NCBI RefSeq assembly: GCF_004362975.1
Contig: NZ_SNXO01000004.1
Coordinates: 1-64,000 of the forward strand
From: Aminicella lysinilytica
GTDB taxonomy: Bacteria; Bacillota; Clostridia; Peptostreptococcales; Anaerovoracaceae
DNA: 64,000 nt
Direction: 5' to 3'
Below are positions 1 to 64,000 of the stretch, piece by piece. The position numbers and the translations under genes are program-made. Each line of letters begins with the position of its first letter. The stretch's first letter is position 1. The notes under the pieces are model-generated. The model was given only the letters and a program-made list of their open reading frames with translations, searched no databases and was not told the DNA's origin.

Positions 1-92
1 ACGATGTGAAACTTGCAAATCGCTTTTGGGGTTCGTCGGCAACTACGCCCCACATGGACTTTCACCACAGATTGACGGCATGCCCGTCATAC
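1..92 (-). mobile_element. Probable group II (IIC-like) intron, 5' end only
   Basis: Read on the minus strand, the segment begins GTATGACGGGCATGCC and continues with GGTGAAAGTCC and GACGAACCCC. This pattern resembles the 5' end and domain I of bacterial group II introns (a GUGYG-like start followed by a GGUGnnAGUCC box). It starts five bases after the arm of a rho-independent terminator, the known preferred site of class C introns. The intron would run off the left window edge, so neither domain V nor the reverse transcriptase is visible. The call rests on motif memory only. Confidence 0.45.
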
Positions 93-96
93 TAAG

Positions 97-131
97 AAAA
101 CAGCCACCGCGTATAATGTGATGGCTGTTTT
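97..131. terminator. Bidirectional rho-independent terminator
   Basis: Perfect inverted repeat AAAACAGCCA (97-106) / TGGCTGTTTT (122-131) with A and T tracts on opposite sides, so it can work in both directions. On the minus strand it terminates the secreted-protein gene that stops at 143. Confidence 0.85.
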
Positions 132-142
132 TTATGTTCTGT

Positions 143-1297
143 CTAGAATGCTTCGATTCCTGCTGTTCCGCTATAGGTCGAAGATGATCTGGAAAACTTG
201 ATATAATATGTACCCTTCTTCAGAGTCCTTTTGGTGTCCTTCCTGGTCACTGTGAAGAGCTTCTTCCCTCCTGATGAGTACATTACTGCTGAATATTTGC
301 CGTTGAATGATCCCGTGGTAGCAAAAGCAAATGATTTTTTCCCTGTTACCTTCAACTTTATCCAGGCAGAAGATTTGCTTCCGATATACATTCCGGCCTT
401 GATATACTGTCCTTCATAATCCTCATCCTCAGTTCCGGTACCCTTCAGCGTGATAGATTTCAGCTTCCTGGCTTTAGAAAAAGAAGTAGCTGAACTGCTC
501 AGACCCGTCACTCTGCCTGGTCCGAAATATGTTGATTCAACAGAAGCGCCGCTTATTACAGGATAATAGATATAGTAAGTCGTATTCTTCTTCAATCCGA
601 AACTACTCATATCTCCATATTTAGTATTGCTTATGACCTTTTTCTTGGAATTCAATACTTTTACATAATCACCATTAAAAGCGTACACTCCTGTGACCTT
701 TGGCACGAACTTCATAGTTGTCGGTACAGCATTTAATGTACCAGCCACTTGAGAATTCTCATCATATGTTCCTGCACCGCTGTAGGTAAAGTTACTGATA
801 TTCTTATAGAATTCTATCAATATGGAAGCATTTCCACTGATATTATCATAGTTGTTATTATAAGCCAGATAATAAGTACCCGCTTCCGAAAAATAGTAAT
901 TGGCACTCCCTGTATTCTCATCCAGATAGCCCTCTTCAACTTTGACCTGTTCTACCTTCTCTGTACAGGCCTTGTCCTTATACACTGCGATGCTCACATC
1001 GAGCCATCTGTTATCGGAATCTTTTGCAGAAGTCACTACCTTGGCCAATCCCGGTTTGTCTATAACTAAATCGCTTATAGTCCTCTTAAGTTTGGATACT
1101 GCGAGTCCTTCGTTTCTTACATCATTATCAGTATCGCCATAAAGATCTATCTTATTTACTGTAAGTGCTTTGCCTGAATACTCGTCTCCCGGCCCTGCTC
1201 CATAGGAAATGTTATACACACCCAGCATGGATATGCAGACCATAACTGCAAGAGCAACAACAAGCAAAGATGAAATCATTTTACTTCTTTTCAACAT
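143..1297 (-). CDS. Secreted protein with GTYYI-type beta repeats, unknown function
   Basis: The 384-residue product has a Sec signal peptide (basic MLKRSK start, hydrophobic core to about residue 30, probable cleavage after SYGA). The exported part is rich in Ser, Thr, Tyr and Lys. Short beta-strand motifs of the type GTYYLAY, TTYYIYY and GTYYIKF recur at about residues 140, 240 and 365, a pattern seen in pre-peptidase C-terminal and other extracellular beta-sandwich domains. There is no LPXTG, SLH or catalytic motif. The start is backed by AGGAGG a few bases upstream. It is monocistronic and followed by the terminator at 97-131. I do not recognise a named family; an extracellular or surface-associated beta protein is as far as the sequence goes. 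Confidence 0.7.
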   Translation of the reverse strand: MLKRSKMISSLLVVALAVMVCISMLGVYNISYGAGPGDEYSGKALTVNKIDLYGDTDNDVRNEGLAVSKLKRTISDLVIDKPGLAKVVTSAKDSDNRWLDVSIAVYKDKACTEKVEQVKVEEGYLDENTGSANYYFSEAGTYYLAYNNNYDNISGNASILIEFYKNISNFTYSGAGTYDENSQVAGTLNAVPTTMKFVPKVTGVYAFNGDYVKVLNSKKKVISNTKYGDMSSFGLKKNTTYYIYYPVISGASVESTYFGPGRVTGLSSSATSFSKARKLKSITLKGTGTEDEDYEGQYIKAGMYIGSKSSAWIKLKVTGKKSFAFATTGSFNGKYSAVMYSSGGKKLFTVTRKDTKRTLKKGTYYIKFSRSSSTYSGTAGIEAF

Positions 1298-1377
1298 AGT
1301 ACGCCTCCTAACCGAAAATCATTATCTCCCTTGATGATATCAAAAAAGAGGCAGTTCCACTATACCCGTTCGTGTAG

Positions 1378-2256
1378 TCAGTGCTTATTCTTTTTCTTTT
1401 TCTTTTTTTCAGGCACATTATCAAATGTCTTATCATCAGCCATGGCTACCGGAGTAAGATCAGCGACCAGTTTGCTGTTTCTCTGTTGCCTCTTGGTAGC
1501 ATCACTGCCTTTGTCACGGTTTTTAACATATATGAAGCCGAAAATCGAAAATGTAATGGCTCCGATAAAATTAACGAAGAGATCTGCCATAGTATCGATG
1601 AGACCTATATCCAGATACCCATTGACGCCAAGGTCCTTTCCATTGACGGTGGTTTCTGTTATGCCCTTTATCACATAGGGCACATTGCGCCCGTCAGGAT
1701 TCAAGGTCACAGAGCGTATGACATTTATCACAGTATCTTTCTGCATATCAGTACCGAAGAACATATCCATGGTAAATTCGAAGAATTCCCAGAGGACTCC
1801 CACTGTCATGGAAAAACAGAATGCTACGATCGCCATGAACAACGGTGAAAGATTGATATTGCTTTTGCTCCTGTTAAGCAGATACACCAGCGAAAAACCA
1901 ACAGCAGCGGCAAGGAAACCGTTGAGGGTGTGGAGTATCGTGTCCCACATAGGTATCTTGATGTAGAATTCATTGATTCCACCCAGTATCTCTGCCGAAA
2001 ATATAAACAGCATGATTATTATTTCCAGTGTCTTAGGCAACTCTACCCTGAACTTCACTTCTACGAAATACGGCACCAGGAGCAATACCAGAGTGACCAG
2101 ACAAAGGAACACATTCTCATAATCAGCATTGAACGCCTGATTTATCATTACCAGCACGATCAGGACTCTCAGCACAGAAAAGACAACGAAGCTGCTTTTG
2201 TTTTCATGAAGCTCAGATTCCATTGACATCTTAAGATTTTTAAACCTGTATCTCAT
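1378..2256 (-). CDS. Multi-pass membrane protein, YjdF/DUF2238-like
   Basis: A 292-residue protein with about seven hydrophobic segments between residues 25 and 250 and a highly basic C-terminal tail that ends in a run of lysines. The central region has an intramembrane pattern with the conserved GVLWEFFEFTMD block (about residues 155-170) followed by FGTDMQKD, as in the YjdF/DUF2238 family of predicted integral membrane proteins of Gram-positive bacteria. Function in that family is not established. It is transcribed divergently from the YhhN-like gene at 2403. Start MRYRFKN follows an AAGGTGA site. The C-terminal Lys-rich tail probably sits in the cytoplasm. Confidence 0.65.
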   Translation of the reverse strand: MRYRFKNLKMSMESELHENKSSFVVFSVLRVLIVLVMINQAFNADYENVFLCLVTLVLLLVPYFVEVKFRVELPKTLEIIIMLFIFSAEILGGINEFYIKIPMWDTILHTLNGFLAAAVGFSLVYLLNRSKSNINLSPLFMAIVAFCFSMTVGVLWEFFEFTMDMFFGTDMQKDTVINVIRSVTLNPDGRNVPYVIKGITETTVNGKDLGVNGYLDIGLIDTMADLFVNFIGAITFSIFGFIYVKNRDKGSDATKRQQRNSKLVADLTPVAMADDKTFDNVPEKKKKKKNKH

Positions 2257-2289
2257 ATTTTCAATTTCACCTTACACTTTTACAACAAT

Positions 2290-2312
2290 TTATGATAAGT
2301 TTACTATCATAA
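2290..2312. promoter_or_regulatory. Operator-like inverted repeat in divergent intergenic region
   Basis: TTATGATA (2290-2297) and TATCATAA (2305-2312) form a perfect 8-bp inverted repeat with a 7-bp spacer, between the divergent genes starting at 2256 and 2403. Its place suits an operator or promoter-overlapping site. The binding protein is unknown; the Crp/Fnr regulator two genes downstream is one candidate. Confidence 0.35.
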
Positions 2313-2402
2313 GACACCTATGTCAAAACAATTTGCAGCACATGAGTATTGCATTTGATCGTCCAAACGATTAGAATTGTTTTAGATGAATAAGCGAGGT
2401 GG

Positions 2403-3014
2403 ATGATGGATAGAACCAATAGAATATATATACCTTTTAAAATGGCGGTCAGTTCAGGCTTCATTCTCTGCGCAGTGCTGAATACCCACTGGTGCTGCTG
2501 CGGATTCAGGGAGTTGATATTGCTGGCAGGCCTTGTTTTCTGCTGGCTGGGCGATCTGTTTCTGGCCTTGTCTGATGAGATGAACAATGCGCAAAAATCA
2601 CCTGAGTTCACTCTCGGCGTAGGCAGTTTCGCTGTGGCACACCTGCTCTTCTGCTGGGAAGCCATGGTAATGATGAACTTTGATTTCAGATTTCCTGTTA
2701 TTCTGGCCCTCATTATGCCGCTGCTGGTGATTCTGTTTATCAGGAAGGGCATCTTTCAATGCGGAAGCAACGCTGTGCCTTCTGTCATATATGCGGTGCT
2801 CATAGGCGGCTTCTGCGGTCTGGGTCTTAATTATCTGCTGGTATATGGCGTCAGCGCCCACAGTCTTCTCTTCGGCATCGGCTCCTGTCTGTTCCTGTTT
2901 TCCGACTTTACTCTGTCCTTCAGGTGCTTCGCCAGAAACACCCCATCGTGGCTCACTGTACCGGTGCTGGCCACTTACTGGGCAGCGACTTATATGATAG
3001 CGTTCTTTATATAG
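2403..3014 (+). CDS. YhhN/TMEM86-like membrane protein
   Basis: The 203-residue protein is almost entirely hydrophobic, with about seven to eight membrane segments. Conserved YhhN features are visible: GDLFLAL near residue 50 after the second helix, an AHLLF segment near 78, and a late FSDFTLSF motif near residue 167, matching the acidic residues that characterise the YhhN/TMEM86 lysoplasmalogenase fold. Enzyme activity is known for some members, but whether this one hydrolyses vinyl-ether lysolipids is inference; anaerobic Clostridia do make plasmalogens. GAGGTGG sits directly before two tandem ATG codons (2403 and 2406), so the second may be the true start. The Crp/Fnr gene follows 25 bp later, probably in the same transcript. 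Confidence 0.6.
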   Translation: MMDRTNRIYIPFKMAVSSGFILCAVLNTHWCCCGFRELILLAGLVFCWLGDLFLALSDEMNNAQKSPEFTLGVGSFAVAHLLFCWEAMVMMNFDFRFPVILALIMPLLVILFIRKGIFQCGSNAVPSVIYAVLIGGFCGLGLNYLLVYGVSAHSLLFGIGSCLFLFSDFTLSFRCFARNTPSWLTVPVLATYWAATYMIAFFI

Positions 3015-3039
3015 ACTTAGCAAATGGGAGGAAACAGTT

Positions 3040-3699
3040 ATGAACTCAGCAGATTTTACCGCACTACTGCCATTCTGGGATAAACTTGATTCTGATGAAA
3101 AGCAAGGCATCATAGATAATACCACACTGACTGAATACAGCGCGGGAGACCAGATCCACCGCGGTTCCAATGACTGCATAGGCATACTTCTGGTCAGAAA
3201 AGGCAGGCTCCGTACGTCCATGCTTTCTGAAGACGGCCGCGAGATCACCCTCTTTCATATGGAGGAAGGTGATTTTTGTGTACTTTCTGCCTCCTGCATA
3301 TTGAACGCTGTGACCTTCGATGTGTTTATAGACGCAGAAAAGGATGCCTCTGTCTATCAGATAAGCACCCCTTTCTTTCAGCAGCTGACTGCCGAAAATA
3401 TATATGTCGAGAACTTTATGTATAAGGTTGCATTGAACCGATTCTCGGATGTTATGTGGGTCATGGAGCAGGTCCTCTTCATGACTATGGACAAAAGGCT
3501 CGCCATGTTCCTGCTCAACGAACAGGATGAAAACGGTCAGATCAAGATGACCCATGAGCAGATAGCCCGCAATCTCGGTTCAGCTCGCGAAGTAATAAGC
3601 CGCATGCTTAAGTACTTCGTTCAGGAAGGTCTGGTCTCTCTTTCTCGTGGTAGCATAACCATCACTTCAGAAGAAGCCTTATCCAATCTTGCAGATTAG
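3040..3699 (+). CDS. Crp/Fnr-family transcription regulator
   Basis: The 219-residue protein has an N-terminal cyclic-nucleotide-binding-type beta barrel (about 15-125: YSAGDQIH, GILLVRKGRLRT, GDFCVLSAS), a dimerisation helix (about 130-160) and a C-terminal winged helix with the Crp recognition-helix pattern EQIARNLGSAREVISRML (about 175-192). The four-cysteine Fe-S signature of true FNR is absent, so oxygen sensing by a cluster is unlikely; the ligand is unknown. Its TAG stop (3697-3699) interlocks with the stop codon of the convergent CoA-disulfide-reductase gene. A symmetrical GTGAC site at position -41 of that gene's promoter makes the reductase its likely target. Sulfane-sulfur or redox sensing is an inference from the target. 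Confidence 0.85.
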   Translation: MNSADFTALLPFWDKLDSDEKQGIIDNTTLTEYSAGDQIHRGSNDCIGILLVRKGRLRTSMLSEDGREITLFHMEEGDFCVLSASCILNAVTFDVFIDAEKDASVYQISTPFFQQLTAENIYVENFMYKVALNRFSDVMWVMEQVLFMTMDKRLAMFLLNEQDENGQIKMTHEQIARNLGSAREVISRMLKYFVQEGLVSLSRGSITITSEEALSNLAD

Positions 3700-6164
3700 A
3701 TGAAGAGATTCACATTACTGACCTCGGCATCACCAAGATAGCTGGCGACCCCTGCCAGTTCCACTCCATCTATGAGTTCATCTGCCGTTATCCCCATAAT
3801 ATCCATAGACATGGTGCAGGCTACCAGCTTGACGCCATTTTTCTTTGCCTCTTCTATGAGTTCCTCAAGAGACATAACATTCTTGGCTTTCATGACCTTC
3901 TTCATCATTTTGGTTCCCATTCCCATCATGTTCATGTTGGAAAGCTTCAATTTACCGGTGCCCCTTGGCATCATAGCACCGAACATCTTCTCGATCATAG
4001 TTTTCTTCACCTTGACCTTCTCCGGCTTTCTCAGCACATTCAATCCCCAGAAGGTGAAGAACATAGTTACCGGTCTGCCCATGGCTGCAGCGCCGTTTGC
4101 TATGATAAACGAAGCAAGTACTTTATCCAGGTCCCCATCGAAAACTATCATAGTCTTGCCCTGGGGAAGTTCTGCCGGCTTTTCAGATGAAGGGCAGCAT
4201 GGACTTCCCACACTGTTGTTACCTTTTCTTATGGTAACAATATTTTCCCTGCCGTTACGCTCTTTGCCTACGAAGGTATTGCCAGTCCTCTGGCACCAGC
4301 TTTCAACATCCTTGGCAAATCCCATATCTGTGGCAGACACTCTTACTGTCTCGCCCGGTTTCATGATCTTCAAGGCATCATTGACCTTCATAATAGGGCC
4401 CGGACACTGAAGTCCACAACAATCCAATATTTTTATCTCTCCTGATTCATTCATATCTTCAACATTCCCTTCATCTTTCTGGCTGTCGCCTGCACATGGC
4501 ACATAAGTCATTGATTTGTAGAAGGAAGACCCTCCTGCCAGGATCTGTACATCCTTGAATCCACACTGAGCGAGTACCCTTGCTCCGTTATATGATCTGA
4601 CTCCGATGGCACAGTAGACTACTATCGTCTTGTTCTTATCCAGTTCATCCAGCCGTTCTCTCAACTGACCAAGGGGGATGTGTACAGAATCATCCATTGC
4701 CCAGATCCTGCGCTCCACATCTTCAGTAACATCCAGTACCTGCATTTCCTTCTTTATCTCATCCCACTGGACAAATGACATTTTCCCATCGAGGATGTTC
4801 CCTGCAACGAAACCCAGCATGTTCACAGGGTCCTTCGCCGATGAATATGGCGGTGCGTAGGCCAGCTCAAGCTCTGCCAGGCTATGCACATCTCCTCCCA
4901 GTCTTATAGTGGTCGCAATAGTATCTATCCTTTTGTCCACTCCATCCTGGCCAATTATCTGTGCGCCTAGTATCTTTCCGGTCATATCAAAGAGCATCTT
5001 CAGTGTCATAGGCGTTGCCATAGGGTAATAACCTGCGTGGGATTTTTGTACTATGAGGGCCACCTCATAATCCCTGCCCTTTTCTTTTCCTGCCAGCCTA
5101 AGAGTTTTCTCGTTGATTCCCGTAGAAGCCACGGTGTAGTCAAAGACCTGGGCGACAGATGTGCCAAGACTGCCTTTGTATTCTTCAGCCGCTCCCTTTA
5201 TGTTATTTGCTACTATCCTTCCTTGCTTGTTGGCAGGGCCAGCCAGAGGTATCATGGTTTTTTCTTTTGTTATAAAGTTCTCCACCTCGATGACATCGCC
5301 CACTGCCCATATGCCGTCTGCCTGATTATTACCTTCGCCCTCTTCAAAGGCATGCATCCAAGGATCCACTTTGATGCCGCCGCGCTTGTTCAACTGGAGT
5401 CCTGCGTCCTTTGCCAGCTGGCTGTTAGGCCTGACGCCGATAGACAATATCACCATGTCAGCTGTGACCTCTGCACCGCTTGCGAGCTTTACAGTCACCA
5501 TATCATCTCCCCTGATGAACTCGCTTACGCCATCTCCAAGATGCAGGCTCACGCCGTTCATATCCAAATTCTCATGAATAAGCTGAGCCATATCGTAATC
5601 CACTGGGGCCATGACCTGATCCTGAGCTTCGATAATAGATACCTTGATTCCCCTCTTATGAAGATTCTCAGCCATCTCAAGACCGATAAATCCTCCGCCT
5701 ATGACGGCAGCTGTCTTCGGTTTTCTCTCGTCTACAATGGCTCTGATCCTGTCAGTATCAGGAACCGTCCAGAGGCTGTATATACCCTCGTTGTCAATGC
5801 CAGGAATAGGCGGTTTAAGCGGCGATGATCCCGTTGCTATGATCAGGTCATCGTATGTCTCCTCATACTCACCCTGCTCCGACCTTACAGTGACAGTTTT
5901 CCTGTCTTTATTGATTTTCTCTACTTCATTAGAAGTACGCACATCGATATTATACTTGGCCTTCATAGCCATAGGAGTCTGCAGTAAAAGAGCCTGCCTT
6001 TCCTTGATCACATCTCCAATATAATATGGGAGACCGCAATTAGCATAGGAAATATACTCGCCTCTTTCCAGAATGACGATTTCCATGCTTTCATCAAGTC
6101 TCCTGAGTCTGGCTGCCGCCGTTGCTCCGCCGGCAACCCCGCCAATTATTACAGTTTTACTCAT
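3696..6164 (-). CDS. CoA-disulfide reductase-rhodanese-TusA-DsrE fusion protein
   Basis: An 822-residue modular sulfur/redox enzyme. Residues 1-445 are an FAD/NAD(P)H pyridine nucleotide-disulfide oxidoreductase of the CoA-disulfide/persulfide reductase type: GGVAGG FAD loop, single redox Cys43 in ANCGLPYY, NAD loop GGGFIGLE near 156-163, GVRPN near 243, AVGD near 287. Residues 465-550 are a rhodanese domain with Cys518 in VVYCAIGVRS. Residues 577-648 are a TusA-like domain (CGLQCPGP, Cys587). Residues 668-822 are a DsrE-type domain with Cys783 in VACTMSMDIMG. The four sulfur-carrying cysteines suggest relay of sulfane sulfur from CoA- or protein-persulfides. Start is supported by GGGGAGG. 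The promoter carries a Crp/Fnr-like site. Cytoplasmic; no membrane segment. Confidence 0.9.
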   Translation of the reverse strand: MSKTVIIGGVAGGATAAARLRRLDESMEIVILERGEYISYANCGLPYYIGDVIKERQALLLQTPMAMKAKYNIDVRTSNEVEKINKDRKTVTVRSEQGEYEETYDDLIIATGSSPLKPPIPGIDNEGIYSLWTVPDTDRIRAIVDERKPKTAAVIGGGFIGLEMAENLHKRGIKVSIIEAQDQVMAPVDYDMAQLIHENLDMNGVSLHLGDGVSEFIRGDDMVTVKLASGAEVTADMVILSIGVRPNSQLAKDAGLQLNKRGGIKVDPWMHAFEEGEGNNQADGIWAVGDVIEVENFITKEKTMIPLAGPANKQGRIVANNIKGAAEEYKGSLGTSVAQVFDYTVASTGINEKTLRLAGKEKGRDYEVALIVQKSHAGYYPMATPMTLKMLFDMTGKILGAQIIGQDGVDKRIDTIATTIRLGGDVHSLAELELAYAPPYSSAKDPVNMLGFVAGNILDGKMSFVQWDEIKKEMQVLDVTEDVERRIWAMDDSVHIPLGQLRERLDELDKNKTIVVYCAIGVRSYNGARVLAQCGFKDVQILAGGSSFYKSMTYVPCAGDSQKDEGNVEDMNESGEIKILDCCGLQCPGPIMKVNDALKIMKPGETVRVSATDMGFAKDVESWCQRTGNTFVGKERNGRENIVTIRKGNNSVGSPCCPSSEKPAELPQGKTMIVFDGDLDKVLASFIIANGAAAMGRPVTMFFTFWGLNVLRKPEKVKVKKTMIEKMFGAMMPRGTGKLKLSNMNMMGMGTKMMKKVMKAKNVMSLEELIEEAKKNGVKLVACTMSMDIMGITADELIDGVELAGVASYLGDAEVSNVNLFI

Positions 6165-6203
6165 TAAAATACCTCCCCGTTAGTTCTCAGCTGATTTTCA
6201 TTG

Positions 6204-6244
6204 ATTATATCAAATCATCACTAAGATTTAAGTGACTAAGTCAC
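6204..6244 (-). promoter_or_regulatory. Class II activator promoter with GTGAC palindrome
   Basis: On the minus strand a consensus TATAAT (-10) occupies 6209-6204 with no good -35 hexamer. A perfect palindrome GTGACTTAGTCAC lies at 6244-6232 with its centre at about -41, the position of Crp/Fnr activators at class II promoters. The half site GTGAC resembles Crp-family sites, although the spacing is one base shorter than the E. coli Crp consensus. It drives the gene that starts at 6164. Confidence 0.65.
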
Positions 6245-6285
6245 ACTACTCATGAGGAGGTATTACTTTCTATATTGTCACCTTT

Positions 6286-6693
6286 CTATTCCAACTCTGA
6301 AGTGCAGTGAGGACATCTTACTGCATCGACAGAGATCTCGCTCTTGCAATAGGGGCATATCTTAGTTGTTGGAGCCGCAACTTCTTCGTCCTTCTTTCTG
6401 ATGTCGCCCAGCTTGTTGATGCTGCGTATTATCAGGAACAGCACCAGGGCAATAAGCAGGAAATTGATCACAGCCATAATAAAATTGCCATACATAAATG
6501 TAGCTCCGCCGACTGTGGCTTTCAGATCGGCGAAATTCACCTTGACTATGAGACCTAGTAACGGTGATATTATATCACTCACCAGGGATGTTACTATAGC
6601 CGTAAAAGCAGCTCCTATGATTATGCCCACGGCCATATCCATGACGTTGCCTTTGAGGGCGAATTCCTTAAATTCTTCCATAAATTTCTTCAT
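6286..6693 (-). CDS. mscL: Large-conductance mechanosensitive channel with C-terminal zinc ribbon
   Basis: A 135-residue MscL homologue. The N-terminal amphipathic helix MKKFMEEFKEFALKGNVMDMAVG is followed by TM1 (about 17-40, GIIIGAAFTAIVTSLVSDII), a short loop and TM2 (about 70-90). It opens as a tension-gated pentameric pore that vents solutes during hypo-osmotic shock. Instead of the usual charged C-terminal helical bundle, the tail carries two CPxC-type knuckles (CPYC near 113 and CPHC near 128), a treble-clef or zinc-ribbon arrangement. The loop between the helices is short. An inverted repeat sits in the leader at 6723-6752. The downstream CoA-disulfide-reductase gene has its own promoter, so the two are probably separately controlled. 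Confidence 0.9.
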   Translation of the reverse strand: MKKFMEEFKEFALKGNVMDMAVGIIIGAAFTAIVTSLVSDIISPLLGLIVKVNFADLKATVGGATFMYGNFIMAVINFLLIALVLFLIIRSINKLGDIRKKDEEVAAPTTKICPYCKSEISVDAVRCPHCTSELE

Positions 6694-6722
6694 TTTTCTT
6701 TCCTCTTTTATCTTATTTCGTG

Positions 6723-6752
6723 TGAGTCATATCACCTTGGTTATGTGACTCA
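6723..6752 (-). promoter_or_regulatory. Inverted repeat upstream of mscL
   Basis: TGAGTCA (6723-6729) and TGACTCA (6746-6752) form a perfect 7-bp inverted repeat, one extra mismatch allowing a 10-bp arm, 30-60 bp before the mscL start. The GTGACT half sites recall the palindrome before the CoA-disulfide-reductase gene. It could be an operator or a leader hairpin. Confidence 0.4.
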
Positions 6753-6825
6753 TTACATGTCTATAATACTATATTTTTCAACGAATGTACACCCTCAATT
6801 ATTCTGCGGTTTTGCATATTTTTCT

Positions 6826-6854
6826 ATGGCATTTCCCGTGTAATCAGGTATAAT
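6826..6854 (+). promoter_or_regulatory. Promoter for the Bcr/CflA exporter
   Basis: TATAAT at 6849-6854 is preceded at 17 bp by ATGGCA (6826-6831), a weak -35. The start codon is 41 bp further on. Confidence 0.5.
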
Positions 6855-6895
6855 TATATAGTACGCGATAAATAAACAACGGAGTAAATATAAAT

Positions 6896-8128
6896 ATGAC
6901 AGAAACAACTAATAACGACATGCTCGTACCACAGCCAAAATTGAAAAAAGGCGGTATGATAATCATCATTGCAGTAAGCAATATGGTAGCATCACTTTCA
7001 ACTGATATGTATCTTCCGGCTCTTCCGACTATGTCCGGATATTTTCATACCAGCGCAAAGATAATGAACCTGACTCTGGTAGGATTCTTCTTTTTCTTTG
7101 CAATAGGCATGCTCCTCTTCGGACCTGTTTCAGATAAACTGGGACGTAAGAAAATCCTCCTTACGGGTGTAGCCATCTACGGTATTGCCAGTGTGGGGTG
7201 TGCCCTTGCTACCAGTGTGGAATTTCTCATATTCGCTAGAGTCATCGAAGCCCTTGGCGGCGGCTGTATGGTCGCAGTTACCACAGCCCTGGTCAAAGAC
7301 CAGTTTTCCGGCAATTCACAGGGAACGATACTTGCAGTAGCCCAAGTGCTTGGCGTGGTTTCACCCGTACTTGCCCCAATAATCGGGGCTCAACTTTTCA
7401 GGTTTTTCGGCTGGCAGTCAGCCTTCGTAGTCTTGGCAGCCATATCCCTGATGATATTTATCTTGTGTTCTCTTATGGCTGAGACTCTTCCTGTGGAACG
7501 GCGTCTGACGGACAAACTGATAAAATCATTCACCCGACTTGGCGTAGTAATGAAGAACAAAAAATTCACCATATTTCTTATCTCGATGATCACGCCACAG
7601 ATAGGAATGATGGCGTACATCTCAACAAGCTCATATATTTATGAAACCAGCTTCGGCCTGAGCACGACAGCCTACAGTTTTTTCTTTGCGGCCACAGCCC
7701 TGGCGTCTGTATTAGGCCCGATAATATATGTATTCCTGCGCAAAAAGAACGTCTTCACCTTGTCCTACTGGATGTTTGGCTTTTCCATAGCCTGCGGACT
7801 TGTGATTCTGGTTTTCGGCCACAGATCCCCATACGTTTTCGCTATAGCCTTCGCCCCGTTCATGATGATGGCCGCCGCGTCGAGGCCATTCTCCACTACT
7901 ATACTTCTGAACCAGCAGAAGGAAGACTCAGGCTCAGCGTCATCACTGATAAACTTTGCCAACAGTCTTACCGGCACAGTAGGCATGGCCATAATAACCA
8001 TGATCTGGACAGACTACATAAAAGGCATAGGGATCCTAATAGTCGCTTTGGCTATCTTTGGGTTCATCCTATGCCTTATACTGATGAAATCTTACGGCCG
8101 AGATTCTCTCACACCGAAAATCTACTGA
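6896..8128 (+). CDS. Bcr/CflA-type MFS drug exporter
   Basis: The 410-residue, 12-helix major facilitator belongs to the DHA1 drug:H+ antiporter group. Motif A appears between helices 2 and 3 as GPVSDKLGRKKILLTG (about residues 80-95), and the N-terminal STDMYLPALPTM (about 37-48) is the typical Bcr/CflA signature in helix 1. A proline/glycine-rich motif C lies in helix 5 (VLGVVSPVLAPIIGA). It should export bicyclomycin- or chloramphenicol-like compounds or other small molecules by proton exchange at the cytoplasmic membrane; substrate unknown. It has its own promoter and is convergent with the acetyltransferase gene, the stops being only 3 bp apart. Confidence 0.85.
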   Translation: MTETTNNDMLVPQPKLKKGGMIIIIAVSNMVASLSTDMYLPALPTMSGYFHTSAKIMNLTLVGFFFFFAIGMLLFGPVSDKLGRKKILLTGVAIYGIASVGCALATSVEFLIFARVIEALGGGCMVAVTTALVKDQFSGNSQGTILAVAQVLGVVSPVLAPIIGAQLFRFFGWQSAFVVLAAISLMIFILCSLMAETLPVERRLTDKLIKSFTRLGVVMKNKKFTIFLISMITPQIGMMAYISTSSYIYETSFGLSTTAYSFFFAATALASVLGPIIYVFLRKKNVFTLSYWMFGFSIACGLVILVFGHRSPYVFAIAFAPFMMMAAASRPFSTTILLNQQKEDSGSASSLINFANSLTGTVGMAIITMIWTDYIKGIGILIVALAIFGFILCLILMKSYGRDSLTPKIY

Positions 8129-8131
8129 TTC

Positions 8132-8653
8132 CTAATACAGTTTTTCGTAATCTTCGCGAAGCATTGACATGATATTGGTATCATAGTACTTGCCCATTTT
8201 CTTACAGGCGCCTCTTGCCAAACCCTCATGCTGGAATCCCATGGATTCATAGAGGAATTGAGCCGGGTTTCCTGTGTAATAGTCAAAATATACTCTGTGG
8301 AAGGTGTCATTATGGAAAGCCCTGTCCAGCACCCACTTGAGAGCCTGCCTGCCGTAGCCTTTGTTGCGCTCGGCTGGATCACCGATGTATAATCTGTAGA
8401 CCTCTAGGGAGTCGAGCCTTCTGCTGATACCTGCAAGATATATGCGGCCCAGCATATTGCCCTCTTCATCTGTGATAGTATATTGCTCCTTCTCAGGATC
8501 CTCGTCGATGAGAATGAAATCCTTCACTACCTGATCGTATGTCTGGCCATCGGCAATACTGAAAAACTCAGTTACATCTCTAGTGCTTTCCCACTCATAA
8601 AACTGCTGACAGTCTGCCAGAACTGATGGTCTGACTTTGATATTATCGCTCAT
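8132..8653 (-). CDS. GNAT N-acetyltransferase, RimJ/RimL-like
   Basis: A 173-residue single-domain GNAT acetyltransferase. Acetyl-CoA loop residues are visible in RNKGYGRQAL (about 116-125), preceded by the VYRLYIGD beta strand and followed by the NPAQFLYESMGFQHEG motif B (about 148-163), which is typical of RimL/SpeG-like enzymes acting on protein N-termini or small amines. Substrate cannot be read from the sequence. Start MSDNIKV has an AGGAGGAA site. It is the second gene after the AlkD-like gene (17-bp gap) and ends against the convergent MFS gene. Confidence 0.8.
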   Translation of the reverse strand: MSDNIKVRPSVLADCQQFYEWESTRDVTEFFSIADGQTYDQVVKDFILIDEDPEKEQYTITDEEGNMLGRIYLAGISRRLDSLEVYRLYIGDPAERNKGYGRQALKWVLDRAFHNDTFHRVYFDYYTGNPAQFLYESMGFQHEGLARGACKKMGKYYDTNIMSMLREDYEKLY

Positions 8654-8670
8654 TTCTTCCTCCTGATTAT

Positions 8671-9369
8671 CTAACGTTTCATTGTACTGATCATCTCTTT
8701 GGTTTCCTTATCAACTCTCAGGGAATCTCTGATTTTCTGTAATGCCATATTATATGTTTCATCATCCAGATCGTTTGATTTCAGATACTTCATAGTCTCT
8801 TCCGGGGACTTGATAAAGCAGGTCGATACAGCCCAGGCTACGGCCATTTTTACATAATGATCGTCATTGTTTATATGGTCGAACCTGTAAAAGAGATCTT
8901 CAATATGCTCTTTATCAATATAATAATCCAAATACATGACGACTGCAACCCTGATCTCGAAAGGTTTCTCTGACTGCCAGTAACTCTCGAGGAAAGACCA
9001 GACACGAGCCTTGTTTTTCTTTGTTATCTTAAGCCCTGCGCAGAAACTGTCGCACAGAGACCAGTTGGTGACCTTGGGGATATGCTTTGCGACCTGCGCC
9101 AGCACAACTTCAACATCACCCTTCAGTTCGCCTATAATAAGCCCCTTCAGCATGGTCTCTTCGAAGTACTTCTCCTCTGCATTCTCCAGATATTCTATAG
9201 GATCGATTCCCATTCTGTGAACAGCTATGTCTTTAGCCACGCCACGTATGATTGGTATCCGGACCCCCAGCATATCGCCGCAGCCAGGGACCAGAGCTGA
9301 TGAAAAGTCCCGGTATTCAGGCTCCGCCAGGCTTATGAGTTTATTTCTTATTTCGATTTCTGCATTCAT
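8671..9369 (-). CDS. AlkD-like DNA alkylation repair glycosylase
   Basis: About 232 residues made of tandem HEAT-like helical repeats, as in AlkC/AlkD 3-methyladenine/7-methylguanine DNA glycosylases, which release positively charged alkylated bases without base flipping. Family hallmarks are VRIPIIRGVAK near residue 36, VTNWSLCDSFCAG (about 100-112) with the conserved Trp and Asp, and KPFEIRVAVVMYLDYY (about 135-150) with the Arg. I chose the ATG at 9369 because GGAG lies six bases before it; an in-frame ATG at 9411 would overlap the upstream anti-sigma gene by 23 bp. It follows that gene closely, so the sigma operon may read into it. Confidence 0.8.
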   Translation of the reverse strand: MNAEIEIRNKLISLAEPEYRDFSSALVPGCGDMLGVRIPIIRGVAKDIAVHRMGIDPIEYLENAEEKYFEETMLKGLIIGELKGDVEVVLAQVAKHIPKVTNWSLCDSFCAGLKITKKNKARVWSFLESYWQSEKPFEIRVAVVMYLDYYIDKEHIEDLFYRFDHINNDDHYVKMAVAWAVSTCFIKSPEETMKYLKSNDLDDETYNMALQKIRDSLRVDKETKEMISTMKR

Positions 9370-9388
9370 CTCTTTCTCCATTGCATAT

Positions 9389-10423
9389 CTACAAAGTCGA
9401 TAATTGTACATTGATCACGTTTATCATATTGATGTCGTTATCGTACTTTTCGATATATTCAAGGATAGCTTCTTTGGTTCCTCTTACACAGTAATTCTTG
9501 CATTTGATAACGCCAGACTTCTCTGCCGCCTTAATGTTATTATTTAGATCGTATTCCCCGCCAACGAATTGCTTGTTTCCGGAAAAAAGGCCCAGATCAG
9601 CCCATAGTTCCTTATTATCCCTTAAAGTCTTGAGATTACGTATGTATGCCTTATTCAGTTCAGCAGAAGTCATCTTATCCCGTTCCTTTCCACTGTACCA
9701 CTTTACTTTTGAAGCAGCTATGCCTCCCTGAAAATCACAGCTCGGCTGATAGACCTGATACCACTCTAAAGACAGGTCATTTGTTTCAGTTCTTTTCAAA
9801 CTGCTTGTATCACGCGGTTTTACTCCTGAAACTACCAGATCCACATAGGCAGATTCAGGAAGTTTCTTTATCTCATTTATGATATTTGCCTGTTCAGTTT
9901 TCGAGGCCATCCACGACATTCCCTTAGTGTAAAACATACCACCCTTGTTTGTCAGCAAATTATTAGTATCTTTGTCAATTGACACCTTACTTCGTTTAAT
10001 CTTCAGTATAACATTATACTCATCACCTGCGATTATTTTCTCACTAGTATTAAAAACATGTAACTTGATAGTGTAGTTTCCAAATCCCTCCTCAGCAACA
10101 GTAACTTTCTCATCCAGTTCTCTGAGAGGATAATTAGTCTCCAGCCAAGCATCATATACTTTTACCAATGTGCTGGATTTATTAGTGCCTCCGTCCTTGT
10201 TCAATTTGGCTGGATTTGTATTCATCAGGTTCATGACCGGACTTATGCATAAGAAAATCAGTAACAGAATAGCTACTACTATGATGACCGTTTTCAAGGC
10301 GATTTTCCTGATTCTCCTGTTGATTTTCTTTTCTATGAGTTTATCCAGGTCCACATCTGTTTCCAGTTTCAGATCGTCCAGCGCCAGATCGATCTCATCC
10401 TTCTTATGATCTTTCATCTTCAC
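9389..10423 (-). CDS. Anti-sigma factor with one membrane helix (Sigma-reg N/C type)
   Basis: A 344-residue protein. The acidic N-terminal cytoplasmic stretch (1-38, DEIDLALDDLKLETDVDLDKL) should bind the sigma factor; one strong membrane helix follows (about 43-63). The remaining 280 extracytoplasmic residues fit the sigma-factor-regulator N- and C-terminal domains found downstream of ECF sigma genes in Clostridia. Its start overlaps the sigma gene by 20 bp, implying translational coupling and 1:1 output. No zinc-binding HxxxCxxC motif is present, so it is not a ZAS-type anti-sigma factor. The signal sensed outside is unknown. Confidence 0.75.
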   Translation of the reverse strand: MKMKDHKKDEIDLALDDLKLETDVDLDKLIEKKINRRIRKIALKTVIIVVAILLLIFLCISPVMNLMNTNPAKLNKDGGTNKSSTLVKVYDAWLETNYPLRELDEKVTVAEEGFGNYTIKLHVFNTSEKIIAGDEYNVILKIKRSKVSIDKDTNNLLTNKGGMFYTKGMSWMASKTEQANIINEIKKLPESAYVDLVVSGVKPRDTSSLKRTETNDLSLEWYQVYQPSCDFQGGIAASKVKWYSGKERDKMTSAELNKAYIRNLKTLRDNKELWADLGLFSGNKQFVGGEYDLNNNIKAAEKSGVIKCKNYCVRGTKEAILEYIEKYDNDINMINVINVQLSTL

Positions 10424-10910
10424 CCTCCATCATCTTAATAAGCATTTTCTTCCCACGTGACCGTATCTGCCTGACATTAGCCGGGCTCATGCCCCGATCT
10501 TTTGCTATGGTCTCGTCACTGGTTCCTATATATGTGCTTTCTATCATTATATCTCTGTACTTCTCCGGCAACATAGCTATCATCTCGGCCAGACGATTTT
10601 TTTCTTCATTGTGTATATAATCGTCCAGTAAATCCTCACCGGACTCAATATGATGATCCTCTATGGGGTCATCTGCTATCTTGCTTTGCTTTTTCCTCTG
10701 ATTGTAGAAGTCATTGCGCATCACTCTGTTGGCCCAGTAAAGAAAACTTCCATTCTCCTCATATGATAACAGTGCCTTCAGAAAAGTACTTTGCACGAGA
10801 TCCATAGCGTCATCCCGATTCCGCGTATATGAGCAGGCGATGATCATAAGGGAATCAAAATATCGCTCATAAAACTGCTCTATGACCTTGCCGTCAGGTT
10901 CTCTTTTCAA
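10404..10910 (-). CDS. ECF RNA polymerase sigma factor
   Basis: A 168-residue group IV sigma factor. Region 2 (about 10-80) shows YFDSLMIIACSYTRNRDDAMDLVQ and FLYWANRVMRNDFYNQRKK. Region 4 (about 110-160) shows LPEKYRDIMIES and the helix-turn-helix GMSPANVRQIRSRGKKML. It directs polymerase to a stress regulon that probably includes its own operon. The linked membrane anti-sigma factor holds it in check. An inverted repeat TCTTGTCACA/TGTGGCGAGA lies about 20 bp before the start. Confidence 0.88.
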   Translation of the reverse strand: MKREPDGKVIEQFYERYFDSLMIIACSYTRNRDDAMDLVQSTFLKALLSYEENGSFLYWANRVMRNDFYNQRKKQSKIADDPIEDHHIESGEDLLDDYIHNEEKNRLAEMIAMLPEKYRDIMIESTYIGTSDETIAKDRGMSPANVRQIRSRGKKMLIKMMEGEDERS

Positions 10911-11006
10911 ATCGTCGCCCCCTCTCTATATACTAAACAATCTCGCCACAAATTTGTGACAAGATTGTTAGACTTTTCCGCAATATTATTATAACCGGCC
11001 AGACAT

Positions 11007-11468
11007 TTACATGCCTTCGATCTCACCTAACATTTTCTCAGGATCATCGGCAGCCTTGACCTTATCGTTGGCCTTGATGATAACTCCAGCTTCGTCGATG
11101 AGATATGTAGTGCGGACAACGCCCATGGATACTTTTCCATAGTTTTTCTTTTCCTTCCACACATCATACGTTTCTATGACCTTGCGTTCCGGATCCGCCA
11201 AAAGAGTGAAAACCAAGCCATATTTATCTGCAAATTTTTTATGAGATGCTACAGAATCCTTACTTACTCCCAGGATCACTGCTCCATTTTCCATGAACTG
11301 TGGATACCTGTCTGAAAAGCCGCAGGCCTGCTTGGTGCAACCCGGCGTATTGTCCTTGGGATAGAAATACAATATCACCTTCTTACCCCTGTAATCCTCC
11401 AGTTTATGTAGTTTCCCGTCTTGATCCGGTAATTCGAATGCCGGTGCTTTAGTGCCTATTTCCAACAT
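11007..11468 (-). CDS. bcp: Thiol peroxidase of the BCP/PrxQ family
   Basis: A 153-residue peroxiredoxin that reduces H2O2 and organic hydroperoxides with electrons from thioredoxin. The peroxidatic Cys44 lies in DNTPGCTKQACG and the resolving Cys49 is five residues later in the same helix, the atypical two-Cys arrangement of BCP/PrxQ. PDQDGKLHKLEDYRGKKVILYFYPKD is the standard family N-terminus and FTLLADPERKV a conserved mid-section. Full length. Start MLEIGTKAP is preceded by GAGGAGG. Monocistronic; in an anaerobe it serves oxygen tolerance. Confidence 0.92.
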   Translation of the reverse strand: MLEIGTKAPAFELPDQDGKLHKLEDYRGKKVILYFYPKDNTPGCTKQACGFSDRYPQFMENGAVILGVSKDSVASHKKFADKYGLVFTLLADPERKVIETYDVWKEKKNYGKVSMGVVRTTYLIDEAGVIIKANDKVKAADDPEKMLGEIEGM

Positions 11469-11552
11469 AATGTTGACCTCCTCAGCTAGTTGTGATTTAC
11501 TCCTTTTTACTGCACAAATTATACATCTACACCATTAGGGCCTTTAACAATA

Positions 11553-11774
11553 TTAATGGTTACGCATCCAAATATATACACTACCGGCAATCACTACTAT
11601 TACAAGCGCCCAAACACATATCTTCATTACCGTTTTCTGATCATGTTTCACTTCTTCTTTTGAAACGTGATTTGGGGTAACTTCGCCTCGTTCCAACTTT
11701 CTCTTGTATGCTGCTGCATCATCAGCTGCATAGTGCTTGAATGAAGCTTTCCATTTACCATCGTATCTGTCCAT
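11553..11774 (-). CDS. Small membrane protein (73 aa)
   Basis: A 73-residue protein with a charged, Lys/Glu-rich N-terminal half (YKRKLERGEVTPNHVSKEEV) and a single C-terminal membrane helix (about 49-68, ICVWALVIVVIAGSVYIWM). The N-terminus should stay inside. A strong AAGGAGGAAA site precedes the ATG. It lies 29 bp downstream of the 37-residue membrane peptide gene and was probably co-transcribed with it. No family recognised. Confidence 0.6.
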   Translation of the reverse strand: MDRYDGKWKASFKHYAADDAAAYKRKLERGEVTPNHVSKEEVKHDQKTVMKICVWALVIVVIAGSVYIWMRNH

Positions 11775-11803
11775 TCTGATTTCCTCCTTATTATTACTTT
11801 CTC

Positions 11804-11917
11804 TTAGTTACTTATGCTTTTCCTGTATTCCTTGACAATAAGTGTAGCAATTATCGACTCGCAGACCAGATCAAGTGCTACCAGCATGCCGATCCTGATT
11901 TTCGTATTCTTATCCAT
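11804..11917 (-). CDS. Very small membrane peptide (37 aa)
   Basis: Reads MDKNTKIRIGMLVALDLVCE, then a hydrophobic stretch to about residue 28, and ends in a basic tail (KEYRKSISN). GGAGA lies seven bases before the ATG, and the stop TAA is at 11804-11806. A positively charged start, one membrane helix and a basic tail fit a tiny inner-membrane peptide. The downstream 73-residue gene also codes for a single-helix membrane protein. Support is the RBS, the hydrophobic pattern and the tight spacing; no homologue recognised. Confidence 0.5.
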   Translation of the reverse strand: MDKNTKIRIGMLVALDLVCESIIATLIVKEYRKSISN

Positions 11918-12019
11918 CACAATTCTCCATTCTGCAGTTGCAACTAACTGCTACATAAATAGAATACTATAACTTAAATATACAACTCTTCAGCATAATG
12001 GTCAACACTTTCTCACCCA

Positions 12020-12056
12020 CGTCGTGGCTTCGACTCCCTTCCGTTGTCCTCCGCCA
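12020..12056 (+). pseudogene. Inverted partial copy of tRNA-Ser 3' end
   Basis: The plus strand reads a T-arm-like GGCTTCGACTCCC followed by GTCCTCCGCCA, matching the 3' end of the intact tRNA-Ser that lies on the opposite strand 40 bp away. No D-arm or anticodon arm is present, so it is a fragment. The last 11 bases are identical to the tRNA end; the T-arm part has diverged. Confidence 0.6.
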
Positions 12057-12106
12057 ATACGCAAAAAGACAGGTAAAACCTGTCTTTTTGCGTATTGGCG
12101 GAGGAC
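12046..12106 (-). terminator. 29-bp perfect palindrome containing the tRNA-Ser terminator
   Basis: Arms 12046-12074 and 12078-12106 are perfectly complementary around an AAA loop. The inner part (AAAAAGACAGG/CCTGTCTTTTT) is a normal terminator for the minus-strand tRNA. The outer part reaches 11 bases into the tRNA 3' end including CCA. Confidence 0.85.
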
Positions 12107-12183
12107 ATGGGACTCGAACCCACGAGGCTGTTACACCCTACTCGCTTTCCAGGCGAGCTCCTTAGCCACTCGGTCAATCCTCC
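12096..12183 (-). tRNA. tRNA-Ser (GGA anticodon)
   Basis: An 88-nt class II tRNA with CCA encoded. Acceptor GGAGGAT pairs with GTCCTCC, the anticodon loop is CTGGAAA with anticodon GGA, a long variable arm follows, and the T-loop is TTCGAGT. It decodes UCC/UCU. Confidence 0.95.
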
Positions 12184-12259
12184 ATGCGCCTTAACTAATT
12201 TACCATAATGGGAAGGGTTTTGCAAGGACTTTCCTTGCAAAACCCTCGATTTTCTTATA

Positions 12260-13738
12260 CTACTTAACTGAGTTTTCTACCGTTTCCTCCATTTGAGGTA
12301 TCTCGATGACTCCATTGTGACGAATCTCCTTCTTGTCCAGATCCTTCAGACCACGTGGAACACGCACACCTGTCTCTTTTGATACGGCATCTATATAACG
12401 GAAGCCGTCCGGTTCATCGTCGAGACCTATGGATTTGGCTACACTTTCAGCAAACTTGTAAGCGCTGGCCGTTGAAGCAATCAGCGTCGGCGTCTCGTCG
12501 CCGGTCTTTGCCCTGTAATCCTCATAGACCTTGTAAGCCACAGCCGTATGCGTGTCCATAAGATAACCGTTGTCCTTATACATGTCGCCAATGGCTTTGT
12601 TGGTCATTTCTACATCAGCAAAACCTCCGCAGAAATTCTTCATGCCAGCCCTGATTTTGTCACTGACATGATATTTTTTGTCAGATTCCAGTTTGCCCAT
12701 TAGATCCTTTATCTCGGCTCCATCGTCACCGCTGAGATGGAACAATAGTCTTTCCAGATTGCTGGAAATGAGAATGTCCATGGATGGCGAATTGGTCAGA
12801 TAAAAGTCACGGTTTATATCATAAACGCCCGTCTCGATGAAATCCGTCAGGACGCGGTTTTTGTTGGATGCGCAGATCAGCTTGGCAACAGGTATACCCA
12901 TCTGCTTAGCGTAATAAGCGGCCAGAATATTCCCGAAGTTGCCTGTCGGAACGACGATGTTGATTTTGTCGCCGTCTGCGATCACGCCTCTCTCGATGAG
13001 CTTGATGTAGCCGTAAACGTAGTAAGCCACCTGTGGCACAAGCCTGCCAATATTGATGGAATTAGCCGATGAGAGCTTGCAGCCCATACCAGCCAGTTTG
13101 TCGCGGAATGCTGCATCGTTGAATATCTTCTTGACACCAGTCTGGGCATCGTCGAAATTGCCTTCGATAGCGAATACATGAGTGTTCTCGCCTTCCTGAG
13201 TCACCATCTGGCGCTCCTGGACCTGGCTAACGCCCTGGTTAGGGAAGAACACGATTATCTCCGTGCCTGCCACATCGGCAAAGCCTTCAAGGGCTGCCTT
13301 CCCTGTGTCGCCGGAGGTTGCCGTCAGTATGCAGATCTTTTTGTCCTCATGTTCTTTCTTGGTGGCCGTCGTCAAAAGGTATGGCAGTATGGACAAAGCC
13401 ATGTCTTTAAATGCCGCGGTCTTGCCGTGATAAAGTTCCAGGAAGAATGCGTCGCCGGCTTTAGTCACAGGCACGATCTCCTTCTCTTCGAACTTGGCAT
13501 CGTAGGCGCCGTCTATGCAGTGATGCATTTCCTCTTCGCTGTAGTCATCGAAAAATGTCCCGATGATTTTATATGCGATTTCCTGATATGTCTTTCCCGT
13601 CATTTCCCCCGGCGCAAAAGGCAACTCAGGAACTTCCTTCGGAACATACAGTCCTTTATTTGGCGCGATTCCCTGTATGATTGCCTGAGCTCCTGTAAGC
13701 TCTTCTTTTCCGCCTCGCGTGCTGATATATTTCATCAT
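12260..13738 (-). CDS. thrC: Threonine synthase
   Basis: A 492-residue PLP enzyme that converts O-phosphohomoserine to threonine, last step of threonine biosynthesis. The N-terminal block MKYISTRGG is typical of the long (class I) bacterial form. The PLP lysine is Lys111 in HGKTAAFKDMAL; the phosphate-binding loop TATSGDTGKAAL lies near 142-153, and VVPTGNFGNILAAYYAK near 265-281. Full length. The start is backed by AGGAGA about ten bases upstream. No T-box leader is visible between it and the divergent tRNA-Glu, so regulation by tRNA-Thr is not evident. No other threonine-pathway gene is nearby. Confidence 0.93.
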   Translation of the reverse strand: MMKYISTRGGKEELTGAQAIIQGIAPNKGLYVPKEVPELPFAPGEMTGKTYQEIAYKIIGTFFDDYSEEEMHHCIDGAYDAKFEEKEIVPVTKAGDAFFLELYHGKTAAFKDMALSILPYLLTTATKKEHEDKKICILTATSGDTGKAALEGFADVAGTEIIVFFPNQGVSQVQERQMVTQEGENTHVFAIEGNFDDAQTGVKKIFNDAAFRDKLAGMGCKLSSANSINIGRLVPQVAYYVYGYIKLIERGVIADGDKINIVVPTGNFGNILAAYYAKQMGIPVAKLICASNKNRVLTDFIETGVYDINRDFYLTNSPSMDILISSNLERLLFHLSGDDGAEIKDLMGKLESDKKYHVSDKIRAGMKNFCGGFADVEMTNKAIGDMYKDNGYLMDTHTAVAYKVYEDYRAKTGDETPTLIASTASAYKFAESVAKSIGLDDEPDGFRYIDAVSKETGVRVPRGLKDLDKKEIRHNGVIEIPQMEETVENSVK

Positions 13739-13773
13739 TTAAAAAAATTCTCCTATCTTTTTAAAATTTGTAC

Positions 13774-13802
13774 TGGACAATAACTACTGAACAGTATATA
13801 AT
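13774..13802 (+). promoter_or_regulatory. Promoter of tRNA-Glu
   Basis: TGGACA (13774-13779), a 17-bp spacer, and consensus TATAAT (13797-13802), 44 bp before the tRNA. Confidence 0.75.
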
Positions 13803-13845
13803 AAGTTGCGTGAGTTTTCAAGAACCAGATACAAATAAATAATGT

Positions 13846-13920
13846 GTCGCCTTGGTCAAGTGGTCAAGACGTAGCCCTCTCACGGCTGAGTCAAGGGTTC
13901 GACTCCCTTAGGCGATACCA
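13846..13920 (+). tRNA. tRNA-Glu (CTC anticodon)
   Basis: A 75-nt tRNA with encoded CCA. Acceptor GTCGCCT pairs with AGGCGAT (one G-U), D-arm TTGGTCAAGTGGTCAAGAC, anticodon loop CTCTCAC (CTC), T-loop TTCGACT. It decodes GAG. Confidence 0.93.
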
Positions 13921-13960
13921 ATAATAATAGCGCAGTGCAAAAGCACTGCGCTATTATTAT
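13921..13960 (+). terminator. Terminator-like hairpin after tRNA-Glu
   Basis: ATAATAATAGCGCAGTGC (13921-13938) pairs perfectly with 13943-13960 around AAAA. It starts directly after the CCA, and the helix can be extended by GATACC/GGTATC into the tRNA 3' end. Confidence 0.7.
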
Positions 13961-13961
13961 C

Positions 13962-14111
13962 GGTATCGCATATAGACAAGGGAGTCGAACCCGAAAGGGC
14001 TGGGCTGTAAAGCGAGACAGCATTGCATGCTGTCGAGTAAGCCCAGGTCCAAGCCACCTGTACAAGGTGGCGCAGGGCGGCAGATTGCAACGCAATCTGT
14101 GTAACTTCCGC
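13962..14111. ncRNA. Structured intergenic sequence with inverted tRNA-Glu end and three hairpins
   Basis: GGTATCGC (13962-13969) and AAGGGAGTCGAACCC (13978-13992) are inverted copies of the tRNA-Glu acceptor/T-arm. Three strong hairpins follow. A: CTGGGCT 14000-14006 with AGCCCAG 14040-14046, enclosing GACAGCAT 14016-14023 / ATGCTGTC 14027-14034. B: GCCACCT/AGGTGGC at 14053-14071. C: GCGG 14077 / CCGC 14108, enclosing CAGATTGC/GCAATCTG 14081-14099. Both strands could fold. Whether it is transcribed, and from which strand, is unknown. It is not a recognisable tRNA, tmRNA or riboswitch. Confidence 0.45.
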
Positions 14112-14164
14112 AGGCGATGCATGAAATCAAGTGAGTCGCAGACCGTCTTTGTTTCCATTATTTA

Positions 14165-14317
14165 ATTGATCTTGATGCATATAGACGTAGAACTAATAGC
14201 AAAGCAATTAAAAAAAATTGTACTATCCCATCATGGCTAAATGAAGAAGCCACTGCCAGGGGAATCAATTTCTCCGCTGTCCTTCAGACCGCATTAAAAA
14301 AAGAACTTGGTATTTAA
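14165..14317 (+). pseudogene. hicB antitoxin remnant (C-terminal 50 residues)
   Basis: An open frame reads IDLDAYRRRTNSKAIKKNCT and then IPSWLNEEATARGINFSAVL to a TAA. This is the DLDAYRRKT...TIPxWLxxxAxxxGINFSxxLxxALxxxL pattern at the C-terminus of HicB antitoxins, including the DNA-binding half. No start codon or N-terminal half is present and no hicA is adjacent. It begins where the tRNA-Glu-linked structured region ends, which suggests loss of the rest by insertion or deletion. Confidence 0.75.
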
Positions 14318-14456
14318 ACCTATTTACCATCATATCCATCTGTATTATACTAAGCGTACAAAAAAAAGCAAAACATTAATTCAAATGTAACCAGCCTCGA
14401 CGCTGCGTTTCTTTAATGATGTCAGACTGTATCTACTATCAAAAGGGGAATGCAAT

Positions 14457-17174
14457 ATGAAAATGCGCAAGTTTGCCAGCATAATATTAATATCTATGAC
14501 TATACTTCTGTGTAGTTCGCCTTGTTTTGCGGCCAATGACACAGATGTATCAAACAATCCACATGTCCTGTTCTTAAGTTCATACAGCTATGAATGGGAC
14601 AGCATTCCCAAACAGCTTTCAGGTATTACCGACACACTCAGCGGCAAAGCTAATATTGACTATGCCTTCATGGACACTAAACGTATTCCTTACAATGTCG
14701 CTAAACAGGACGTATACAAGCATATATCCTATATGAATGAACACGAACAGTTTGATTATGTCATAGCCGACGATGATGCTGCCCTGGAATTTGTTCTGGA
14801 ATACCGCAATAAATTATTTAAAGATGTCCCAATAGTTTTCGAAGGAATCAACAGTGAGAGCCTTGCCAAGAAAGCTACTCAAGATTCACTTATTACCGGC
14901 ATAGTTGAATCCTTCCCATTAAAACAAACCATAGATATAGCCACCGAACTCCAGCCTGAGGCTACCAATATTGTAGCCATAAGTGATGATACCATTTCCG
15001 GTAATGGTTCAACTGCCCAATTCATGGATTGTAAAAGCAACTTCAAGGCTCTTAATTTCTCGACTATTAACTGTTCTACGATGACAAGTAATGAACTGAA
15101 GAAAAAGGTAGCTTCATATGGAGACGACACTATTCTGTTATTCCTGATGTTAACTAGTGATGCCGACGGTAACAATTACACTACAACTGAGGGCATCAAA
15201 TTCATTACATCCAATGCCAATGTGCCTGTATATAAGGCTGATGAACTGGGGATCGGTGAAGGCATACTTGGAGGTAATGTAATATCATACCATGACATGG
15301 CGGCCAGTGCAGCCAAAATCGTACTGAAGCTAAGTCGTGGTGGAAATATTGCTGGCTATCCTGTTCAAAGGGTCAGCAACTACTACTGCTTCGACAAAAA
15401 AGTCATGGACAAATATAACATCACTAAAAATGACATTGTAAACGCCTATTCAGGCAATGTGAAATATGTAAATGATACTAAATCAATTTTCCAGACTCAT
15501 AAGAGCGTGATATTGCCTATGGGCATTATCATACTCCTGCTCTTTGCTCTGGTACTATTTGGGTTGATTTATCTGAACGCCAAGAAAAAATATGTAGAAC
15601 AGCTCTCAGAAAAAGATACTATGCTGAACAATGTATTAGACAATATGCCAGGCGGCATTATGATTTTCAGAGCCAGTGGCAACCCAAGAGAATATGTGAA
15701 AACCATATACTTCAGTCAGGGCATACCTAAACTTGCCGGTTATACATACGAAGAATATAGTGATCTCATTAAGAGAAGCATCTTCGATTGCGGACTTGAC
15801 GCCGAGGACATTGCAGAATTCAAGAGAACAATAGCCACCGATGTTACCAAAAACGGTCCCGTCCACATGAGGTTCCATCAGAAACATAAGAACGGTTCAC
15901 TTTTATGGATATCCATGTCTGCTGAATGGGCCTATGACGAGAGCAACGACAGTAGCATCTACTATGCCGTTTTCCTTGATATAACACAGCAGGAAAAGGC
16001 CATTGAGGCTGAGAATGCGGCCCTTGAAGCGCGCACATCCAGCGAAGCGAAGCGCGATTTTCTTTCGCGTATGAGCCATGACATCAGAACGCCCCTTAAC
16101 GCTGTTCTCGGCTTTACTTCGCTTGCTCTCAATGAGTCTGACATTCCCCCTGGTGTTGCAGATTATCTGAATAAAATAGACAGTTCAGGCAAATACCTCA
16201 TAGAACTGATAAATGATGTTCTGGATATGGCAAAAATTGAGAGCGGCAAACTTCAGATCAATGAAGAAAGCACAGACGTACTGGCTCTCCTGAACACTTT
16301 AGCAGACGCTTTCACTATTCAGGCTGCAGAAAAAGGTGTGACCCTTAAGACTGATTTCTCCAAAGCTACAACCAGATGGATCATGCTGGATCCTCTGCGT
16401 ACCAAACAGATATATGCGAACCTTCTGTCTAACGCAATCAAGTTCTCCGAAAGCGATACCCAGATCGATCTTATAGTTGCAAATGAGCAAAACGATGATG
16501 GCAGCATTCATGTTACTACAACCGTGAAAGACCAGGGCTGTGGCATGAGTCAGGACTTTATGGATAGGATGTTCATGCCTTTTGAACAAAACGCACCTTC
16601 AGACGCAGGCACGGGAACCGGTCTGGGCTTGTCTATCGTCCACAGTCTGGTAGATATGATGAATGGTGAGATTCATGTAGAAAGTGCTCCCGGCGAAGGC
16701 TCCACCTTCATACTGGAATTCGATCGCAGGTTAAGCAAGCCTCCAGTGAACACGCAAGCTGCCGATCACAATCCTGTGGATCTTAAAGGAGTTCATGTAC
16801 TTCTTTGTGAGGACAATGATATCAATGCCCTGATCACAGAAAAAATTCTTGAAATGATCGACTGTACTATCGATAGGGCCGAAAATGGCCAGGTAGGCCT
16901 TGAAATGTTCAATAAAGCCTCTTACGGAATGTACGATGCCATAATCATGGATATCAATATGCCTGTCATGAATGGGATCACAGCCGCTAAGGCTATCCGC
17001 GCTTTAGATCGTCCTGATGCCAAGTCCATTCCTATTATCGCCATGAGCGCCAATGCCTTCGACGATGACATAGAGAAAAGCTTAGCTGCCGGAATGAACG
17101 CCCATATATCCAAACCTATAGACAAGCAAATTCTTTTCGATATACTTTCGAAACTCGTTGATTCGAAAAACTAA
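14457..17174 (+). CDS. Hybrid sensor histidine kinase with extracellular ABC-substrate-binding-like sensor
   Basis: A 905-residue one-piece phosphorelay protein. A signal sequence (1-25) precedes an extracytoplasmic domain (about 35-335) of the ABC_sub_bind/BMP-like periplasmic fold (HVLFLSSYSYEWDSIPKQ, YVIADDDAAL, VPIVFEG). One membrane helix spans 350-373. A PAS domain (about 390-512), HisKA with His541 in SRMSHDIRTPLNAVLG, HATPase (about 645-755; N box NLLSNAIKF, G boxes GCGM and GTGTGLGLS) and a receiver domain (about 778-900, Asp832 in IIMDINMPVMNG) follow. There is no output domain, so it must pass phosphate on to a partner encoded elsewhere. Substrate sensed is unknown. The NhaC-type antiporter downstream on the same strand could be its target. 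Confidence 0.88.
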   Translation: MKMRKFASIILISMTILLCSSPCFAANDTDVSNNPHVLFLSSYSYEWDSIPKQLSGITDTLSGKANIDYAFMDTKRIPYNVAKQDVYKHISYMNEHEQFDYVIADDDAALEFVLEYRNKLFKDVPIVFEGINSESLAKKATQDSLITGIVESFPLKQTIDIATELQPEATNIVAISDDTISGNGSTAQFMDCKSNFKALNFSTINCSTMTSNELKKKVASYGDDTILLFLMLTSDADGNNYTTTEGIKFITSNANVPVYKADELGIGEGILGGNVISYHDMAASAAKIVLKLSRGGNIAGYPVQRVSNYYCFDKKVMDKYNITKNDIVNAYSGNVKYVNDTKSIFQTHKSVILPMGIIILLLFALVLFGLIYLNAKKKYVEQLSEKDTMLNNVLDNMPGGIMIFRASGNPREYVKTIYFSQGIPKLAGYTYEEYSDLIKRSIFDCGLDAEDIAEFKRTIATDVTKNGPVHMRFHQKHKNGSLLWISMSAEWAYDESNDSSIYYAVFLDITQQEKAIEAENAALEARTSSEAKRDFLSRMSHDIRTPLNAVLGFTSLALNESDIPPGVADYLNKIDSSGKYLIELINDVLDMAKIESGKLQINEESTDVLALLNTLADAFTIQAAEKGVTLKTDFSKATTRWIMLDPLRTKQIYANLLSNAIKFSESDTQIDLIVANEQNDDGSIHVTTTVKDQGCGMSQDFMDRMFMPFEQNAPSDAGTGTGLGLSIVHSLVDMMNGEIHVESAPGEGSTFILEFDRRLSKPPVNTQAADHNPVDLKGVHVLLCEDNDINALITEKILEMIDCTIDRAENGQVGLEMFNKASYGMYDAIIMDINMPVMNGITAAKAIRALDRPDAKSIPIIAMSANAFDDDIEKSLAAGMNAHISKPIDKQILFDILSKLVDSKN

Positions 17175-17303
17175 GCGTGATATCATTCAACACCAGCAAT
17201 CTCTGGCTTCGTCTTACCCAATTGTGCCCGCGCCCAGTTTCTCCCCGGATTTCTTTGTTTTCCTTGACAAATCTTGGTTTTTTCATTAATATTAAAGGAC
17301 TGC

Positions 17304-17319
17304 AGCCTGCTCACAGGCT
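17304..17319 (+). terminator. Hairpin between kinase and antiporter genes
   Basis: AGCCTG (17304-17309), CTCA loop, CAGGCT (17314-17319). There is no T-tract, so it may be an attenuator-like or stabilising hairpin in the leader rather than a terminator. Confidence 0.3.
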
Positions 17320-17353
17320 CAAATTATCAAGTTATTATCGGGAGGATCTAAGA

Positions 17354-18694
17354 ATGGAAAAACCAACACCTAAAGCTAAAGCCCTGCTTCCTATTATAGT
17401 ATTTCTGATACTATATCTGGGCAACGGAATTTATTTCGAATATATCAATCCTACGGAGGGCCAGATGGGCTTCTATGTAATGAGCGTAGTTGTAGCCTTT
17501 GTTATAGCCCTCATAGTCGCATTCCTGCAAAACCCCAAGTTGTCTTTTGATAAAAAGATACACGCATGCGCCCAGGGCATCGGCGATGACAACATTACCA
17601 TAATGCTGTTCATCTTCCTTATGGCCGGCGCCTTCAGCGGTATTGCCAGCGCCTCCGGCGGAGCCGAAAGCACAGCAAACCTTTTGTTAGATATAATCCC
17701 TGCAAACTTTGCAATACCGGGGCTCTTCATTATCGCCTGCCTCATATCCATGGCCATGGGAACATCTGTAGGAACCATCACTGTACTCGTACCTATCGCG
17801 GCGTCAGTGTCAGCATCAGCCGGCCTGAATCTGCCAATGTGCGTTGCAACAGTAGTAGGCGGCGCCATGTTCGGCGACAACCTCTCATTTATTTCAGATA
17901 CAACTATTGCGGCCACTAAAACTCAGGGCGTAGAGATGAAGGACAAATTCAGAGTCAATTTCAAGATCGCTCTTCCGGCAGCAATTATTACTCTGGTCAT
18001 ACTTATAGTACTGGCTATGCGCGGGGACACTGCTCAGCTCGGCCACTTCGACTATAATATATGGCAGGCCATACCGTACTTTGCCGTCCTGATTGCCTCT
18101 CTCTGCGGAATTAACGTGTTCATTGTCCTCGGATGTGGAACCATCCTTTCCGGCGTCGTAGGCATCGGCACAGGCTCTCTCACGGTGGCCTCCGCTTTCA
18201 GCTCCATGGGTACCGGCACGTCAGGCATGTTCGAGACTATGATCGTGACTATTCTAGTTGCATCCATAGGCGCACTCATGAAGGCCTACGGAGGATTCGA
18301 GTTCATACTTCAGTTGATCAAAAATAACTTCAAAGGGAAGAAAGGCGGCATGTTCGGCATCGGTTTCCTGACTTCGCTCATGGATATCGCAACTGCCAAC
18401 AACACGGTTGCTATCGTTATGGCCGGCCCTATAGCAAAAGACATCAGCCAGGAGTTCGGCATCGATCCTAAGAAGACTGCATCTCTACTGGATACATTCT
18501 CCTGCGTATGGCAGGGAATCATCCCTTATGGCGCACAGCTTCTGGTAGCAGCCAGTCTGGCAAAGATAACAAGCGTTTCGATCATACCTTTCCTGTTCTA
18601 TCCGTTCTTACTGTTTATATGTGTCGTAGCATCCATACTCCTGGACAAAACTCCAGCATCTGCGGCCGCTTCTGACTCAGAAGAAATAGTATAA
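17354..18694 (+). CDS. NhaC-family Na+/H+ antiporter
   Basis: A 446-residue protein with about eleven membrane segments. Family signatures are the IGDDNITIMLFIFLMAGAFS stretch near residue 80 and GAMFGDNLSFISDTTIAATK near 175-195, characteristic of the NhaC/MleN group that exchanges sodium for protons, in MleN coupled to malate/lactate. I start it at 17354 (MEKPTPKAKAL) because GGGAGGATCT precedes this ATG; an open frame extends 59 codons upstream without membrane-protein character. The 180-bp gap after the sensor kinase holds a small hairpin. Followed by a strong terminator at 18729. Confidence 0.85.
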   Translation: MEKPTPKAKALLPIIVFLILYLGNGIYFEYINPTEGQMGFYVMSVVVAFVIALIVAFLQNPKLSFDKKIHACAQGIGDDNITIMLFIFLMAGAFSGIASASGGAESTANLLLDIIPANFAIPGLFIIACLISMAMGTSVGTITVLVPIAASVSASAGLNLPMCVATVVGGAMFGDNLSFISDTTIAATKTQGVEMKDKFRVNFKIALPAAIITLVILIVLAMRGDTAQLGHFDYNIWQAIPYFAVLIASLCGINVFIVLGCGTILSGVVGIGTGSLTVASAFSSMGTGTSGMFETMIVTILVASIGALMKAYGGFEFILQLIKNNFKGKKGGMFGIGFLTSLMDIATANNTVAIVMAGPIAKDISQEFGIDPKKTASLLDTFSCVWQGIIPYGAQLLVAASLAKITSVSIIPFLFYPFLLFICVVASILLDKTPASAAASDSEEIV

Positions 18695-18728
18695 CAGTAA
18701 ACTGACTATACCAAACCACTGCAAACAA

Positions 18729-18760
18729 AGACCCGGACGGCTATTGCCATCCGGGTCCTT
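18729..18760. terminator. Bidirectional rho-independent terminator
   Basis: AAAGACCCGGACGG / CCATCCGGGTCCTT with a CTATTG loop, followed by an AT-rich tract. It separates the convergent NhaC-type and AGCS genes. Confidence 0.85.
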
Positions 18761-18835
18761 ATTATTCTTATTCGTTTATGCTCTGTTAATTACCCATCAG
18801 AGCATTTTGTGTTGTTTAACTGGTTTTCAATTCAA

Positions 18836-20230
18836 TTAGTCTGCTTTAGAATTGAAGTTTACCTTAGGTACCGGTGTTGGGTCTACCTTATCGATGTCGT
18901 TTACATATGTATGAACATCCGCCATCAACTTGTTGCTCAATAGCCAGATACCTATTACATTAGGTATTACCATCAGTCCGTTAAGGATATCTGCTATAGT
19001 CCATACTGTTGACAGAGCAGCAACTGCTCCAACGAAGGACATGATAACAAATGCGCACTTGTACGGCATGATGATCTTAGGTCCGCACAGGTACTCTGCA
19101 CATCTCTCGCCGTAATATGACCATCCAAGGATAGTTGAGAATGCGAACAGTGCAAGTGCCAATGTGATGATTGCCTTACCAATTACAGGTATATATCCGA
19201 ATACTTCGAATGTAAGTACTGTATTATTAGTAACGACTTCTGCAAGCTCATCTGGGTGAGCGCAAACTGTGCTGACAAGAGTGATTCCTGTCAAAGCGCA
19301 GATAACAACTGTATCCCAGAAAGTACCGGTCATTGATACCAGTGACTGTCTTACAGGATTTCTTGTCTTAGCTGAAGCAGCTACGATAGGAGCTGATCCC
19401 ATACCAGACTCATTGGAGAACAGACCTCTGGCACATCCGTAACGGATAGCCATAGCTACTGCTGATCCTGCGAATCCAGCGGTTCCAGCCTGAACTGAAA
19501 ATGCGGACTTACAAATAAGTACGATTCCTGTTCCAACATAGTGACCGTCCATGATGAGTACGATTATGCATCCTACTACATAGAACAATGCCATGAATGG
19601 AACTAATCTTTCAGTAACGCGTGTTATTGATTTAACTCCGCCGATGATAACGACTGCAGTAAATACTGCGATAAGGATTCCGCCGATCCATGTAGGAACG
19701 TTGAAGTTCTGGCTAAGTGCTGTAGAAATGGAATTGGCCTGTGTCATGCAGCCGATTCCGAAAGCAGCGATGGCTCCCAGCAATGCGAAGATGACGCCCA
19801 GCCATTTAGCGTTAAGTCCTCTTTCCAGAGCGATCATAGCGCCTCCAAGCATTCTTCCGTCTTCTGTCTGCTCTCTGTATTTAACAGACATTGCGGTCTC
19901 CATATACTTAGTAGCTATACCGAATACTCCTGTGAACCACATCCAGAGAACAGCACCAGGTCCGCCTGCGGCAAGTGCCGTAGCAACACCTATGATGTTT
20001 CCTGTTCCGATTGTAGCAGCAAGAGCTGTTGTAAGTGCTCCGAACTGTGAAACTTCTCCTTCACCATCCGAGTCAGGTGTGACTGATAATTTGATACCCT
20101 TAAAGGTATACCTTTGGATGAATCCTGTTCTGACTGTACAGAACACATGTGTACCGAGTAATACTATTATAAGCGGTAAGCCCCATAGCCACGCGTCAAT
20201 AGCATTAACAGCATCTACAAATCCTGACAT
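18836..20230 (-). CDS. Sodium:alanine symporter, AGCS family
   Basis: A 464-residue, about 11-helix transporter importing alanine or glycine with Na+. The AGCS signature GEVSQFGALTTALAATIG continues as GTGNIIGVATALAAGGPGA (about residues 57-93); GCARGLFSNESGMGSAP near 268 is the second conserved block. Full length. Start MSGFVDAVNAI has GGGAGG upstream and a good promoter at 20288-20315. Monocistronic. It fits an amino-acid fermenter using a sodium gradient. Confidence 0.93.
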   Translation of the reverse strand: MSGFVDAVNAIDAWLWGLPLIIVLLGTHVFCTVRTGFIQRYTFKGIKLSVTPDSDGEGEVSQFGALTTALAATIGTGNIIGVATALAAGGPGAVLWMWFTGVFGIATKYMETAMSVKYREQTEDGRMLGGAMIALERGLNAKWLGVIFALLGAIAAFGIGCMTQANSISTALSQNFNVPTWIGGILIAVFTAVVIIGGVKSITRVTERLVPFMALFYVVGCIIVLIMDGHYVGTGIVLICKSAFSVQAGTAGFAGSAVAMAIRYGCARGLFSNESGMGSAPIVAASAKTRNPVRQSLVSMTGTFWDTVVICALTGITLVSTVCAHPDELAEVVTNNTVLTFEVFGYIPVIGKAIITLALALFAFSTILGWSYYGERCAEYLCGPKIIMPYKCAFVIMSFVGAVAALSTVWTIADILNGLMVIPNVIGIWLLSNKLMADVHTYVNDIDKVDPTPVPKVNFNSKAD

Positions 20231-20287
20231 AATTACGCCTCCCTTGTAAATATAGAAATTACTATAACGAATAAAAATTACAATTTA

Positions 20288-20315
20288 ATTATATCACATC
20301 ATCTACACAAAGCAA
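20288..20315 (-). promoter_or_regulatory. Promoter of the AGCS gene
   Basis: Minus-strand TTGCTT (20315-20310), 16-bp spacer, TATAAT (20293-20288). Confidence 0.7.
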
Positions 20316-20518
20316 ACATTGTTTCTGAATAAACACAATATTAAAACATTGAAATTGTTGACATTGACAAATAATAAACTATCGATTTACACTGATAAAG
20401 CAATGTCTCAAAGCACGCCCAATTCTGAAATATGCATATTCTATCAGTATTAAAGGAAAAAATAAAAGTCTGTTGCATAAACCTGTATGAATATGATAGT
20501 ATGGATTTGGAGGGAATA

Positions 20519-21892
20519 ATGAATAAACTTACTTTTGCAGAAAAACTGGGATACGGCTCCGGATCTATCGGAGATGCGATTTCCTACTCATTTATCGGAA
20601 CATTTCTCATGTTCTTTCTTACAACTGTAGCAGGACTGCCACCGGCCCACGCAGGTGCTATAACCGCACTGGGAGCCGTATGGAACGCCCTGTTCAACCC
20701 TATGATAGGATACTTTTCAGACAAGTTTCAGTCGCGCCACGGGAAAAGGCGGCCTCTGATACTTTTCTTTTCAATACCTCTGGCTCTGACGATCATGCTT
20801 TTGTTTACCAACGTAGGCCTGCCAGCCGGAGTAAAAACTCTTTACTACGCCATTATGGTCATGCTCTTCTGGACCAGTTACACGGGATTTTTTGTGCCAT
20901 ACCTGGCCCTAGGCGTAGAATACACCTCAGACTATGACGACCGCACCGTGCTCAGACTTTTTGCGTCTGTTTTCAACATGATCGGCTCTATAATATGCAT
21001 GGTATGCCCGACTTTGCTGGTGGAAGCGTTTACAGGCCGCGGCCTTACACTTAGCCTGGCTTGGACAGTCACGGCCGCTATCATGGGCATAATTGCAGCC
21101 GCCTCCATTATCGTAACGGTATTGGTCTCAGGGCACAAAGACGAACGCAGCCCTGCTGACGCGCCCCGCGAGCGCATTCATTTCAGTCTGGCGGACATTT
21201 TCCGCGAGTATATTTCCGTGGCAAAACTCAAGCCTGTGAAATATCTCATAATCGCCAGCATTGCGTCACTTATCACCTTTGAAATGGTCATCTCGGACAT
21301 GGTCTACTTCCTTACGTATAACATGGGCTACACTTCAACGCAGATATCCATGGTACTTCTCATGCGTTCTGTATTCGGCATGGTGCTCATACCTATTGTC
21401 GGGAAAACAGCTCTGGCTATCGATAAACGCGGCACGCTTATTCTGTTTTTCTCCATAGGCACCGCAGGTATGGTCCTCCTGAGGATCCTCGGCGTCCATT
21501 CTATTGTAACAGTGCTCTTGTATATGATACTGGTCAGCGTGTGCACCTGCGTGTACTGGGCCCTGATGCCGTCCATATATTACGACATCTGCGAATATGA
21601 CCAGCTGAAAAGCGGCGTCAATCGACAGGGAACTATTGTCTCATTCCAGGGCCTTGTTGAAGCAGTCGCTCTCGGCCTCGGGACCCTATTTCTCGGACTT
21701 ATATTGCAATGTGCCGGCTTTGACGGAAGCGCAGCTACGCAAACAAAAACCGCCCTCGAATGGATATTCAACTCGACGACGGTCGTTCCTGTTATTTTTC
21801 TAGTCGTGGCATCCTTTGCAATCTATAAATATCCTATCACCAAGGAAATCCACGCTGACATCCAGCGCCAGCTGAAAGACCGCAATCAATAG
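20519..21892 (+). CDS. GPH-family (MelB-like) cation:glycoside/hexuronide symporter
   Basis: A 457-residue MFS-fold transporter of the glycoside-pentoside-hexuronide:cation symporter family. The N-terminal KLGYGSGSIGDAISYSFIGT is the typical GPH helix 1, and NPMIGYFSDKFQSRHGKRRP (about 58-77) is the conserved Asp/Arg-rich loop between helices 2 and 3. I start at 20519 (MNKLTFAEKLGYG), preceded by TTGGAGGG; an upstream in-frame ATG at 20432 adds 29 residues that do not fit the family. The sugar is unknown, as no glycosidase is linked. It is convergent with the OFA transporter, with the repeat element at 21932-22220 between them. Confidence 0.82.
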   Translation: MNKLTFAEKLGYGSGSIGDAISYSFIGTFLMFFLTTVAGLPPAHAGAITALGAVWNALFNPMIGYFSDKFQSRHGKRRPLILFFSIPLALTIMLLFTNVGLPAGVKTLYYAIMVMLFWTSYTGFFVPYLALGVEYTSDYDDRTVLRLFASVFNMIGSIICMVCPTLLVEAFTGRGLTLSLAWTVTAAIMGIIAAASIIVTVLVSGHKDERSPADAPRERIHFSLADIFREYISVAKLKPVKYLIIASIASLITFEMVISDMVYFLTYNMGYTSTQISMVLLMRSVFGMVLIPIVGKTALAIDKRGTLILFFSIGTAGMVLLRILGVHSIVTVLLYMILVSVCTCVYWALMPSIYYDICEYDQLKSGVNRQGTIVSFQGLVEAVALGLGTLFLGLILQCAGFDGSAATQTKTALEWIFNSTTVVPVIFLVVASFAIYKYPITKEIHADIQRQLKDRNQ

Positions 21893-21931
21893 TACAATCC
21901 ACTCAACTAAAACAAAGGATTCTTTCAACCC

Positions 21932-22220
21932 GGCCTAGCCGCCACTTCCGCCCGGCGATTCCGCAGGAGCAGGAGCAGCCATAGTCGCAGGCGAGCAAGA
22001 AGAATAGAAAAATATGACCGCGCTGTTTAAAGACGAAAAAATGGTGACATAGAAAGAACAATGTGCTTGCACAATTGTTCCGACAATGTCACCATTAGAA
22101 ATTCTCCTTGAGAATTTCTGAAGTTTCGTCAAGTTCGCGGCATATTCTATTCTTCGCGAGTGAGACTATTATGGTTGCCTGCGCACGAGGACCAGCATGG
22201 GCAGAAGTGGCAGTTAGGCC
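21932..22220 (-). ncRNA. Structured 3'-flank RNA element, copy 1 (after OFA transporter)
   Basis: One of five related elements. Read on the minus strand it follows the OFA transporter stop. P1: arms 22220-22199 and 21953-21932 (GGCCTA, GCCACTTC and GCCC blocks pair) include the stop codon. Then come the conserved GTCCTCGTGCGCAGG, P3 CAACCATA/TATGGCTG, TCTCACTCG, P4 GAAGAATAG/CTATTCTTC, P5 CCGCG/CGCGG, P6 GACGAAA/TTTCGTC, hairpin P7 AAATTCTC/GAGAATTT and long hairpin P8 GGTGACAT/ATGTCACC. It ends with TGCTCCTGCGGAA, the closing P1 arm, then GTTGAAAGAATCC. No coding potential. Confidence 0.75.
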
Positions 22221-23437
22221 TCTTTCTTGCAGGCGGCATTAAGCACGACCCAAAGGATCAGCGCCACTACTCCACAGCCTACCATAGCCATGAAAGTCGT
22301 TATATAGGAGCCATTAGCCGCAGTGATCAGACTGCTGGCCACCATAGGCCCCACGATCGCTGCAGGAATCAGAGAGAAATTCGCGATGCTGAAATTCACC
22401 GGGAAATTCTCAGGTCCGTACTGTTTACTAATGAAAGCCGACGTTATGGTAGGATTTCCGCCATAAGTCAACCCGGTGCACACGAGACCGATTATTACGA
22501 TTGCCACAGCTGCTGTTTTGGCACCCAGTACCAGAACGATGCCCGCTGCCAGCAATATAATCACGTTGATGAGCATGGTCATCTTTCTTCCTATTTTGTC
22601 GAATATAGCTCCGATTATCACACGGCCTGCACCGTTGCAGACCGACACTACCATCCCTACTATGGCAGGGGCTCCGAAAAGCACTGCGATAGATGCTGCA
22701 TTTCCGATCACCATCAGTCCTGCGGCATTAGCCACAACGCACCAGATGAAAAATATCCAGAAAGAAAAGCTCTTAAGCATTTCTCCTGTAGTCATACTCG
22801 GCACTGCAGGCGCTTCAGTTTTCTCTGAAGCCGCGGTCTCTGTCACTTCCGGATTCTTAATAAAAAATGAACCTATCATCAAAACTACGAAAATCATTAT
22901 GCCCAGGATCATGAATGTAGTCAGTATGCCCTTTGCCGCTATCAGCGATGTAGCTATACTGCCGAGGATCAACGCCCCAAGGCCGAAGCCCATCATCATT
23001 ATTCCCGAGGCGAGGCCCTGCTTATCAGGGAACCATTTGTTCATGGAAGATATGACGCCATTATAGCTGAAGCCTACGCCGGTTCCGGCGAACACTCCAT
23101 AGAAAACGTACAACATCGGCAAACTCATAGATGAATTGGCAGGATCCATCCTTGACACGCCTACAAAGCCCACCAGAAGCAATACTGCCGACATCATTAT
23201 TATCTTGTTTGGTTTGATCTTAGCGCTCATTTTGCCTGCGACGAAACCGCCCAGACAAAAGAATATCATGGAAATAGTAAACGTCATGGAAAGCTGTGAA
23301 AGACTCCACTCAGTATATATTTCCCCAAAGGGCGCTTTAAAGAGGGACCATCCGTAAATGAGCCCGCAGAATATCAGCAATACCGTACCGACAGCCAGAT
23401 ACAGCCATCTTTTACCGCTATAGTTATTATTTGCCAT
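22214..23437 (-). CDS. OFA-family MFS transporter (oxalate/formate antiporter type)
   Basis: A 407-residue, 12-helix MFS carrier. The N-terminal helix IFCGLIYGWSLFKAPFGE (about 21-38) and the GVGFSYNGVISSMNKWFPDK segment (about 119-138) with GLASGIMMMGFGLGA are hallmarks of the oxalate:formate antiporter family. As the last gene of the ior-ptb-buk operon (38 bp after buk), it may export the carboxylate end product, for example an aryl- or branched-chain acetate; this is inference from position. A loop between helices 6 and 7 is Thr/Glu/Ala rich. The stop codon is part of the P1 helix of the element at 21932-22220. Confidence 0.85.
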   Translation of the reverse strand: MANNNYSGKRWLYLAVGTVLLIFCGLIYGWSLFKAPFGEIYTEWSLSQLSMTFTISMIFFCLGGFVAGKMSAKIKPNKIIMMSAVLLLVGFVGVSRMDPANSSMSLPMLYVFYGVFAGTGVGFSYNGVISSMNKWFPDKQGLASGIMMMGFGLGALILGSIATSLIAAKGILTTFMILGIMIFVVLMIGSFFIKNPEVTETAASEKTEAPAVPSMTTGEMLKSFSFWIFFIWCVVANAAGLMVIGNAASIAVLFGAPAIVGMVVSVCNGAGRVIIGAIFDKIGRKMTMLINVIILLAAGIVLVLGAKTAAVAIVIIGLVCTGLTYGGNPTITSAFISKQYGPENFPVNFSIANFSLIPAAIVGPMVASSLITAANGSYITTFMAMVGCGVVALILWVVLNAACKKEA

Positions 23438-23475
23438 GTTGTAACATTCTCCTATTCTCTAAATCAACTAGCCAG

Positions 23476-24555
23476 TTATTTCTCGCAGACGCCCTCAAGC
23501 CTGTCTGCTTCTTCTTTTCCGTTCAGAACTCTCAGAATTCCGAAAGCCAGAGAATCCATTTCCTTCTCACCCGGCATTAGTTTTACCGGAGCGATCCAGC
23601 CTACGCGTTCTTCGATGGCCTTAGTCAGCCTGTCGGAGAAAGCCATTCCGCCTGTGAGCAAAATATAGTCTATTTTGCCGTTGACATCTACGGTAAGCTT
23701 TGCGATGTTTTTGGCTATGTTCAATGCCATAGCATCAAAGATCAGCTCGGCATGTTCGTCGCCGTTGTCTATCATTTTCTCCACGTCTCTCAGGTCTGTA
23801 GTTCCAAGGTGTGCCATGAAACCACCCTCATTCTTCAGGTGATCCATCATGGCTTTCTTATTTGGATATTCATCATAGCAGAGATCTATTACTCTGAATG
23901 CAGGTAGCCCTCCGGATCTCTCCGGCGAGAAAGGCCCCTCGTCATCGGATATCATATCAATTATTTTACCTTTTGACAACAGTCCAACGGAAATCCCTCC
24001 GCCCATATGTACTGACATGATGTTTTTGTCTTTCATATCAAGGTTGTTCTGCTCGCAGAAATTAATAACTGCGGCCCTCATATTCAGGTTGTGGCCTCTT
24101 CCGTATCTCTCTATCTCCTTAAGACCTGTTATCCTGTATATTCCTTCCATTTCATCAACTGCTACGGCATCATAGGTGTAGGCTTTGCAACCTGCCAGCT
24201 CGGCAACATGTTCAGCAATGGCAGCAGCCATATTAGACGCATGTACGTTTTGCGGATGGTAATGCATCATATCTATCATGTACTGGTTGACTTCATAGGC
24301 TCCTGCGTGTACAGGAGGCATCAGACCGCCTCTTGCAACTACAGCATCGAAATCAGCAACTTTGTCTCCATGCTTCTCATAACACTCTGTTACCATCTCT
24401 GTTCTCATGTCAAGCTGGTCATAAACATCCTTGAAAGGCTTCAGATCTTCTGGTGAATGAGTGATGCTTTCCACCCACTGCTGTTCTTTATCAACATATA
24501 CAGCTACCTTTGTCGAAGTCGAGCCTGGATTTATCACTAACAATTTATAGAACAT
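23476..24555 (-). CDS. buk: Butyrate kinase (branched/aryl acid kinase)
   Basis: A 359-residue acetokinase-family enzyme: acyl phosphate + ADP gives acid + ATP. LLVINPGSTSTKVAVY at the N-terminus is the phosphate-1 motif; VARGGLMPPVHAGAYEVN (about 85-105) and MGGGISVGLLSKGKIIDM (about 185-205) are typical butyrate kinase blocks, and LTGGMAFSDRLT near 300 the adenosine motif. I start at 24555 (MFYKLLVIN), which has GGAGAGGAG upstream; a longer frame lacks a site. Gap to ptb is 28 bp. Next to iorAB it is likely to act on several acyl phosphates, not only butyryl phosphate. Confidence 0.92.
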   Translation of the reverse strand: MFYKLLVINPGSTSTKVAVYVDKEQQWVESITHSPEDLKPFKDVYDQLDMRTEMVTECYEKHGDKVADFDAVVARGGLMPPVHAGAYEVNQYMIDMMHYHPQNVHASNMAAAIAEHVAELAGCKAYTYDAVAVDEMEGIYRITGLKEIERYGRGHNLNMRAAVINFCEQNNLDMKDKNIMSVHMGGGISVGLLSKGKIIDMISDDEGPFSPERSGGLPAFRVIDLCYDEYPNKKAMMDHLKNEGGFMAHLGTTDLRDVEKMIDNGDEHAELIFDAMALNIAKNIAKLTVDVNGKIDYILLTGGMAFSDRLTKAIEERVGWIAPVKLMPGEKEMDSLAFGILRVLNGKEEADRLEGVCEK

Positions 24556-24583
24556 AAAGTGTTCTCCTCTCCATTCAGGCATA

Positions 24584-25492
24584 TTATTCCGATATAAGTG
24601 ATGCCATCGCCATTGAAACAAATTTTTCTTCGGTTGAAGCTCCGCGAGATGTAAGTACTACAGGAACCTTGGCTCCTACTACTACTCCAGCCATCTTGGT
24701 CCCGCCGCAGATTATCATAGCCTTGTGCATCAGATTTCCTGCTGCCATTGTCGGTACGATAGCGCAGTCGAAGCTTCCGGAATAAGGACAATCATATCCC
24801 TTCCTTTCAGCTATTTCCTTACTCATCATTATGTCGAAGGATATTGGTCCGACTACATCGCAGCCGGGTATCTCGCCGCTCTTGTTCATCTCCACCAGGG
24901 CAGCGGCATCTGTAGTCTCCACCATCTTAGGATTCACCTTTTCAACAGCTGCCAGAACAGCCACTGAAGGTCTTTCAACTCCAAGCTTATGCAATGATTC
25001 CACACAGTTGAGGATGATGTCCTTTTTCTGTTCCAATGTTGGATATGGAATCATTCCTCCGTCTGCAACGACCATGAGCTTGTCCATCTGTGGTACTTCA
25101 TTATAGGCAAATACGCACATTGCTCTGCCTGTGTGAAGTCCGTTCTCTTTCTTTACAAGGGGTTTCAACACATATTTTGTATCTATTATACCCTTCATAA
25201 TGAAATCGGCTTTGCCTTCTTTAACCAGTCTGACTGCCTCTTCACCGCAGGCCTCTTTACTGTCAACATTAATTATTGTTGATTTAGCGGGATCAGCTCC
25301 CATTTCTTTAAGAGCATTCTCTACATAAGCCTGTCTTCCTATGAGATAAGGTTTGCTAACTATGCCTGCCGCTTCAGCCTCTACCAATGCCTTTAGGACA
25401 TGATCGTCAGCTGCTCCGGCCACTGCAACAGTCTTCTTTTCCGGATTACTTTTACAAGCCTCAACTATTTCATCAAAATTCCTGTATGCCAT
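24584..25492 (-). CDS. ptb: Phosphate butyryltransferase (phosphotransacylase)
   Basis: A 302-residue phosphotransacylase that converts acyl-CoA + Pi to acyl phosphate + CoA in the cytoplasm. The family pattern is clear: KTVAVAGAADDHVLKALVEA (about 20-39), the DFIMKGIIDTKYVLKPLV block (about 95-112), PYPTLEQKKDIILNCV and GPISFDIMMSKE near 215, with the C-terminal VVGAKVPVVLTSRGAS. Full length. It sits between iorB (17-bp gap) and buk (28-bp gap), so it should pass acyl-CoA made by IorAB to substrate-level phosphorylation. Good RBS GAAAGGAAC. Confidence 0.92.
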   Translation of the reverse strand: MAYRNFDEIVEACKSNPEKKTVAVAGAADDHVLKALVEAEAAGIVSKPYLIGRQAYVENALKEMGADPAKSTIINVDSKEACGEEAVRLVKEGKADFIMKGIIDTKYVLKPLVKKENGLHTGRAMCVFAYNEVPQMDKLMVVADGGMIPYPTLEQKKDIILNCVESLHKLGVERPSVAVLAAVEKVNPKMVETTDAAALVEMNKSGEIPGCDVVGPISFDIMMSKEIAERKGYDCPYSGSFDCAIVPTMAAGNLMHKAMIICGGTKMAGVVVGAKVPVVLTSRGASTEEKFVSMAMASLISE

Positions 25493-25509
25493 ATTCCGTT
25501 CCTTTCTGA

Positions 25510-26082
25510 TTATGCCATTTCTCTTCCAGCATCATATGCCTTAAGATTGACGTCGACTACCTTTGCAGGAACTGTATCCTTAATTATAGCCTTCCAGTCA
25601 ACTCCGTCAAGTCCCAGTTTCTTTATCAAAGCTCCCAGCAGACAGATGTTCTGGCATTTAACATTGCCAAGTTCCTCAGCCTTCTCAGCAGCTTTGACTA
25701 CGATAACGTCGCCAACGGTCTGCTTAAGATCTTTCAGACAATCCTCAGGATATTCTTCTTCTCCTGTAAGTACAGGCATTGGAAGAATCTCTCTTACATC
25801 TGTTATTATTGCTCCGCCCTTCTTAAGATAAGGAAGTGCTCTGAGAGCCTCCATCTTCTCGAAGGCTACGACGAGGTCAGCCTCATGTTCGCCGATATTA
25901 GGAGCATATACTTTCTCTCCATATCTGAGCTGAGTCGTAACTGTACCGCCACGCTGTGACATACCGTGGATCTCGCTCATCTTAACGTCATAGCCAAGTT
26001 CTACAAGGCCCTTTGACAGTACTTTTGTAGTAAGGATAGTTCCCTGTCCACCTACGCCTACTAAAATTATATTCTTAGTCAT
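25510..26082 (-). CDS. iorB: Indolepyruvate:ferredoxin oxidoreductase, beta subunit
   Basis: A 190-residue catalytic-gamma-type subunit. NIILVGVGGQGTILTTKVLS is the N-terminal CoA-binding loop; KMSEIHGMSQRGGTVTTQLRYG (about 35-56) is the strongly conserved family motif. Together with IorA it oxidises aryl 2-oxo acids (indolepyruvate, phenylpyruvate, hydroxyphenylpyruvate) plus CoA to aryl-acetyl-CoA, CO2 and reduced ferredoxin. I prefer ATG 26082 (MTKNIIL), spaced eight bases from AGGTGG, over a GTG four codons earlier. It begins 17 bp after the iorA stop. Confidence 0.93.
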   Translation of the reverse strand: MTKNIILVGVGGQGTILTTKVLSKGLVELGYDVKMSEIHGMSQRGGTVTTQLRYGEKVYAPNIGEHEADLVVAFEKMEALRALPYLKKGGAIITDVREILPMPVLTGEEEYPEDCLKDLKQTVGDVIVVKAAEKAEELGNVKCQNICLLGALIKKLGLDGVDWKAIIKDTVPAKVVDVNLKAYDAGREMA

Positions 26083-26099
26083 TATTGTTTCCACCTTTC

Positions 26100-27869
26100 C
26101 TACTCGACAATTGTCATAGCTCCAACTTTACAGTTCTGTGAGCATAAGCCACATCCTGTACAGTTAGCAACATCTGCAACATAAGCTTTTCCGTCTTTGA
26201 ATGCCAGCGATGGGCATGCGACCTTCATACACATTTTGCATCCTACGCACTTGTCAGGGTTGACCTCCAGGTGCTTGTTGCCTCTCTCCTTTATGACATA
26301 CTTAAGCAAAGCGCACGGATACCTTGTAACGATTACCTGAAGTCCGTCGTTTTCAATTGATGTCTTGATTGCTGCGTCCATTTCCTTCTGGTCAATAGGA
26401 TTTACAACATGAACTCTGTCAGCATCGATTCCTGTAGCCATTACCATATCAAGGCAATCGACTCTCTTTACTGGTTTGCCCATTAGGTTGACCTCTGTGC
26501 CGGCGTTCTGCTGGTGTCCGGTCATACCTGTGATGGAGTTGTCCAGTAAACAAAGGATAACGTTTGCATTAGTGTGAACTGCGTCGATGAGACTAGTAAG
26601 CCCACTGTGGAAGAATGTTGAATCGCCAAGGAATCCAAGAGGTTTTCTAGGATCGTTCTGAGCCTTCAGGGCTTCTGCCATACCTATTGTAGTTGAGAAT
26701 CCGCCGCCCATGCATACGCACATTTCTTCGCCGAAGAATGGTGTCTGTACGCCAAGTCCATAGCAGCCGATATCTCCCAGAGCTACGACTTTGTCTCTGA
26801 ACTTTGTGAATGAGTAGAAGAATCCTCTGTGAGGGCATCCTGCGCAGAGTACAGGAGGTCTGTCTGCAGGTTTAACGTCTACTGTATATCCTTCTTCCAG
26901 TGGTTTGTCGGTCAGTGAAGTCTGAACGATAGCTGCAGTCAGCTCGCCCTGGATAGTGATCTTATCTTTTCCTGTGCACTCATGTCCACGGACCTTGACA
27001 GCTGTCTCGATGAACGGCTCTCCTTCTTCGATGACGTGGATAGTGTCGCATTTCTCGCAGAACTCATCGATAAGTTTACCTGGCATTGGATTGGTAAGTC
27101 CCAGCTTCAGATATGATACTGTATCTCCGAATACTTCCTTAGCATGCTGGTATGAAATACCACTTGTGATGATACCTACCTTAGTGTCGTTGTACTCAGT
27201 AGTATTGATAGGACAGTTGTTAGCGTATTCTTCAACCTTCTTCAGCTGTTCCTCGACAACGATGTGCCTCTTGATAGCCATAGCAGGAAGCATAGCGCGC
27301 TTCTCAACGTTAGTTACATATTTCTTGCAAGGTGTTGGGATAGGATCCTCAAGAGTTACGATGCTCTTGGAATGACATACTCTCGTAGTAACTCTCATTA
27401 GAACTACCAGGTCGTATTTCTCAGAAAGTTCGTAAGCGAGCTTGGTGAAGTCCTTGCACTCCTGTGAATCTGAAGGCTCAAGCATGATCAGTTTGCCCAG
27501 CTTGGAATAATATCTGTTATCCTGTTCATTCTGTGATGAATGCATTCCCGGATCATCTGCCGATACGATAAGCATTCCTCCGTTTGAACCGATGTATGCG
27601 ATAGTCATTACAGGGTCTGCAGCTACGTTAAGTCCTACGTGCTTCATGCAGCTCAGAGTTCTGAGTCCGCCAGCCTGAGCTCCGCAAGCCATCTCGACTG
27701 CTACCTTCTCGTTGTTGGCCCATCTGGAATCGATAGTTGGATACTTGGCTACATTCTCAAGGATCTCTGTACTTGGAGTTCCTGGGTATGCAGATGCAAA
27801 TCCTACGCCGGCTTCATAAGCACCGCGAGCGATGGCTTCGTTGCCGCTCATTATCACTTTTTCTTTCAT
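26100..27869 (-). CDS. iorA: Indolepyruvate:ferredoxin oxidoreductase, alpha subunit
   Basis: A 589-residue subunit that holds thiamine diphosphate and two [4Fe-4S] clusters. GNEAIARGAYEAGVGFASAYPG opens the PP domain; CAGCPHRGFFY near 340 and GDIGCYGLG near 365 with GFLGDSTFFHSGLTSLIDAV near 410 form the ThDP-binding part. The C-terminus is a ferredoxin domain with CVGCKMCMKVAC and CTGCGLCSQNC. Starts 43 bp after the PhlG-like gene. Part of an amino-acid (Stickland-type) oxidation operon: aromatic amino acids are transaminated, then oxidised here. Substrate preference among aryl or branched 2-oxo acids cannot be read from sequence. Confidence 0.95.
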   Translation of the reverse strand: MKEKVIMSGNEAIARGAYEAGVGFASAYPGTPSTEILENVAKYPTIDSRWANNEKVAVEMACGAQAGGLRTLSCMKHVGLNVAADPVMTIAYIGSNGGMLIVSADDPGMHSSQNEQDNRYYSKLGKLIMLEPSDSQECKDFTKLAYELSEKYDLVVLMRVTTRVCHSKSIVTLEDPIPTPCKKYVTNVEKRAMLPAMAIKRHIVVEEQLKKVEEYANNCPINTTEYNDTKVGIITSGISYQHAKEVFGDTVSYLKLGLTNPMPGKLIDEFCEKCDTIHVIEEGEPFIETAVKVRGHECTGKDKITIQGELTAAIVQTSLTDKPLEEGYTVDVKPADRPPVLCAGCPHRGFFYSFTKFRDKVVALGDIGCYGLGVQTPFFGEEMCVCMGGGFSTTIGMAEALKAQNDPRKPLGFLGDSTFFHSGLTSLIDAVHTNANVILCLLDNSITGMTGHQQNAGTEVNLMGKPVKRVDCLDMVMATGIDADRVHVVNPIDQKEMDAAIKTSIENDGLQVIVTRYPCALLKYVIKERGNKHLEVNPDKCVGCKMCMKVACPSLAFKDGKAYVADVANCTGCGLCSQNCKVGAMTIVE

Positions 27870-27912
27870 CTTACTTTTTCCTTTCTTTACTATACTTTAC
27901 CTTTATCATTAT

Positions 27913-28548
27913 TTACAAATTTTTATATTTTGCGTTTACGCCCTTGCCTTCTATAAGAAAGCTGAAATACGGGCAGATCTTACGATCTGTTACTACTCTG
28001 TAAAGAGAATACAATTGAGGGAGAAATACTTCCCAATTGCCTACCTCTTCAGCGGCGTGCTGCGCCCATATGAGACCGCTGTCTTCATATTGGTCTCCTG
28101 CCGGATGGATAGGTATCGCCGAGGACATTCCCACAACCCCATCTTCCGACGATTGCCATTGATGGACTCTGTAGGCTTCCTTTCTGGTTTTTTCAGGATC
28201 CCAGGTTTCTTCCCTGCCGTCCAGATCGTATCCTATGGCCACGACTGCATGATCGTACTTGATGACTTCCCTGACATGGTCAGGTACCTTTTGTACATCA
28301 GCCAGCAATATATATGGCTTGATGAACCTGCCATCATTCCACTTCTGTGGCGCCCGATGAATGGAGCCGATGACTCCCACATCCCGTGGATCCTTGAACC
28401 AGCTCAATCCCATGTGCTGATTTGGATGCCAGAGGCTGTCGCATTTCTCGAGATTCCCCCAGAACCAGTTGATCATCTTAGGCGTAACGCCGTCAAGTTC
28501 CCATTCCAGATGGGTCCCAAGCTCGTCCTGCCTGGTCGATCTAAGCAT
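27913..28548 (-). CDS. Putative PhlG/phloretin-hydrolase-like zinc C-C hydrolase
   Basis: A 211-residue soluble protein. THLEWELDGVTPKMINWFWG (13-32) followed by LWHPNQHMGLSWF (40-52) and a late WAQHAAEEVGNWE (162-174) recall the DAPG hydrolase (PhlG)/phloretin hydrolase family, which cleaves aryl-ketone C-C bonds of acylphloroglucinols with a zinc ion. In PhlG a His-x3-Glu pair near the C-terminus binds zinc; His165/Glu169 would match, and His42 or His46 could be the first ligand. The match is from memory of the fold pattern, so it is tentative. I start at ATG 28548 with GGAGG at 7 bp. First gene of the ior-ptb-buk operon. Confidence 0.5.
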   Translation of the reverse strand: MLRSTRQDELGTHLEWELDGVTPKMINWFWGNLEKCDSLWHPNQHMGLSWFKDPRDVGVIGSIHRAPQKWNDGRFIKPYILLADVQKVPDHVREVIKYDHAVVAIGYDLDGREETWDPEKTRKEAYRVHQWQSSEDGVVGMSSAIPIHPAGDQYEDSGLIWAQHAAEEVGNWEVFLPQLYSLYRVVTDRKICPYFSFLIEGKGVNAKYKNL

Positions 28549-28588
28549 CACTTCACCTCCTCGTAATAGGTCATTGCTTTATATGTTA

Positions 28589-28617
28589 ATTATACTTTCA
28601 GTACCCGCAAATGTTAA
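28589..28617 (-). promoter_or_regulatory. Promoter of the PhlG-like/ior/ptb/buk operon
   Basis: Minus-strand TTAACA (28617-28612), 17-bp spacer, consensus TATAAT (28594-28589), 41 bp before the first start codon. Confidence 0.7.
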
Positions 28618-28622
28618 ATTCC

Positions 28623-28667
28623 AAAAAAAGAGGGCTACTTATTCAGATTCTGAATAAATAGCTCTCA
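28623..28667 (-). terminator. Terminator of the LysR gene
   Basis: On the minus strand GAGCTATTTATTCAGA pairs with TCTGAATAAGTAGCCCTC and is followed by seven Ts. It separates the LysR gene from the catabolic operon. Confidence 0.85.
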
Positions 28668-28690
28668 TTGATTCATTTTTGTATTATTAC

Positions 28691-29569
28691 CTATATTTCG
28701 TCTCCGTCGAAAAGATCCAGTATCTTTCTGATTGCAGGGTTCTCGTTATCCTTACGGCACACCAGGAAGACTCCGCCCTTCTCTTTCATAGGAAGCGCCC
28801 TGATAGGGCCGTCTTTATCATATGCATCCAGGTCCTCGTTGATAGTGACGCCGCTGCCTCCGCGGACATTGGCATACACGCTCTGCAGGTTCGGCAGATG
28901 CCTGATCACAGGAGTAAAGTGGTACTTGCCGCACCAGTTCCTGATCTTCTGCTCCACGTTGTTATCCTCATCATCAGGGACCGCATAGAAAATATCGTCT
29001 TTGAAATCCTCCACCTTCAGATCCGGTTTATTGGCCAGAGGATGTGCTGCCGAATAAAGTATGACTTTGTTCGACTGATAGATGACCTTGGATATGAACT
29101 TCCTCTCTCTGACCTTGGTATTACCTACAGACATGGCCATATCGACCTCTCCGGATTCAAGTTTATCAAGAAGCTCGTTGATTCCATAGCAGAGTATTTC
29201 CAGAGACATTTCCGGGTAAACCGACTCTATCTTATCGTAGAACTTGGCAAAGAAACTCCTGGTATACCAGTCCTCTATTATGCCGATCCTCACCTTGGAT
29301 ACGCTCTCTTTATCAGCGGCGCCAAGCTTATACTTCAGATTGTCCAGTTCCATGCTCCACCGAAGGAACATCTCCTGGTATTGCCTGCCCTCGTCCGTCA
29401 GCTCTACCTTCTTAGTCGTTCTGTTGAACAAAACACAGCCCAGTTCTTTTTCCAAGGCCATAATATATCTACTTAAAGTAGGCTGAGAAAGAAACAATCT
29501 CTCAGCCGCCTTGGAATAATTCCGTTCCTCTACAATTGTAAGAAAGCACATGACCTGTGTCTGGTTCAT
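28691..29569 (-). CDS. LysR-type transcription regulator
   Basis: A 292-residue LTTR. The N-terminal winged helix (1-60) reads CFLTIVEERNYSKAAERLFL then SQPTLSRYIMALEKELGCVLF, and the two-lobed co-inducer domain spans about 88-290. I start at ATG 29569 with AGAGGTGG five bases before; a GTG three codons upstream is less well placed. It is on the same strand as, and directly upstream of, the ior-ptb-buk operon, with a terminator and a new promoter between, so control of that operon by an aromatic acid or 2-oxo acid is plausible but unproven. An inverted repeat lies before its own start. Confidence 0.85.
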   Translation of the reverse strand: MNQTQVMCFLTIVEERNYSKAAERLFLSQPTLSRYIMALEKELGCVLFNRTTKKVELTDEGRQYQEMFLRWSMELDNLKYKLGAADKESVSKVRIGIIEDWYTRSFFAKFYDKIESVYPEMSLEILCYGINELLDKLESGEVDMAMSVGNTKVRERKFISKVIYQSNKVILYSAAHPLANKPDLKVEDFKDDIFYAVPDDEDNNVEQKIRNWCGKYHFTPVIRHLPNLQSVYANVRGGSGVTINEDLDAYDKDGPIRALPMKEKGGVFLVCRKDNENPAIRKILDLFDGDEI

Positions 29570-29592
29570 TGATACCACCTCTCGGAGTTATA

Positions 29593-29608
29593 ATGTAACT
29601 ACTTACAT
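29593..29608. promoter_or_regulatory. LysR-box-like inverted repeat
   Basis: ATGTAA (29593-29598), CTAC, TTACAT (29603-29608), about 25-40 bp before the LysR start and next to a TATAAC -10. It fits an autoregulatory LTTR site. Confidence 0.5.
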
Positions 29609-29673
29609 TTTAATCTATTGTGGAATTTAATTCAATATCAAAATGGTTATGAAGGGCCCCGTGGAAAAGTTAT

Positions 29674-29700
29674 GGGGCCGTTGCTTCCTGCAGCGGCCCC
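29674..29700 (-). terminator. GC-rich hairpin after the C69 dipeptidase gene
   Basis: GGGGCCG (29674-29680) pairs with CGGCCCC (29694-29700), extended by TGC/GCA. A second GGGCCCC at 29654-29660 could compete for the same strand. The T-tract is poor. Confidence 0.55.
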
Positions 29701-29738
29701 AAATGAGTGGTTCAATATTTAAGGAATCCTTTAACTTA

Positions 29739-31445
29739 TTATTCGCTAAGCGCATCAGCAAAGTCAGCCGGTGCCCAAAGTGTTCCGTTTGATTCATAGA
29801 TAGGATATGTCATGTCGTTTACATATGAACCCTTAGCGTTATAAACGCTTGTTGAATTCTTAGTAAGAGTATACTTGACTCCATCCTTGGCAACGATGTA
29901 CTTGCTGCCTTTAACAGTAACTGTGTATCCAGCTTTCTTAGCATTCTTAAGGAATGTGATCGGCTTTACGAACGTTACCTTTCTTGCGTTATTGACTCTG
30001 TCGTTGTTGTTATATGTTGATGTGTATACTAATGCCTTATGCAGTGTTTCTGAATTGTTCAACTGTACCTTTACTGCAGACTTGCCTATAGCTGTAACAT
30101 AAGCTCTGCCCTTAGTCTTGCTTGAACTGTAAGCCGCCTTTACCTTAGGAAGCTGAGCCTGGATCTTTGCATATTCTTCTTTCTCGCGTGTAGCCCAGAA
30201 TGCCTTGGTTCCTGCGCTGAGGAATGCTCTGTCTGATTCTGCTATAGTGCAGTTCTTCTTGAATATCCAGTAAGCGCTGTCTGATTTGTAAGCTGATCCA
30301 TCAACTGTGTATGCTGAAGCAGTAGATGTGATTCCGCTGAATGTCGGTACGAATACTGAATGCTCAGCATTGCCCATGCAGAGCCACTGGAGGCAGCATG
30401 TATCCTTAGGAAGACTGCTATAGATCTGTGTCACATGGACATCGGAAGATCTGGTCGTTCCTATAGGGCGTCTGCTCGCATTAGCCGTATTAGACATATC
30501 ATAATCAGTTCCTTCATATCTGTCTCTGTAAAGGTTCATGATAGTCAAAGGTGATACTTTGCTGTCAGGTTTATAGCAAAGAGGATAATATGTATCGTTT
30601 TCATATGCTCCTACTGTTGAAGGTGCCAGTACTCTGTGGCCTTCCCAGGTTCTCATATTTGAATACTCTTCTCTGGATCCGACGATGGACTGAACCAGAT
30701 TATAATGTCCGTTGGTTTTAACTGCTCCAACCTTATCGATAGTGCTGAAGAGATTCTTGGAGAATACATAGTCGGTAGTATTGTTTTCATCAACTTCTCC
30801 GATCATGCACTGATTTCCGAATACTGCTACAGTGTCAGATGGCATCCTGTATGCGCAATATGTGGTTCCGCCGTAGATTTCAAATATCCAGGCTTCATTC
30901 TGGTCAGCGATGAACAAAGTGTTCCATTCTGCTGATCCGTATGTGTCGACTAATTTGGCCAGTACTTCTACGCCCTGCTTGGCTGTCTTGCACTGTCCGG
31001 CAACCAGTCCCGGAAGAATGGCCTCTCTCAGACCCTTTTCATACTCTGTACAAGGATCAGCCGCTTCATAAGCCTTGCTAACTTCTGTCGATACAGTTCC
31101 TATTACAGATACTCCGTACTCATTATCGCATGAAGCCGGATACATACCATCGCCTGCGTCTGTTGAATCAGGCACATAAGTGTACTTGTACGTAGTCTTA
31201 GGTAATTTTACCTTGAAGCCTGTGCCGGTGTCAGTAAAATAACGTCCTGCCTTGGTAACTCTCTTCTGTACCTTAAACATTTTGTTATATGCTCCGGAAC
31301 CCTGATCTTCACTTCTTGCAACGATAGTAGTACCATCAGTACTTGCATCTTTACCTACATACATTCCTGTGCAGGCAAAAGCTCCTGCCGTCGTAGCCAC
31401 CATAGTCAGCGCTACAACGCACACAATCAATTTAAGTCTTCTCAT
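29739..31445 (-). CDS. Secreted peptidase family C69 (PepD-like) dipeptidase
   Basis: A 568-residue N-terminal nucleophile hydrolase. The signal peptide (1-24, MRRLKLIVCVVALTMVATTA...) ends at AFA and the mature chain begins Cys25-Thr-Gly-Met, the expected catalytic cysteine of C69. IVARSEDQGSGAYNKMF and SCDNEYGVSVIGTVST are family motifs, as is EAWIFEIYGG. The last about 130 residues (after 440) are a Lys/Tyr-rich extension without a known domain, possibly wall-binding. It should release amino acids from dipeptides outside the cell. I start at ATG 31445 after GAGGAG; a TTG 18 bp upstream is less likely. A palindrome ATTACATGTAAT lies 55 bp upstream. Confidence 0.85.
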   Translation of the reverse strand: MRRLKLIVCVVALTMVATTAGAFACTGMYVGKDASTDGTTIVARSEDQGSGAYNKMFKVQKRVTKAGRYFTDTGTGFKVKLPKTTYKYTYVPDSTDAGDGMYPASCDNEYGVSVIGTVSTEVSKAYEAADPCTEYEKGLREAILPGLVAGQCKTAKQGVEVLAKLVDTYGSAEWNTLFIADQNEAWIFEIYGGTTYCAYRMPSDTVAVFGNQCMIGEVDENNTTDYVFSKNLFSTIDKVGAVKTNGHYNLVQSIVGSREEYSNMRTWEGHRVLAPSTVGAYENDTYYPLCYKPDSKVSPLTIMNLYRDRYEGTDYDMSNTANASRRPIGTTRSSDVHVTQIYSSLPKDTCCLQWLCMGNAEHSVFVPTFSGITSTASAYTVDGSAYKSDSAYWIFKKNCTIAESDRAFLSAGTKAFWATREKEEYAKIQAQLPKVKAAYSSSKTKGRAYVTAIGKSAVKVQLNNSETLHKALVYTSTYNNNDRVNNARKVTFVKPITFLKNAKKAGYTVTVKGSKYIVAKDGVKYTLTKNSTSVYNAKGSYVNDMTYPIYESNGTLWAPADFADALSE

Positions 31446-31499
31446 TTCTGATTCTCCTCTCAATAACTTATCAAACCACGTTAATATTTTAACTCATAG

Positions 31500-31511
31500 A
31501 TTACATGTAAT
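31500..31511. promoter_or_regulatory. ATTACATGTAAT palindrome upstream of the dipeptidase gene
   Basis: A perfect 12-bp palindrome at about the -35 region of the dipeptidase promoter; the same 12 bases recur at 41870-41881 before the CoA-transferase gene. Confidence 0.4.
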
Positions 31512-31655
31512 AAAGCGAAAATTGCGATTTAACTGAAAGGTAACCGTCAGATAACAAATTAGAGAATCATTATTTATCCCACCCAACAAAAAGAAAAACG
31601 AGCCACCTGTAATCAGATAAAACTACATAAAAGACAAGTCCACTTTCAACTAAGA

Positions 31656-31938
31656 CAACGGCCCTTCCGCAATGGTGTTTCCGCAGGAGCAGTTGCAACC
31701 ATAGTCGCAGACGAGCAGGAAGAACAGACAAATGTGCCGCGCTGTTTGACGGCGAAACAAAAGGTGACATAGAAGGAATAACGTACTTGTACGTTTATTC
31801 CGACAACGTCACCTTTTAAAGTCTTCGTAGAAGACTTAGATGTTTCGCCTAGTTCGCGGCATATTCTGTTCTTCGCGAGTGAGACTATATGGTTGCACGC
31901 GCACGAGGACTAGCCATGTGGAATGGACCGTTGACCTA
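31656..31938 (-). ncRNA. Structured 3'-flank RNA element, copy 2 (after pyc)
   Basis: It follows the pyc stop (31936-31938) on the minus strand. P1 pairs CAACGG (31933-31928) with CCGTTG (31661-31656) and extends through ATTCC/GGAAG. The shared boxes are present: GTCCTCGTGCGC, ACCATATAGTCTCACTCG, P4 GAAGAACAG/CTGTTCTTC, P5 GCCGCG/CGCGGC, P6 GGCGAAAC/GTTTCGCC, P7 AAGTCTTC/GAAGACTT, P8 GGTGAC/GTCACC with GGAATAA/TTATTCC inside, TGCTCCTGCGGAA, and the edge box GTTGAAAG. P4 differs from copy 1 by a compensated A-T to G-C change. Confidence 0.75.
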
Positions 31939-34900
31939 TTTCAGCAATGCGATCATCTCACCTGACTTCACCTGCTGTCCCTGCTTGACGAAGATCTTCT
32001 CGACCTCACCGGCAGTCCTTGCTATAATATTAGTTTCCATCTTCATAGCTTCTATAACAGCTACAGGCTGCTGATCCTCAACAGTATCGCCTTCCCTTAC
32101 GAGGATCTTAACGATGTTGCCCGGGATATTAGCTCCGATCTCCAAGGCATTCTCCTCATCAGCATAACGTACCGATGATTCAGAAACAGCTGCTTCCATT
32201 TCATTATCTTTGATCCTGACGATCCTCTGATAACCATTGACCTCGAACACTACATCCCTGTAGCCTTCTTTGTCCACATCTCTTACTTCGTAGAGTTTGA
32301 TTACCATAACCTGACCTTCTGCCAGCTTGACCTCGCAGGTCTCGCCTACAGCCAGGCCGTGGAAGAATATATCAGAACCCATAAGTCTGAAATTACCGTC
32401 CTTCTTAAGGCTCTTCTGATAATCCTCGAATACCTTCGGGTACATAGCGTAACTTATGACCTCACGCGGTGTTCCCTCCAGGTCGAAGTATTCATTCAGG
32501 CCCTTCTTGATGTAATCGAAATCTTCCGGTGGGAGCAATTCTCCCGGTCTGCATGTTATCGGCTTCTTATCCTTGAGAACCAGTTTCTGCAGTTCAGGAT
32601 CGAATCCGCCTTCCGGCTGTCCCATCATACCTTCGAAGAAAGATACTATGGAATCAGGGAAGTCCATGGATTTGCCCTTCTCCAGAATATTTTCCGGAGT
32701 CAGATCGTTCTGTACCATGAATATAGCCATGTCTCCAACAGCCTTAGATGACGGAGTTACCTTGACGATATCACCAAGCATCTGATTAACTGCCTTATAC
32801 ATATCCTTGACTTCCTGGAATTTATGTCCCAGTCCGAAACTCTCTACCTGAGGTTTCAGGTTGGAGTACTGTCCGCCAGGCAATTCATACTTGTATATTT
32901 CAGCAGATGCCGTCTTCAGATCTGATTCGAAATTCTTATATACAGGTCTTACATCTCCCCAGTAATCAGAAATCACCTGGATGTCGTCAATGCTTATACC
33001 TGTATCTCTGCTACTGTGTTCAAGAGCAGCTACAACTGAGTTCAAAGCCGGCTGTGAAGTCAGACCTGACATACTGTTGAACGCTGCGTCAACTACATCG
33101 ACTCCGGCCTGAGCTGCCATAAGTATAGTAGCTACGCCATTGCCGCTGGTGTCATGAGTATGCAGATGTACCGGTATGCTGATTTCATTCTTCAGGGCCG
33201 TTATAAGCTTTCTGGCAGCCATCGGCTTGAGAAGTCCCGCCATATCTTTGATACCAAGTATGTGTGTTCCTCTCTTCTCCAGTTCTTTAGCCATATTTAC
33301 ATAATAGTCAAGAGTGTATTTGTCCCTTGTCTCATCCAGAATATCACCTGTGTAGCACATGCATGCTTCGGCGATCTTTCCCTGGTTCAGAGTCTCATCT
33401 AAAGCGACTTCCATTCCCTGTACCCAGTTCAATGAATCGAATATACGGAAAATGTCGATGCCGCCTTCAGCTGACTGCTTGACGAACTCTCTGATGACAT
33501 TGTCCGGATAGTTCTTATATCCAACTGCATTCGCTCCTCTTATGAGCATCTGGAATAAAACATTAGGAATCTTCTCACGAAGTGTATCCAGTCTCTCCCA
33601 AGGTGACTCCTTCAGGAATCTGTAGGATGTATCGAAAGTCGCGCCGCCCCACATTTCCAGAGAGAACAGGTCTTTTCCGTACAGAGCTACTGCCGGAGCG
33701 ATTTTCTCCATGTCCACAGTTCTGACTCTCGTAGCCATAAGTGATTGCTGCGCGTCTCTCATGGTAGTATCTGTTATCAGAAGTTTCTTCTGATCGAGCA
33801 CCCACTTGGACAAAGCCTCAGGTCCCTCTTTATCAAAGAGTTGCTTGGTTCCCTCCAGCTTGTTTATCTTTCTCTTAGGTACCTTCGGGAAGGCAGGCAC
33901 GTTGAACTCAGGCTTTCTGCCCTTGGTTTCGTTTACTATCTTGTTTCCTATGTAATTCAGGACTTTCAGTTCTCTGTCAACTCTGGTGCCTACGTCAAGC
34001 AGGTCCGGGTTGGCAGCGATGAATCCTGTGTCGCACTTTCCGGCGATGAACAAAGGGTGATTCAGCACGTTCAAAAGGAAGCCTATGTTGGTCTTGACGC
34101 CCTTGATCTGTGTCTCCTTCAAGGCACGGATGGCTTTTCTTCTGGTGTCTTCAAAACTCATGGCCCATGCCGTTATCTTAACCAGCAGGCTATCGTAATA
34201 CGGAGTAACCACAGAACCTGTGAAGCCGTTGCCTCCATCAAGTCTGATGCCGTATCCGGAAGCACTTCTGTAAAGTTCTATAGTACCAGTGTCTGGAGCA
34301 AATCCGTTTGCCGGATCCTCAGTTGTTATTCTGCACTGAATGGCAAATCCGCGCTGAGTAATATCCTTCTGGCTCTTAATGCCGATCTCATCTGAATCAA
34401 GAGTGTAACCGGATGCTATCTTTAACTGTGCCTGAACGATATCTATACCAGTTACCATCTCAGTTACAGTATGCTCTACCTGGATCCTCGGGTTCATCTC
34501 GATGAAATAATGATTTCCCTTTTTGTCCATAAGGAATTCCATGGTGCCGGCACTTCTGTAGTTGACGTGTTTGGCAAGTTTCAGAGCATCATTGCAGATG
34601 TCCTCCCTCTGCTTATCTGTCAGACACAGGGCTGGAGTGAACTCGATTACCTTCTGATGTCTTCTCTGTATAGAGCAGTCTCTCTCGTAAAGGTGAACGA
34701 TATTTCCTTCCTTATCGCCGAGTACCTGGATCTCTATATGCTTAGGGTTCTCCAGATATTTCTCGATGAAGATATCGTCGATGCCGAAGGCCTTGGCAGC
34801 TTCGCTCTTGGCGCTTCTGTATTCATTTACGATGTCCCTTTTGTCCCTGACGATTCTCATGCCTCGACCGCCACCGCCGGCAGCAGCCTTTAACATTACC

Positions 34901-35379
34901 GGGTAACCGCATTCGTCAGCAAAGGCAATAGCCTCTTCCTCTGACTGGATCGCAGCGTCTACGCCAGGAATAGTAGGCACGCCTACCTCTTCAGCAACGA
35001 GTTTTGACTGGATCTTGTCACCCAGCATACTCATCATCTCAGATGTAGGTCCTATAAATTCAATGCCTGCTTCTTCGCAAGCCTTGGCAAACTCAACATT
35101 TTCCGACAGAAAACCATAGCCCGGATGAATGGCGTCTACGCCCTTGGCCTTAGCTACATCTATGATTTCATCGATGCCCAGATAAGCGGCTACAGGAGAT
35201 TTTCCCTTGCCTATCTGATACGCTTCATCGGCTTTCGTCCTGAATAAAGATTTCTTGTCCTCTTCTGAGTAAACCGCTACAGTTCTTATTCCCAACTCGC
35301 TGCAGGCTCTGAAGATCCTTATAGCGATCTCACCTCTGTTAGCGACCAGGACTCTCTTGAACTTTTTAATTTTTCCCAT
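31936..35379 (-). CDS. pyc: Pyruvate carboxylase
   Basis: A 1147-residue biotin enzyme forming oxaloacetate from pyruvate, bicarbonate and ATP. Biotin carboxylase occupies about 1-455 (KVLVANRGEIAIRIFRAC; ATP-grasp GGGGRGMR near 168; MNPRIQVEHTVTE near 296), carboxyltransferase about 530-830 (DTTMRDAQQSLMATR; LHTHDTSGNG), then the tetramerisation domain and the biotinyl domain with lysine in EAMKMET near residue 1113. Full length. It sits 51 bp downstream of the MscS gene. Its stop codon forms part of the P1 helix of the element at 31656-31938. It supplies oxaloacetate for amino-acid synthesis in an anaerobe without a complete TCA cycle. Confidence 0.97.
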   Translation of the reverse strand: MGKIKKFKRVLVANRGEIAIRIFRACSELGIRTVAVYSEEDKKSLFRTKADEAYQIGKGKSPVAAYLGIDEIIDVAKAKGVDAIHPGYGFLSENVEFAKACEEAGIEFIGPTSEMMSMLGDKIQSKLVAEEVGVPTIPGVDAAIQSEEEAIAFADECGYPVMLKAAAGGGGRGMRIVRDKRDIVNEYRSAKSEAAKAFGIDDIFIEKYLENPKHIEIQVLGDKEGNIVHLYERDCSIQRRHQKVIEFTPALCLTDKQREDICNDALKLAKHVNYRSAGTMEFLMDKKGNHYFIEMNPRIQVEHTVTEMVTGIDIVQAQLKIASGYTLDSDEIGIKSQKDITQRGFAIQCRITTEDPANGFAPDTGTIELYRSASGYGIRLDGGNGFTGSVVTPYYDSLLVKITAWAMSFEDTRRKAIRALKETQIKGVKTNIGFLLNVLNHPLFIAGKCDTGFIAANPDLLDVGTRVDRELKVLNYIGNKIVNETKGRKPEFNVPAFPKVPKRKINKLEGTKQLFDKEGPEALSKWVLDQKKLLITDTTMRDAQQSLMATRVRTVDMEKIAPAVALYGKDLFSLEMWGGATFDTSYRFLKESPWERLDTLREKIPNVLFQMLIRGANAVGYKNYPDNVIREFVKQSAEGGIDIFRIFDSLNWVQGMEVALDETLNQGKIAEACMCYTGDILDETRDKYTLDYYVNMAKELEKRGTHILGIKDMAGLLKPMAARKLITALKNEISIPVHLHTHDTSGNGVATILMAAQAGVDVVDAAFNSMSGLTSQPALNSVVAALEHSSRDTGISIDDIQVISDYWGDVRPVYKNFESDLKTASAEIYKYELPGGQYSNLKPQVESFGLGHKFQEVKDMYKAVNQMLGDIVKVTPSSKAVGDMAIFMVQNDLTPENILEKGKSMDFPDSIVSFFEGMMGQPEGGFDPELQKLVLKDKKPITCRPGELLPPEDFDYIKKGLNEYFDLEGTPREVISYAMYPKVFEDYQKSLKKDGNFRLMGSDIFFHGLAVGETCEVKLAEGQVMVIKLYEVRDVDKEGYRDVVFEVNGYQRIVRIKDNEMEAAVSESSVRYADEENALEIGANIPGNIVKILVREGDTVEDQQPVAVIEAMKMETNIIARTAGEVEKIFVKQGQQVKSGEMIALLK

Positions 35380-35430
35380 TTTTGTTTCTCCAATTCTCTA
35401 AAAACTTAAAATTAAAATTTACTAAGCAAA

Positions 35431-36234
35431 CTACTTTTTCCCATCTCTGTCCAATAGATTTACATCTATCTTCGGATACGGAATGCTGATTCCCTCTGCC
35501 TCAAATCTGCGTTTAACAGTTTCCTCTAAATATACTTTAACTTCGAAACGATTTTCGGTTGCGCACCAGACCTTCAGATCAAGTTTAAGGGCGCTATCGC
35601 CCAGATCGTCAAGGCCTATCCACGGCTCCGGTTCGTTCAGAAGTAAAGGTCCATCTCTGACGACAGCCCGCAGGATATCCTTCGCTTTTTCCACATCGGC
35701 GTCATATCCGATATGAAATGTGCAATCGACTCTCCTGATATCTCTCTTAGTAGAGTTGATCACTACCGATGTGGTAATTGTACCGTTCGGTATTATTATC
35801 TCGCGGTTGTCGTAGGTATGCATAGTAGTTGTCAACAGATCTATGTGGTCGACTACTCCCACTATGCCGTTCATTTCGATTTCATCACCCTGCACAAAGG
35901 GCTTGGTGAATAGTAGTATTATACCACCGGCTACATTTCCCAAACTGTCTTTCAATGCCAGGGCTATTGCCGCGCCTCCTGTTGCAAGTACTGCCACAAA
36001 AGGTGCCATCTTTATATGCAGCGTGGACATTATAGTCAGGATAAGAAGTATCCAAAGTGTTATCCTCACAACTCTGATCAGAATCACATAAACCGACGGA
36101 TCCAGCGTTGATTTTTTCAACACCTTCCTGGTTATGTGGACGATTATCGTTATGAGCAGCCACCCGATCAGAAATATGATCAGAGCCAGCCCCAATGTCT
36201 CCAATGTGCTCTCTTTGATAAAAGGTATGTTCAT
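35431..36234 (-). CDS. MscS-family small-conductance mechanosensitive channel
   Basis: A 267-residue protein with three membrane helices. The pore-lining third helix is VAVLATGGAAIALALKDSLG with the Gly/Ala packing pattern of MscS (about 79-98), followed by NVAGGIILLFTKPFVQGDEI (about 99-118), the start of the cytoplasmic beta domain, and a C-terminal alpha/beta domain ending near residue 260. It opens at high membrane tension. The start lies 10 bp after the typA stop, so the two are probably one transcript, together with pyc. Confidence 0.9.
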   Translation of the reverse strand: MNIPFIKESTLETLGLALIIFLIGWLLITIIVHITRKVLKKSTLDPSVYVILIRVVRITLWILLILTIMSTLHIKMAPFVAVLATGGAAIALALKDSLGNVAGGIILLFTKPFVQGDEIEMNGIVGVVDHIDLLTTTMHTYDNREIIIPNGTITTSVVINSTKRDIRRVDCTFHIGYDADVEKAKDILRAVVRDGPLLLNEPEPWIGLDDLGDSALKLDLKVWCATENRFEVKVYLEETVKRRFEAEGISIPYPKIDVNLLDRDGKK

Positions 36235-36244
36235 CGATTACCTC

Positions 36245-38116
36245 CTACCTGCCGTATCTTCTACGCTCCAACTCATGGAGGAGCTTCTTCCTCAGCCTGA
36301 TATCGTCAGGCGTGACTTCTACCAGCTCGTCTTCAGCTATGAATTCCAGAGCTTCCTCCAGGCTGAATACCCTTGGAGGCGACAGCTTGATAGTATCGTC
36401 TGAACCTGCGGCTCTCATATTGCTGACCTTCTTGGCTTTGCACGGATTTACTTCCATGTCTTCGCCTCTGGAGTTCATGCCTACGATCATTCCCTCGTAA
36501 ACGTGGGTGCCCGGCTCTACGAACATCTGAACGCGCTCGCCTATATTGAACAAAGCGTATGGCGTGCAGGTGCCTTCTTCTATGGCTATGGCGACGCCGT
36601 TGCTTCTGCCCGGTATGTCGCCCTTGTATGGCTCAAAATCAAAGAAGCGTCGTTCCATATTTCCTTCGCCTCTGGTGTCATTGATGAATTCGGAGCGGTA
36701 TCCCAGCAGGCCTCTGGTAGGAACATGATACTCAAGTCTTGAGTAACCGTTCTCTCCGGACATCTGCATCATAGTGCCCTTTCTCTGATTCAACTTGGAT
36801 ATTACCGAACCGGAATATTCATCCGGTACGGATATCACGACTTCCTCTATAGGCTCCATCTTCTTGCCATGTTCATCCTTATGGAAGATGACTTCCGGCT
36901 TGGATACAGCCAGTTCGTAGCCTTCTCTTCTCATGTTCTCTATAAGTATGGACAGATGCAGCTCGCCTCTGCCGGATACCTTGAAGCAATCCGTAGCATC
37001 GGTGTCTTCAACCAGAAGACCTACATTGACTTCCAGTTCCTTGTTCAATCTGTCTCTTATATGCCTCGAAGTTACATACTTTCCTACCTTCCCTGCGAAA
37101 GGAGATGAGTTTACCATGAAATTCATGGACAGAGTAGGCTCTTCTATGTGTATCATTTCCATAGGCTGCGGATCATCAGGATCGCAGATAGTCTCTCCTA
37201 TGGATATATCAGGTATTCCGGATACTACTACGATGTCTCCGCATTCTGCCTGAGCTACAGGCATCCTCTTAAGTCCTCTGTATACGAATATCTGATTTAT
37301 CTTGCATGTCTCTATGACTCCTGCTTCTCTGGCAACAGCCACTACCTGGTTCTCTTTGATAACGCCCTTGGTGACTCTTCCTATTCCAAGTCTTCCAATG
37401 TATTCGTCATAGGCCAGTGTCGATACCTGCATCTGTAGAGGTTCTTCTCTCAGATCCGGATAAGGATCACAATGCTCGACAATAGTATCGAAGAGTGGAG
37501 TGATATCCAGATCGTTCAGGCCTCCCGGCGTATGCTTGAGTTTCTTATTGCCTTCGCCAACGGAAAGTCCTTCGACTTCCTTAGGATCCCTTACTGCTAT
37601 GCCCTGTCTTGCAATACCATAGAGTATAGGGAAGTCCAGCTGTTCATCGTTAGCGTTCAGATCCATGAATAACTCATAGACCTCATCTACAACTTCCTCG
37701 ATCCTGGAATCCTTCTTGTCTATTTTATTGATCAGAAGGATCGGGTTAAGTCCCTGTTCCAAAGACTTGGAAAGGACGAACCTTGTCTGCGGCATAGGTC
37801 CCTCGCTGGAGTCTACCAGAAGGATGACTGTATCTACAGTCTTCATGATACGTTCTACTTCCGATGAAAAGTCCGCATGTCCCGGCGTATCGACTATATT
37901 TATCTTTACACCGTTATGCATTATAGAACAATTCTTGGAGTAGATCGTAATACCACGTTCCCTCTCTATGTCATCACTGTCCATTACACAGTCGACTACA
38001 TCTTCGTTTTCCCTGAATACTCCGCTTTGATTTAAAAAAGCGTCTACCAGAGTAGACTTTCCCGCATCGACGTGGGCAATAACAGCTATATTGATTATCT
38101 TTTGTTTCTCTGCCAT
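36245..38116 (-). CDS. typA: Ribosome-associated GTPase TypA/BipA
   Basis: A 623-residue translational GTPase related to EF-G and LepA. G motifs: AHVDAGKST (G1, about 14-22), RGIT with the preceding ERE (G2), DTPGHADF (G3, about 77-84), NKIDKKD (G4, about 131-137). Domains III and V and the TypA-specific C-terminal domain (VPTRGLLGYRSEF, GTCTPYALFNIGERVQMF) follow. It acts on the ribosome in assembly and stress adaptation. Full length. First gene of a likely typA-mscS-pyc transcript. Confidence 0.96.
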   Translation of the reverse strand: MAEKQKIINIAVIAHVDAGKSTLVDAFLNQSGVFRENEDVVDCVMDSDDIERERGITIYSKNCSIMHNGVKINIVDTPGHADFSSEVERIMKTVDTVILLVDSSEGPMPQTRFVLSKSLEQGLNPILLINKIDKKDSRIEEVVDEVYELFMDLNANDEQLDFPILYGIARQGIAVRDPKEVEGLSVGEGNKKLKHTPGGLNDLDITPLFDTIVEHCDPYPDLREEPLQMQVSTLAYDEYIGRLGIGRVTKGVIKENQVVAVAREAGVIETCKINQIFVYRGLKRMPVAQAECGDIVVVSGIPDISIGETICDPDDPQPMEMIHIEEPTLSMNFMVNSSPFAGKVGKYVTSRHIRDRLNKELEVNVGLLVEDTDATDCFKVSGRGELHLSILIENMRREGYELAVSKPEVIFHKDEHGKKMEPIEEVVISVPDEYSGSVISKLNQRKGTMMQMSGENGYSRLEYHVPTRGLLGYRSEFINDTRGEGNMERRFFDFEPYKGDIPGRSNGVAIAIEEGTCTPYALFNIGERVQMFVEPGTHVYEGMIVGMNSRGEDMEVNPCKAKKVSNMRAAGSDDTIKLSPPRVFSLEEALEFIAEDELVEVTPDDIRLRKKLLHELERRRYGR

Positions 38117-38194
38117 AAATTTTTTCCTCTTTATCGTGTTTAGTTAACAACTTATAATATCACAAATACTCATTATGTTCAATACCTTAAATCA

Positions 38195-38578
38195 TCATTT
38201 TCCATGAGTATCCAGATAATTGCGCAAAAATATATCATCCTCAACTTCCAGATCACGCAACCCTGACAGGCCTTCCAGATGATGGCGGAATTCGTGGCGC
38301 AGGACTTCCCGCACCTTGACCGTCATCTGTTCCTCGTCGTAATAAGGAAACATACGGGCAAATGACCCGTAATAGAGGACGATGCCCCGTCCGCTGCTGG
38401 ATGACCTGTGATACTCGCCGAGTATGTACAGATCATCTGCCAGCCGCTGTGGATGGGGTTTGGCGTAATCCTGCACGATCACGCCATTATTAAGTTCATT
38501 GAAAAATATCTCAGGAAGTTCGTCCATCATATCAGCCGTGATCTCACGAAACTTCTCTAATGTAATACTGCTTTCCAT
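38195..38578 (-). CDS. Small zincin-like metallopeptidase
   Basis: A 127-residue protein with the zinc site RHEFRHHLEGLSG (about residues 92-104): HEFRH is an HExxH variant and the downstream acidic residues could be the third ligand. The size and the N-terminal FREITADMMDELPEIFFNEL pattern fit the minimal zincin family PF06262, often found as solitary cytoplasmic proteins of unknown substrate. It overlaps the DUF2207 gene stop by one base, so translation is coupled. A promoter for typA must lie in the 78-bp gap downstream. Confidence 0.8.
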   Translation of the reverse strand: MESSITLEKFREITADMMDELPEIFFNELNNGVIVQDYAKPHPQRLADDLYILGEYHRSSSSGRGIVLYYGSFARMFPYYDEEQMTVKVREVLRHEFRHHLEGLSGLRDLEVEDDIFLRNYLDTHGK

Positions 38579-40479
38579 TACCAGGCGCCTCCGCCGCCGC
38601 CTCCGAAGCCTCCGCCGGAGAATCCGCCGCCACCGAAGCCTCCTCCGATGCCGCCGCCGAGACCGCCGCCTATATCACCTGCCGGCGCTATGCCGTTGGC
38701 AAATCCTGAGCTGAAATCTCTGCTGCAGGAGTTGATCATACTGCTATACCAGAGAGCTGTGAATACGAAGCTGCCCGAGTCATATGAACTGTACCAGCCC
38801 GGCTGAGCGATATTGATATTCTCGAATTTCTTAGCCCATCTGGTCTCCATGCCCATAACGTAAGCATACGGCATAACATTATAGAAGTACTCAGGATCTT
38901 CATCAGATAAAGCCTTCAGCTTGTCATACTCCGCATCTCTGATGAAATCTCTGAAGCCCAGAATCTTGCCCTGCCACTCGGCGCTCTTTTCCGTGCGTGC
39001 TTTCATGATCAGAACGAAGAAATACGTTATTGCCATAGATATGAATACTGCCACGCCAGGTATCCAGCTTGAAGCCATCATGCCCGTACCCATGGACGCA
39101 AGTACAGTGCCTGCTATGACAGGAATGAACCCGCCTATGAACAGAGCTGTGTTCTTGCCTCTGGTTCTGGCATCGTGTTTGTCAAAGGCGGACATTACAA
39201 TGAGCATTCCTATGAGCAGCAATATGACTGTAGGTACTATCAAAAGCAGACCTGCAAATGAATACACCTGCAGAGCCGTCAGCGCCAGTCCTGCAATGGC
39301 AGGCAGAAGCATGAGTAACTGACCGATCACTCTGCATACGCTCGACGCAGTACTGAAAAGTTTCCTGGTCTTGGCGTCATATTGTCCTCTCAGCTGTTCC
39401 TTGGCAGCGCTCAGAGTCATCCCGAACTCAGCCGGCATATCTGAGAGGTCTACCTTCTCACCATCGAAAAACAGTCCTTCAAACATAGTCTTTGCAAAGG
39501 TCTTCTCCGACGGATCCATTTCTTTCAGTTTTGTGACCTGGAAGGAGCCTCTGTTGACCTCTCTGATCTCTATATACCCCTTCTCGGCGAAATACATGAG
39601 CATGGAAGACATATCCCTGTCGTCGACTTTTCCGTCTATTATATATCCTATCTCTGCCGGCGTCATGCCCTCCGGCGGATCGAATTCTACGGTCCTGATG
39701 ATCTTCGGATCTCTGCCGAACAGGAACCACAGTAACAATGTAAGGAGAGGCACGCCAATGAGAAGGATCCACATTATGTATCCCATGAAATCCCTGTTGG
39801 CCGGATCTACCCAGTAGCCTTCCTTCAGATTCGAATTGACTGTGACACCATATTCCTCAGGCACATTTTTGCCCGTGATAGTCAGCTTGTTACCGCTGAC
39901 CGACTTGGTAAAATACGGCGACAGGCTGCCCTTTGTTCCATAAGACCCGGCGTAAAACTTCGCCTGGCTCCAGTCCATGGTCTTCGGCATCGTAAGCGTA
40001 AGGCTTGCGTGATCTATAGCCGTGTCCCAGCCGTTGGGCAAAAGGTCCAAAGACAGGTAGTCTTCGGTGGAAGACTCGTCTCGGTAGCAAACCAGATCGT
40101 ACGTTATCGTATAAGTGTGAACGCCCGTCAGGTATTCATCTTCCGATCCGATCCTGATGTATTTGTAACTGTAGCCGTAGCCCGCCTCGTAGCCCGTGGT
40201 GCTTTCATAGCCCGGCACTTCTATGTTCCGGATCGCGTAATACTTATCGGAAGTGGGAATGTACCTGGTTATGCCGTGATGCTCACCGGTGAAATCAACG
40301 GTGATTTTCTCTGTCATATGAATCACGTGGTTCTCTGTAACTACGGCGTTGACATTGAAATTACTGGTCGTGTAATCCGAAGCGGCCGAAACTGCCGACG
40401 TAGAGATCGCCATGGCCATGATTATGGCTATTAACAAAACAAAGGCCGCTGTTAACGGCCTGATAGTAGTCTTACGCAT
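38578..40479 (-). CDS. DUF2207 membrane protein with Gly-rich C-terminus
   Basis: A 633-residue protein. A signal-like helix (1-30) leads to an extracytoplasmic DUF2207 domain (about 36-215: VNAVVTENHVIHMTEKITVD, HHGITRYIPTS). Membrane helices lie near 240-260, 395-440 and 455-495, with cytoplasmic winged-helix-like segments between. The tail is a low-complexity GGG/FGGGG run ending AW, typical of this family. Function is unknown; DUF2207 genes are commonly linked to LemA genes, as here: the LemA gene overlaps it by 8 bp and the zincin gene follows by 1 bp. Confidence 0.85.
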   Translation of the reverse strand: MRKTTIRPLTAAFVLLIAIIMAMAISTSAVSAASDYTTSNFNVNAVVTENHVIHMTEKITVDFTGEHHGITRYIPTSDKYYAIRNIEVPGYESTTGYEAGYGYSYKYIRIGSEDEYLTGVHTYTITYDLVCYRDESSTEDYLSLDLLPNGWDTAIDHASLTLTMPKTMDWSQAKFYAGSYGTKGSLSPYFTKSVSGNKLTITGKNVPEEYGVTVNSNLKEGYWVDPANRDFMGYIMWILLIGVPLLTLLLWFLFGRDPKIIRTVEFDPPEGMTPAEIGYIIDGKVDDRDMSSMLMYFAEKGYIEIREVNRGSFQVTKLKEMDPSEKTFAKTMFEGLFFDGEKVDLSDMPAEFGMTLSAAKEQLRGQYDAKTRKLFSTASSVCRVIGQLLMLLPAIAGLALTALQVYSFAGLLLIVPTVILLLIGMLIVMSAFDKHDARTRGKNTALFIGGFIPVIAGTVLASMGTGMMASSWIPGVAVFISMAITYFFVLIMKARTEKSAEWQGKILGFRDFIRDAEYDKLKALSDEDPEYFYNVMPYAYVMGMETRWAKKFENINIAQPGWYSSYDSGSFVFTALWYSSMINSCSRDFSSGFANGIAPAGDIGGGLGGGIGGGFGGGGFSGGGFGGGGGGAW

Positions 40480-41032
40480 TGAAATCCACCTTTACGTTCT
40501 GGCGTTCTTCCTCGCTCTCCACCTCGAACATCTGCTTAGGTGAATAGTGGAACATGCCTGCAACTATATTGCTTGGAAACATCTGACACTTATTGTTGAA
40601 CATTTTAACCACAGCATTGTAGTATTTCCTTGCGTTGGCAATGTCCTGCTCAACCTGCTGAAGCTGCTTCTGCAGATCCATGAAATTCTGATTGGCTTTC
40701 AGATCAGGATAGGCTTCTGCCACGGCAAATAGGCTCTTCAGAGCTCCTGTCAGCATGTTCTCTCCCTGGACCTTGCCCTCTATGCTGTCTGCGCCCTGAG
40801 CCATATTCCTCGCTTCGGTGACCTTGGCAAAGGTTTCTGACTCGTGTTTGGCGTATCCCTTGACGGTCTCAACCAGATTAGGTATCAGATCATACCTTTT
40901 CTTCATATAAACGTCCATAGTGGCGAAGCTTTCTTCAACGTTGTTGTTCGCCTTTACAAATCCGTTGTAAGCAACTATGAACCATATTACGATTATAGCG
41001 ACTATTACTGCTATTACTATTCCTGCTATCAT
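40472..41032 (-). CDS. LemA family protein
   Basis: A 186-residue protein with an N-terminal membrane helix (1-22, MIAGIVIAVIVAIIVIWFIV) and a helical-bundle body. NVEESFATMDVYMKKRYDLI followed by PNLVETVKGYAKHE (about 32-65) is the LemA signature, and the C-terminal FNNKCQMFPSNIVAG also matches. I start at ATG 41032 (MIAGIVI) with GGAGG seven bases before. It lies directly after ung (3-bp gap) and overlaps the DUF2207 gene, so the two membrane proteins probably work together. Confidence 0.92.
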   Translation of the reverse strand: MIAGIVIAVIVAIIVIWFIVAYNGFVKANNNVEESFATMDVYMKKRYDLIPNLVETVKGYAKHESETFAKVTEARNMAQGADSIEGKVQGENMLTGALKSLFAVAEAYPDLKANQNFMDLQKQLQQVEQDIANARKYYNAVVKMFNNKCQMFPSNIVAGMFHYSPKQMFEVESEEERQNVKVDFNA

Positions 41033-41037
41033 ATGGA

Positions 41038-41712
41038 TTACCTCCTGCCCCAATTGACCGGTCCCTGGCCGGTACTAACTAAAAACTCGTTGGCCCTGGA
41101 AAAGTATCTGCCTCCAAAGAAACCATTGTAGGCTGATAACGGGCTCGGATGGGCCCCCGTAAGTACCAGATGCTGCGGGTTCGTGATGAACTCCCGCTTA
41201 GCCTTGGCATTGGCTCCCCAGAGTATGAAAACTATTGGTTTCTCTCTGTCGTTGAGCTTTTCGATTATGTGATCCGTAAGGATCTCCCATCCTTTGCCTT
41301 TGTGGGAATTTGCCTGATGAGCCCTGACTGTAAGCACGGCGTTCATCAGAAGCACGCCTTCCTGCGCCCAGCCCATAAGATAGCCGTCGTCCTTAGGCGG
41401 CGGTTCTATACCGAGATCCTCCTGCAACTCCTTGAATATGTTCACAAGAGATGGCGGCTGCTGTACGCCCTTCATTACAGAAAAAGCCATGCCGTGAGCC
41501 TGTCCCGGCTCGTGGTATGGATCCTGTCCCAGTATGACTACCTTCACATCACTGTAAGGCACAGCCTTCAGCGCGTTGAAAATATCGTACATATCCGGGT
41601 AGACAGTCTTCGTCCTGTACTCGCCTATGAGAAACTGTCTCAGCTTCTGATAGTATTCCTTATCAAATTCTCCATTCAGGACTTCGTCCCAATCATTTCC
41701 AATGTTGACCAT
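41038..41712 (-). CDS. ung: Uracil-DNA glycosylase, family 1
   Basis: A 224-residue enzyme that removes uracil from DNA. Catalytic motif GQDPYHEPGQAHGMAFSV (about 62-79, with the general-base Asp) and the DNA-intercalation motif HPSPLSAYNGFFGG (about 187-200) are intact; LLMNAVLTVRAHQANSHKGKG is the mid-domain block. Full length. First gene of the ung-lemA-DUF2207-zincin cluster. Confidence 0.97.
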   Translation of the reverse strand: MVNIGNDWDEVLNGEFDKEYYQKLRQFLIGEYRTKTVYPDMYDIFNALKAVPYSDVKVVILGQDPYHEPGQAHGMAFSVMKGVQQPPSLVNIFKELQEDLGIEPPPKDDGYLMGWAQEGVLLMNAVLTVRAHQANSHKGKGWEILTDHIIEKLNDREKPIVFILWGANAKAKREFITNPQHLVLTGAHPSPLSAYNGFFGGRYFSRANEFLVSTGQGPVNWGRR

Positions 41713-41822
41713 GGCAATATTATACTCTATCGCCGTGGCTAATTCAAGGGCAGAGGCCCATTAATCTGCGGAGCCAAGGCCTCGTAAGAATCACTTTTAT
41801 CAGAGTTTTTTCCTGAGATTTA

Positions 41823-41882
41823 TTGACTATAGCCACCCTTTGTTATAATCTAAAGACAAATATTGACGGATTACATGTAATC
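41823..41882 (+). promoter_or_regulatory. CoA-transferase promoter with 14-bp palindrome
   Basis: TTGACT (41823-41828), 15-bp spacer, TATAAT (41844-41849). The perfect palindrome GATTACATGTAATC (41869-41882) sits at about +13 to +26, where a bound repressor would block elongation or initiation. Its core ATTACATGTAAT is shared with the dipeptidase promoter at 31500. Confidence 0.6.
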
Positions 41883-41896
41883 TTAAAAGGAGAGTT

Positions 41897-43231
41897 ATGG
41901 ATTTTAAAGATGAATATAAGCAAAAGCTGCGCACTCCCGAGGAAGCAGTAAAACTGATAAATGACGGTGATTGGGTGGACTACACCTCCGCCCTGGGTTT
42001 TCCGAAGCTTCTTGACACGGCACTGGCAGCCCGCAAAGACGAGCTCCACGATGTTAACATCCGCGGCAACCTGATCGTCGGCCCTGTCAAAGTAGCCGAG
42101 TGCGATTCAACCCATGAACACTTCACCTATAACACCTGGCATTGCTCAGCCTATGAGAGGAAACTTTGTGATCGCGGCGAAGCCTTCTTCATACCCATGG
42201 TCTTCCGCAACAACTCCGCCTACTACAAACACTTTTTGAAGTTGAATGTGGCTATGATGAGCGTGCCGCCTATGGACAAGCACGGGTTCTTCAACATGTC
42301 TGTCACGACCGGCGTGGCCGCGGAGATCCTCCGCGAGGCCGACATCGTGATCCTGGAGGTCAACGAGCACCTGCCTTGGATCTACGGCGGTTTCGATGAG
42401 ACCATACATATTACTGATGTGGATGTGATCGTTGAAGGCGAGCACGCGCCATTTCCCCCTGTGCCAAAAGGGACGCCAACGGATGTTGACATAGCTATAG
42501 CAAAAAATATCTTCCCGTATTTTCGCAATGGTGACACGGTGCAGCTGGGCATCGGCAATATGCCAGACCTCCTTGGTGATCTGCTGGCTGACAGCGATAT
42601 CAGAGATCTTGGCATGCATACGGAGCTCTGTTCTGATGCATATATGAATCTGGCTCTGCGGGGAAAGCTCACGAACAAATATAAGAATCTCATGCCGGGC
42701 AAAGGTGTGACTGGCATGGTCATCGGTTCTCCTGAGCTGTATGAGTGGATAGACCATAATCCTATGATCGCCGCCTGCCCTCTTTCCTATGTGAATGATC
42801 CGCGTATCATTGGCGAGATAGATAATATGATATCTATAAACAGTTGTATTTCCATAGATCTTTATGGTCAGGTAAATGCGGAGAGTGCCGGTATGCGCCA
42901 GATCAGCGGCACCGGCGGTCAGCTGGACTTCCTGGAGGGGGCTTCTTTCGCCCGCGGCGGCAAGTCGTTCATCTGCCTGTCTTCGACTTTTCATGACAAG
43001 GATGGCAATGTCCACTCCAATATTCTCCCTCGTTTCTGCGGTGAAATAATCACTACTCCCCGCAGTGAGGTGTATTATGTTGCTACGGAATATGGCGTTT
43101 TCAATATGGAGGGCATGTCCACATGGCAGCGTGCCGAGGGTCTGATCAATATCGCTGATCCGATTTTCCGTGAGGATCTGATTCGCGACGCGGAGAAGCA
43201 GAAGATATGGCGGCGTTCCAATAAGAGATAG
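41897..43231 (+). CDS. Butyryl-CoA:acetate CoA-transferase-type enzyme
   Basis: A 444-residue family I CoA-transferase/acetyl-CoA hydrolase-type enzyme. The catalytic glutamate is Glu243 in GMHTELCSDAYM; the CoA-binding GIGNMPDLLGDLL (about 218-230), the YVNDPRIIGEIDNMISINSC block and the AESAGMRQISGTGGQLDF block are those of butyryl-/4-hydroxybutyryl-CoA transferases. It exchanges CoA between short acyl groups and acetate at the end of fermentation. Substrate range is not readable from sequence. Start has AAGGAGAG. Its TAG stop abuts the element at 43231-43528. Confidence 0.88.
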   Translation: MDFKDEYKQKLRTPEEAVKLINDGDWVDYTSALGFPKLLDTALAARKDELHDVNIRGNLIVGPVKVAECDSTHEHFTYNTWHCSAYERKLCDRGEAFFIPMVFRNNSAYYKHFLKLNVAMMSVPPMDKHGFFNMSVTTGVAAEILREADIVILEVNEHLPWIYGGFDETIHITDVDVIVEGEHAPFPPVPKGTPTDVDIAIAKNIFPYFRNGDTVQLGIGNMPDLLGDLLADSDIRDLGMHTELCSDAYMNLALRGKLTNKYKNLMPGKGVTGMVIGSPELYEWIDHNPMIAACPLSYVNDPRIIGEIDNMISINSCISIDLYGQVNAESAGMRQISGTGGQLDFLEGASFARGGKSFICLSSTFHDKDGNVHSNILPRFCGEIITTPRSEVYYVATEYGVFNMEGMSTWQRAEGLINIADPIFREDLIRDAEKQKIWRRSNKR

Positions 43232-43528
43232 CGCATTCTTCCGAAACCTTCGTTTGTCCTCGTCGCCGACAGCCATATAGTCTCACTCGTCAAGAACAGA
43301 ATGTGCGGCAAACTCGTTGAAACCCACTAAAGGAGACTGGTATTAATCGATGCCAGTCTCCTTTCAAGTGTGCTCGCATTGTCATATCATACGAGTATGA
43401 TATGTCTGCTGCTCGCACCCTTGGGTTTCAACTCAGACAGTGCCACACATTTGTCTGTTCTTGTCACTCGTTTGCGACTATGGCTGTACTTGTCACTGCG
43501 GAATCGTTCAAGCCTTTGGTAATGTGCC
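43231..43528 (+). ncRNA. Structured 3'-flank RNA element, copy 5 (after CoA-transferase)
   Basis: The only copy on the plus strand; it follows the plus-strand CoA-transferase gene. P1: GCGCATT (43231-43237) with AATGTGC (43521-43527). Shared boxes: GTCCTCGTCGCCGACAG, CCATATAGTCTCACTCG, P4 AAGAACAG/CTGTTCTT, P5 TGTG-GGCA with TGCCACACA, P6 GTTGAAACCC/GGGTTTCAAC, P7 AAAGGAGACTGG/CCAGTCTCCTTT, inner P8 ATATCATAC/GTATGATAT, GACTATGGCTG and CACTGCGGAATCG. Helices are kept while most paired bases differ from copies 1, 2 and 4. Confidence 0.72.
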
Positions 43529-43571
43529 TGTCCATTGAGTGTAAATCCAAAATCAGGGATTCTTTCAACCA

Positions 43572-43856
43572 GGCCGCCAGCACTGACATGTAAGCGTTTC
43601 CGCAGGAGCAGGAGGAACCACCTGTGAAATGAAACGACAAGAATAGCAAACGCCACGCACTGTCTGAAGTTGAAGCAAAGGGTGAATGCGATGAGGAAAC
43701 CATACTAGTATGATCTCCTCATCGCATTCACCCTTTAAAGCCTCGCAGAGGCTTCCACGCTTCAACGAGTTTGCGTGGTGTTCTATTCTTGGTTTCATAA
43801 ACAGCTTGTGGTCTCCCTGCGCACGAGGACTAGCTAAGTGTCAGTGGTGGGCGGCC
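43572..43856 (-). ncRNA. Structured 3'-flank RNA element, copy 3 (after aldo/keto reductase)
   Basis: It follows the minus-strand aldo/keto reductase. P1 pairs GGCCGCC (43856-43850) with GGCGGCC (43578-43572) and CACTGACA with TGTCAGTG, taking in the TGA stop at 43841-43843. Shared boxes: GTCCTCGTGCGCAGG, P4 AAGAATAG/CTATTCTT, P5 CCACGCA/TGCGTGG, P6 GTTGAAGC/GCTTCAAC, P7 AAGCCTC/GAGGCTT, a long P8 (GGTGAATGCGATGAGGA with its complement), CTCCTGCGGAA, and the edge GGTTGAAAGAATCCC. This copy has lost the CTCACTCG box but forms ATGAAAC/GTTTCAT instead. Confidence 0.72.
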
Positions 43857-44860
43857 AGTTGCTGTTCGTAATCTTTCAGGTTCTTCTCCAGCAGTGCCGG
43901 CGTATCCAGTCCATATGGACAACGGCCATTGCACTGATCACAGTGGATACATTCTTTGACCTGCTGCATCTGCGCCTGGTAATCATCGTTCATATACAAC
44001 TCTATAGGAGCACGGCGGATCAGAAGCGACATTCTGGCACAGTCCGGGATATTGATTCCCTGCGGGCAAGGCAGACAGTAGCCGCAGCCACGGCAGAAAT
44101 CTCCCGCCAGCTGCTCACGCTCCTTCGCAACGAAAGCCTCCATCGCCCCATCATAAACCGGCGGATTTTTTGCGCAGGCCAGGAAATCATCCAGCTCAGA
44201 CATTTTTTGTACGCCCCAGATAGGCAGCACGTAGTCATATTTATCGCAGAAAGCGTAGGCTACGTCAGCGCGCGTGATCAGACCGCCGCTGAGAGCCTTC
44301 ATTGCAATGAATCCCATGTCGTGGTCGCGGCACTTCTCAGCCAGGGCCAGATCCTCAGGACTTGCCAGATAGGAAAACGGGAACTGCATAGTCTCGTAAA
44401 GGCCTGATTCGACAGCTTCATCAGCAATGGCCAGACGATGATTGGTGATTCCGATGTGCAGGATCTTGCCCTGCTTCTTTGCCTCAAGCATAGCCTCATA
44501 CAGGCCGGAGCCGTCGCCGGGCTTCGGGCAGAAATCAGGGTTGTGGAACTGATACAGATCTATATAGTCCGTGTCCAGATCCGTCAGCGACTGATCAAGT
44601 TGTGCCCAGAATTCTTCCGTTGTGGTGCACATGGTTTTGGTGGCAATAGTCACGTCATGACGCTTGCCTTTCAGGGCCCGGCCGAGTTTCTGCTCGCTAT
44701 CGGTGTAGAATCTGGCAGTATCGAAATATGTAATGCCGGCATCGTAGGCCTTCAGGATCAGCTTTTCTGCCTCATCAAAAGATATACGCTGGATCGGCAA
44801 AGCGCCGAATCCATTTTTATCCGATACTATTTCCGTTTTTCCAAGTCTTACTTCAGACAT
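43841..44860 (-). CDS. Aldo/keto reductase with C-terminal 4Fe-4S domain
   Basis: A 339-residue protein. Residues 1-250 form an AKR TIM barrel with the catalytic set Asp (FDTARFYTDSEQ), Tyr and Lys (TIATKTM) and the NADPH-binding C-terminal strand; residues 255-320 add a ferredoxin-like domain with CRGCGYCLPCPQGINIPDC and CIHCDQCNGRCPYG. Such fusions are common in Clostridia and may use ferredoxin or NAD(P)H; substrate unknown. It starts nine bases after the UPF0210 gene stop, last in a five-gene operon. Confidence 0.85.
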   Translation of the reverse strand: MSEVRLGKTEIVSDKNGFGALPIQRISFDEAEKLILKAYDAGITYFDTARFYTDSEQKLGRALKGKRHDVTIATKTMCTTTEEFWAQLDQSLTDLDTDYIDLYQFHNPDFCPKPGDGSGLYEAMLEAKKQGKILHIGITNHRLAIADEAVESGLYETMQFPFSYLASPEDLALAEKCRDHDMGFIAMKALSGGLITRADVAYAFCDKYDYVLPIWGVQKMSELDDFLACAKNPPVYDGAMEAFVAKEREQLAGDFCRGCGYCLPCPQGINIPDCARMSLLIRRAPIELYMNDDYQAQMQQVKECIHCDQCNGRCPYGLDTPALLEKNLKDYEQQLAAHH

Positions 44861-44869
44861 TTTTTCTCC

Positions 44870-46228
44870 TTAGTTTTTCAAACTCTGCAGCGGAGCAGGT
44901 ATCCTGCCGCCGCGGTTGATCATCTTCGCCGGCGATTTGGTGCGTACCTTCATGACAGGGCCGCTGCCCAGAAGTCCGCCGAAGTCCAGTTCCTCGCCTT
45001 CTGCAAGGCCGATGGCCGGGATCACTCTGACAGCCGTCGTCTTGGAATTTACCATTCCGATTGCTGCTTCGTCAGCGATTATTGCCGATATTACTTCTGC
45101 CGTCGTATCTCCAGGGATAACGATCATATCGAGGCCGACAGAGCAAACGGCCGTCATAGCCTCTAGTTTTTCTATTGAAAGGGTGCCCGCTCTTGCCGCG
45201 TCTATCATGCCTGCATCCTCAGTTACCGGAATGAATGCGCCCGACAGACCGCCGACGCTGGATGACGCCATAAGGCCACCCTTCTTGACTGCATCGTTAA
45301 GCATTGCCAGAGCCGCCGTAGTTCCGTGAGCTCCGCACTGTTCAAGTCCGATTTCTTCCAGTATATGAGCTACCGAATCTCCAACTGCCGGAGTCGGCGC
45401 CAGAGACAGATCTATGATACCGAACTTGACGCCCAGCATTTCAGCCGCCTCAGTTCCTGCAAGCTGCCCTACGCGAGTGATTTTGAACGCAGTCTTTTTG
45501 ATGACTTCTGCGATTTCATTCATGGTAGCATCTTCAGGCATCTTCGACAAAACCGAGCGTACAACTCCCGGCCCGGAAACGCCTACGCTGAGAACGCAGT
45601 CTGCCTCGCTGACGCCGTGAAAAGCGCCGGCCATGAACGGATTGTCTTCCACCGCGTTACAAAATACAACCAGCTTCGCGTCGCCGATGCACTGCCTGTC
45701 TTTTGTTAATTCCGCTGTCTCGCGAACTTTCTGGCCCATGATCTTCACTGCATCCATGTTGATGCCGGCCTTAGTCGAGCCGACGTTGACCGATGAACAA
45801 ACCAATTCAGTTTCCGACAGAGCGCGAGGTATAGACTCGATGAGCTCCATATCGCCTGCGCTGAAGCCCTTCTGGACCAGTGTCGAATAACCGCCGATGA
45901 AATTGATGCCGATGTCGTGGGCGACCTTGTCCAAGGTCTTGGCGTACTTCACCGGATCTCCGCCGCTGACGCCGCAAAGCAGGGCAATAGGCGTAACAGA
46001 GACTCTTTTGTTGACGATAGGAATGCCATATTTCTTCTCGATAAATTCGCCGGTCTTGACCAGATCCTTAGCGTGAGAATAAATTTTATCATAAACTTTC
46101 TGGCATGACTTGTCGATATCTGTATCAGCACAATCGATCAGAGATATTCCCATCGTTATTGTACGTATGTCCAGATTTTCGTCCTGGATCATAGTGATAG
46201 TTTCCATAATGTCGCTGGTATTAAGCAT
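44870..46228 (-). CDS. PFL-like protein, UPF0210/DUF711 family
   Basis: A 452-residue protein of the UPF0210 (DUF711) family: the N-terminal [20 protein letters not shown] and [38 protein letters not shown] and the C-terminal [12 protein letters not shown] are conserved family segments. It has a pyruvate-formate-lyase-like fold in known structures, but no glycyl-radical GxxGY motif is visible, and its role is unknown. It is nearly always found with the small ACT-domain gene upstream, as here (14-bp gap), suggesting allosteric control by an amino acid. Confidence 0.9.
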
Positions 46229-46242
46229 AATCTGAAACCCCC

Positions 46243-46518
46243 TTAGATCCTGTGCATCGCGTCGAAAATATTTTCATGCATTACGTGCACCACCATGTCA
46301 GGCACCCTGCCGCCGATGATTTCTCTGAGTTCTTCGATGGTCTTATCCGATTTGGTGATGTCCAGAATCATGATCAGGCAAAAATACCCGTCCAGGATGG
46401 ACTGTGTCATTTCCAGCACGTTGGCGTTGGCATCTGCCACTGCCGCAGATACTTTGGACAAAATTCCAACCATGTCCTTGCCGATAACTGTAACTACTGC
46501 TTTCTGCGTTTCGTTCAT
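46243..46518 (-). CDS. ACT domain protein, UPF0237 family
   Basis: A 91-residue protein that is essentially one ACT ligand-binding domain ([35 protein letters not shown]). It probably binds an amino acid and regulates the UPF0210 partner encoded next. I start at ATG 46518 (MNETQKAV) with GGAG nine bases before; it then begins five bases after the stop of the radical SAM gene region overlap. Family function is not known experimentally to me. Confidence 0.88.
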
Positions 46519-46522
46519 TGTG

Positions 46523-47611
46523 TTAGTCTCCATTCTTTATTATTACGGCGTACTCGCCGTCTTTCAATCCGTTATCCACTCTATATAATATGTCATACTG
46601 CCGGTAGTTTTCAAGGAAATATTCCTTGTTTCGTCCGGAATTTCCTATCATGTTGGAAAAGTTGCGCGAATTACTAAAAAAGTCGACTTTTTCTCTTTCC
46701 TCCTGCACAAAAGGTGACCTGGCAGTTCCGGCCCGTCCGGTAAGTTCCGCCCTCCGGGCAACGCCGGCTTCCGCCTGCAGCTGACTCTCAAGTTTTTCCC
46801 TGGCGATGGCACCTTCGACCAGCTGACGAAATGCCGGATGAAATGTGCCTCCGTCTATGTCCCCGTTTTCATTGATAATGTCGCTGCTCTTGAGGCCTAC
46901 GCGGATTATGTTGATGCCTGCCTTCTGCAGGATCTTGTACATTTCTTTAGTGCGTTCCACAGCCTCATCCTGAGACAATGGTTTGTATTCGCCACGTTTG
47001 TATTGTTCGAATAATTCCGTATCTTCTATGACTATTGTCGGATAAAGTCGGGCCAGCTCCGGTCCGATTTTCACTGTCTCTTTTGCCGAATAAATACATG
47101 TTTCCATGGAATCCCCCGGCAGGCCTATCATCAGTTGTATGCCCAGCTCAAATCCGTAATCCTGGATCATTTTAGAACTTTTATATACGATAGCAGAATC
47201 ATGTCCGCGGCCGGAAAGTTTCAGCACCCTGTCATCAAATGACTGGACGCCCAGCTCGATAGTGTCGACGCCGTAGGCGCGAAGATTGTCAAGTATCTCT
47301 TTGTTTATGGCGTCGGGCCGGGTAGACAGATGTATCTTGTTCACCTTGCCGGCATCCTTGTATCTCTTGGCTATCTTCAGGTATGCTGTCTGATCTTCCA
47401 TTGGGATCGCCGTGAAACTGCCGCCGTAAAAAGCTATTTCCACTGTCTTCACATGGCTTAATGTCGTAAGCCATGTCTCGATCGTCTCGACCACATCATC
47501 TGCCGTTACCGGCGCAATGTGGGCTGTTATCTTCTTCTGATTGCAGAAAATGCAGTTATGCGGACAACCTTTATGTGGAATGAATATGGGTATTATTGCG
47601 TGTGTTTTCAT
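46523..47611 (-). CDS. Radical SAM protein, Elp3-like
   Basis: A 362-residue radical SAM enzyme. The cluster motif CPHNCIFC (Cys16, Cys20, Cys23) lies in the N-terminal IPIFIPHKGCPHNCIFCNQK; the GGSF motif (AFYGGSFTAIP) and ELGVQSFDDRVL also match the Elp3/oxygen-independent coproporphyrinogen oxidase superfamily. There is no GNAT domain, so it is not full Elp3. The C-terminal part after about 280 is poorly conserved. Its ATG overlaps the TGA of the upstream DUF6873 gene (ATGA), implying coupling. Substrate unknown, possibly a tRNA or peptide. Confidence 0.85.
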   Translation of the reverse strand: MKTHAIIPIFIPHKGCPHNCIFCNQKKITAHIAPVTADDVVETIETWLTTLSHVKTVEIAFYGGSFTAIPMEDQTAYLKIAKRYKDAGKVNKIHLSTRPDAINKEILDNLRAYGVDTIELGVQSFDDRVLKLSGRGHDSAIVYKSSKMIQDYGFELGIQLMIGLPGDSMETCIYSAKETVKIGPELARLYPTIVIEDTELFEQYKRGEYKPLSQDEAVERTKEMYKILQKAGINIIRVGLKSSDIINENGDIDGGTFHPAFRQLVEGAIAREKLESQLQAEAGVARRAELTGRAGTARSPFVQEEREKVDFFSNSRNFSNMIGNSGRNKEYFLENYRQYDILYRVDNGLKDGEYAVIIKNGD

Positions 47612-48246
47612 ATTATACTTCCTATGTCTGTAAGTGGGTAATCGCTGAACCAACGGCATGTAAGACCTCGGCTCTTGATGAATTCGATTATGTTTTCATG
47701 GTCAGGGTGAGCTGTCAGATCGCCGTTGAATATGATCTCGCCGCCGCATCGGCCGCTTGCTCCGCCGATGAAGCCTGTGTCGTATCCTCTGAGTTTCACA
47801 TGGCCCGGCGATACCAGAAGCACCGACATTCCCGCCGCCTGACAAGGTGCGGCGATAGCTTTATCGTATGTGATTATGGATTCTTCATCAACTATTACAG
47901 TGCTGCATTTGCAGTAGCCCTGGCGCACGTCGATGAGCTCCATGTCGGCCGCCTTTGCTGCGGCAAGCAACCTGGGCGAAGTGATGTCTGTTTTGTGTAT
48001 GAAATATCTGCCTGTGCAGGCAGCGTTGAAAGCCGCTTCTTCCGGATAGCCGGGCGCAAGTTCAGTCGGCTCCGCCGCAAGGACTTCCGCTTCATCCCGG
48101 CAGCCAAGACGACAATAAAAAACGTCGGCATGGTCCGATATGCCGCTGCTTACTATATCCTGTGAATCCACAAATCTGAAATCGTAGTCCTTCAGGTATT
48201 CAATTAACTGCGGGCTGGCGTTGCCCGATAGATACTTTTTCAACAT
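47608..48246 (-). CDS. DUF6873-type GME-fold protein
   Basis: A 212-residue protein with the guanidino-group-modifying-enzyme-like pattern of DUF6873: DHADVFYCRLG near 60, AFNAACTGRYFIHKTDITS near 90, QGYCKCSTVIVDEESIITYD near 130 and GGEIIFNGDLTAHPDHENI near 185. Active-site Cys/His/Asp residues are present, but no reaction is known for the family. I take ATG 48246 (MLKKYLSGN) because a strong promoter occupies the longer in-frame part. That ATG sits at the predicted transcription start, so the mRNA may be leaderless. First gene of the operon with the radical SAM, ACT, UPF0210 and AKR genes. Confidence 0.7.
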   Translation of the reverse strand: MLKKYLSGNASPQLIEYLKDYDFRFVDSQDIVSSGISDHADVFYCRLGCRDEAEVLAAEPTELAPGYPEEAAFNAACTGRYFIHKTDITSPRLLAAAKAADMELIDVRQGYCKCSTVIVDEESIITYDKAIAAPCQAAGMSVLLVSPGHVKLRGYDTGFIGGASGRCGGEIIFNGDLTAHPDHENIIEFIKSRGLTCRWFSDYPLTDIGSII

Positions 48247-48252
48247 GTTGCT

Positions 48253-48281
48253 ATTATACAACATGTCAGGCACCATGACAA
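48253..48281 (-). promoter_or_regulatory. Near-consensus promoter with start codon at +1
   Basis: Minus-strand TTGTCA (48281-48276), 17-bp spacer, TATAAT (48258-48253); the ATG begins seven bases downstream of the -10 at 48246. Confidence 0.8.
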
Positions 48282-48313
48282 TTGCAGTTCGGCGAATTAT
48301 TCGTTCAAAGAAA

Positions 48314-48337
48314 AAAGGCACGCCGCGGCGTGCCTTT
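48314..48337 (-). terminator. Terminator after the DUF4430 gene
   Basis: AAAGGCACGCC / GGCGTGCCTTT with the A/T tract oriented to terminate the minus-strand secreted-protein operon. Confidence 0.88.
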
Positions 48338-48348
48338 ATAAGATTCAA

Positions 48349-49437
48349 CTATTTAACAACTACTTTCGAGAAAGCGCTGATATGTGAACCATTTACTGCT
48401 ATTACCTTGTAGTAGTAATGCTGGCCCTTCTTCAGACCTTTGTTTGTCAATGAAAGTTTAGTCGTTGTCTTGACGCACTTGTAAGTGCCGGTCTTCTTAG
48501 TAGCTCTGTAAACTTTGTACTTGGAAGCCCCTGTGATCTTCTTCCATGAAATCCTGACGCTGGACTTAGTCTTAGCGGAAGCCTTGGCAGACGGTGTGCT
48601 CAGACCAACTTTGACTTTAGCCATAGGAGCCATGATGCTTGCTGTAGTCTTTCCTGCCCAGCCTGTATAAGTTACAGTGCCTTTAGCTGAAATGTAATAT
48701 GTACCAGGTTTGCTGAATTTGACGCTTGCGATTCCCTTGGTATTCGTCTTATAGCTTGTTGCCTTCAAAGAGCCTGTAGTAGCATTTACAGTCTGAATAA
48801 CACTCTTGTTTGGCGTAACCGCTGTCTGAACATAAGTCATAGGATCTGAACCTGCTGCAGTTATCTTAACGCTGAATGCCTTGCCTGCTTTAGCAGAATA
48901 AGTTTCCTTATTGAAGTAACTCATAAGAGCCGAATAGCCCGAATCCGAATCAGCATATGAGCAGACTTTAATGTTCTGTCCGTTCTCTACTGTTGTTGAT
49001 GACACGCCCGTAGCTGGCATCTTATTATTGATAGTATAGATTCCGACCACCTTATGACCGAACTGCTTAGTCATGGATGTACCATAAGTGCTGTCGATGA
49101 TACCCATAAAAACTTCCGGATCTGTCTTGAATGCTTCTTCTCCATATTTGGCAATATGTGCTGCTACCAGCACATCCAGCATTGAAACCTGCCCTGAAAC
49201 TTCGTTCTTGGCAATTGCAGGGAAATATGTCTCTGCAAGATTGCTTGTTGCTGTAATAGTCTTGTTGATCATATCGAATCCTGTCGGAGTCGAAGCTGTG
49301 AAAGTCACCTTGACTGTAGCCGTAGTAGTTGCGTCTGTCGTTGTAGTCGTGTCATCAGCGAAAGCCATAGTCGGCATGAATGCCATAACCAGGGTCAGCG
49401 CCATAGTCACGATCAATACTTTAGAAAACTTTTTCAT
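48349..49437 (-). CDS. Secreted DUF4430 (transcobalamin-like) protein with FN3-like tail
   Basis: A 362-residue exported protein. Signal peptide 1-27 (ends AFA), a Thr-rich linker, then a region (about 45-250) with the DUF4430 layout: VSMLDVLVAAHIAKYGEEAF, FGHKVVGIYTINNKMPATG, then a ligand-loop-like segment. DUF4430 corresponds to the C-terminal domain of transcobalamin/intrinsic factor. Residues 275-362 form a fibronectin-III-like module (SVRISWKKITGASKYKVYRA, GQHYYYKVIAVNG). It is 24 bp downstream of the beta-propeller gene and both lie behind a cobalamin riboswitch, so a role in extracellular corrinoid binding is the natural inference. Confidence 0.7.
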   Translation of the reverse strand: MKKFSKVLIVTMALTLVMAFMPTMAFADDTTTTTDATTTATVKVTFTASTPTGFDMINKTITATSNLAETYFPAIAKNEVSGQVSMLDVLVAAHIAKYGEEAFKTDPEVFMGIIDSTYGTSMTKQFGHKVVGIYTINNKMPATGVSSTTVENGQNIKVCSYADSDSGYSALMSYFNKETYSAKAGKAFSVKITAAGSDPMTYVQTAVTPNKSVIQTVNATTGSLKATSYKTNTKGIASVKFSKPGTYYISAKGTVTYTGWAGKTTASIMAPMAKVKVGLSTPSAKASAKTKSSVRISWKKITGASKYKVYRATKKTGTYKCVKTTTKLSLTNKGLKKGQHYYYKVIAVNGSHISAFSKVVVK

Positions 49438-49461
49438 TGATTGATATCCTCCTCATAATAA

Positions 49462-51237
49462 TTATTTAACTTTTTTATAGCTTATATTTGACCAGCCTCC
49501 GAAGACTTTCTTGCCGCTTACCGTTCTGTAAGCTTTGACTTTATAATAGTAAGTCCTGCCCTTCTTCAGCTTGGTGTTAACGAATCTGGTGCCGGTCATT
49601 GTCTTGACCTTTTTATATGACCCGCTCTTGGATGTGGCCCTGTAAACGCAGTAGCCGCCCGCTCCCGTTACCTTGCCCCATCTGACCGTTATCTTCCCGG
49701 ATCCTGCCGTCGTTGATACTTTGGCGGACGCCGGTACCGGCCGGACTTTGGAAGCTGTAGCCGCCGCGGTCGTGCTGCCGTCCAGCAGCGTGGCCGTGAC
49801 TTTATAGTAGTAGGCCTTGTTTGTAGTCAGGCCTTTTTCGTTGTAAAATGTCGTATTGTATCCGAAGTCGTAATTGACCTTGCTCACGTCTATGGTACTG
49901 ACTTTAACAAAAGTCTTGCCGTCGGTGCTTCTGTAGACTGTGTAGGCAGTGGCGTTGGCTTTATTATTCCAAAGGACTTTCACTGATTGATATCCCGTGG
50001 ATGTTGCCTTGGCTGACACTGCCGACGAGTCCGAGACGCCGTTGACAGCCATTATATAGCCAGAGTCGTTTTTGTAATAGAGTGTGCCGTCGTCGCCAGC
50101 CGTAACAGGCGATATGCAGTACTGTCTGTGCTGAGGAACAAAAGTCATGCCCTCAGTCAGTTTGCTGCCATTTGCATCGGCCTGTACGCAGTAGATGCCG
50201 CCTACGCCGTTATTGCCCGTGCTGTAGATGCTGACCTTGCCGGCCGTACCGGTGGATACGAGGATGTCGCCTTTGATCTCACCGCCGTTGGTCGTCGTCG
50301 TCCATTTCTGATTCAGATCAGTATCGAAAGCGGAAAGTTTGCCCTTATTGCCTCCAACGTATATCCTGTCACCGCTGATGACCGGGCTGCATGATGACGA
50401 GCCGAAGTCGTAGTCAGTTACTTTCTCAGGCGTTCCGTCACTGGCCAGAGACACCTTATATAATTTCCCCTCTGTGGCAGAACTGCTCATAACTGTAGCG
50501 CTGGTCGTCGTGAAATATGCGTAATTACCACTTACAGCAGGCACACATCTGACATTATATTTCAATGTCAGAGATTTGATGCTGCTGGTGTTCTTGGCAT
50601 CCGCCGCAACAGAATACAATGTCTTATTATCGCTGCCGAAGATTATTCTGTCGCCGAGCTTAGCTGCGCCGGCCCAGTAGTAACCCTCAGAGTCAAATTT
50701 CTTCCATATGGTTTTCCCTGTGGATCCATCGATGCAGAAAAATGTTCCGCCGTCATTGTCATCTCCCCAGGTTCCGCTGTAAACTCTGCCGTCTATGTAT
50801 TCGACCGGGCACACGTTCTGACCGTCGAAGGTCTCCGTACTCTTCCATACAATAGACAGATCAGAAGCCTTCAGTTTAACTATCTGGCATTTGACAGTGG
50901 ACACATAGATATAGCCATTGCCGTCGCTTATGACAGGCATCATGGCATAGCCGACTGTTCCGCCTATGGATTTGCTGACTGCCTCCTGCTTGCCCGTATC
51001 CTTGTTCATTTTGTAAACCTTATCACCGGCACCCACATATATGGATCCGCCAATAAGCGCAGGTGGCGTAGGCGCGCTTGACCAGCCTGTTCCAAGGCTC
51101 TTCTGCCATTTGATGCCCGTTGTACCGATAGCATCAGGAGTAGCCGCCGCCGTAGTCCCCGCAAAGACTCCCGCAGGCACCAGCATGGTCACAGCAACTA
51201 TGGCCGCAAGCATTACTATGCGCAATTTGTTTCTCAT
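49462..51237 (-). CDS. Secreted PQQ-type beta-propeller protein with FN3 repeats
   Basis: A 591-residue exported protein. Signal peptide 1-27 (MRNKLRIVMLAAIVAVTMLV...), then about seven PQQ/YncE-like blades (about 60-405) with repeating motifs such as GGSIYVGAGDKVYKMNKDTG, GYIYVSTVKCQIVKL, GRVYSGTWGDDND and DRIIFGSDNKTLYSV. Residues 415-591 hold two FN3-like modules that share the SYKKVKTMTGTRFVNTKLKK-type ending with the neighbour. I start at ATG 51237, with GGGAGG before it. Directly under the cobalamin riboswitch. It may be a surface scaffold or ligand binder; the PQQ-like fold need not bind PQQ. Confidence 0.75.
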   Translation of the reverse strand: MRNKLRIVMLAAIVAVTMLVPAGVFAGTTAAATPDAIGTTGIKWQKSLGTGWSSAPTPPALIGGSIYVGAGDKVYKMNKDTGKQEAVSKSIGGTVGYAMMPVISDGNGYIYVSTVKCQIVKLKASDLSIVWKSTETFDGQNVCPVEYIDGRVYSGTWGDDNDGGTFFCIDGSTGKTIWKKFDSEGYYWAGAAKLGDRIIFGSDNKTLYSVAADAKNTSSIKSLTLKYNVRCVPAVSGNYAYFTTTSATVMSSSATEGKLYKVSLASDGTPEKVTDYDFGSSSCSPVISGDRIYVGGNKGKLSAFDTDLNQKWTTTTNGGEIKGDILVSTGTAGKVSIYSTGNNGVGGIYCVQADANGSKLTEGMTFVPQHRQYCISPVTAGDDGTLYYKNDSGYIMAVNGVSDSSAVSAKATSTGYQSVKVLWNNKANATAYTVYRSTDGKTFVKVSTIDVSKVNYDFGYNTTFYNEKGLTTNKAYYYKVTATLLDGSTTAAATASKVRPVPASAKVSTTAGSGKITVRWGKVTGAGGYCVYRATSKSGSYKKVKTMTGTRFVNTKLKKGRTYYYKVKAYRTVSGKKVFGGWSNISYKKVK

Positions 51238-51262
51238 ACTTTCCTCCCAAGATAAAACAATG

Positions 51263-51284
51263 GACTGTGACAAATGTCACAGCC
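51263..51284 (-). terminator. Riboswitch expression-platform hairpin
   Basis: GGACTGTGACA / TGTCACAGCCC (inner CTGTGACA/TGTCACAG at 51265-51282), followed on the minus strand by ATTGTTTTATC and then the RBS. It could terminate transcription or shield the RBS in the cobalamin-bound state. Confidence 0.65.
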
Positions 51285-51329
51285 CGTATTTACTGTCTTA
51301 TAAATCCTGTACCGAATTACCCGTTCGCA

Positions 51330-51512
51330 AAAGGACACTTTCATGCAGGTCTCCTGGCTCATGGATCATTGCTTCATCCCTCCTTCCCAACGAATGTCAG
51401 TGGATGGCCCCAAGGCCCGGAATGAAACTACCAACTACAGTGGCGGTACCGCGCAGGATTCTGACCTGCTTCCCTCTCAGCCCCGCATCCTGAGATACGG
51501 AGAACACGAAAT
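51330..51512 (-). promoter_or_regulatory. Cobalamin riboswitch
   Basis: Minus strand carries the conserved core in order: GAGGGAAGCAGGTCAGAATC then CTGCGCGGTACCGCCACTGT (GCCACTG at 51444-51438), an internal stem around GGGCCTTGGGGCC, and the B12 box AGCCAGGAGACCTGC (51359-51345). It should repress the secreted proteins at 49462-51237 and 48349-49437 when adenosyl- or other cobalamin is plentiful. Confidence 0.93.
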
Positions 51513-51565
51513 CAATATTTAACTCAGTTAATCATAATCTATTTCACAGTTAAAGTCAATGGTCA

Positions 51566-52933
51566 TCAAACCATATTTCCCGGCACTACCCAGGCATCGA
51601 AGTCCTCCGCCGTTACCAGCTCAAGTTTCACGGCGGCCTGCTTCAGAGTGATATTCTCCTTGTGAGCCAGTTTGGCTATCTTAGCAGAATTCTCATAGCC
51701 GATATGCGGATTCAGAGCCGTAACCAGCATGAGAGATTTCTCCATGTTTTTTTCGATTTTCTCACGGTTCGGTTCTATGCCCGATGCGCAGTTTTTCCTG
51801 AAGGAGTCCATGGCGTCGGCCAGTAAATTCGCTGATTCAAGAAAATCATATATCATAACAGGCATGAACACGTTCAGCTGGAAATTCCCCTGAGACGCAG
51901 CGATGCCAACTGTCACGTCGTTACCCATGACCTGGACGCAGACCATAGTCAGAGCCTCGCACTGGGTAGGATTCACTTTGCCCGGCATGATAGAACTGCC
52001 CGGCTCGTTTTCCGGTATGGCGATTTCGCCAATGCCGCACCGCGGTCCCGAAGCCAGCCATCTGACATCGTTGGCGATCTTCAAAAGATCTGCCGCCAGA
52101 GCTTTCATGGCGCCGTGAACGTAGACGAGGCCGTCTTTGCTGGTGAGGCTGTGGAATTTATTCTCCGCTGTAACAAAAGGTTTGCCGGTGATCTTGCTTA
52201 TCTCGGCGGCGGACTCTCTGCCGAAGTCTTTGTGGGCGTTGAGGCCGGTGCCTACGGCCGTACCGCCAAGGGCCAGCTCGTGTAGGCTGCTGATAGATTT
52301 CTCTATCATTTCATAGTCGTGATCAAGCATGGATCTCCAACCGCTTATTTCCTGTCCGAGAGTCAGAGGCGTAGCATCCTGTAAATGAGTGCGGCCGGTC
52401 TTGACGATATCCATATAGGAATCCTCCAGACCTTTGAAAGTGTCTCGCAGCTGATTAATGGCAGGCAGAAGTCTGTCCTCTACTGCAACGACTGCCGCAA
52501 TATGCATGGCTGTCGGAAAAGTATCGTTGGAGCTCTGTGATTTATTGACGTGGTCGTTGGAATGGAGCAGTTTCCTGCCGGCTATCTCGTTGCCTCTGTT
52601 GGCAACGACCTCGTTCATATTCATATTTGACTGAGTGCCGCTTCCCGTCTGATAAATTACCAGCGGAAAATTTCCGTCAAGTTTGCCGGAAATCACCTCG
52701 TCGCAGACACTGCTTATGAGCTCAGCCCTTTCAGCGTCTATGGTCCCGAGTTTTTCATTGGCCAGTGCCGCAGCCTTTTTCAATACGCCAAAGGCACGGA
52801 TTATCTCACCCGGCATCCTGTGATCCCCGATCTTGAAATTCTCGAAACTTCTCTCCGTCTGGGCTCCCCAGTATTTATCTGCAGGTACCTTTACCTCTCC
52901 CATAGTATCATGTTCTATTCTGTAATCAGCCAT
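51566..52933 (-). CDS. fumC: Fumarate hydratase, class II
   Basis: A 455-residue member of the fumarase/aspartase superfamily. [18 protein letters not shown] (about 100-117), [17 protein letters not shown] (about 184-200) and the signature [16 protein letters not shown] (about 314-329) are intact. The His in THLQDATP and the Ser of GSSIMP are the catalytic pair of class II fumarases. Aspartase is the main alternative, but the linked malic enzyme and argH favour fumarase. It starts 25 bp after malic enzyme, making the third gene of an operon. Confidence 0.88.
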
Positions 52934-52958
52934 GACTCCTCTTTTCTGTAAACTTTTA

Positions 52959-54116
52959 CTATTTCTTTTTAGCGGCTTCCATTACGGCTTCAGCTACGCT
53001 CTTAACTACCAGCGGATTGAATCCGTCAGGCAGAACATAGTCAGGTCTCAACTCGTCATCAGGGATTACTCCCGCTATGGCACGAGCCGCAGCCTCTTTC
53101 ATTTCCTCAGTTATTCTCGGGGCTCTGCAGTCCAGGGCTCCTCTGAATATTCCAGGGAATGCGATTACATTGTTCACCTGATTAGGGAAATCCGAACGTC
53201 CGGTTCCTACAACTGCCGCTCCTGCTTCCTTTGCCAGATCAGGCATGATCTCTGGAACAGGATTTGACATGACGAACACTATCGGATCCTTGGCCATGCC
53301 GCGGATCATGTCCTGGGTGACGATGCCCGGCTTGGACACGCCGATGAGAACATCAGCCCCCTTCATAGCGTCAGCCAGAGTCCCTACAAGCTTATTTTTG
53401 TTAGTGATCTTGGCCATCTTCTGCTGCTCCGGATTGTTGTACGGAGCGCCGTCGTATATGGTGCCGTGGCTGCCGACCAGAATGATCTCTCCGAAGCCCA
53501 GCCTCATGAACATCTTAGCGATGGATATGCCGGCCGAACCTGCGCCGCTGATAGCTATCTTCAGTTCACCGGCCTTCTTGCCCGTTACCTTCAGAGCGTT
53601 GATAATAGCTGCGCTGGTGATGATTGCCGTGCCGTGCTGGTCATCGTGGAAGACAGGTATGTCGCACATTTCTATGAGTCTCTGCTCGATTTCGAAGCAC
53701 CTCGGAGCGCTGATGTCCTCCAGGTTGATGCCGCCGAAGCTCTTGGAAATGTTATATACCGTCTGAATTATGACCTCAGGATCCTTGCTGTTGATACAGA
53801 TAGGAATGGCGTCGATACCTGCGAATACCTTAAACAGAGCACATTTGCCCTCCATTACAGGCATGCCTGCCGAAGGTCCGATGTCGCCCAGGCCCAGGAC
53901 CGCCGTTCCGTCAGTGATTACAGCTACAGTGTTGCCTTTGCCCGTGTAAGTGTAAGCAAGTTCTTCGTTCTTTTCGATCTCGAGACAGGGTGCCGCTACG
54001 CCGGGAGTGTAGGCGATGGCCATTTCCTCCTTGTTGGTAATAGGTGCCTTGCTCTCGATGGAAAGTTTGCCCTTCCATTCTGCGTGCAATTTGATCGCTA
54101 GTTCATTTTTGTCCAT
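52959..54116 (-). CDS. NAD(P)-dependent malic enzyme
   Basis: A 385-residue short-form malic enzyme: malate + NAD(P)+ gives pyruvate, CO2 and NAD(P)[16 protein letters not shown] with the preceding catalytic Tyr, [20 protein letters not shown] (Lys general base), [12 protein letters not shown] (metal-binding Asp) and the Rossmann [12 protein letters not shown] are all present. No phosphotransacetylase-like extension. It lies between argH (5-bp gap) and fumC, giving a direct fumarate-malate-pyruvate route. Confidence 0.93.
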
Positions 54117-54121
54117 GTTGA

Positions 54122-55510
54122 TTATTCCTTTCTGATTCCCTTAAGCCACTCTGTGCCTACTCGGATCTGCCGTCTTACCTCTGACGGAGCTGTGCCGCCG
54201 AAGGACTTTCTCGCGTCGACGCAGGCCTTGATGCTGATATCTCCCAGCATTTCCTTTGTCACACGATTATCTATAGATGTAAGGTCTGAATCTGTCAGAC
54301 CGTCAAAATCGCACCCTTTGTTTTCGCAGGCTTTGACCATCTGTCCAACGATGGAATGTGCCTCACGGAATGGTATGCCCTGCTTGGCGAAATGCTCCGC
54401 AATGTCTGTGGCGTTGAGGAATCCCTTGCCCAGCTGTTTTTCTATCATATCCATGCGGAATTCTGTCTTTTCAAGCATCCTGGCGAAAATCTGCACGCAG
54501 GCCTTCCATGTGTCGATGGCGTCGAAAAGGCCTTCCTTGTCTTCCTGGAAATCCTTGTTGTATGCCAGTGGCGTGCCTTTCATAACGGTCAGGAGCTGCA
54601 TCAGGTCGCCGTAGACTCTGCCGGTTTTTCCTCTCAGGAGCTCGGCCATGTCCGGGTTTTTCTTCTGGGGCATTATGCTGCTGCCTGTACAAAAACTATC
54701 GTCTATGGCTATGAATGAGAATTCCGAGGTGTTCCACCATGCGAACTCTTCTGCCCATCTGGACATGTGCATCATGGAAATCGATGCGTCGCTGAGGAAT
54801 TCCAGGGCGTAGTCTCTGTCGCTTACGCTGTCCATGGCGTTCTCTGTAGGCCCGTCAAAATCAAGCAATTCGGCCGTTCTCTGTCTGTTGATAGGCATAG
54901 TCGTGCCGGCCAGTGCGCAGGCGCCAAGGGGTGAAAGATTCATTCTCTCCAATGTGTCCTGCAGGCGCTGTATGTCCCTCTTGAACATCTGAAAATATGC
55001 CATGAATACAAAACCAAGTGTAATAGGCTGTGCATGTTGGATGTGTGTGTATCCAACGGTTATAGAGTCCGCATACTTTTCTGCCTTGGCCAGGATGACC
55101 TCTTCAAAATAGCTTAGTTCTCCGATTATTTCTTTGATTTCCCTGCGCAGGTAGATTCTCCCGTCTACCTGGCACTGATCGTTGCGGCTCCTGGATGTGT
55201 GGAGCTTCTTGCCTACTTCGCCGACTTCTTTGATCAGTCTGCTCTCGATGCCCATATGGATATCTTCATCATCTACGTTGAAGACGATCTCTCCGCTGGC
55301 TATCTCTTTCCTGATCTTCTCAAGACCTCTGATTATTTCATCGGCTTCCGCCTTCGTTACGATGCCCTGCTCTCCCAGCATGGTCACGTGAGCGATGCTG
55401 CCGTCTATATCTTCATTATACATACGCTGGTCAAATCCGATAGACGCATTGAACTCCTTGACTATCTGGTCCATGTCCTTCTCGAATCTGCCGCCCCAAA
55501 GTGATGCCAT
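54122..55510 (-). CDS. argH: Argininosuccinate lyase
   Basis: A 462-residue enzyme splitting argininosuccinate to arginine and fumarate. SRSRNDQCQVDGRIYLRRE (about 103-121; the usual DQVATD is DQCQVD here), GYTHIQHAQPITLG (about 146-159) and GSSIMPQKKNPDMAELLRGK (about 270-289) are conserved. I start at ATG 55510 (MASLWGGRF), with AGGAGG seven bases before; the frame is open 10 codons upstream. No argG or other arg genes are adjacent; malic enzyme and fumC follow. Confidence 0.93.
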   Translation of the reverse strand: MASLWGGRFEKDMDQIVKEFNASIGFDQRMYNEDIDGSIAHVTMLGEQGIVTKAEADEIIRGLEKIRKEIASGEIVFNVDDEDIHMGIESRLIKEVGEVGKKLHTSRSRNDQCQVDGRIYLRREIKEIIGELSYFEEVILAKAEKYADSITVGYTHIQHAQPITLGFVFMAYFQMFKRDIQRLQDTLERMNLSPLGACALAGTTMPINRQRTAELLDFDGPTENAMDSVSDRDYALEFLSDASISMMHMSRWAEEFAWWNTSEFSFIAIDDSFCTGSSIMPQKKNPDMAELLRGKTGRVYGDLMQLLTVMKGTPLAYNKDFQEDKEGLFDAIDTWKACVQIFARMLEKTEFRMDMIEKQLGKGFLNATDIAEHFAKQGIPFREAHSIVGQMVKACENKGCDFDGLTDSDLTSIDNRVTKEMLGDISIKACVDARKSFGGTAPSEVRRQIRVGTEWLKGIRKE

Positions 55511-55662
55511 TATATTACCTCCTGTAATCAATGGTAACATTATACATTAGCGTCTATCATAATGCAAATACAGAATCAGCAGATAATCAGGGTTGTAATG
55601 GCGCCACTACGGCTATATAATTTAACTATCATATCTATCTACACAAATGGAGGTAACAACAT

Positions 55663-56688
55663 ATGACTTTAGGAAAAGAAAAAATCAGTTTCATCAATGT
55701 ACCGACTCCCATCGAGAAGCTGAACACAGTTTCCGGTGAGCTGGGCATCAATCTTTATATGAAGCGTGACGACCTGACCAACTACGGAACAGGCGGAAAC
55801 AAACTGCGTAAGCTGGAGTACTTTATTAAGGACGCCCGGGATAAGGGCGCTACCATGCTCCTGACAGTAGGCGGAGCTCAGACTAACCACGGCAGGCTCA
55901 CAGCTGCCGTTGCAGCCAAATTCGGCATGAAGGCCGCAATTGTCGCAGTGGACGAATATCCCGGAGAGATCTCAGCCAACCTTTTGTTGGATGGCATCAT
56001 GGGCTGCCCCGTTTACCTTGTCAGAAACGACGAGACACGGTCTGAAGGCCAGCTTCTCAAGAAAGCAGTTGCAAAAGTAACAGACGAATGGACAGCAAAG
56101 GGCGAGAAGGTCTACTTCATTCCTTTGGGCGGTTCAAACGAACTGGGCGCTCTAGGCTATTACGATTGCGCTCTGGAAATGGCAGATCAGGTAAAGGAAA
56201 TGAAACTGGACAATGTCCACATTATCACCACCGTAGGCAGTATGGGCACATACATTGGCCTTGCCGCAGCCATTGCCAACGAACCTCTCGATATGAAAGT
56301 CACAGGTATCGGCATCAGCCCTAAGGATGACATCCACCAATTCGCCGCAGATTATTATGACAGACTAAAAAAAGCCTACGGTCTCAAGGTCGACTTGAAA
56401 GCGCAGGACTTCGATCTTAATTCTGATTTCGATTACGGCGGCTACAATAATCCAGTAGATGATGTTCGCCAGGCCATATATTATATGGGCCGCAAAGAAG
56501 GCATCATCCTGGATCCGTGCTACACAGGCAAAACCTTCAATGCTATCATGAAACTTGCCAAAGACGGTAAATTAAACAAGAATGAGAACTACATCATGAT
56601 CCACACAGGCGGCGTTCCTGGGATTTACACCAAACACCACCGCAGTCTTATGGAAGAAGAACTCATGAGCTATATGCACATAATCTAG
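55663..56688 (+). CDS. PLP-dependent D-cysteine desulfhydrase/ACC deaminase-family enzyme
   Basis: A 341-residue fold-type II PLP enzyme. The PLP lysine is in [13 protein letters not shown] (about 45-57), [15 protein letters not shown] (about 67-81) holds the substrate carboxylate-binding Ser/Asn-type loop, and [18 protein letters not shown] plus [12 protein letters not shown] form the cofactor phosphate site. D-cysteine desulfhydrase is the most likely activity; ACC deaminase and L-cysteate/other amino-acid lyases share the fold. Good RBS GGAGG. Divergent from argH; it interlocks by 4 bp at its 3' end with the DnaJ-protein gene. Confidence 0.8.
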
Positions 56689-57293
56689 CAAGGCGTGCAG
56701 CAGCACAGAGGCATCATAGAACATGCCAGCATGTCAGCCGCTGACTGCCCCTTCTGATCGTAACCCTGAGCGTTGGAGCTGTTCCTGAAGATACTTCCCG
56801 AATTGTTCATCTGCTGATAGATGGACTGATATTCCGGGTTGGTCGGGTCCATATCCAGCGCTTGTTTTACGTTTGCTATGCCATCGGCAATGAATCCTTT
56901 CTTAAAGGAAAGAACGCCGCTGAGGAAAAACCACTCCGCATCGTGATCAGCCTCGTTTATGAGAGTCTGCTCCGCTGTATAGAAATCATTTCTGTCTAAA
57001 GCCGCCCTGACGGCGTTGTAAGTCTTGGCCTTTGCTCCGTAGTCACGCTGGCTGGCGTAACCTCCGCCGGCACTGCCGTAAGCCGGGCCTGAGTAATTAG
57101 CCGCGCTTCCCTTTGTCAGCATATCGTAGGCCTCATTGACCTCCTGCAGCTTTTCCTCCGCCAGATCCGCCAGAGGATTCCCCTGATATTTGTCAGGATG
57201 ATATTTCTTCACCAGCTCCCTGTAAGCGGACTTGATCTCCGCCTCAGAGGCGCCGTGTTTAACTCCTAATATTTCATATGGATCGTTTACCAT
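56685..57293 (-). CDS. J-domain protein with Cys-rich C-terminus
   Basis: A 202-residue protein. The J domain (3-65) carries [20 protein letters not shown] and the HPD motif in [12 protein letters not shown] needed to stimulate Hsp70 ATPase. A Gly/Tyr/Ala-rich linker (70-90) and a TPR-like helical segment (about 95-165, [20 protein letters not shown]) follow. It ends [10 protein letters not shown], a cysteine cluster that could bind metal or be lipid-modified. It overlaps the DUF5685 gene by 20 bp and its stop interlocks with the convergent desulfhydrase gene. Confidence 0.85.
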
Positions 57294-58140
57294 TTTCCTT
57301 CGTTCCTTTCCCGCTGAGTACCTCGTCGGTCTTGCGCCGAAGCCCCAGATATATCACGTTATCTATTATTCCTTTATTCTTCTTTATATCAAGCAGATCG
57401 TATGCTTTGGTCAGTTCACCGAGATAGTAATACAGAACTGCCTCTACGCCTGACGCCACCATTTCCCGAGGCCTTGAGTCATCCTCGTGATTCAGCGGAT
57501 TGTATCTGTGCTTAGCCGCGTCCTCCACGTAATCGTCCATGGCGTCCGTTACATATATCCACCGTCCCAGATAGTCGCCGAAATCCTCCAGCACGCGCTT
57601 CTGCCCCGCCGCAGGTGCATAATCTCCAAACACCCGGGCCATGACCTGACCAAAATAATCAGCCTTCGTCTCAATCTTACGGTCTGCCTCGGTCTCACGC
57701 CTGTAAAGTTCCTCCAGGGAATGCCTGACTGCCGACCCGGTCTCACCGTGTGCGGCCGCGGCCTGATTATATGCTTTGCGCAAAAATTTTCCTGTGAAGC
57801 TGCTTTTGCTTTTGTCGCCGTCTCGCACGTCGTCGAGGAAGTTTTCATACCCCAGGATCATCATCATGTCGGCCGCATAAACCAGGGCCGGCTCCTCGTA
57901 GAGGACCGGACGTTTCTTAATGTGATGCATGGCGCAGTGCTCCAGGCGGATATCATCGTCGCTTTCGGAAAGTGATGCCAGAAACAAAGCCATAAACGCC
58001 ATGTCATAACTGAGACCTTTGCGCAGGACCTGGCCGTAATTCCTGCCAATGGTCTTACACAGGCCGCAGTAATACCCGTTATACGTGCCCAGCTCTCTGA
58101 CCTTCAGTTCCGATCTCTCTGTAACTATGTACCCCAGCAT
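57274..58140 (-). CDS. DUF5685 family protein
   Basis: A 288-residue helical protein. [20 protein letters not shown] (about 22-41), [13 protein letters not shown] (about 66-78) and the late [20 protein letters not shown] (about 194-213) are the conserved DUF5685 segments; several Cys, His and Asp residues could bind metal. The Asp-rich helix pattern recalls isoprenoid-synthase-like folds, but that is only a resemblance. It is transcribed with the J-domain gene, a linkage common in Clostridia. Function unknown. Confidence 0.75.
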
Positions 58141-58360
58141 GTTCTCTCCTAACTTTTCAATATACTGATACTATAATAAATAGTTGCAATTTGCAAGACT
58201 TGTATGTGAATTAACTGTGAAGAAGGTTGACTTATCAGCGGATAATTGTTATCATAGTGGTGAATTCTTAAGAAATCTTAAGAATCTTATGACAATTATA
58301 ACAGCACAGAACGTTAAAATATGTAACAATAGTAGCATTGACATTCGAGGGGGTAATATT

Positions 58361-60118
58361 TTGAAATTCAAGAAGATCTTAGTACCGTTGCTGGTCAGCT
58401 TAGCTGTCATCGGAGGTACTATAGGCATAGTCTATGGGGCGACGAGTACTGTAGACGGAACCAAATACACGCATCCAAGCTGGTACACTTCCAGCAGTTA
58501 CAAGTTATTTCACGGAATAGATGTATCTTTTTTCCAGCACAACAACAATTGGAACAAAATCAAGCGTGATGGGGTTGATTTTGCCTTTATAAGATGTGGC
58601 TTCACATCGTTAGGATCCACAACTATAAATGCTGACAGTTACTGTGCAAAAAATATTGTAAATGCTCAGGCAGCCGGCGTCAATGTTGGCCTGTATTATT
58701 ATTCGCAAGCCAAGACCACAAAGCAAGCAATCAGAGAAGCTAAATATGCTGTTTCTATAGCCAATAAATACGGCGGTATAACCATGCCTATAGTCATGGA
58801 TTATGAGAAGAAGATGGGAACCAAGTCAACTATGACCAAATGTGCTAAGGCTTTCTGTAATTATGTGAAAAAGGCCGGATACACGCCGATGCTATATTCA
58901 TATTATTCACTGTCTAATTCGAAATTTGATTTCAACAGCCTGTCGTCATATAAATTCTGGCTGGCCCACTATAATAGCAGTTCAGATTTCTCGCACCCCT
59001 ACGAGTACTGGCAATACACAAGTTCAGGTTCTGTCAGCGGCGCAGGTAGCAAACGTGTGGACAGGGATTTCTGGTATTACAAACTGAATTCCGGCGTGAC
59101 CAAAGCTGGCACTACTTCAATAGGAGATTGCTCAGTATCCCTGAGTTATTCTAAGAAACAAGCTACAGGCAAAAAGCTAGAGCCAACCGTTACAGTAAAG
59201 AATGGTGACACTATTCTTACCAAAGGTACAGACTATGTAACTATGTATTTCCATAATGTCAAGGGTGGCACAGCCTATGTTATAGTCAGGGGAATTGGTA
59301 ATTATTCCAACGAAGTGTTAGAGTCATTCAAGATTACCACTCTTGCCTTCAACAGCACTACCGCTACAGCCTCTAATGTTAGCAACTTGTCTTACACTGG
59401 AAAAGCGTTAACTCCTACTACAACTGTTAAATACAATGGCACTACTTTAAAGAATGGTACTAACTATTCCCTGAGCTATTCGAATAACAAGAATGTAGGT
59501 ACAGCAACTATTAAAATTACCGGCAAACTCCCTTATGTTGGCTCTATTACCAAGACATTTAGAATAGTCAAGTCCAAGCCGACTATCAAGACACTGCGTT
59601 CAACTTATAGAATCGGCAGAGACCATTACGGCATCAAGATAGGCGCAACTACAAACGGTGGTAAACTCACCTATTATTCATCTGATGAGGATCTTGTAAC
59701 AGTAAACAGCAGCGGAATTCTCACTACCAATAATAAGTCCGGCACGGCCACTATCACCATCAAAGGCGCGGCTTCATCCAACAGGACAGCCGGCAGCAAG
59801 CAGGTCACTGTCAAGGTATATGCCAGACCGCCAGTTGTAGAAGTTACTAAAATCAAAAAACCTGCCAAGAACTATTTCAGGATCTACTGGAACAAGACAA
59901 GCAGAACATCAGGATATCTGATAAAGTATTCCAACAGCAGTACTTTCAAGACATCCAAGTACTACAACGTGACCAATAACAAGACTACAGCCAAAACATT
60001 GAAGGATGGCCTGAAGGGACATTATGTCTATGTTAAGATCAAGGCTTACAGAACTCTTGACGGTGCCAATTACTATTGCAGCAGTTACAGCAAGACACTG
60101 AAAATCAAAGTGAGATAA
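58361..60118 (+). CDS. Secreted GH25 lysozyme with Ig-like repeats
   Basis: A 585-residue exported muramidase. After a signal peptide (1-28, LKFKKILVPLLVSLAVIGG...) comes a GH25 domain (about 45-235): HGIDVSFFQHNNNW, FAFIRCGFTS, GLYYYSQA, and the catalytic Asp/Glu in MPIVMDYEKKMG. Two about 80-residue beta repeats (SLSYSKKQATGKKLEPTVTV and SNLSYTGKALTPTTTVKYNG), a BIG2-like Ig domain (about 430-500, SSDEDLVTVNSSGILTTN) and an FN3-like end follow. The start is TTG at 58361, placed after GAGGGGGTAA; a longer ATG frame at 58184 has no RBS and no signal-peptide logic. It remodels or degrades peptidoglycan outside the cell. Confidence 0.85.
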   Translation: MKFKKILVPLLVSLAVIGGTIGIVYGATSTVDGTKYTHPSWYTSSSYKLFHGIDVSFFQHNNNWNKIKRDGVDFAFIRCGFTSLGSTTINADSYCAKNIVNAQAAGVNVGLYYYSQAKTTKQAIREAKYAVSIANKYGGITMPIVMDYEKKMGTKSTMTKCAKAFCNYVKKAGYTPMLYSYYSLSNSKFDFNSLSSYKFWLAHYNSSSDFSHPYEYWQYTSSGSVSGAGSKRVDRDFWYYKLNSGVTKAGTTSIGDCSVSLSYSKKQATGKKLEPTVTVKNGDTILTKGTDYVTMYFHNVKGGTAYVIVRGIGNYSNEVLESFKITTLAFNSTTATASNVSNLSYTGKALTPTTTVKYNGTTLKNGTNYSLSYSNNKNVGTATIKITGKLPYVGSITKTFRIVKSKPTIKTLRSTYRIGRDHYGIKIGATTNGGKLTYYSSDEDLVTVNSSGILTTNNKSGTATITIKGAASSNRTAGSKQVTVKVYARPPVVEVTKIKKPAKNYFRIYWNKTSRTSGYLIKYSNSSTFKTSKYYNVTNNKTTAKTLKDGLKGHYVYVKIKAYRTLDGANYYCSSYSKTLKIKVR

Positions 60119-60145
60119 CAGCAGAAATGCTGACTTCTTAAACAT

Positions 60146-60187
60146 AAAAACAGCTCGGTGGACATCCCATCCATCCGAGTTGTTTTT
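60146..60187. terminator. Bidirectional terminator after GH25 gene
   Basis: AAAAACAGCTCGG pairs with CCGAGTTGTTTTT, with inner TGGA/TCCA pairing. It serves both this gene and the convergent acidic-protein gene. Confidence 0.85.
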
Positions 60188-60520
60188 CTATTTCTTTAAT
60201 TTCTCGTCTAAGTCTTTAAAGATCCCACCGAATATATCATCGGGATCTGATGTACTATCCGGTTTCTTACCCGGGTTCTTCTTCGCCTCTTCCTCTGCTG
60301 CTATTTTTCTTATGTCTATAGGTGCCTTGAACCTGAAATCAGCATCAGTCCAAGGCCTTCCGACGCCACCGTCGTCATCTTCGTCTTCGTTTTCTTCATC
60401 ACTACTTCCGAAGGTATCCATAAACTGCGCCGTATCGTTGATACGCTCACCGTCATCCAGATTACCATCATTGTTGAAATCGAAACCAAAACCGAAAAAT
60501 CCAGGATCCTTTTCATCCAT
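60188..60520 (-). CDS. Small acidic EF-hand-like protein
   Basis: A 110-residue, strongly acidic protein without a signal peptide or membrane helix. FDFNNDGNLDDGERI (about 13-27) matches a DxNxDGxLxxxE calcium-binding loop (EF-hand or dockerin type). An Asp/Glu run (about 40-52) and a Lys/Pro-rich C-terminal part follow. The family looks like the short EF-hand-containing proteins of gut Clostridia. GGAG-type RBS present. Function unknown; calcium binding is inferred. Confidence 0.6.
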   Translation of the reverse strand: MDEKDPGFFGFGFDFNNDGNLDDGERINDTAQFMDTFGSSDEENEDEDDDGGVGRPWTDADFRFKAPIDIRKIAAEEEAKKNPGKKPDSTSDPDDIFGGIFKDLDEKLKK

Positions 60521-60659
60521 AATATATCGCTCCTCTCTCTGTCAATATGTTGCCCTTCCTTCACACAATATGTTACAACATATCACCGTGGAATTCAAGT
60601 GCGTACCCTGCTAAAATGAGCATTGATAACAAGACCAAAACCCAAGTCTATTTCAACTA

Positions 60660-60941
60660 CGGTAAACTGCCTTCCGCGCAGGCGATTCCGCAGGAGCAAA
60701 TGCAGTCATAGTCGCAGACGAGCAGGAAGAATAGCCAAACGCGTTACGATGTTTGACGGCGAAGAAATGGTGATGATGGAGTAACAATGTGCTTGCACAA
60801 TTGTTACGACTGAAACACCATTTGAAATTTACCCAGTAAATTTCTAATCTTCGCCTAGTTCGTAACGCGTTCTATTCTTCACGAGTGAGACTAATGACTG
60901 CCTGCGCACGAGGACAAGCCAAGCGGAAGGCAAGCTTACCG
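60660..60941 (-). ncRNA. Structured 3'-flank RNA element, copy 4 (after potD)
   Basis: It follows potD on the minus strand. P1: CGGTAA (60941-60936, the last sense codon plus stop) pairs with TTACCG (60665-60660), and GCCTTCCGC with GCGGAAGGC. Shared boxes: GTCCTCGTGCGCAGG, TAGTCTCACTCG, P4 GAAGAATAG/CTATTCTTC, P5 CGCGTTACGA/TCGTAACGCG, P6 GGCGAAG/CTTCGCC, P7 AAATTTAC/GTAAATTT, P8 with AACAATTGTGC/GCACATTGTT, TGCTCCTGCGGAATCGCC, edge GTTGAAA. P5 is twice as long as in copies 1 and 2 and fully compensated. Bases 60521-60659 before it hold nothing I can identify. Confidence 0.75.
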
Positions 60942-62012
60942 CGACTTGAAGATCTTCCAGTAGTAACTATACAGATCATCCCCGTCAGGTCCCACATCCC
61001 GCAGCACCTCACTCTTCTTCAGAAGTTCATCCGACGGGAACAGCACCTTGCTGTTCTGCAGCTTCTTCGACATCATCTTCCGAGCAGCCTCATTAGGCGT
61101 ACTGTACGTCAGATACTCATAATTCTTATACGCCACATCAGCCCTGCACATGAAATTGATCCACTTCATGGCATTAGACTTGTGAAAGGCATTCTTCGGT
61201 ACACACCAGTTATCTATAAACAACTCCGTACCCTCCTTGGGGATCACGAAATCCAGATCCTTATTCAACTCCTGGCTGTAAAGCACTTCCCCGTTCCAGA
61301 CCACTCCAACATCAGCAGAATTACCCACCAGCAGATCCCTGGCCGAATCGTTGGCATACTTATACACCAGAGGTTTTTGTTTGACAAGATAATCCGCGGC
61401 CGCAGAAAGTTCCGACTTCTTAGTAGAATTCAGCGAATACCCCAGAGCCTTCAGCGACGCCCCCATAGTATCACGAAGACTGTCCTGCATGATAATACTG
61501 CCTTTGTACTTTTTGTTCCAAAGGTCATTCCATGACGTGATCTCACCCTTTTGGATCTTGCTGGAATTATACATAATGCCCGCAATGCCCCACTGGTACG
61601 GCACGGCGTACTTGTTGCCCGGGTCGTATGATCTGTCGGCGATTTTCAGATAACGGCTGCCGATGTTCTTGAAATTCGGCACCTTGGAATAATCTATCTT
61701 GGACAAAAGACCCTCGTTGCGCATGCGCTCCACCATGTAATCAGACGGGCAGATAACATCGTAGACACCGGCCTGATTTTTTATGACAGGATACATTTCC
61801 TCATTAGTATCGAAGGTATCATAAATGACATTGATGCCTGTCTCCTTTTCAAACTCCTTGATAAGGCCCGGAGCGATATAATCGCCGTAGCTGTATATCC
61901 GGACCTCGTTCCTATCCTTCTGACCGCAGCCGGTCATGACCACAGCGCAAACGCAGAGAAGGCACAGGGCCAGGATCAGAATCAGGATTCTTTTACCCTT
62001 GAGCAACTTCAT
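60936..62012 (-). CDS. potD: Spermidine/putrescine-binding lipoprotein
   Basis: A 358-residue solute-binding lipoprotein. The signal (1-28) ends in a lipobox VVMTGCG, so Cys29 would be acylated. EVRIYSYGDYIAPGLIKEFE and GINVIYDTFDTNEEMY open the PotD/PotF-like domain; YAVPYQWGIAGIMYN, SADVGVVWNGEVLYS and DNWCVPKNAFHKSNAMKWIN are conserved polyamine-binding segments. I start at ATG 62012 (MKLLKGKRI), which follows GGAGGAG; the gene overlaps potC by 20 bp. It delivers polyamine to PotABC. The stop codon is part of P1 of the element at 60660-60941. Confidence 0.92.
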   Translation of the reverse strand: MKLLKGKRILILILALCLLCVCAVVMTGCGQKDRNEVRIYSYGDYIAPGLIKEFEKETGINVIYDTFDTNEEMYPVIKNQAGVYDVICPSDYMVERMRNEGLLSKIDYSKVPNFKNIGSRYLKIADRSYDPGNKYAVPYQWGIAGIMYNSSKIQKGEITSWNDLWNKKYKGSIIMQDSLRDTMGASLKALGYSLNSTKKSELSAAADYLVKQKPLVYKYANDSARDLLVGNSADVGVVWNGEVLYSQELNKDLDFVIPKEGTELFIDNWCVPKNAFHKSNAMKWINFMCRADVAYKNYEYLTYSTPNEAARKMMSKKLQNSKVLFPSDELLKKSEVLRDVGPDGDDLYSYYWKIFKSR

Positions 62013-62793
62013 AGAAGAACTCCTCCTCTCCATTGTCTTTTCCTGATACGAAGTTTACCAGTACCAGGACCACAAGTACAACCAGGAAGATCACCGTCGA
62101 CAGGGCAAATAACGTAGGCCTGATGCCTACCTTCACCTGACTGTAGATCAGTGTAGATATGGTATTGATGCCTGCTCCGCGGGTGAAATGTGTCACTACG
62201 AAGTCGTCTACTGACATAGTAAATGACAGGAGAAATCCCGACACGATACCCGGCTTGATGTCCGGAATCACCACCTTGCGGAAGGCGTAGAAGGGTGATG
62301 CTCCAAGATCGAGGGCAGCCTCGTAACTGCCGGCGCCCAACTGCTTGAGTTTAGGCATAACTGACAGTATCACATAAGGAATGCAGAATGTTATATGCGC
62401 CATGAGAACTGTACCCCAGCTCAGATAAAACCCGAAGGCGATAAAGGAGAGCATGAGGGAAATACCCGTAACGATATCCGCGTTGAGAAGTGGTATATTA
62501 TTAAGACCCATTATGGCAGTCTGGGATCTCCTGCCCATCTGCATTATCCCAACGCAGGCCAGGGTCCCTATAACAGTCGCCACCACTGAAGCCGTCAGGG
62601 CTATGCTGAAGGTATTCCAGATAGCAGACAGCATCTGCGTATCCGTGAACATTTCCTTATACCAGCGCAGGGAAAGCCCGGTCCATTTGAACATGGACTT
62701 GCTCTCGTTGAAGCTGAATACCATAAGTGTCACTATAGGCAGGTACAGGAACATCATTATGACTATCAAATAGATCATCTTTATCTTCTTCAT
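61993..62793 (-). CDS. potC: Spermidine/putrescine ABC permease, PotC
   Basis: A 266-residue inner-membrane permease with six helices. PIVTLMVFSFNESKSMFKWTG (N-terminal) and the EAA loop YEAALDLGASPFYAFRKVVI (about 150-169), followed by PDIKPGIVSGFLLSF, are diagnostic of PotC. TGISLMLSF and DDFVVTHF also match. Pairs with PotB to form the channel. Overlaps potB by 4 bp. Confidence 0.93.
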   Translation of the reverse strand: MKKIKMIYLIVIMMFLYLPIVTLMVFSFNESKSMFKWTGLSLRWYKEMFTDTQMLSAIWNTFSIALTASVVATVIGTLACVGIMQMGRRSQTAIMGLNNIPLLNADIVTGISLMLSFIAFGFYLSWGTVLMAHITFCIPYVILSVMPKLKQLGAGSYEAALDLGASPFYAFRKVVIPDIKPGIVSGFLLSFTMSVDDFVVTHFTRGAGINTISTLIYSQVKVGIRPTLFALSTVIFLVVLVVLVLVNFVSGKDNGEEEFFYEVAQG

Positions 62794-63602
62794 ATGAAAT
62801 TCCCCTCCCCGCTTTTATCCAGCTTAGACATGGCGCCCATGCTTATGACTATAAACACCATCATTACCAGAGACAGACCAGAGCCCAGATTCCAGTTGGC
62901 GCTGGTGGTGAATTCCTGCTCGATTATATTGCCTATGAGATAGATTTTGCCCCCGCCGAGGATGTTAGATATAACAAAGGTTGTCAGGCTGGGAACGAAT
63001 ACCATGGTAATGCCGCTGGCAATTCCGGGCACGCTGAGAGGCAGCAAAATATCCTTCAGCACCTTCCCTTTCGTCGCGCCCAGGTCATAGGCAGCCTCGA
63101 TAACATTGTCATCTATTTTCATCAGCGTATTGTAAATAGGCAATACCATGAAAGGCAGAAAGTCGTAGACCATGCCCAGGACAATGGCTGCCGGCGTATT
63201 GATTATATCCAAAGTCGGCAAATGTAATGTAGTCAACAGAGTATTGAAAATTCCGCCCTTCTCCAGGATAACCTGCCACGCCATAGTACGCAGAAGGAAA
63301 TTCATCCACATTGGCAATATGAAAATGAACACGATAAACCCCTTCCGGCCCCAGCTGCTTCCTTTCAGGATCAGCGCCAGAGGAAATGCCAGAAGCAGGC
63401 AGATCAATGTGCTGACGAAAGCCAGCAAAAGAGCCAGGCCCAGGGCCTGAGCGTGTACCGGCTGAAATATAGCCAGTACGTTTGAAACTGTGAAATTCCC
63501 TGTTCTATCTGTAAATCCATAATACATGATCATACATAGTGGAATGATCGTGCCGCATAATACCCAGAAGAGATAGGGTGTTGCCATAAGTTTTCTATAC
63601 AT
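62790..63602 (-). CDS. potB: Spermidine/putrescine ABC permease, PotB
   Basis: A 270-residue, six-helix permease. LPMWMNFLLRTMAWQVIL (about 96-113) and the EAA loop VIEAAYDLGATKGKVLKDIL (about 168-187) with PLSVPGIASGITMVFVPSL are the PotB signatures. Its start overlaps the end of potA by 8 bp and its stop overlaps potC by 4 bp (ATGA), so the operon is translationally coupled. Confidence 0.93.
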   Translation of the reverse strand: MYRKLMATPYLFWVLCGTIIPLCMIMYYGFTDRTGNFTVSNVLAIFQPVHAQALGLALLLAFVSTLICLLLAFPLALILKGSSWGRKGFIVFIFILPMWMNFLLRTMAWQVILEKGGIFNTLLTTLHLPTLDIINTPAAIVLGMVYDFLPFMVLPIYNTLMKIDDNVIEAAYDLGATKGKVLKDILLPLSVPGIASGITMVFVPSLTTFVISNILGGGKIYLIGNIIEQEFTTSANWNLGSGLSLVMMVFIVISMGAMSKLDKSGEGNFI

Positions 63603-64000
63603 CAGTGTCTATAGCCTCCTCTTCCTTAGTCTGAGGCTTATGCATGATCTGGATATTCTCCGGGATCACAGACATGCTGACTTTGGCGCCTACAGGATAG
63701 CTGACGGTATTCTGTACCAGCCATTCAAATCCACCGGCCAGGATCTCCATCTCGTAATGAACTCCGATGAAAACATTGTGGATGACCTCGCCGTCCATTT
63801 GCCCCTGACCCGGCTTGCCTATAATGAGATCCTCCGGACGGATGACCACATCCACAGGCTTTTTTGTGCCGAACCCTTCGTCAACGCATGGGAAAATCGT
63901 GTCGCATATCTTCACCACACGGTCTTCCATCATGATACCGTCGATGATGTTGCTGTCGCCGATAAAGTCAGCAACAAAGGCGTTCTCAGGCTCATTGTAT
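63595..64000 (-). CDS. potA: Polyamine ABC transporter ATPase, PotA (C-terminal part, cut by window edge)
   Basis: The visible 134 residues are the end of the ATPase: YNEPENAFVADFIGDSNIID is the conserved junction after the ATPase domain, and the rest is the TOBE/MalK-like regulatory domain (VVIRPEDLIIGKPGQGQMDG, HNVFIGVHYEMEI). Walker motifs lie beyond the edge. It powers PotBC and is the first known gene of the potABCD operon. Confidence 0.88.
   Translation of the reverse strand, partial: YNEPENAFVADFIGDSNIIDGIMMEDRVVKICDTIFPCVDEGFGTKKPVDVVIRPEDLIIGKPGQGQMDGEVIHNVFIGVHYEMEILAGGFEWLVQNTVSYPVGAKVSMSVIPENIQIMHKPQTKEEEAIDTDV

Follow-up and report, generated by a model that had tools for sequence, protein, structure and literature searches.

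The window analysed here is a stretch of 64,000 nucleotides of the Aminicella lysinilytica genome (assembly GCF_004362975.1, contig NZ_SNXO01000004.1, positions 1 to 64,000), on the minus strand of which a promoter-like site, a cobalamin riboswitch, a leader hairpin, a beta-propeller gene, a gene for a 362-aa protein beginning after a gap of 24 bp, and a terminator follow one another in that order (Table 1). The upstream neighbour is fumC, located 40 bases away on the same strand. No transporter gene is present in the riboswitch unit (51559-48314), and the absence of a known transporter that had been claimed from the sequence alone is borne out by its gene content, two secreted proteins and then the terminator. 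Both proteins carry a signal-peptide-like stretch at the N-terminus. The order fumC, riboswitch, propeller gene and DUF4430-like gene is kept in two genomes of the same genus (G008 and G002), and comparison of the orthologues of these two genomes gave a dN/dS of about 0.2 for each of the two genes; the propeller and 362-aa ORFs are therefore real genes under purifying selection.

Table 1. Features of the riboswitch-controlled unit, in order of transcription
Feature	Position	Strand	Basis or remark
Promoter-like site, TTGACT-17-TATGAT	51531..51559	(-)	10/12 consensus; just 5' of aptamer
Cobalamin riboswitch aptamer	51327..51524	(-)	Rfam RF00174, 100.3 bits, full length
Leader terminator-like hairpin (putative expression platform)	51262..51285	(-)	Fold and conservation
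Secreted beta-propeller and FN3 protein, 591 aa from ATG	49462..51237	(-)	PQQ_2; propeller at about residues 37-402
Secreted 362-aa protein with transcobalamin-beta/DUF4430-like, Ig-like and FN3 domains	48349..49437	(-)	Pfam and fold
Transcobalamin-beta-like domain, residues 39-167	48937..49323	(-)	4kki Z 11.0, 5no0 Z 10.4
Transcription-unit terminator	48314..48337	(-)	End of unit, after 362-aa gene

The sequence-only reading had placed a canonical riboswitch at 51330-51512, and this was confirmed by RF00174, which covers the whole aptamer with model positions 1-189 aligned end to end and scores 100.3 bits (gathering threshold 31.5; E 6.8e-24). In the orthologue leaders of G008 and G002 the -35 element of the promoter-like site is kept, as is the leader hairpin despite changes in its letters, and the leader of the window folds far more strongly than shuffled sequences (z -3.9). 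Cobalamin riboswitches as a class are usually OFF with ligand (PMC11477304). With a terminator-like hairpin placed between the aptamer and the propeller start codon, the anatomy of the leader indicates that the switch in the window, too, is most likely OFF with ligand.

The first gene of the unit encodes a protein with a PQQ_2 match (E 5.5e-14) and a weak FN3 match in Pfam, and in its model FN3-like domains are found C-terminal to the propeller. The best fold matches of the propeller among those listed are YxaL, the designed protein Cake8 and BamB (Z 34-36). The FN3 type of the two window proteins recurs in many secreted proteins across the genome. A secreted protein encoded elsewhere in the window (58184-60118, plus strand), lysozyme-like by eye, carries a C-terminal FN3-like module of the same type. 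The description of the pair as a beta-propeller/FN3 and a DUF4430/FN3 protein, both secreted, holds for the propeller, the FN3 domains and the signal peptides, but the DUF4430 match of the 362-aa protein falls below the Pfam cut-off.

In the latter protein Pfam recognizes FN3 (E 8.6e-6), and the match to DUF4430 (PF14478) reaches 19.4 bits against a cut-off of 23.8 (E 0.0015). The first domain is divergent and lacks the SGW motif of canonical DUF4430 members. A search of the protein against solved structures gave only FN3 matches and no transcobalamin match by sequence, and no transcobalamin match was obtained with profiles A2 and A7 either, so that a fold comparison was needed. Seven homologous sequences went into the AF2 model, whose block means of pLDDT lie at 81-94 for residues 41-160. 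The top 50 Foldseek matches of the protein are Ig/FN3 entries, driven by the C-terminal domains, and it was with VIA-align that corrinoid carriers surfaced: residues 39-167 superpose onto haptocorrin (4kki, Z 11.0, 2.7 A over 98 residues) and residues 34-169 onto the isolated human transcobalamin beta domain (5no0, Z 10.4, 2.8 A over 100 of 105 residues), at a sequence identity of only 15-16%. These two corrinoid carriers are the only near-top matches covering the first domain, and the only near-top proteins outside the Ig/FN3 class. The predicted model of the 362-aa protein has the beta-domain fold of the transcobalamin/intrinsic factor family, in agreement with the link between DUF4430 and transcobalamin that had been proposed for this locus; DUF4430 is described as the C-terminal domain of transcobalamins in PMC4350170. 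By its modelled structure only, the first domain is classed as DUF4430-like. Because it lacks the SGW motif, we give about even chances that this domain itself contacts a corrinoid.

The genome has three cobalamin riboswitches in total. The second one, on contig 19, precedes a gene whose 233-aa product combines a membrane segment at the N-terminus with a clear DUF4430 domain (E 9.5e-18). This unit directly follows an isomerase-like gene and the genes for the ECF subunits T, fused A-A and S. The family profile of this S-component matches ECF-CbrT (6FNP) with an E-value of 3.2e-22, compared with 4e-5 for the next match, folate and riboflavin S-components being weaker still, and the ECF ATPase belongs to TIGR04520. 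It is this transporter, and not the window unit, that has the composition of ECF-CbrT, namely a CbrT-homologous S-component with EcfT and fused EcfAA adjacent. The transporter that had been supposed to be encoded elsewhere is accordingly found beside the second riboswitch/DUF4430 unit, and in relatives such genes share one operon. Behind the riboswitch-controlled DUF4430 gene of contig 19 lies a transposase gene, IS30-like by eye (L034:9080-10315). The third riboswitch (contig 28; L035:395-9660, L210) leads into genes for a secreted CbiK-like protein, two more secreted proteins, an ABC importer and a corrin-synthesis run, which reads cbiD, L, F, G, H, J, E/T, A, B, P and a cobD-like gene, most of the single names being assigned by eye. 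The CbiK-like cobalt chelatase combines a signal peptide, CbiK and FN3, and an extracellular CbiK heading a corrin operon is unusual. A 'NEAT' label given by eye to the 264- and 926-aa proteins of this operon had no Pfam support and was dropped, and the idea of B12 auxotrophy was abandoned once the corrin-synthesis operon had been found. Judging from its gene content, the organism is probably capable of corrinoid synthesis and has in addition at least two import routes. Corrinoid scavenging, as claimed in the sequence-only reading, is supported in the sense of capture, but not as the sole source; since the genome contains a corrin-synthesis operon, the organism is not simply a scavenger.

An association of DUF4430 with cobalamin riboswitches and ECF genes is seen well beyond this genome. 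Among 61 relatives, at least 22 of 114 DUF4430 matches lie within 3 kb downstream of a cobalamin riboswitch and at least 40 within 12 kb, against 0.25 and 1.0 expected, respectively; these figures are rough in that matches within one locus are not independent, at least 20 genomes contributing within 6 kb. In a sample of 20 other genomes of the phylum, chosen by DUF4430 score and contig size with riboswitches disregarded and inspected over stretches of 14.5 kb, a same-strand upstream cobalamin riboswitch was found at 18 of the 20 DUF4430 loci and ECF genes at 19; one of the two loci without an upstream riboswitch (L229) is cut by the contig end. A check of shorter flanks of 1.5 kb recovered a riboswitch at only 3 of 29 loci, as first genes of 3-4 kb, which are frequent, reach beyond such a flank. 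A typical locus consists of a riboswitch followed by genes for a DUF4430 protein of 900-1600 aa, often with S-layer domains according to Pfam, a DUF4430 protein of 250-400 aa, EcfT, EcfAA and EcfS. Not every DUF4430 is linked to B12, however, since the third DUF4430 protein of the genome (L172:5629-6048, contig 29), which has 139 aa, lacks a nearby riboswitch; similar short proteins occur also in G007, G008 and G002. As a control, the DUF4430 of Lactococcus lactis has no B12 link.

The propeller takes part in the same association. Propeller genes follow the ECF genes in L236 (riboswitch, DUF4430, DUF4430, EcfT, EcfAA, EcfS, propeller) and L244 (riboswitch, DUF4430, EcfT, EcfAA/S, propeller, DUF4430), in L143 DUF4430 and propeller genes come after an ECF operon preceded by a riboswitch, and in G006 (L141, L142) relatives of the 362-aa protein share one stretch with propeller, DUF4430 and ECF genes. 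Fifteen further propeller neighbourhoods contain DUF4430 in ten cases and a cobalamin riboswitch in seven, with neither of them in L232, L240, L241 and L243; as five of the fifteen lack DUF4430, the propeller family is not confined to a B12 role. Genes for MoxR-type AAA ATPases were also observed inside propeller/DUF4430 clusters (L231:3524-4489, by Pfam; L141:8251-9186, by eye).

Many riboswitch-controlled DUF4430 proteins, or their neighbours, contain an alpha/alpha toroid of the squalene-cyclase/prenyltransferase type, often together with S-layer domains. Lipoprotein-like toroids of about 320 aa occur in the DUF4430/ECF loci L180:3817-4791, L231:7465-8406 and L142:12914-13852, those of L180 and L231 giving weak, sub-threshold matches to the Pfam family 'Eukaryotic cobalamin-binding protein' (E 9e-4 and 6e-5), and an iterated toroid profile collected 66 related proteins in the fetched loci. 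In sequence profiles the toroids match squalene cyclases and not transcobalamin itself, so we say that they resemble the other half of transcobalamin with no claim of common descent. Neither window protein contains a toroid by Pfam, so a toroid in the same protein, as in the transcobalamin family, is missing here, and a search of the window's genome detected none. The latter result hints that in the window's lineage the propeller may stand in for this half. A strict exclusion between toroids and propellers is unsupported, several genomes having both.

Cobalamin riboswitches, ECF-CbrT, BtuG/BtuH and DUF4430 as the C-terminal domain of transcobalamins were each known separately before. In the open-access papers that we searched, none was found that ties DUF4430 of bacteria to B12 riboswitches or to transport by ECF systems. 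The unit shares with human transcobalamin, haptocorrin and intrinsic factor the beta-domain fold (residues 34-169), the extracellular location and a DUF4430-type domain; in contrast to that family, the window protein has no alpha toroid and is paired with a propeller, and its binding is a prediction. A Bacillota cell is not expected to possess the outer-membrane transporter BtuB. In Bacteroides, surface capture of B12 is carried out by the beta-propeller BtuG and a second binder, BtuH, encoded in riboswitch-controlled loci (PMC6143338, PMC8941943). A propeller and a second predicted binder under a riboswitch are alike in principle, so that the difference from BtuG that had been claimed for this locus is narrower than proposed and lies in lipid anchor and envelope type: BtuG2, with seven blades, is a lipoprotein of the outer membrane and cooperates with BtuB, whereas the window propeller is a Gram-positive secreted protein whose signal peptide, MRNKLRIVMLAAIVAVTMLVPAGVFAGTT, has no lipobox cysteine, which resembles BamB, YxaL and Cake8, and whose partners are DUF4430 and ECF genes. 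BtuG2 is absent among the fold matches listed for the propeller, the best of which are eight-bladed, an absence that is compatible with kinship. Import by BtuCDF-type ABC systems is likewise uptake under cobalamin-riboswitch control, and such a unit is present on contig 28 of the same genome, but the window unit lacks ABC genes and uses other folds. With ECF-CbrT, the cobalamin transporter of Lactobacillus delbrueckii represented by 6FNP (PMC5997447), the contig-19 genes have in common an S-component of the CbrT family and adjacent T and ATPase genes; the purified Lactobacillus complex transports cobalamin on its own (PMC5997447), whereas here extracellular DUF4430, toroid and propeller proteins are tied to the transporter genetically.

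Taken as a whole, the window unit probably captures corrinoids outside the cell for delivery to an ECF transporter, a prediction supported by the genetic link of DUF4430, ECF genes and riboswitches across the phylum and by the CbrT-family S-component in the genome. As one of the two proteins has a fold like one half of transcobalamin and their relatives stand in B12-importer operons in related bacteria, the pair would probably form the outer, vitamin-catching end of the route. At low cellular adenosylcobalamin, the riboswitch would let transcription proceed past the leader terminator, as its anatomy implies, and the propeller/FN3 and transcobalamin-beta-like proteins would be exported by virtue of their signal peptides. 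Fold and context suggest that both may then bind corrinoids. They might perhaps stay at or near the cell surface, to which the FN3 domains and the S-layer domains of relatives would be suited; one relative has an LPXTG-like tail, read by eye. From the adjacency of the genes, the membrane-anchored DUF4430 protein of the second riboswitch may hand the corrinoid to the neighbouring CbrT-type ECF transporter. The divergence of the domain, the lack of a detectable toroid partner in the genome, the corrin-synthesis operon and the existence of DUF4430 proteins without a B12 link weigh against this reading. More tentatively, and with considerable doubt, one could imagine a transcobalamin-like relay in Bacillota, in which toroid and DUF4430, either fused and S-layer-anchored or split, would clamp corrinoids and load CbrT-type ECF transporters, the propeller replacing the toroid in the window's lineage. 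To our knowledge, the ECF transporter class is usually described as having no need of a separate binding protein.

It could also be that the route serves a corrinoid precursor or another tetrapyrrole, such as cobinamide or an early cobalt-containing intermediate, caught for the organism's own corrin pathway. Under the third riboswitch, genes for an extracellular CbiK-like protein and an ABC importer come before the corrin operon, which would fit this, but the S-component is closest to CbrT, an importer of cobalamin and cobinamide, and the corrinoids bound by folds of the transcobalamin type are complete or nearly so, so that we consider it unlikely. Slightly less probable still is that the two products are general surface or adhesion proteins under B12 control, with no corrinoid binding by the DUF4430-like fold. 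Surface proteins often contain FN3, Ig and propeller domains, and the shared FN3 type, the four propeller neighbourhoods with neither DUF4430 nor riboswitch, and the divergence of the domain would all be compatible with such a role; the repeated presence of the propeller in one operon with DUF4430 and a CbrT-type ECF transporter, the fold match to corrinoid carriers and the conservation of riboswitch control in orthologues argue against it. That fumC or another neighbour is the main target of the riboswitch, with the two genes as passengers, is very improbable despite the closeness of fumC, which lies upstream of an aptamer having its own promoter, while the two genes follow the leader, are closed off by a terminator and are kept as a pair behind the switch in relatives.

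Corrinoid capture by the window unit, if correct, would assign a likely role to a domain still named as being of unknown function (DUF4430), and provides a concrete and widespread set of candidate genes, open to testing, for B12 acquisition and competition in Gram-positive gut bacteria. It suggests that bacteria may employ carriers designed like those of animals, a point relevant to how they compete with host intrinsic factor.
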